From positions 1-20,030 of the IMG/VR virus record IMGVR_UViG_3300042988_000069: a stretch of DNA of 20,030 bases. The stretch is one strand, 5' to 3'. Position numbers and translations under genes: made by a program. This DNA is from a virus. Positions 1-20,030 of the stretch are shown here, piece after piece. The notes under the pieces were generated by a model. That model saw only the letters and a list, made by a program, of their open reading frames with translations, had not been told where the DNA came from and made no database searches. Within the stretch, counting starts at the first letter, position 1; each line of letters begins with the position of its first letter.

Positions 1-44
1 TGCGAATTGAGTCGTGCTTCTGCTTCGGTCAATGTGGTGCTCAT
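1..44 (-). CDS. Start of a gene cut by the left window edge (unknown product)
   Basis: An ATG at 44 opens a frame beginning MSTTLTEAEARLNS that stays open to the window edge, 13 bases after the stop of the upstream small membrane protein gene. The spacing suits the same operon, but the Shine-Dalgarno sequence is poor (AGTAGT region). Only 14 residues are visible, so no function can be assigned. The TEAEARL opening resembles the first residues of small gpW/DUF6148-like phage proteins, which is only a guess. Confidence 0.4.
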   Translation of the reverse strand, partial: MSTTLTEAEARLNS

Positions 45-56
45 GGTGGTACTACT

Positions 57-167
57 TCATAGGGAGCGCGCCGCCTGCATGACCAGTGGCAGAGCGTTCT
101 TGATCGCAAGGATCACCAGAGACACCAAAGCCACTGCGGCCAGGAAGGAGACGAGCCAGTCTTTCAT
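57..167 (-). CDS. 36-residue single-span membrane protein
   Basis: A short frame starting MKDWLVSFL and ending AARSL. Residues 4-23 (WLVSFLAAVALVSLVILAIK) form one hydrophobic transmembrane helix followed by a short amphipathic tail. The ATG at 167 overlaps the stop of the DUF5856-like gene by four bases (ATGA), so translational coupling can stand in for the weak ribosome binding site. A longer in-frame reading upstream exists but is low-complexity shadow sequence over the neighbouring gene and is not credible. Tiny one-span proteins beside tail genes can be lysis (holin-like) or virion membrane proteins, but nothing here decides between them. Confidence 0.6.
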   Translation of the reverse strand: MKDWLVSFLAAVALVSLVILAIKNALPLVMQAARSL

Positions 168-535
168 TTCAGGAAATGCAGCTTGAAGATCGTGCGGTCG
201 TAGAGCGCCACGATCTCGTCGATGATGTTGTGCAGGTGCGTCTCTTCTTTGTCGACCGCCTTGTAGCGGTTCGCCTTGATCCACTTGAGCTGCGCCTGCA
301 TGGACTCCTTGATCTCGCCAGGGAACTCGTTGTCCAGCAGCGGGATCTCGATCAGAGTCAGCTCGCAACCCTGGTAGGTCTCTGCGAGTGTGTCAGCCAG
401 GTCCACGACGGCCGGGTAAAACTCGCCAAGCGCCTCGTGCCGAGCAAAGCTGCCGGGCCCGGTGGTGCGCAGGTGCGCCCGGTGCGCCAGGTCTCTGGCA
501 AGAAAGAGGACTGCGATGAATTGTCCTATTGGCAT
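164..535 (-). CDS. DUF5856-like protein (small helical phage protein)
   Basis: A 123-residue, mostly helical protein. It opens IGQFIAVLFLARDLAHRAHL and continues with FARHEALGEFYPAVVDLADTL, a layout I recognise from the phage DUF5856 family, whose fold is thought to be ferritin/Dps-like. Histidines and acidic residues in two N-terminal helices (H18, H21, H33, E34, D45) are spaced as if they could face each other, but metal binding is not shown. The ATG at 535 follows a good GAGG site (GAGGAATCACAATG) that lies inside the end of the beta-repeat protein gene, nine bases downstream of its stop. Its role is unknown. Family recall is from memory and the function is not inferred. Confidence 0.65.
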   Translation of the reverse strand: MPIGQFIAVLFLARDLAHRAHLRTTGPGSFARHEALGEFYPAVVDLADTLAETYQGCELTLIEIPLLDNEFPGEIKESMQAQLKWIKANRYKAVDKEETHLHNIIDEIVALYDRTIFKLHFLK

Positions 536-544
536 TGTGATTCC

Positions 545-3223
545 TCAGAAGAACATCAAGAAACTGCTGCTACCAAACCCGCTGCCAGCAATGTAGCTGA
601 CCGTCAGGTAGTCCATGGTTCCGTCGCCAGCCCCGAAAGTCAGGCCGGTGTTGTTGCCGCCGTTGGTCGAGTTGACGCCCATCAGCCATGCGGTTGATTT
701 GCGCACGACTGGGGTCGCCCCCGTACCGCTTCGGCTCAGCGTGATGGGCGTGCCTGCCGCACCGATCAGCGAAAAACTGTCGACAAAACCGGTGGTGGTG
801 CCCGTGGTGAATAGCACGTTTCCGATGGCCGTGTTTGACAGACTGGAAAAAGTATTGCTGCCTGTAAACGTCAGCGCACCTGTCCCACCTTGGTTGAGGT
901 TTAAGCCCGTGTAAATCAAGCCGCCGCCAGCGAACGTCTTTGCGCTGGCCGAGGTCATGCTGACCTTGCCGGTGCCAGTGATGGTGAAGTTGCTGCCGCT
1001 GCCCGTCCAGACGGTACCCGACCCAGCAAGCGTCAAATTCGACGACCCAAGGGCCAGCGTCTTTGCCGACGCGCCAGAGGTCACAAAAGAGCCGGAAGTT
1101 ACGCTGAAGCCATTGAGGTTGAACGTGCCCGCAGTGAGCGTGAGTGCGCGAGAGCTTCCGATTGTCAAAGCGTCGGCGGGCTGGAATGCGCCCCCGACGC
1201 CGTTGAATGTGATCGGGAAATCAAGCGTCTTGCCGTTGCTGGTGATCGTCTTTGTTCCTGACGTGGCGGCGAATGTTGTGACGTTGGTGCCTCCGCCTAC
1301 AGTCAGGCCAGCACCGATGGTGAGGCTGCCATACAGTGTGCGGGTGCCTGGGTTCAGTAAACCGCCAAAACCCGTGAAGTCTACGTCTTTCCAGCTCCCC
1401 GTGACGTTAAGAATGTCTAATGCTGCCGAGCTAATGATCACGCCGGACGACCCGGTGGTGGAGATACTCAGCGCATTCGCTTCATTGGCGGAGCCGCCGC
1501 TAAAAGTGCGGATGCCGACTCCCCCGGTGTACGTGGACACAATTTTTGGCGTGCCGGTATAAGCCTTCTGCCCGCCGGTAAATATCGTGGCATTGCTGCC
1601 GGTCAGGTTGATCTGTGCTGAAGACCCGAAATCAACAACGGGTACGCTAGATCCCCAAGTAAACGAAAAGACGTTGTGCGTGAAATTGCCAAGGTTGATG
1701 GTGTGTGAATTGCCTGTCCCGGAGTAGATCGCCAGCGCCCCAGTTGTGCCCGTCAGTGTCAGCGCGTCGTTAAACGTGAAACCGCCGCCGGTTTTTGTGA
1801 CTGTAATTCCGGCAGAGATAGCCGCGCCTCCAACGGTCAAAGACGTTGCTGCTGGGCCAGTGAAGGTCGTTGTGCCAGACGCCTTTGTCACCGCCGAGCT
1901 GAGCGTCAGACTGCCGTACAAACTGAGCGTGGGGTTAAACGTGACCGCTGAAGTTCGCGAGGCAAACGTGATGCTGCCCGTGTAAGTCATGTTGCCGCCT
2001 GAGATAGTTCCAGCCGAACCGGCGTCATCAAACACCGCCGTGTCTTGGACAAGCGGGAAGTAGTCGGAGCTTGGAGTTCCTCCTGAAGTGGCCGCCCAAC
2101 CAGCATCAAAAGTCTGTGAACCGCCAAGGTTCCAGTAGACTGTTTTTGGCGCACTGGCTGTGACGCCGGCCACTCCAAAATCACCCAAACGGGTGCCAGT
2201 CAATGGGGCTGAAGTACCGTTTACCGTGCCTAACACCATGTCAATGTCAGACACCGATTTTGTGCCATTTAGCGTCAGGGTAGACCCAAGAATATAGCCA
2301 ATCCGAATCCTGGCATTTCCTGCGGTGCCGGATGTTGTAAAAGCGCCGTTCACCACGATTGGTGCGGGCGAGCCGACGCTGAACCCCGTGTTTACATCGA
2401 CCCAACCGCCTGATGACGGCGCGTTAATAGTCAGGTTGTTACAGGTGAAAGCCCCAATCATTGGACTGCTTACCCCCACCGTTTGACCATTGCTATTCAA
2501 TACGACGTTTCCAAGGCTGAACGTGGATCTGAAATAGCTGTACGAAATACCGCCGTTAAAGTTAAACGAGGCGGAAGCCGCGCTTATGCTGGATCCGGCC
2601 GTAGAGATATTCCATGAAAGACCCGAAGTTGTGATCGTGGATGTTCCACAGGTAACCGTTATGTTGCTTTGATAGCCTTGCTCCGCATCAATTCCGCCGG
2701 TTGACGTTACGTTGTAGTTTCCAGTGTTCCATGACGAGTTCTCCATCAGCCAAACTTGATTGGCGTTTAAGGCGTCAAGCTGATTTAACACCGCAAAAAG
2801 GAAATTGTCTCCAATCACAATTGGAAGGCCCGTCACCCCGTTGGTTGTCAAATTGCAAGTACCGGCAATGACAAAACAATTAGGGTTGTTAGACGGTATG
2901 CCAGCGTAACCGCCGCTGATTGTCAGGTCGGTAGCGGGCAGCGTGATGTTTCCGTAGACCCACAATGGCCCGGCGCTGAAACTCAAAGTCATAGCTTGAG
3001 TAAGCCCCGAGACGGTCAAGCTGTTGCAGGCGGGCGTGAGCCCGGTGTTAAGTGTCGGAGTTACGGTGAATGGCGCACCTGATGCTGAGTTTGCATCAAA
3101 GAAAACGTCGTCAGCCGATGTCGGCGCAGAAGCACCACTAGCCCCGCCGGATGTTGCAGACCAATTTGTGGTGCTTGCGTTAGTCCACGATCCAGTGCCG
3201 CCAACCCAATATCGGTTTGCCAT
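545..3223 (-). CDS. Beta-strand-repeat tail-associated protein (probable adhesin/receptor-binding)
   Basis: An 892-residue protein built of short Ser/Thr/Gly/Asn-rich beta strands, as expected for a beta-solenoid or beta-roll. The N-terminus (RYWVGGTGSW, then DDVFFDANS near 39-46) is a module common in large phage and bacterial beta-repeat proteins. A second, diverged copy appears at about 360-405 (YWNLGG, GWAATSGG, DTAVFDDAGS). There is no signal peptide. The protein ends in an aromatic tail (FLMFF). The start follows AGGAG seven bases upstream and lies 3 bases after the previous gene. Its place directly after the tail fibre gene suggests a second fibre or host-recognition protein on the virion. 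Base composition is clearly lower in G+C than the head genes (25 of 60 at 2761-2820), consistent with separate acquisition. Confidence 0.75.
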   Translation of the reverse strand: MANRYWVGGTGSWTNASTTNWSATSGGASGASAPTSADDVFFDANSASGAPFTVTPTLNTGLTPACNSLTVSGLTQAMTLSFSAGPLWVYGNITLPATDLTISGGYAGIPSNNPNCFVIAGTCNLTTNGVTGLPIVIGDNFLFAVLNQLDALNANQVWLMENSSWNTGNYNVTSTGGIDAEQGYQSNITVTCGTSTITTSGLSWNISTAGSSISAASASFNFNGGISYSYFRSTFSLGNVVLNSNGQTVGVSSPMIGAFTCNNLTINAPSSGGWVDVNTGFSVGSPAPIVVNGAFTTSGTAGNARIRIGYILGSTLTLNGTKSVSDIDMVLGTVNGTSAPLTGTRLGDFGVAGVTASAPKTVYWNLGGSQTFDAGWAATSGGTPSSDYFPLVQDTAVFDDAGSAGTISGGNMTYTGSITFASRTSAVTFNPTLSLYGSLTLSSAVTKASGTTTFTGPAATSLTVGGAAISAGITVTKTGGGFTFNDALTLTGTTGALAIYSGTGNSHTINLGNFTHNVFSFTWGSSVPVVDFGSSAQINLTGSNATIFTGGQKAYTGTPKIVSTYTGGVGIRTFSGGSANEANALSISTTGSSGVIISSAALDILNVTGSWKDVDFTGFGGLLNPGTRTLYGSLTIGAGLTVGGGTNVTTFAATSGTKTITSNGKTLDFPITFNGVGGAFQPADALTIGSSRALTLTAGTFNLNGFSVTSGSFVTSGASAKTLALGSSNLTLAGSGTVWTGSGSNFTITGTGKVSMTSASAKTFAGGGLIYTGLNLNQGGTGALTFTGSNTFSSLSNTAIGNVLFTTGTTTGFVDSFSLIGAAGTPITLSRSGTGATPVVRKSTAWLMGVNSTNGGNNTGLTFGAGDGTMDYLTVSYIAGSGFGSSSFLMFF
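2009..2146 (-). repeat. Second copy of the N-terminal YWVGG-type module
   Basis: Residues about 360-405 of the 892-residue protein repeat the layout of residues 4-50: YW + GG + W-x-A-T-S-G-G + (D)DxxFDD/FFDA. This marks an internal duplication or a second building block of the beta-solenoid. Similarity was judged by eye. Confidence 0.5.
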
Positions 3224-3226
3224 GCG

Positions 3227-3463
3227 TTACTCCTGGACAGGTTGCTGCGCAGCCGCCCGCGCAGCTTCAATCTCGGCTTCAATTTCAGCCAGTTGCTCCG
3301 GCGTTTGTTCCGGCATGGGGGTTTCGATCACAGCAATCCAGTTGTCCACGCGCTGTTGCTTTAGGCCTTCGACCTCGGCGTCTGACAAGCCGTGGCTGTC
3401 GTCAAGGTGGAGGGCGTCGCGGAAAACGCCGTACTTGGTTTCAACTTCAAAATCAATTTTCAT
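3227..3463 (-). CDS. 78-residue conserved-looking tail-region protein
   Basis: A small soluble protein beginning MKIDFEVETKYG. The N-terminal half is mixed beta/alpha (KYGVFRDALHL, then SDAEVEGLKQQRVDNWIAVI). The C-terminal third is an acidic, alanine-rich helix (PEQLAEIEAEIEAARAAA). The ATG at 3463 is preferred over a TTG six bases upstream, because the GAGG site is 7 bases from the ATG but only 1 base from the TTG. It starts 2 bases after the tail fibre stop and ends 3 bases before the next gene, so it is translated with the fibre genes. It could be a fibre assembly factor or a minor tail protein. No domain was recognised. Confidence 0.75.
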   Translation of the reverse strand: MKIDFEVETKYGVFRDALHLDDSHGLSDAEVEGLKQQRVDNWIAVIETPMPEQTPEQLAEIEAEIEAARAAAQQPVQE

Positions 3464-3465
3464 AA

Positions 3466-6243
3466 TCAAGCCTCAGTAGCTACAGCGACCGCATCCCAGC
3501 GAGAGTCTGCGGCATTGTAAATACAGCCAACGTAAGTAGTTTTGCTTGTTGTGGTAGTGGTCGGCAGCGTGACGCCAACAGCGCGGAACGATTTAGACGT
3601 GCCGGTTGTCCAGGTAAGCGCCCGCGCAGTGCCGTTGTCTTTAAGTCGGAATAGAATTTTTTGACCGTCTGTTGGCGTGCCTGAGTCTGCGTTGAGCGTC
3701 AGGCTGCTTGCTTGGGCCGTGGCCGCATACTCGTCGAAGTTGTCGCTGTTCCAAGCCAAAGGCGACGTAATGCTGGTTGTCGAGCTGACCCGCGCTGTGA
3801 TGCGCTTGTTTGTCAGCGTCTGCGTGCCCGTAGGCGTAACAACGTCGGCCCAAGCGGGGGCTGCACTTGCGCCACCAGAGAGCATGGCTTGGCCAGACGT
3901 GCCGTAGTTCGCTCCGCCGATACCGAACTGGCCAGCGGAGCCAAAGCGGAAGCGCTCCGCAGAAGTGCCAGCGTTTACGGTTTCAAACCAGATCGAGCCA
4001 CTTTCAGAGCCAGCGGTTGGGCTTGTGATGTCCGCGCCGATTCGTGCGTACTGCTGATCAGCCGCGCCGCTGTCCTTGCCGCGCCAGACAAGAACGCCAA
4101 GCTGATCGGCTGCGGCTGGGCTTGCAGAGTTGCGATAAAAAACCACGTCTGGTGCAGCGGAGCCTGAATTGTCAACAGACTCAAAGATAACCAAGTCGCC
4201 GGTGTTGCTACCTTGAACCTTGAAGACGCCGGAAGCCGAAGCAGATCCAAAGGTAGTGTTGCCAGCGCTATCCAGGGTGACGCGATCAACGCCGTTGGTG
4301 GCTAGCACCAGCGACGTGGTGTTGTTGGAGGCCAAGCGGATTGCCGAAGCAGTTGCCTGAAGTTGCGCTTGAGTTGTGCCGCTTACCTGCAGCAGCACGC
4401 GAGAGTCGGTGCCCGCGTTGACCGTCAAGTTGCCGGTCATCGTGCCCCCGCTGATCGGCAGGTAGCCAGCCGCAGGCAAGTACGCAGCCGCCCATGCAGC
4501 GCCGTCGTAGACCTTCATGGTGCCGGAACTGCTGTTGAAGTACAGCGCGCCGGTGATCAGTGCGTTGCCGTCGTTGTCGACTGTTGGATCGCTGGTCTTG
4601 GCACCCAAGTATCGATCGTCGAAGCTGTCGTAGCTGGCCGCTGCGGCGGCAGCGCTCGAGGCTGCGGAAGTGGCGCTGCCTGATGCGGCCGTTGCACTGC
4701 TGGCCGCCGCGATCTCGCTGGCGGACGCTGCGGAAGCCGAAGCAGCAGCGCTGGTGGCAGAGCCCAGGATCGAGTCCGTATAGGCCTTGGTGGCCGCATC
4801 CTGCGCATTGGTCGGGTCGGCCATGCCAGTGATCTTGTTGGACCCCATGGCAATCGCGCCAGACATCGTGCCGCCGGTCTTGGCCAGCAGGCCAGCCACC
4901 GTGGTGTCGACCTCGGTCTTGGTGTAGGCGTTGGTGATGCCGTAGCCGGACAGCGTGGTCAGCGCAGTGGCAGAGGTCACTCGGCCGTAGGCGTCGATCG
5001 CCAGACCGGCGTAAGTGTCGGCAGTGACGCCGGTGGTGGCCAGGTCGATGGTGTCGGTACCGACAACGATGCGTGAGCTGGATGCGGTGCCGACATTCAG
5101 GGTGTTGCCAGACTTCGTCAGGCCCGAGCCAGCGGTGATCTGGCCAGCGCCAGAAAACTGCTCAAAGGTGATCGCCGTGCTGCCCAGGGTGCCGCCTGCG
5201 GCCACCGTGCAGACCCAGCCGCTGTTGTCGTTTGCGGTGCCCTCTTCCACGAAGAAGAACGCGCCTGGCAGCTCTGTCCAGGCGTCTGCATCAGTTGACC
5301 GGCTCCAGGACCCAGCGGCCACCACGTACACGCCGTTGGCGGATGTGGTGGACTGATCCTTGACCAGCACGCGGTCGCCAGCGATGACGGCCACGCCGTC
5401 AATCGTCTGCGTGCCGCTCAGGGTGATGTTGGCCGTGGTGGCCACGCGGACGCTGCCCTTGACGTCGAGGCCTTGGGCTACACCATCGACATAGGCCTTG
5501 GTGGCCGCGTCGCCGTCGGCAGTCGGAGTGCCCACGCCAGTGATCTTGCTGCCGCCCATGGCGATCGCACCGGACATGGTGCCGCCAGAAAGCGACAGCT
5601 TGAGCGCGTCCTGCGTGTCGACGTAGCCCTTGTTGGCCGCGTCGCCAGAGTTTGTGGGCGTGGACAGGTTGATGATGGTCGCCGAGCTTCCGGCGTCCAT
5701 GTCCAGGCTGCCGTTGATCGTGACGTTATTGAATGTCGAGGTGCCGCTGCCTGCGGTGACGTTGCCAGTCAGGTTGCCCGTAACGTTGCCGGTGACGTTA
5801 CCCGTGACGTTTCCGGTCACGTTGCCGGTCAGGTTGCCGGTGAAGCCGGAGCTGGCCGAGACGGTCGTGAACGCGCCGCTCGAGGCAGTGGTGCCGCCGA
5901 TCGGGGTGTTGTTGATCGTGCCGCCACCGATGGTGACGTTGGTGCCCAAAGTGACAGCGCCGTTGGCCGACAGGGTCGTGAAGTTGCCGGCTGCGCGGGT
6001 GGTTGCGCCAATCGGAGTGCTGTCGAGCGTCGAGCTGGTGATGGCCAGAGACTGCAGTGCAGACGACGCGATCAGGGCTGTGCCAGCGCTGTTGATCATG
6101 GCCACCTTGTAGCCATTGCCAGACAGGGTGGGTAGCAGGTTGAAGGCGGCGGTGACCAGATCCAGCTCAGCGCGCAGTGCCGCCGAGGAGCCCGGCGCGT
6201 TTGGCGCAGGGTAAGTCGAGTGGTTGTAGTAACTGTTTGGCAT
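3466..6243 (-). CDS. Tail fibre protein
   Basis: A 925-residue trimeric-fibre-type protein. Residues 1-60 form a short attachment region. Residues 75-132 hold two 'TPIG-TT-(A)-G-FTT-SA' fibre repeats. Residues 134-163 are a VTGN/LTGN tetrapeptide repeat. Two blocks (about 220-253 and 457-490) share GGTMSGAIAMG, KITG and DAATKAY, typical of phage fibre shafts, and a third GGTMTGNLTV lies near 599. Residues 259-362 look like a globular insertion, 492-537 is an Ala/Ser coiled coil, and the C-terminus (from about 800) is a beta-rich tip ending VAVATEA. No peptidase S74 chaperone domain was seen. The start follows GAGGA and overlaps the nozzle gene stop by one base (TAATG). Expected role: host recognition at the virion tail. 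Confidence 0.88.
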   Translation of the reverse strand: MPNSYYNHSTYPAPNAPGSSAALRAELDLVTAAFNLLPTLSGNGYKVAMINSAGTALIASSALQSLAITSSTLDSTPIGATTRAAGNFTTLSANGAVTLGTNVTIGGGTINNTPIGGTTASSGAFTTVSASSGFTGNLTGNVTGNVTGNVTGNVTGNLTGNVTAGSGTSTFNNVTINGSLDMDAGSSATIINLSTPTNSGDAANKGYVDTQDALKLSLSGGTMSGAIAMGGSKITGVGTPTADGDAATKAYVDGVAQGLDVKGSVRVATTANITLSGTQTIDGVAVIAGDRVLVKDQSTTSANGVYVVAAGSWSRSTDADAWTELPGAFFFVEEGTANDNSGWVCTVAAGGTLGSTAITFEQFSGAGQITAGSGLTKSGNTLNVGTASSSRIVVGTDTIDLATTGVTADTYAGLAIDAYGRVTSATALTTLSGYGITNAYTKTEVDTTVAGLLAKTGGTMSGAIAMGSNKITGMADPTNAQDAATKAYTDSILGSATSAAASASAASASEIAAASSATAASGSATSAASSAAAAAASYDSFDDRYLGAKTSDPTVDNDGNALITGALYFNSSSGTMKVYDGAAWAAAYLPAAGYLPISGGTMTGNLTVNAGTDSRVLLQVSGTTQAQLQATASAIRLASNNTTSLVLATNGVDRVTLDSAGNTTFGSASASGVFKVQGSNTGDLVIFESVDNSGSAAPDVVFYRNSASPAAADQLGVLVWRGKDSGAADQQYARIGADITSPTAGSESGSIWFETVNAGTSAERFRFGSAGQFGIGGANYGTSGQAMLSGGASAAPAWADVVTPTGTQTLTNKRITARVSSTTSITSPLAWNSDNFDEYAATAQASSLTLNADSGTPTDGQKILFRLKDNGTARALTWTTGTSKSFRAVGVTLPTTTTTSKTTYVGCIYNAADSRWDAVAVATEA
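5761..5844 (-). repeat. 12-bp tandem repeat, 7 units, encoding (V/L)TGN
   Basis: Seven consecutive 12-base units of the type GTTGCCGGTGAC (plus-strand reading) lie inside the tail fibre gene. They encode residues 134-161, which read as a GN(V/L)T repeat. Units differ mostly at synonymous positions, while the two L units differ at the first codon base. The reading frame is kept throughout. Confidence 0.9.
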
Positions 6244-8291
6244 TATCGAATTCCTCGCCGGAGAGTGTAGTGAACGATGATGCTGTTCACCGTAAATGGC
6301 TGAAGCAGCTCGGACACCGAGGAGATCCTGATGCCCATGTTTTCCGCAGTGCCGGTAACCTCAACCTCGGAAGGCGAGATGTCGTTGCCGTCAAACACGA
6401 AGTTGTCCCAGGTCATGCTGTCCCAGTACGCAGAGCGCAGATCGTTCTCGTGAGTCGAGTCACTTGGCTGATCCAAGAACTGGGTGCGATAGCCGAGGTC
6501 GTAGCCGAACGCGAACTCCGCAAACGAGTCGCCGGTCATCTCCACGCTGGCCTTGCGGTAGCGCTTCAAAATGCGCGGCGACTTTGTGCTGTTGTAGACC
6601 AGGCTCAGGTTGGCGGGGATGACAGCGCCATCGAATGACGTGCCAGCATCCAAGCGGTAGACGAAACCATCGCTCGAGCCGAAGAAAGAAGTTTCGGCAC
6701 CGTCTTCGCTTTGACCTTCCGAGGTGCACAGCACAGGAACAGGGAACTGCACAGGCATGGCACCCACGTACTTGCCGTTGGCGATCGTCAGGTAAAGGCC
6801 ATAGCCGTCGCTGAAGAACACGCGGTACTGGCCCTTCTCGCGGTTCACGATGGACGCGCTGGCCAGGTTCTTGCGCACCTGAATGAACGGACGCAGGTTC
6901 ATCGTGAGCGATGCGGTGGCGAAGTTGCCGAAGTTCAGCGTGGTGCCCAAGCCCATGACGCCGCGCTCGCTCAGGATGTACGACTGGTCGAGGTTCTGGC
7001 CGGTGTTGGCCACGCCGCCAGTGCCCACGTTGAACGTGGACAGAGCGAAGTCCTCGGCGCTTGTGCCGTACAGGACCGACGTGTCGGTGCGTGTGTAGAC
7101 GGCCATCGCGCCGCTTGACTGGTCGCCGGGCAGCGAGAGCAACTGAGTGATGCTGTCGTTCATGGCGATCTCGCCTGCGCCCAGCACTGGGTCCCAGACG
7201 TAGGGGTTGCTGATTGCGCTGAACTGCAGCGAGTGACCAAACGCCAAGAACAGGTGTTGCTTGTGAATAGCGATGCGCGTTGGCACATCGGGTGACATCG
7301 TGGTGGAGATCGGGACCATCACGGTGCCGTCGAACTCAAAGGCGCGGTTGACGCCGTCGCACACGTACATGCGCTTGTTGCTCTGGCCGCCACCGAAGTT
7401 GGCGACCATGCCCTGAAAGCGGCCGCCAGGTGACAGCGTGATTTGCGATGCAGCGCCGCCGCCGATCGCCTTGGTGACGCCGCCGACCTGCAGATTCTCG
7501 GCAGCCGTGAAGGTGCCTGTCGAGGAACTCAGGATCAGGCGTCCAGCCGCCGTGCCTGCGCCCCAAGTACCAGACTGCAGGACAACTCGCGAGACGACGC
7601 CTGTGGCCCCGCTGGTGGCCCCGGTGACGGTCTGGCCGTCCACGATCTCGCCGGTGCCGCTGGTGAATGAAAGCTCTTTACCAAAGGTCACAGCGGTCCA
7701 GCCAGAACTGGATGACTTGTGCATCACTGCGGCGGTCGCGCCTGCGTTATTCCGCCAAGCGTAGAGGTCTCCGTCGTAGAACAGCACGCCAAGCACAGAG
7801 CCTGAGCCTGGTACCTCGTCAATGTCAGCCCGGTAGTCTGCTGCTGCCAGCGACTTGTAAGTTGCATCCAGCAAGCCATCAGCCACGGAGCCAGCGATGG
7901 CGTCAATCACGCCGACGTTGACGGTCGAGACAATCACCGCCTCGTCGATCAGGAATGTTCCCGACTCGCGAGTGATCACGATGTTGCTGCCATCCACGGC
8001 GATGACCTTGCCGGTGGCTGCGGAGGTGTAGCCAGTGACGGTGTCGCCCACTGCGATAGCGCTGGTCAGTGTGCAGGTCAGCACGTTGTATCGGGCGTCC
8101 GAAGGGTTGGGCCTGCCGTCAAAGCGCTCGTAGCCTGCGATGCGGGTGTATCCGCCGTTCAGTGAACACTCAAAGTTCGCGGCGCGCCGGACAACGCCGG
8201 GCGGCAGCGACAGCGTTGGGGTGATCTGATCCATACCGCCAACCATGCGGATCTGGTCGTACCGTACTTGTGGGAGTTGATCCATGGCCAT
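6243..8291 (-). CDS. Tail nozzle / tail tubular protein B-like
   Basis: A 682-residue protein placed immediately after the adaptor gene, where podoviruses encode the nozzle (P22 gp10, T7 gp12, SU10 nozzle). The N-terminus (VGGMDQITPTLSLPPGVVRRAANFECSLNGGY, shown here only by its key residues GGM, PPG, N39 and GGY) is typical of such proteins: a virion-binding segment followed by a 'GGY-R--GYERFDG' strand. The rest is beta-rich, as for a propeller, ending VHYTLRRGIR. Two related inserts, residues about 74-124 and 212-276 (both with G-x-TVTG-TS-ATG), look like added small beta domains. The ATG at 8291 is chosen because an AAGG site lies 10 bases upstream; a second ATG at 8285 is further from it. 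Twelve bases separate it from the adaptor stop. Confidence 0.78.
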   Translation of the reverse strand: MAMDQLPQVRYDQIRMVGGMDQITPTLSLPPGVVRRAANFECSLNGGYTRIAGYERFDGRPNPSDARYNVLTCTLTSAIAVGDTVTGYTSAATGKVIAVDGSNIVITRESGTFLIDEAVIVSTVNVGVIDAIAGSVADGLLDATYKSLAAADYRADIDEVPGSGSVLGVLFYDGDLYAWRNNAGATAAVMHKSSSSGWTAVTFGKELSFTSGTGEIVDGQTVTGATSGATGVVSRVVLQSGTWGAGTAAGRLILSSSTGTFTAAENLQVGGVTKAIGGGAASQITLSPGGRFQGMVANFGGGQSNKRMYVCDGVNRAFEFDGTVMVPISTTMSPDVPTRIAIHKQHLFLAFGHSLQFSAISNPYVWDPVLGAGEIAMNDSITQLLSLPGDQSSGAMAVYTRTDTSVLYGTSAEDFALSTFNVGTGGVANTGQNLDQSYILSERGVMGLGTTLNFGNFATASLTMNLRPFIQVRKNLASASIVNREKGQYRVFFSDGYGLYLTIANGKYVGAMPVQFPVPVLCTSEGQSEDGAETSFFGSSDGFVYRLDAGTSFDGAVIPANLSLVYNSTKSPRILKRYRKASVEMTGDSFAEFAFGYDLGYRTQFLDQPSDSTHENDLRSAYWDSMTWDNFVFDGNDISPSEVEVTGTAENMGIRISSVSELLQPFTVNSIIVHYTLRRGIR
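7464..8072 (-). repeat. Two related beta-module inserts within the nozzle protein
   Basis: Residues about 74-124 (7920-8072) and 212-276 (7464-7658) share the pattern GDTVTG-TS-ATG-V ... (hydrophobic strand) ... GTF---E---V. The similarity is at protein level, and the DNA copies are well diverged. The stretch between them (about 125-211) belongs to the main fold. Confidence 0.6.
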
Positions 8292-8303
8292 ACTTGAGCC
8301 GCC

Positions 8304-8999
8304 TTAAGCCAAAGGCTGTCCAAGGTAGACGTCTGGGAGCTGCTCGCGCTCGAGCTGCGTCAGCAGCTTCTGGTACTCAACTTGCCCACGGTTGAGCACT
8401 TCGGGTGCCGCCTCATACAGGCCATACGACTGCATGGCCTTGTAGACGATCATCAGGTGGTAAGCGTCCGGCATCTCAGGCACGTCGGCGTCTGCCACCA
8501 GGTTCGTGGCCTTTGTCTGGTACTCGCCGGTGATGTTGTAGATGTCGTCCGGCAGCGAACCCAGCATGATGGCCTTGCCGTTGGGCTTCTCAGCGAAGAC
8601 GACAGGGCGGCCATTGACCTGGATGTTGAACCGGTAGGTGTTGCGGAAGATCTGGTACTCCCACTCCACCAGCCACTGCTCGTCTTGCACGCCGATCGAC
8701 TTCTTCTGGGCTCGGAAAGTTTCCTTGTGCCAGAAGCGCAGGTCGGTCATCAGATCGCCGGTCAGCGTGTTGGTGATCTCGGTCGGGAGGTAGTCGCCAA
8801 CACCGACCGCGGTCTCAAAGGTGAAGGGCTCGCGCATCCAGTTCCAGTTGTTGTGCAGGCCCTGAATCTCCACCCAAGCAGCGTCGATCCAGTTCACCAG
8901 CAGCCCGGCCATGCCTGTTTGGTTGAGGACCGAGGTCGGTCCTGTGCCACTGACGGCACACTCCTGTCGGAGACGTTGAACGAGCTGCAGGTAGTTCAT
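8304..8999 (-). CDS. Head-tail adaptor protein (SU10/gp4-like connector)
   Basis: A 231-residue protein with the layout of podovirus head-completion adaptors. It has an N-terminal helix starting MNYLQLVQRLRQEC, a GLLVNWIDAAWVEIQGLHNNWNWM helix (key residues W37, D39, W42, I45, W52), a central beta region (about 58-150), and a C-terminal helical arm (PDAYHLMIVYKAMQSYGLYE, then EYQKLLTQLERE). Such adaptors sit between the portal ring and the nozzle. The gene order 163-aa gene - adaptor - nozzle - fibre fits. The ATG at 8999 follows the previous stop by 7 bases, and no strong Shine-Dalgarno sequence is visible, so coupling to the upstream gene is likely. Confidence 0.75.
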   Translation of the reverse strand: MNYLQLVQRLRQECAVSGTGPTSVLNQTGMAGLLVNWIDAAWVEIQGLHNNWNWMREPFTFETAVGVGDYLPTEITNTLTGDLMTDLRFWHKETFRAQKKSIGVQDEQWLVEWEYQIFRNTYRFNIQVNGRPVVFAEKPNGKAIMLGSLPDDIYNITGEYQTKATNLVADADVPEMPDAYHLMIVYKAMQSYGLYEAAPEVLNRGQVEYQKLLTQLEREQLPDVYLGQPLA

Positions 9000-9006
9000 G
9001 GGTTAC

Positions 9007-9498
9007 TTAGGCAGGTTGCTGGAGGAGTTGACGCAGCCATGGCACGCCCTGCTTCGGGTGAGGGTCGTGCATCACCTGGAACGGGTAGGTCAGCGACAAG
9101 ATGTTTTCTTCTTGGAAACCCATGCTTCCATCCGGCTGGACGATCTTCTTCTGGCGCACGCGCGATTGTTTGGCGTTGGCCAATACAGCAACGTGATACC
9201 GGCGAAGAATCGCAGTGTTGCCGCGCACCACCATGCGGTAGTCGCCGTTGACGTTGACTTCAACGAAGGCTGCCTCGTTCTCATTGACGGGCTCGTTGAA
9301 GAACACCTCAAGCTCGTCGCGCATGAAGGCCTCTTGGTCGAGCTGGTCGGTACTGATGACGCGATCGGTGTCAATCTGAATACCTTTGCCATCGGTCGCT
9401 TCGGCCATGGACTGCACGCCGTTGATGATGTCAACTTCGTTTGAGTCCACGCTCTTCTTGCGTTCGTAGCTATTCACGCGGCTGGTTGGGTTGGTCAT
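9007..9498 (-). CDS. 163-residue unknown protein of the head/tail-joining region
   Basis: A soluble protein starting MTNPTSRVNSYERKK. It has a polar N-terminal third, a mixed alpha/beta core (FVEVNVNGDYRMVVRGNTAILRR; the core is near residues 79-101) and a PKQGVPWLRQLLQQ C-terminal helix. The sequence shows no signal peptide, membrane span or recognised domain. A GGAG site lies nine bases upstream of the ATG at 9498. It sits between the capsid/decoration genes and the adaptor, a position that often holds head-completion or minor capsid proteins; the role is inferred from position only. A UUCG hairpin lies just upstream. Confidence 0.75.
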   Translation of the reverse strand: MTNPTSRVNSYERKKSVDSNEVDIINGVQSMAEATDGKGIQIDTDRVISTDQLDQEAFMRDELEVFFNEPVNENEAAFVEVNVNGDYRMVVRGNTAILRRYHVAVLANAKQSRVRQKKIVQPDGSMGFQEENILSLTYPFQVMHDPHPKQGVPWLRQLLQQPA

Positions 9499-9530
9499 GG
9501 GTCAGGTCTCCAAGAAAAGGGAATTGGGGC

Positions 9531-9552
9531 GGGGCCACCCGAAGGCGGCCCC
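9531..9552 (-). terminator. UUCG-tetraloop hairpin after the 171-aa gene
   Basis: On the minus strand a 9-base stem (GGGGCCGCC with GGTGGCCCC, one G-U pair) is closed by a TTCG loop, 9 bases after the TAA at 9561. A short TTTT lies 11 bases beyond the stem rather than adjacent. That makes it a weak terminator, an mRNA 3'-end stabiliser or a processing barrier rather than a strong intrinsic terminator. Confidence 0.6.
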
Positions 9553-9560
9553 TTGCCGAC

Positions 9561-10076
9561 TTAGGCAGTCAGCGGATTGGCAGGCACGTCCATCAGGTTG
9601 TAGAACGTGTCAGTGACGCCAGTGGCGCTCAGGTCAGTGGAGCCGGGAGTGAACGCGGTGCCAGCAGTCAGGGCGATGCGCAGGGCACCGAAGGGGCAAG
9701 CGCCAGCAGGGGCTTCTGGGAACTGCAGGGCCACGCGGCCGGCGGCCAGCTCAGCGCTGTCCACGATTGCGCCGGGCACGATGCCGACGGCACCGCTGGT
9801 GTCCAGCGTCAACAGGTACAGACGGGTCGAGCCGTTCACGCCGCCAGTGAAGCCACCGTTGATGGCTTGCACACCACCTGCAGCAGCTTGGTACACGGAG
9901 GCACCGGAGTAGCTGATGGCGATGTTGTCGGTCGTGGCCTTCGAGTAGAAGCGGCCGTCGATCGTGTAGGTGATGTCGGCAGTGGTCTTGATGGTGTTGG
10001 CGTTGGTGCCTTCAGCCAGACCAGCAGATGCCAAAGCGAACGTGGCACCGGAGTTCATAGAGAGGTTGTCAGACAT
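9561..10076 (-). CDS. 171-residue probable virion protein (decoration/head-fibre candidate)
   Basis: A 171-residue beta-rich protein starting MSDNLSMNSGATF, with long runs of small and aliphatic residues (KTTADITYTIDGRFY, then SGAVGIVPGAIV, PFGALRIALTAG) and no signal or membrane segment. It directly follows the major capsid gene. A good AAGGA site lies 8 bases upstream of the ATG, and UUCG hairpins stand at both ends of the gene, an arrangement consistent with high, separately tuned expression. Proteins in this place are often capsid decoration or head-fibre proteins. I do not recognise the family, so the call rests on position and composition. Confidence 0.65.
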   Translation of the reverse strand: MSDNLSMNSGATFALASAGLAEGTNANTIKTTADITYTIDGRFYSKATTDNIAISYSGASVYQAAAGGVQAINGGFTGGVNGSTRLYLLTLDTSGAVGIVPGAIVDSAELAAGRVALQFPEAPAGACPFGALRIALTAGTAFTPGSTDLSATGVTDTFYNLMDVPANPLTA

Positions 10077-10108
10077 GATTCAATCCTTGAAAAAGAGTTG
10101 CGAGAGAC

Positions 10109-10124
10109 GGGGGCCGAAGCCCCC
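10109..10124 (-). terminator. UUCG-tetraloop hairpin after the major capsid gene
   Basis: A perfect 6-base GC stem (GGGGGC / GCCCCC) closes a TTCG loop, starting five bases after the major capsid TGA. A pyrimidine-rich CTCTTTTTC follows about 13 bases later. It is probably a partial terminator or mRNA stabiliser of the capsid message. Confidence 0.6.
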
Positions 10125-10129
10125 AGTCA

Positions 10130-11161
10130 TCACAGGCCGGAGGCGGCTGCCTCGATGCGGACCATCCAGTTTTCGTTCAGGCGCACAGCGTTCTTGTAGA
10201 AGTTGGCACCGACGTAACCGAACTGACCCATCGGGTTGGCGTGAGTGATCTGCTTTGCAGGCAGATAGATCGGCTGAATGGCGTTCATGCCCTTCAGTGC
10301 AACCTGGCCCCAAGCCTCTTGTGCCACCACCATCAAGGGGTAGACGTCAGCAGTGGTGCCAGAGGTGCCGCCGTTGGACAGGAAAGTGCCAGCGGTGATC
10401 GAGCCGCCTGCAGCCAGGAATGGCTTGAAGTAGGGGCTGGTCACAATGCGGAAGCGCTCGACAGAACCGACTTCGCGCTCGTGCACGGGCTTTTGCGAGC
10501 CGTACTTGGCGACGGGCACGAAACCAGTCAGGTTACGAACGTCGGCTTCCATGTCGGTGTGGATGAACACCAGGTAGCTGGGTTCCACAGCGGAAGTGCC
10601 GTAGTTCACCGAGGCGGCCAACTTCTCGGTCACCAGTTGAGCGTGTGCGCTCTCCAGTTGACGAGCGGCTTGGCGCAGCTTGTTCAGGGTGATGGTCGTG
10701 TTCACGGAAGCGCGGGCGCTGCCGTTGGCGTACACGACGTTGGTGCCACCACGGACCACACCGTAAGAGATCAACTCTTCGATGGAAGCCATGTGCTCGC
10801 CGACCAGCTTCACCATGTCGCCGGGGATGTCATCCTCGTACATGGATTCGGCTTTGCTCGACAGCTTCATCAGCACGCCGTACTGCTGCAGGGTGACCTG
10901 CACGTCTTGATAGCTGATGGTGCGCGAGCCGGGTGTGACGCCTTCTTGCAGCAGGTAGTTGCTGGCGGTGATCGAAGGAGCGCCGTTGGTGCCAGCGTCG
11001 ATTGGCAGAGCGCGACGGAACACCACGGTGTCAGTCTTGTTCTGGGGGATCTGTTTCTGCGTACCGAAGGTGCTCAGAACTTTGATGGGCATGGCGTGCT
11101 TGAGCATCTCGCGCTCGGCCATGATGAGGTTCCGGGAAGGAACGAGGGAATAGGTTTGCAT
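10130..11161 (-). CDS. Major capsid protein, N4-gp56 family
   Basis: A 343-residue protein recognised as the N4-gp56 type of HK97-fold major capsid protein. It opens with a helical arm (LIMAEREMLKHAMP) and an 'FG--K-IPQNKTDTVVFRRALP' strand (near residues 31-52). It then has EGVTPGSRTISYQDVQVTLQ (about 72-91), a spine helix with TLNKLRQAARQLESAHAQLV, and a P-loop/A-domain region with FIHTDMEADVRNL and REVGSVERFRIVTSPYF. Length matches the family. The ATG at 11161 is two bases after the scaffold gene stop, with AAGG eight bases upstream. The protein assembles the icosahedral shell around the scaffold encoded upstream. Confidence 0.9.
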   Translation of the reverse strand: MQTYSLVPSRNLIMAEREMLKHAMPIKVLSTFGTQKQIPQNKTDTVVFRRALPIDAGTNGAPSITASNYLLQEGVTPGSRTISYQDVQVTLQQYGVLMKLSSKAESMYEDDIPGDMVKLVGEHMASIEELISYGVVRGGTNVVYANGSARASVNTTITLNKLRQAARQLESAHAQLVTEKLAASVNYGTSAVEPSYLVFIHTDMEADVRNLTGFVPVAKYGSQKPVHEREVGSVERFRIVTSPYFKPFLAAGGSITAGTFLSNGGTSGTTADVYPLMVVAQEAWGQVALKGMNAIQPIYLPAKQITHANPMGQFGYVGANFYKNAVRLNENWMVRIEAAASGL

Positions 11162-11163
11162 GA

Positions 11164-12078
11164 TTAAGCCTTTTGCTTGTCAAGTTGGTCCAGGTAGGCC
11201 CAGTACTCCTGCGGCGACATGTCCTCAACGGCCTTGGCTCGGGTGTTTGAGCCAGATCGCCCCGAGGGGATCGCTGCAGCAGCCGCCAGGCGCTGCGTTC
11301 TTTGTGACGTGACTGAAGTCGCTGCCTCGCTATGCAGGTCCAGGAGCCGTACAGCGTCTTGCGGGCTTTCGCTCGCCGCGAGCATCTGAACTTCTCTGGG
11401 TTGCCGCCGTAGCCAGCCAACAAACTCAGGCGTCTGTACACGTTCTTGCCATCCGGGATGCCGAATCTCGACTGACATTTCGCTGCGCAGACGGGCGATC
11501 TCATCGTTGCTGACAGCGGGCTGCTGCTGCACTGTCTGCTGCGCCGCAAGGCGCTGCTCCAATGCACTCAGCCGCTCGTTGAGCGCCGATTCCATCGCGT
11601 CCGCGAACTCTGGGTAGTCGCGTTTCAGGGCGTCCATCTTCTCGGGGCTGGCTTGCGCTGCTCGGATCTCTCCGGCAGTGGGTGCGTCGCCGCCCTTTGC
11701 AGTGACCTGCGCTGCCACCTGTTGCTGCTGCTTCAGTTGACTGCCCAGACCACCAATGTGGCCCTCTGCATTTCGCAGACGTTGCGTGACTTGGCCAAGC
11801 ATGGTCTCAAGTCCCGAGATCTTGTCCATAAGCATCTGCTCGCTCGACGGTGCTTCCTCGTCGCCGCCCTTAGGTGCATCGGCCAATGCGGCGGGTGCGG
11901 GGTCGGCGGGGTAAGCCTGAGCGGGCTGCTGCTCATGCGGATCTTCGTTGCTCTCGGAAGCTGGCTGCGCGCGGCCTGAATCCTCTGCCTCGAGTTGATC
12001 CCAGATCTTTTGTGCTTCGTCCTGTCGGTTGGTTTGTTCCTGTACGTTCATTTCGGTGGTCGTCTCTCTTTTGGTCAT
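11164..12078 (-). CDS. Putative head scaffolding protein
   Basis: A 304-residue, very polar protein immediately before the major capsid gene, the usual place for the scaffold. The N-terminus (about 15-80) is acidic and rich in Glu, Gln, Pro and Ala, probably disordered. Residues about 80-126 form a coiled coil (MDKISGLETMLGQVTQRL, ending in a QQQQ run). A middle helical region holds PEFADAMESALNERL. The C-terminal end (YWAYLDQLDKQKA) is a short helical segment of the kind that binds capsid protein in P22-like phages. The ATG at 12078 overlaps the upstream gene stop by four bases. A second in-frame ATG at 12051 is possible but has no better ribosome binding site. The call rests on context and composition. 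Confidence 0.75.
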   Translation of the reverse strand: MTKRETTTEMNVQEQTNRQDEAQKIWDQLEAEDSGRAQPASESNEDPHEQQPAQAYPADPAPAALADAPKGGDEEAPSSEQMLMDKISGLETMLGQVTQRLRNAEGHIGGLGSQLKQQQQVAAQVTAKGGDAPTAGEIRAAQASPEKMDALKRDYPEFADAMESALNERLSALEQRLAAQQTVQQQPAVSNDEIARLRSEMSVEIRHPGWQERVQTPEFVGWLRRQPREVQMLAASESPQDAVRLLDLHSEAATSVTSQRTQRLAAAAAIPSGRSGSNTRAKAVEDMSPQEYWAYLDQLDKQKA

Positions 12079-12314
12079 TGCTGACCGGGATCGCCGACGC
12101 TGGTGAGTTCATCAGGGTCGACTGCTGGACTCAGGCTGGCCTCATCGGCCAGGCTGAGAATCTTGTTCAGCTCACTGATCCCACCTCGGATCAGGGCTGT
12201 CTTTTCGGGGCCAAACGACGGGTTGTCGTTCAACTGTCGTAGCTCATCGACACGGTTTTCAATGAGCTGCGACAGTCGCTTCCACGTTGCGCTGCGGAAG
12301 TCTTCTGGTTTCAA
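12075..12314 (-). CDS. 79-residue helical protein with TTG start
   Basis: A small, mostly helical protein beginning MKPEDFRSATWKRLSQ, with an amphipathic helix (LIENRVDELRQLND) and a second one (ALIRGGISELNKILSLAD). No ATG exists in the frame. The TTG at 12314 has a GGAG site 7 bases upstream and is the first codon after the terminator at 12331, so the start is well supported. It overlaps the scaffold gene by ATGA. I do not recognise the family. Small helical proteins between portal and scaffold genes are common in related phages. Confidence 0.75.
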   Translation of the reverse strand: MKPEDFRSATWKRLSQLIENRVDELRQLNDNPSFGPEKTALIRGGISELNKILSLADEASLSPAVDPDELTSVGDPGQQ

Positions 12315-12330
12315 GCGTTGTCTCCGGGAA

Positions 12331-12362
12331 TAAAAAAAGGCACCCGGGTCAGGGGTGCCTTT
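12331..12362 (-). terminator. Strong intrinsic terminator after the portal gene
   Basis: On the minus strand a perfect 10-base stem (AAAGGCACCC / GGGTGCCTTT) with a 7-base loop (CTGACCC) runs straight into seven T residues. It separates the packaging/portal genes from the head-assembly genes. Its loop is complementary to a segment about 50 bases upstream (12402-12409). Confidence 0.9.
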
Positions 12363-12396
12363 GAAAGAGCTTCATGGTGGGACAGGCAACTGCAAA

Positions 12397-12433
12397 GCGC
12401 ACTGACCCGAGGCGAATAATACCAGCATTGTGA
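12397..12433 (-). repeat. Intergenic repeated element, copy A
   Basis: On the minus strand TCACAATGCTG, then a diverged T/A-rich centre, then CGGGTCAGTGCGC. The first 11 bases are identical to copy B at 16791-16825, and the last 13 match it at 11 of 13 positions, with one single-base gap between the copies overall. Both copies lie a short way before an intrinsic terminator. Confidence 0.6.
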
Positions 12434-12445
12434 TAGTTGGTGCAA
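12416..12445 (-). promoter_or_regulatory. Promoter-like sequence downstream of the portal gene
   Basis: On the minus strand TTGCAC (12440-12445), 18 bases, then TATTAT (12416-12421). The -10 is 5 of 6 to consensus and is preceded by TGG, giving an extended -10 (TGnTATTAT). The -35 is only 3 of 6. A transcript would start near 12407-12409 and meet the terminator after about 50-75 bases, so this looks like an attenuated promoter for the head genes or a short RNA. Judged by eye only. Confidence 0.5.
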
Positions 12446-12449
12446 GATA

Positions 12450-14648
12450 TTAAATGCCAGAGCCTTGACGAGCCTTGATCGCGGCCTCGGCATTGAAGAT
12501 CTGACGTTCGTTGTCGATCTTCAAGGTCTCAAGCCGCTCCTTCGATGCAAGGCTTTGCGTTGCCAAGCGCTCGGTTTGGTCCAGCTTCAAGAGCGTGGTG
12601 TCGCGCTCAATCCCCGCCTCGGTCATCGCAATCTCGTACTCACCCTGCTCTCGCTGCTGGTTGTACTGGATCTGCTGCTGCTGCAGGCCACGAGCTTCTT
12701 TGTTGTCCTCAATCTTGGCCATGTCGACTTCAGCCTTGATCTGAGCAGCGGCAATGCGTGGGTCTTGCGGCCCGCCCTGCTCTGCCTGAGCTTCCATCTC
12801 TTGCTTGACCTGATCTTCGGGTTTGAGCAGCTCCTCCGGGTTGACCTTGAACGCCTTGAGGATTGCGGTCAGTTCGGCGCGCTCCTTCAGGTGAGGGATG
12901 TAGCGCGGGTTATTGGTGATGTTGGCCAGGTTCAGCAGGGCTTGGTTCTGAATGTCGCGCTCGATCAGGGCGGTGGAGCCGCGGGCGTCGATCTCAAAGT
13001 CGCCCTTGATCTTGACGTCAGGATCGTTCGCCATCTTCCAGTCGTAGTACCGGGCGATGTGGGGCTTGGTGACGTTGTCGTCGTAGAGCTTCACGCGCTG
13101 GCGCAGCACGGCGTTGGCGTTGTTGTAGAGCATGACCATGCCGCCGACGGTCTCGGGCGCGCTGCCCTTCTCGCCGCCCATGATCTGGGGCATGCTGGTC
13201 TCCATGTCGGCAAACGACATGGCCGCTTGAGCGATGGCCAGCAGCTCCTGCAGGTGGCTGTTGAACTCAAAGACGCTGAACGCCTGGCGCACGTCGTCGA
13301 GATCGTCCTTGGCTAGCCAGACCTTGTTGGGCGTGATCTCGTAGCTGTTGTTCTGCGGGATGACCATGCCCTTCTTCAAGACGATCTGGCCGCCCAGCGA
13401 GGTCTTGCCGTTGTCCATGACCTGCCGCCAAGCGCTGTTGACCACGCGCTGCTGGTGCTCCAGCTCGTCCGGCATGCCGTAGCCAAACGGGGAGTCGTCG
13501 GCCTTGCGCCAGTTCCAGACGTCCACGGGCAGGGTCTTGTCGACCACCCACGAGTCCATGGCACCGATGATCTTGTCGTTGACGATGACCAGTACGCCGA
13601 AGGTGACGTCGGTCAGCGGGTCGCCCTCGGTGCGGGACGACAGCAGTTCCATCTCCTCGGGCTCAATCTCACCGTGGTAGGTCCACATCTCGTAAGAATC
13701 CTCACGGACTTGGTCACGCAGGATGCGGCCCTCGGCCACGCGCACTCGAGTGGCGGGCAGGCGCAGCACCTCGCGGATCGCCTCGGCGTCGTAGCCGGGA
13801 AGGCCCACCAGGGCGCGCAGTTCCTTGCGGTTGACGTTGCGACGCAGGAAGAAGCCTCGACCGCGCTGGTGGTCGTTGCCGCAGGACGGGTCGAAGAACG
13901 TGTCCCAAGGGTCCCAGCGCATGCTGGCGGGCACGATCGACTCGTTGATCTGCAGCACCTGCGTGCCGTCGGGCTGTGGAATCCACACCTTGCTGGTCTG
14001 GCGGGCCGGGAACGGGCCGTACATGACCATGGTGCCCAGGCGCACGCCGTCCTCGACGCCCTTGCGGCTCTCGCCGTTGAAGTGGCACTCGGTTAGGCTG
14101 TCGTCGATGGAGCGCTCCATGCCCTCGGCAGCTTCCTTGGCCGCCTCCATGATGGCCTTGGCCTCTTGGTCGGCGGTGAGCCCGGTGGGCTGGCGGGTCT
14201 GCGGGTCAACGGTCTCGGCCTGGTTGCCGACCATGCCGGCCATCTCTGGCAGCGGCGTGGGCTTCAGGCCCCAGTTGCGGTCGTCCACTGGGAACAGGAT
14301 CTCGCACATGCGGGCCACGGCCTGGTCGACCTTGGGGCGCACGATGTTGATGACCACCTTGGAGCGGTTGCCCTCGGTCATCTTGCGGGCGGGCGGGCCG
14401 TTGCGCAGGGTGTTCTCAAACTCGCCGGTCGAGTTGTTGTGCTCGCCGAAGTAGAGCTGCGCATTCTTGCGCCAGCGCTTCTCGACGTCGCCAGTTGCAC
14501 GGTGCTGAACCCAGTCGTCCCGCATCTTGACGAACACGCCGTAGAGTTTCTCGACCTCCTGCTTGGTGCGCTGGTCGTACTGCTCTTGGGTCATGACGTC
14601 GTCGCCGACCATCATGGCGATGTCTGGGGGAAAGTCGTTTGGGTTCAT
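12450..14648 (-). CDS. Portal protein
   Basis: A 732-residue protein following the large terminase gene, with the size of P22/SU10/Bcep22-type portals. It has an N-terminal helical segment (about 20-55), a core with NRSKVVINIVRPKVDQAVARM (near 94-114) and FPVDDRNW, mixed crown/stem regions (WVVDKTLPVDVWNW, FGYGMPDELEHQQRVVNS), and a helix-rich region with a MPQIMGGEKGSAPETVGGM segment. A long charged, Gln-rich C-terminal helix (about 614-732) resembles the barrel helices of long portals. The portal forms the 12-fold vertex ring for DNA entry and exit, and binds terminase and adaptor. The ATG at 14648 lies 10 bases after the terminase stop, behind a purine-rich GAGAG. A terminator follows the gene. 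Confidence 0.88.
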   Translation of the reverse strand: MNPNDFPPDIAMMVGDDVMTQEQYDQRTKQEVEKLYGVFVKMRDDWVQHRATGDVEKRWRKNAQLYFGEHNNSTGEFENTLRNGPPARKMTEGNRSKVVINIVRPKVDQAVARMCEILFPVDDRNWGLKPTPLPEMAGMVGNQAETVDPQTRQPTGLTADQEAKAIMEAAKEAAEGMERSIDDSLTECHFNGESRKGVEDGVRLGTMVMYGPFPARQTSKVWIPQPDGTQVLQINESIVPASMRWDPWDTFFDPSCGNDHQRGRGFFLRRNVNRKELRALVGLPGYDAEAIREVLRLPATRVRVAEGRILRDQVREDSYEMWTYHGEIEPEEMELLSSRTEGDPLTDVTFGVLVIVNDKIIGAMDSWVVDKTLPVDVWNWRKADDSPFGYGMPDELEHQQRVVNSAWRQVMDNGKTSLGGQIVLKKGMVIPQNNSYEITPNKVWLAKDDLDDVRQAFSVFEFNSHLQELLAIAQAAMSFADMETSMPQIMGGEKGSAPETVGGMVMLYNNANAVLRQRVKLYDDNVTKPHIARYYDWKMANDPDVKIKGDFEIDARGSTALIERDIQNQALLNLANITNNPRYIPHLKERAELTAILKAFKVNPEELLKPEDQVKQEMEAQAEQGGPQDPRIAAAQIKAEVDMAKIEDNKEARGLQQQQIQYNQQREQGEYEIAMTEAGIERDTTLLKLDQTERLATQSLASKERLETLKIDNERQIFNAEAAIKARQGSGI

Positions 14649-14658
14649 GGTTTTTCTC

Positions 14659-16176
14659 TCAGTAGCCGGTAACGGAATCTAGGGCCTCCCAGGCCGCCGA
14701 CTGGTGCACCGGCACCTGCCAGTCATCCAGCTTCTTGGGTGGGACAGCGAAAGTCAGCGCCAGCGAGTCCGCCCGGTCGGGTGACTTGATGCCGCGCTTC
14801 TTGGCGTCTTGCTTGCTCTCGAGCAGCAAGTCCCCGCCCTTGTAGCCGTACTGCAATGCGGTCAGGTCGGTGACCAGGTCGGGGTCGTTGGGGATGGATG
14901 CACCGGCCTTGAGCCACTCGCGCAGGTCGCGCCACATCTTTGCCCGCAGGTTGTAGTTCTGGCCGTCGCCCATGCGCAGCGCGCTGTTGACGTCCACCAC
15001 CATGTCGCCGAAGTCGCGGCGCAGGATGTCGGCCACACCGGAGCCGATGCCGATGGTGTCGACCGCGATCTGGGCCACGTCGCCATTCATGGCGCGGATC
15101 TCGTCCTTGGCCCGGCCAGCAACGTCCACAACGTCCATGCCGGAGAACACGATCTGGCGCAGGCACACGCGGCCTTGGCGGAACGTGAAGCAGGTCTTGT
15201 CGTCGCCGAATCGGGCCACGTCGATGCCCATCAGCACCGGGCCGTAGGCCATGATGTCGGCCGCACCCTTGCGGGCTGCAGCCTGGGCCAGTTCGCCAGG
15301 GATGAATGCGTTGGCCACCGAGGCGGTGTAGCTGCGGTCGACTTCCTGCGCCAGCACGACGGGGTCTAGCGTGGCCTTCTGCTTCTCGTACCAAGCCTCG
15401 TCCTTGCGGGGATCGTCGCGCCAGTCGAAGACGAACTTCTTGGTGCGGCCGTCGTGCGCCCGGCGGTAGAACGGATTGCCCGCGCCGTTGGGCGTGGACA
15501 CGTAGATCCGGCAGTTGGATGTCTGAGACAGCGCAGCGTCGGCTGCGTCTGGGTGCTCGAGGAACGCGGCCTCGTCCACGAAGTAGATCGATGTGCGGTT
15601 GCCTCGGCCAATGTTGTCACCGGCTTCGCCAGTGATGAAGGACCCGTTCTCGGGGTTCTGGATCTTCATGAACGGGGCGTGCTTGCTCGGGTCCCAGCCA
15701 CCTGGCTGGAACTCAGCGGGCAGCAGGTTGATGAACTCGCGCACCTTCCAGAACAGGCTGGCCGGGTTGCCGATCTGGTCGACGTAGCTCTCCTTGCGGG
15801 AGCCAAAGCCCACCACAGTGCCGGTCTTGAAGAGCATCATCCAGGCGGCGAAGGCCACGCACAGCCAGGACACGCCAGCGTCTCGGCTCTTCTCGACGAT
15901 GCCGTCCTCGCGGGCCAGCCAGCGGGCCAGGCACCAGTCGATGAACTCGCGCTGCTTGGGGAAGAGCACGAACGGCACAACGGTGCGCAGGCCCTTCTCG
16001 GCCAGGCGGGGATCGAACGTCATGCCCCAGTCAGAGATGAAGTCTGCCGGGTGCCCGGCGTAGTAGTCGATCAGACGGGCGACGATCTCTGGCTGTGCGC
16101 GCATGCGCTCGAGGCGCTCCACGCGGGTCTGGAACACCTTCTCGTAATCGGGATTGATCCAGTTAAAGTCTTGCAT
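14659..16176 (-). CDS. Terminase large subunit
   Basis: A 505-residue packaging ATPase/nuclease. Numbering is from the GTG one codon upstream. ATPase: deviant Walker A SRDAGVSW (98-105), Walker B SIYFVDEAAF (197-206, acidic D202/E203), coupling motif STPNG (228-232). Nuclease (RNase H-like): GIDVARFGDDKT (318-329) with D320, VDTIGIGSG (373-381) with D374, and SPDRADSLALT (466-476) with D468/D471. The Walker A has Arg before the loop and lacks the usual Lys after Gly, as in a number of P22-like and related terminases. The ATG at 16176 overlaps the small subunit stop by one base (TGATG). An AAGG site lies seven bases upstream of it and only four from the GTG at 16179, so the ATG is preferred. 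It cuts and pumps genomic DNA into the prohead through the portal. Confidence 0.93.
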   Translation of the reverse strand: MQDFNWINPDYEKVFQTRVERLERMRAQPEIVARLIDYYAGHPADFISDWGMTFDPRLAEKGLRTVVPFVLFPKQREFIDWCLARWLAREDGIVEKSRDAGVSWLCVAFAAWMMLFKTGTVVGFGSRKESYVDQIGNPASLFWKVREFINLLPAEFQPGGWDPSKHAPFMKIQNPENGSFITGEAGDNIGRGNRTSIYFVDEAAFLEHPDAADAALSQTSNCRIYVSTPNGAGNPFYRRAHDGRTKKFVFDWRDDPRKDEAWYEKQKATLDPVVLAQEVDRSYTASVANAFIPGELAQAAARKGAADIMAYGPVLMGIDVARFGDDKTCFTFRQGRVCLRQIVFSGMDVVDVAGRAKDEIRAMNGDVAQIAVDTIGIGSGVADILRRDFGDMVVDVNSALRMGDGQNYNLRAKMWRDLREWLKAGASIPNDPDLVTDLTALQYGYKGGDLLLESKQDAKKRGIKSPDRADSLALTFAVPPKKLDDWQVPVHQSAAWEALDSVTGY

Positions 16177-16700
16177 CACTCGCCCTTGATCAGGCGCTCG
16201 TAGGCCTGCTCAGCCGTCAGCGACAAGTCAGCCTTGATCTCAATGGCCTTGCCGTTTGCACCGGTGTGCTCGACTTTGGACTTGTCGCCGTAGGCTGCGG
16301 CGTTGAGCTTCGCGGCCACCTTCAGGTTGACGTCGATGGCTGCGCGCAGGCCTGCGGCATCGCCAATCGCTGCTGCCTTGCGGCCGTAGTCGAGGGCGGC
16401 GTCCACCAGGTTGTGCGAGCGCAGGATGGCCAGCATGGAGTACTGCTCAGCGGTCTCCTCGCTGTCGCACAGGATCTGGCGCAGCTTCCAGCCAGCGATG
16501 GCAAACGGCAGGCTGTCGGCGATCTCTTGGAAGGACTCGCCCCAGACGTAGCGGTCGAACACCTCCTCAGCAACCTCAAGCACTTGGGCCTTGAGCTTCG
16601 CCGCCTCGGCGCGCTTAGGATCAAGGTGCAGTGCGGTGCCTGGTGGCTTGCGCTTCTGGTCTTTGGGGGTGTCTGCCATGGTGATTTGGAGGAGGCCCAC
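16176..16700 (-). CDS. Terminase small subunit
   Basis: A 174-residue DNA-recognition subunit. Residues about 47-78 form a helix-turn-helix (FDRYVWGESFQEIADSL, then WKLRQIL). About 85-140 is a helical oligomerisation region (LRSHNLVDAALDYG, LRAAIDVNLKVAAKLN). The tail YGDKSKVEHTGANG is typical of small terminases of this kind and probably contacts the large subunit. The start is chosen as GTG at 16700: a very strong GGGAGG site lies nine bases upstream. The in-frame ATG at 16679 (MADTPKD) has none. If the ATG were used, the protein would be 167 residues. It is the first gene after the 16749-16778 terminator. Confidence 0.85.
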   Translation of the reverse strand: MGLLQITMADTPKDQKRKPPGTALHLDPKRAEAAKLKAQVLEVAEEVFDRYVWGESFQEIADSLPFAIAGWKLRQILCDSEETAEQYSMLAILRSHNLVDAALDYGRKAAAIGDAAGLRAAIDVNLKVAAKLNAAAYGDKSKVEHTGANGKAIEIKADLSLTAEQAYERLIKGE

Positions 16701-16748
16701 GGCATCTCACCTCCCTGGGAGACGATCAGCTCGGCAAGCGCCGGGGCC

Positions 16749-16778
16749 AAAAAAGAAAAGGCCCGCACAGGGCGGGCC
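16749..16778 (-). terminator. Strong intrinsic terminator upstream of the terminase genes
   Basis: On the minus strand a 7-base GC stem (GGCCCGC / GCGGGCC) with a 5-base loop is followed by TTTTCTTTTTT. It ends the accessory operon. Read on the plus strand the hairpin is followed by GGGTTTTT, so it might work in both directions, but no plus-strand gene needs it. A second small hairpin (GGGGC / GCCCC) lies next to it at 16787-16801. Confidence 0.88.
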
Positions 16779-16790
16779 GGGTTTTTGGGG

Positions 16791-16825
16791 CGTACTGCCC
16801 CGGGCGCTACTTTACAGCATTGTGA
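16791..16825 (-). repeat. Intergenic repeated element, copy B (weak promoter-like)
   Basis: On the minus strand TCACAATGCTG, identical over 11 bases to copy A, then TAAAGT and CGGGGCAGTACGC. A weak -35 (TGGACG) stands 17 bases before TAAAGT, inside the end of the ribbon-helix-helix-like gene. Both boxes are 4 of 6 to the sigma-70 consensus. The terminator begins about a dozen bases beyond. Confidence 0.5.
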
Positions 16826-16826
16826 A

Positions 16827-17117
16827 CTAATCGTCCAGAGTCTGCGGTAAACGGGTCAGGCCCTGCCTTGTGCAGACGGTCAAAAACCGCACGGCAGCCT
16901 CCATCACTTCTCGGTCGGACTGCATGCCCCATTCCTTGCTCAGGTACAGGAAGCACGCGGCGATCTCAGGCGTCAGGTGGGTGTTGATCGTGCGTCCGCC
17001 ATGCTTGAGGCGGTATTTGCGCTGGCGCTCGGCGTGCGTCATAGCGTCCTGCTTGCGGGACCGGAAGCCCTTTTTGCGGGTCAGGTCCTCGGGCTTGATG
17101 TGGTCAATGGCGCTCAT
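16827..17117 (-). CDS. Ribbon-helix-helix-like DNA-binding protein candidate
   Basis: A 96-residue basic protein. Residues 12-40 are rich in Lys/Arg (TRKKGFRSRKQD, then HAERQRKYRLKHG). Residues 41-80 fit a ribbon-helix-helix layout: strand GRTINTHL, helix PEIAACFLYLSKEWG, turn, helix SDREVMEAAVRFL. Such proteins bind operators as dimers, and a regulatory role in the phage is inference. The ATG at 17117 has GAGG eight bases upstream and overlaps the previous stop (ATGA). It is the last gene of the accessory operon. Repeat copy B and the terminator follow directly, so the protein could act on them. Confidence 0.65.
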   Translation of the reverse strand: MSAIDHIKPEDLTRKKGFRSRKQDAMTHAERQRKYRLKHGGRTINTHLTPEIAACFLYLSKEWGMQSDREVMEAAVRFLTVCTRQGLTRLPQTLDD

Positions 17118-17320
17118 AGCCCGAGCCTCGCGGATTCGTGGATCATTGACCCGGCCCAGATCGCCAGCATGATAGTCACGGCCAGGACCAAGCTGTTGAT
17201 GGATGGTTTTAGATCCCGGCGCTCTTCCCGGTCCAGGCGCTCTTTGGCCTCGCGGATGCGCTTGATGCGTACCGGGCAGTCGCGCCCCTGTCGACAGTGT
17301 TTGTTGCAGCAGCAGTTCAT
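17114..17320 (-). CDS. 68-residue cysteine-rich protein with C-terminal membrane span
   Basis: The N-terminus MNCCCNKHCRQGRDCPVR holds five cysteines (3, 4, 5, 9, 15), followed by a charged helix (RIREAKERLDREERRD). A hydrophobic span lies near residues 44-62 (SLVLAVTIMLAIWAGSM). Small phage proteins opening MNC...C-QGR-CP are frequent in proteobacterial phages, often beside a transmembrane segment, without known function. The ATG at 17320 is preferred over an ATG 12 codons upstream because it makes a 4-base overlap with the DUF1289 gene stop. The layout suggests a metal- or thiol-bearing head at the membrane, orientation unknown. Confidence 0.7.
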   Translation of the reverse strand: MNCCCNKHCRQGRDCPVRIKRIREAKERLDREERRDLKPSINSLVLAVTIMLAIWAGSMIHESARLGL

Positions 17321-17517
17321 TGTTTCACTCGATCTTTGTAACGGTTGAATCTCCATGATGTGGCCTCGCGCTCAACGCGCTGCCAGACCAACTCGCGCTC
17401 CTCTTCGCTCATGCCGCTCCATTGGGCCACTTCAAGGTAAGTCCGGCCACAGCCCTTGCAGACTTCGTCGTATAGCGTTGTGCACACGGCGATACAGGGG
17501 CTGTCTGGCCGTGTCAC
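17317..17517 (-). CDS. DUF1289 family cysteine protein
   Basis: A 66-residue protein with the DUF1289 signature: DSPCIAVC, then DEVCKGCGRTYLEVAQW and MSEEERELVW. The four cysteines (C-x3-C-x7-C-x2-C) suggest a bound metal or Fe-S centre. The family is widespread in proteobacteria as a small predicted Fe-S protein of unknown role. The start is taken as GTG at 17517: it overlaps the upstream stop (GTGA) and has a GAGG site seven bases before it. A longer upstream reading exists but adds only low-quality sequence. Confidence 0.85.
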   Translation of the reverse strand: MTRPDSPCIAVCTTLYDEVCKGCGRTYLEVAQWSGMSEEERELVWQRVEREATSWRFNRYKDRVKQ

Positions 17518-17966
17518 GCGGTGGCCTCTTTGGTTGTGGCCACCAGCACCAGAGCGCGCTCCATCTCCTGCACAGTGCATTCCTCGAGCTGCTGAGTGTG
17601 GATTGCCATGCCAGCTTTGATGAGCTGCATCTCGGGGCCCGTGAACAGGAATCGGCCGGTGCGCTCGCCGCGTTCGTGCGCGGCGTAGGCTGCGTCCTTG
17701 GCCGCCTTAAGCTCTGGCAGCCAATCAAAGCCCAGCTTTGGGTTGATGCGCGGCAGGCACACGGCCATGGCAAAGGCCTCGCGCATGGTGTGCGAGTGAT
17801 CGCCCGTGCCGTGGCCCAGGATGATTGCATCCATGGCTGCGACGTTGGCCAGCTTGAGATGGACCCCGGCTTTTGGCACGCTGCCCACAGGTTTGAATCC
17901 GGCCTTGATCCAGCTCATGTTGTCCAAGCGCACACCCTTGGGTTTGTAGCTGCTCTTCTTACGCAT
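17514..17966 (-). CDS. 150-residue conserved phage protein (MRKKSSYKPKG type), unknown function
   Basis: Begins MRKKSSYKPKGVRLDNMSW, an opening seen in many phages of Burkholderiales hosts, always without known function. The middle holds an LKLANVAAMDAIILGHGT helix-rich segment and a region with FAMAVCLPRINPKLGFDWL. The C-terminal half is helical (LIKAGMAIHTQQLEECTVQEM). There is no membrane span or catalytic motif. The ATG at 17966 is chosen because GGAG lies seven to eight bases upstream; the longer in-frame reading to 18104 begins in shadow sequence over the zinc-ribbon gene. It overlaps that gene by 8 bases. Confidence 0.8.
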   Translation of the reverse strand: MRKKSSYKPKGVRLDNMSWIKAGFKPVGSVPKAGVHLKLANVAAMDAIILGHGTGDHSHTMREAFAMAVCLPRINPKLGFDWLPELKAAKDAAYAAHERGERTGRFLFTGPEMQLIKAGMAIHTQQLEECTVQEMERALVLVATTKEATA

Positions 17967-18144
17967 TGTGATTCTCCCTGGGCGTGCAGGTGTGGATGCC
18001 CTGGTCATCGGGCTTGATGCGCAGCACCTTGCCGCATCTCTCGCAGCGCACCTCTTTGCCGAAGATGGCCTCCCACTGCGAGCTGAAGTCTTGCTTCGGC
18101 ACACTGAATGGGCGTGCCGATGATCCCTTGCCGCCGTCGCTCAT
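17959..18144 (-). CDS. 61-residue zinc-ribbon protein (SDGGKGS type)
   Basis: Opens MSDGGKGSSARPFSV, then FSSQWEAIFG, both typical of a common small phage protein of unknown function. A C-terminal zinc-ribbon-like half has CERC (34, 37) and HTC (51, 53), about 13 residues apart. Metal binding is likely from the spacing but not proven. The ATG at 18144 overlaps the glutaredoxin stop (ATGA), and AGGTGG stands just upstream. It may bind nucleic acid or protein. Confidence 0.8.
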   Translation of the reverse strand: MSDGGKGSSARPFSVPKQDFSSQWEAIFGKEVRCERCGKVLRIKPDDQGIHTCTPRENHNA

Positions 18145-18374
18145 AAGCCCACCTGCTTGAGTGCTGATTGAAGACCTGCAAGGCCACCGACGCGCTGACC
18201 TTCGATGAAGATCTGCGGAAGCTGCCGGGCCTCTGGCCAGGTGTTGATGAGCTGATCCATGAACTCAGGATTGCCAACGTCGCGCTCTTCAAACGCAAGG
18301 CCTTTGCTCTTGAGCAGTTGCTTTGCCGTCACGCAGTTGGGGCACGCGTCCTTGGTGTAGATGACGATGATCAT
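18141..18374 (-). CDS. Glutaredoxin-like protein
   Basis: A 77-residue thioredoxin-fold protein: strand MIIVIYT, redox motif CPNC (11-14) at the start of helix 1, FEERDVGNPE (strand 2 region), the cis-proline LPQIFI (52-57) and VGGLAGL (62-68), as in glutaredoxins and NrdH-redoxins. It has the length of a minimal phage glutaredoxin. The likely role is to give electrons to a ribonucleotide reductase, fitting the neighbouring thymidylate synthase. No reductase is in the window, though it could lie beyond the right edge. The ATG at 18374 has GGAG seven bases upstream and overlaps the ThyX stop. Confidence 0.88.
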   Translation of the reverse strand: MIIVIYTKDACPNCVTAKQLLKSKGLAFEERDVGNPEFMDQLINTWPEARQLPQIFIEGQRVGGLAGLQSALKQVGL

Positions 18375-19015
18375 GCGGCGTCTCCGAAGAATGCGTGCAT
18401 GGTGATGGGTGCTGCTGTCCGCAACACATCAAGAACCTGCTGCGCAATTAGTCGATGCTCCTTTTGCGTTGACTCGTGCAGCCTCTGCTTGAGATAGAAG
18501 ATCCATGATCGCATCGTGCCGTTGAAGTACAAACGGCTAGGAGTCATGCCTTCAGGCAAAACAATACGGGCCACCTCTTTCGCTCCGCCATTGGATAGGC
18601 ACCACTCATAGGCAGCCTCAACTGCGGCAATGACAGCAGCTTGCTTGCGTTGCCACTCGGTGTGACGCCAGTCATCGGCAGGCACCTCAACAGACAGTTG
18701 TCTGTTCTTTGGGTGTTGCTCACGAAACTCACGGAAGATAAAGTCATCCAGTTTGTCAACGGTCTGGTAACGCTGCGAAAACTCCTGCGGCTTGATTGAG
18801 CTGTGACGCAGTGCTTGTCGTCCAATATCCCGGGCTGTATTTATCTCAACGCAGACGTTTGCCATGTCAAACGGGGAGACGTGCCCTTCTTCCATGCAGT
18901 AGTAAAGCAGCCGGATGTTCTCGCTGTCTTGACCTTCCGGGTTTGAGACCCGCGCCATGAACATGATTTGCTTGTCGATGTCGGGCGTTGCCCATTGGAT
19001 TTTTACTTGGTTCAT
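18371..19015 (-). CDS. thyX: Flavin-dependent thymidylate synthase ThyX
   Basis: A 214-residue protein with ThyX family landmarks: ARVSNP (21-26), GHVSPFDMANVCVEI (44-58), the signature region RHSSIKPQEFSQRY (70-83), EVARIVLP (147-154), NGTMRS (165-170) and STQKEHRLIA (182-191). The enzyme makes dTMP from dUMP with methylene-tetrahydrofolate and NADPH via FAD. The signature keeps R70, H71, S80, R82 and Y83 but has Ser and Lys where the usual RHRxxS motif has its second Arg and Ser. The distal Arg that activates dUMP (R188 by its place in the Q-x-E-x-R pattern) is kept. An excellent AAGGAG site lies upstream, and it overlaps the 308-residue gene stop by ATGA. G+C is lower than in the head genes (28 of 60 at 18721-18780). 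Confidence 0.88.
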   Translation of the reverse strand: MNQVKIQWATPDIDKQIMFMARVSNPEGQDSENIRLLYYCMEEGHVSPFDMANVCVEINTARDIGRQALRHSSIKPQEFSQRYQTVDKLDDFIFREFREQHPKNRQLSVEVPADDWRHTEWQRKQAAVIAAVEAAYEWCLSNGGAKEVARIVLPEGMTPSRLYFNGTMRSWIFYLKQRLHESTQKEHRLIAQQVLDVLRTAAPITMHAFFGDAA

Positions 19016-19938
19016 GTGTTCTTCTCCTTGAGTTTGGCTTTAATAGCCGCAACGCAAGCGTTCCAGCCATTGGCAAACTCGTAACTTGGTGCTGTACTGA
19101 CTTTCATGGTGTCAGGAACGGCCCATTGCCGCTGTGTTGCGGGTTGGGTGGTGTAGAGGGGTGTCGTATGGAAATGTCCTGGTGTCCAACTTAGTCCGGC
19201 ATCGTTGTCCACAGCACGGGTTCCCATGTCAGCCCAAGCGGCAGGCTCTAAAGGTGCTTTGATAACCTGATCCTCGTATGCGGCTCCACACATTGCACAA
19301 CCGCCAACGCCATCCTGCACGGGTGCTGCGACCATTTTCGTGGCGTCAGGAATATGGTCAGGTGCTGGCTGTGCTGCGGGCGGATTGGCAAGCATTGTGC
19401 GAAGCTCTTGCTTGGCTTCCTCCGCTTGATCGTACGCGCTACCGTCATCAAATCTTCCGCCAACCAGTGACCATGTAGATGCAAAAACTTGCGCCTGACT
19501 CATAACAGCATTCACCCAATCCACCCACGCCACAGGCTCCTGCACAGGTGCTGCGGGTGGGGTGGTGTAGAGGCGGCGTTCCAATTCGTGCCATGCGTGT
19601 TCACGGTTGCGGTGCTGGCTACGCTCGGTATTGCACTCCACGACGATTCCTGTTGGCTTGTGAGTTAGGCGTACACCGTTTTGAAGCCTGAGCATGAATC
19701 CACCTTGTTGATCCGAGTAGGTTTCAACAATCACATCTTCGGGCTTCAGCTTTGTCGGCTCCTGCACAGGTGCTGGCTCCTGCTTCTCTGCTTGCTCGAT
19801 GGCGGTGCGGAGGGAGGTGATGGCTGCGCTGGCTTTTTGCATTGCTTCATTCCCATCATCTGTATGCCAGTCGCAAGTCGCATAAACGAGTTCCAACGCC
19901 TCCAGCGCCTGCTTCATCGCGTTCAGTTGTGTGGTCAT
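19012..19938 (-). CDS. Mosaic phage protein with an RF1-like (release factor) segment
   Basis: A 308-residue protein in pieces joined by Pro/Ala/Gln linkers. Residues 1-50 are helical (LNAMKQALEALE, then AITSLRTAIEQAEKQEP), an opening common in phage proteins of betaproteobacterial hosts. Residues about 64-125 match domain 3 of peptide-chain release factor 1: LKPEDVIVETYS, GGF in place of GGQ, VRLTHKPTGIVVEC and ERSQHRNREHAW. Then come two APVQEP/D linkers, a VAWVDWVNAV segment, CAMCG (214-218) and a C-terminal GWNACVAAIK (291-300). The ATG at 19938 has GGGAG eight bases upstream and overlaps the preceding gene. With the catalytic Gln absent, it is unlikely to hydrolyse peptidyl-tRNA in the usual way; ribosome or RNA binding is inference. 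Confidence 0.7.
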   Translation of the reverse strand: MTTQLNAMKQALEALELVYATCDWHTDDGNEAMQKASAAITSLRTAIEQAEKQEPAPVQEPTKLKPEDVIVETYSDQQGGFMLRLQNGVRLTHKPTGIVVECNTERSQHRNREHAWHELERRLYTTPPAAPVQEPVAWVDWVNAVMSQAQVFASTWSLVGGRFDDGSAYDQAEEAKQELRTMLANPPAAQPAPDHIPDATKMVAAPVQDGVGGCAMCGAAYEDQVIKAPLEPAAWADMGTRAVDNDAGLSWTPGHFHTTPLYTTQPATQRQWAVPDTMKVSTAPSYEFANGWNACVAAIKAKLKEKNT

Positions 19939-20030
19939 AGACCCATCTCCCTTCTGATCTGCCTTACGCGCTCATCGGTGCATCCCACCTCGTGCGCAAT
20001 GGCTGTTGGTTTGACTTTCTCGCGCAGCAG
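19935..20030 (-). CDS. C-terminus of a helix-turn-helix protein (cut by right edge)
   Basis: The last 31 residues of a gene that enters from the right. They include KPTAIAHEVGC, TDERVRQIRREMGL, which fit a helix-turn-helix: helix PTAIAHEVG, turn, recognition helix DERVRQIRREM. The TGA overlaps the ATG of the next gene (ATGA), so it belongs to the same operon. It is likely a DNA-binding protein; the family cannot be told from this fragment. Confidence 0.65.
   Translation of the reverse strand: MLREKVKPTAIAHEVGCTDERVRQIRREMGL

What the first reader, a model, noticed from the sequence alone, without database searches (positions are those of the whole stretch)
19564..19749. RF1-like release-factor segment with GGQ changed to GGF in a phage mosaic protein
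Residues about 64-125 of the 308-residue protein read like domain 3 of bacterial RF1: a 'PEDV-VETY' strand, a GG loop, then VRLTHKPTGIVVEC and ERSQHRNRE. The loop that carries the universally conserved catalytic GGQ is two residues shorter and reads GGF. A ribosome-facing domain that has lost its hydrolase residue suggests a decoy, a ribosome-binding module or an RNA-binding reuse, possibly to change host translation termination or rescue. The rest of the protein is unrelated linkers and helices, so the segment looks captured.
Basis: partly seen in the sequence, partly recalled or inferred. Interest (0 to 1): 0.7.

Follow-up and report, generated by a model that had tools for sequence, protein, structure and literature searches.

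The report
Release-factor domain lacking catalytic glutamine
A phage patchwork protein carries the ribosome-facing domain of a bacterial release factor with its universal catalytic glutamine replaced by phenylalanine, and it belongs to a widespread, usually mis-annotated group of phage proteins in which that glutamine has been replaced again and again by tryptophan, phenylalanine or methionine.

Summary
Residues 64-125 of the 308-aa minus-strand ORF (19012-19938) are a genuine release-factor domain 3 (RF-1 domain, Pfam 2e-12; AF2 model matches RF1/RF2/PrfH domain 3, TM ~0.77), and GGQ reads GGF in a loop two residues shorter. It is not a lone decayed copy. The nearest relative (71% identical, different mosaic protein, different phage) keeps GGF, with dN/dS 0.18. 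I collected about 35 GGQ-less phage homologues (27 clusters at 60% identity): Otagoviruses, Acinetobacter T4-like phages, Septimatreviruses, Iggyvirus, Vibrio phages. All have W, F or M at or within two residues of the glutamine (22/27 clusters exactly there; background 3.5%), changes needing 2-3 base substitutions. H, PTG and RSQxxN remain conserved. Many are annotated "peptide chain release factor". Some sit in tRNA arrays; Otagovirus versions carry an L7/L12 C-terminal-domain match. In the window the module is a rare passenger in a linker-shuffled cassette protein whose 22-nt linker DNA recurs in 80 viral contigs. Best reading: a non-hydrolytic domain 3 that acts on the ribosome or its termination/rescue factors. 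Mechanism is inferred, not shown; RNA-binding reuse is the main rival.

The parts
19012..19938 (-). 308-aa mosaic (cassette) protein carrying the RF-1 module
   Evidence: overlaps thyX by ATGA; upstream ORF in L047 (which matches 15561-20030 at 100%) also overlaps its start by 4 nt
19561..19749 (-). RF-1 / release-factor domain 3 module, residues ~64-126
19696..19704 (-). GGF (residues 79-81) at the position of the universal GGQ
19648..19662 (-). HKPTG (residues 93-97); His invariant in all GGQ-less and GGQ-bearing phage mini rows
19606..19623 (-). RSQHRN (residues 106-111); Asn invariant, RSQ 83-90% in GGQ-less members
19535..19565 (-). linker encoding ...TPPAAPVQEP; 31 nt identical to L048 linker; 22-nt core found in 80 IMG/VR contigs
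19758..19775 (-). second copy of the linker core (APVQEP) on the other side of the module
19384..19515 (-). further cassette (residues 142-185) shared with PHROG_6755 / 18351 proteins (Gam-like end protection / host nuclease inhibitor)
19036..19203 (-). C-terminal cassette (residues 246-301), PHROG_5117
18371..19015 (-). thyX, flavin-dependent thymidylate synthase, next gene of the operon
   Evidence: Thy1 2e-31
18141..18374 (-). glutaredoxin; also follows the mosaic gene in L048

Best explanation
The segment is a phage release-factor domain 3 (bRF-PH domain) that has lost the catalytic Gln but not its fold. It belongs to a recurrent group of phage domain-3 proteins in which that Gln is replaced by a bulky hydrophobic residue (W/F/M). 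SHOWN by sequence: domain identity, loss of GGQ, purifying selection, recurrence, biased replacement, retained H / PTG / RSQxxN core, and insertion as a module between linkers of a shuffled cassette protein. INFERRED: it still docks on the 50S A-site side, or on a factor that recognises domain 3, with the hydrophobic loop tip giving affinity instead of catalysis. It would thus occupy the site without releasing the peptide and modulate host termination or ribosome rescue during infection. Phage relatives in tRNA arrays, and fused to an L7/L12 C-terminal-domain stretch, point to translation. In the window the module is carried by tethering to other small cassettes in an early/DNA-metabolism operon.
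For: RF-1 profile and fold matches. GGF kept in L002 (71% identity) with dN/dS 0.18, bootstrap 0.08-0.36; Otagovirus GGM pairs 0.08-0.20. GGQ-less homologues in many phages. W/F/M at the Q column in 22 of 27 clusters, and within the 5-column window in 27 of 27, against 2 of 59 GGQ-bearing rows and 3.5% background. Hits found after the pattern was noticed (L207, L211, L217, L218) all fit: F, M and M at the position, W near it. Q to W/M/F needs 2/2/3 base changes. The tree built without the loop columns needs at least 8 GGQ/non-GGQ changes; L198 and L061 lie inside GGQ-bearing clades. H265, N283 and A287 (E. coli RF2 numbering) invariant in 29/29 GGQ-less rows; catalytic-site residues of this domain lie in the GGQ loop and in the loop before the long helix (PMC3950681), where RSQ sits. 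Otagovirus proteins match PF00542 L7/L12 CTD, two of three above cut-off. Acinetobacter phage copies lie in tRNA arrays. Precedent: catalytically dead RF1 (GAQ) stays locked on the ribosome (PMC6742477); Gln methylation helps docking through hydrophobic contacts (PMC8904536).
Against: No codon-recognition domain and no basic C-terminal tail, which ArfB needs for ribosome binding (PMC3950681), so domain 3 alone may bind weakly. Net charge of the window module is 0 against +2.8 mean for bacterial RFs. tRNA genes are near only the Acinetobacter members among the GGQ-less loci scanned; none near the window's. The L7/L12 stretch is not in the window protein. The cassette protein has no known function. 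No experiment.
Confidence: 0.4

Rival explanations
1. RNA-binding reuse away from the peptidyl-transferase centre: the domain binds a phage or host RNA (or tRNA), as plant PrfB3, an RF2 paralogue that lost SPF and GGQ, protects petB mRNA ends.
For: Direct precedent of a GGQ-less RF acting as RNA stabiliser (PMC5897788). Tethering in cassette proteins and lack of a 30S-binding part fit a binding module. Acinetobacter members lie among tRNA genes.
Against: The loop replacement is strongly biased to W/F/M and the catalytic-site-side RSQxxN motif is conserved, which a generic RNA binder need not keep.
Confidence: 0.25
2. Passenger without a dedicated role: the module was swept into a hypervariable linker-shuffled cassette protein and is merely tolerated.
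For: Only 2 of 84 linker copies lie in an ORF with the module (L288, same sequence as the window, and L293, the L002 contig); cassettes are very diverse; flanks are unalignable.
Against: dN/dS 0.18 between two contexts; stand-alone relatives conserved in whole phage genera.
Confidence: 0.15
3. Residual peptidyl-tRNA hydrolase: GGF keeps both glycines, and catalysis uses the backbone amide of the third residue, so weak release activity may persist.
For: Backbone amide of Gln is the proposed catalytic group (PMC6742477, PMC5378476); GGF, GGM and GGW members keep GG.
Against: Many sister proteins also lost the glycines (SAW, RRW, SNW, LSF, TGM), so release cannot be the shared function.
Confidence: 0.08
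4. Decoy for the Gln methyltransferase PrmC (or another partner that recognises domain 3): a non-methylatable loop with a hydrophobic residue occupies the enzyme.
For: PrmC acts on the GGQ loop of domain 3 (PMC8904536; the RF1-PrmC complex 2b3t is among the fold hits); replacement residues are hydrophobic.
Against: No direct evidence; the loop around the motif is not conserved as one would expect of a mimic of a single substrate.
Confidence: 0.1

Closest known systems
Bacterial class-I release factors RF1/RF2, domain 3 (PF00472)
   Same: Fold, strand-loop-strand-helix order, H.PTG, RSQH.N and spacing
   Different: No domains 1, 2 and 4; GGQ changed to GGF; loop two residues shorter
ArfB/YaeJ, ICT1, C12orf65 (domain-3-only rescue factors)
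   Same: Domain 3 without codon recognition
   Different: They keep GGQ and a basic ribosome-binding C-terminal tail; the PTG hairpin here is RF-like, not the ArfB inserted helix
Plant PrfB3
   Same: RF paralogue that lost GGQ and serves another role (RNA stabilisation; PMC5897788)
   Different: RF2-derived chloroplast protein, not a domain-3 module
Dom34/Pelota, baeRF-1 and MRPS35
   Same: Release-factor domains that lost the Gln and act or may act non-catalytically on the ribosome (PMC6514570)
   Different: Dom34/baeRF-1 are an unrelated fold (aeRF-1); MRPS35 is a mitoribosomal protein; none is phage
PHROG_20323 / PHROG_3122 'RF-1 domain peptide chain release factor'; Acinetobacter/Pseudomonas phage 'peptide chain release factor' records
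   Same: Same family as the window module
   Different: Annotation implies release activity; the annotated phage members read here mostly lack GGQ
Linker-shuffled phage cassette proteins (MKQALEALE...EPVAW...PLYTTPPAAPVQEP...AIEAKLKEKNT)
   Same: The window protein is one
   Different: The RF-1 cassette is rare among them (2 of 84 linker copies)

Membership tests
RF-1 domain (PF00472) / release-factor domain 3 fold | Profile match above curated cut-off and the domain-3 fold | tested here: met
   47.5 bits against cut-off 35; AF2 model TM ~0.77 to RF1/RF2 domain 3
Class-I release factor RF1/RF2 | Catalytic GGQ | tested here: not met
   GGF at 19696-19704
Class-I release factor RF1/RF2 | Codon-recognition domains 2/4 (PxT or SPF) and domain 1 | tested here: not met
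   Only ~62 residues match; prfA/prfB cut-offs (370 bits or more) missed by far
ArfB/ICT1-type rescue factor | GGQ plus basic C-terminal tail | tested here: not met
   No GGQ; sequence after the module is a TTPPAAPVQEP linker
GGQ-less phage domain-3 group described here | RF-1 domain with H / PTG / RSQxxN kept and W/F/M in place of Gln | tested here: met
Linker-shuffled cassette protein | APVQEP-type linkers in identical DNA joining unrelated cassettes | tested here: met
   31-nt identity with L048 and 22-nt linker in 80 contigs, in ORFs of median 217 aa
PrfB3-like RNA stabiliser | Binds and protects RNA ends | not testable with these tools
   needs binding assay
Ribosome-docking decoy | Binds 50S / A site without hydrolysis | not testable with these tools
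   needs co-sedimentation or cryo-EM

The most novel reading that the evidence does not exclude
Phages repeatedly turned release-factor domain 3 into a non-hydrolytic plug of the peptidyl-transferase centre or A site: the water-positioning Gln is swapped for W/F/M, which holds the domain in a hydrophobic cleft, a protein counterpart of A-site antibiotics used to stall or re-programme host termination and rescue. In Otagoviruses it is combined with an L7/L12-CTD-like stretch that could bind translational GTPases.
Probability: 0.18. Interest if true: 0.85.

Novelty: new variant of a known kind. Interest (0 to 1): 0.58.

Why it matters
[quoted passage not shown] A broad phage group that keeps the domain-3 core but swaps Gln for W/F/M, apparently several times, implies selection for a non-hydrolytic function, and means that many phage genes now labelled 'peptide chain release factor' or 'peptidyl-tRNA hydrolase' are probably mis-annotated. 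It gives a directly testable question (does a Gln-less domain 3 bind and jam the ribosome?) in cultivable phages of Pseudomonas and Acinetobacter.

Tried and rejected
Simple decay of a GGQ copy: rejected (GGF shared with L002, dN/dS 0.18, multi-base change). Suppressor-tRNA link: KARL-1, Minot and AB1I1T arrays hold a CUA-anticodon tRNA near the GGQ-less gene, but KARL-1 still uses TAG as a rare normal stop (4 of 68 CDS checked); left as a note. AF2 of the Otagovirus fusion: too low confidence to use. Literature: my searches of the held library found no paper on GGQ-less phage RF domains; Burroughs and Aravind 2019 treats Gln loss elsewhere and its main text has no 'phage'. Subscription papers were not searchable.

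Full report
OBSERVATION. The minus-strand ORF 19012-19938 encodes 308 residues. Residues 64-125, at 19564-19749 as stated, match the RF-1 domain: Pfam PF00472 at 2e-12, above its cut-off; NCBIfam prfB and prfA at 9e-14 and 1e-12, far below the full-length cut-offs; PHROG_20323 at 5e-18; PDB sequences of RF1/RF2 at ~1e-10. An AlphaFold2 model made from the phage family alignment (mean pLDDT 83) matches domain 3 of RF1, RF2, mitochondrial RF and PrfH structures at TM ~0.64-0.81. The catalytic triplet reads GGF, and the loop is two residues shorter than in RF1/RF2.

RELATIVES. Scans of IMG/VR and phage records (regions) show a large family of phage proteins with this domain. Many are short and stand alone. 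One group keeps GGQ (typically GGQHVG, ending in ...LTSP or ...ITHP). The other lacks it: GGF (window, L002, L016, L067), GGM (Otagoviruses L008, L025, L030, L034, L037; L072, L211, L218), GGW (L085, L200), GTW, GQW, GNW, SAW (LPPA15, L044, L019, Septimatrevirus L197), SNW and RRW (Acinetobacter T4-like phages), LSF (Iggy), SNF (L207), TGM, CGM and so on. Records commonly call them peptide chain release factor or peptidyl-tRNA hydrolase.

NOT DECAY. The window module and its copy in L002/L048 are 71% identical at the protein level, ungapped at the DNA level, both GGF, with dN/dS 0.18 (bootstrap 0.08-0.36); Otagovirus GGM pairs give 0.08-0.20. The residue replacing Gln is W, F or M exactly at that column in 22 of 27 clusters (60% identity) and within a 5-column window in all 27, against 3.5% background and 2 of 59 GGQ-bearing rows. 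Four clusters were found after the pattern had been seen: three have F or M at the position and one has W near it. These counts treat clusters as independent, which shared ancestry weakens; some rows (L026, L029, L061, L194, L199, L217) align ambiguously, and the four late rows plus L061 and L197 were placed by hand. At 50% identity only 9 clusters remain (5 exact, 9 near). Gln codons need two or three base changes to reach W, M or F. A tree built without the loop columns needs at least eight changes between GGQ and non-GGQ. It has few columns and many unresolved forks, but L198 (CGM) and L061 (GGM) lie inside supported GGQ-bearing clades.

WHAT IS KEPT. In 29 GGQ-less rows, His (RF2 H265), Asn (N283) and Ala (A287) are invariant; Pro/Gly of PTG and R-S-Q are 83-97%. 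Work on YaeJ places the catalytic-site residues of this domain in the GGQ loop and in the loop before the long helix (PMC3950681); RSQ lies there. So the catalytic-site side of the domain is kept while the hydrolytic residue is not.

CONTEXT. The window protein is a cassette protein: an N-terminal MKQALEALE segment, APVQEP linkers, the RF-1 module, a segment shared with Gam-like/host-nuclease-inhibitor PHROGs, and a C-terminal segment. In L048 the same module stands in another such protein, upstream of a glutaredoxin gene as in the window (where thyX lies between). A 31-nt linker is identical, and its 22-nt core is found in 80 IMG/VR contigs (84 copies), in frame in ORFs of median 217 aa; only two of the 84 copies lie in an ORF with the RF-1 module. 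Recombination at shared linker DNA is the likely capture route (inference). L016, Iggy (L007) and L067 also look like mosaics. The window is a tailed-phage structural region (terminase, portal-like, major head protein); the overlapping contig L047 adds primase-like and RusA genes upstream.

MECHANISM. Two clues from relatives point to translation: Acinetobacter copies lie in tRNA arrays, and Otagovirus GGM proteins have a second match, to the ribosomal L7/L12 C-terminal domain, above cut-off in two of three tested. A catalytically dead RF1 remains locked on the ribosome (PMC6742477), and methylation of Gln aids docking by hydrophobic contact (PMC8904536). I therefore favour a non-hydrolytic domain 3 acting on the ribosome or a domain-3-recognising factor. 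Against this: the domain has no codon-recognition part or basic tail, and the window module has no net charge. RNA-binding reuse, as in PrfB3 (PMC5897788), is the chief rival. All mechanism beyond domain identity and selection is inference.

KNOWN OR NEW. Loss of the Gln is known for Dom34, baeRF-1, MRPS35 (PMC6514570) and PrfB3. A phage group with recurrent Gln-to-W/F/M replacement was not found in the literature I could search. I rate it a new variant of a known kind.

Noticed in passing
L008, L025, L030, L034, L037 (Otagovirus-type phages): GGM release-factor-like proteins carry a C-terminal KVxMIKxVRExxGxGLKEAK stretch matching ribosomal protein L7/L12 CTD (PF00542; 25.6, 29.5 and 30.0 bits against cut-off 25.9 in the three tested).
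   Followed up: partly
L193 1741-1815, L009 1340-1414, L199 1547-1618: Acinetobacter T4-like phages encode a tRNA with CUA anticodon (amber-suppressor-like, called tRNA-Pyl) in the same tRNA array as the GGQ-less gene; KARL-1 still ends 4 of 68 checked CDS with TAG.
   Followed up: partly
window 19535-19565 and 19758-19775; L238-L317: Identical linker DNA (CCGCAGCACCTGTGCAGGAGCC) in 80 viral contigs joins unrelated cassettes in frame, suggesting linker-driven domain shuffling in phages.
   Followed up: partly
L018, L020-L022, L045, L066, L096-L102: Stand-alone ~70-aa phage domain-3 proteins that keep GGQ (GGQHVG...) with a conserved LTSP/ITHP C-terminus; possible minimal hydrolases without any 30S-binding part.
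   Followed up: no
L014, L051 (GGQ) and L026 (TWV): Share one C-terminal domain (DDVAVDKFAAMMKxKLAK.REKGR.GWD.PE.CS) although one has lost GGQ and two have not: loss inside one architecture.
   Followed up: no
window 15561-20030 and L047 (IMGVR_UViG_3300049844_000047): 4470 bases are 100% identical to another contig, which extends the region upstream with RusA and primase-like genes.
   Followed up: partly
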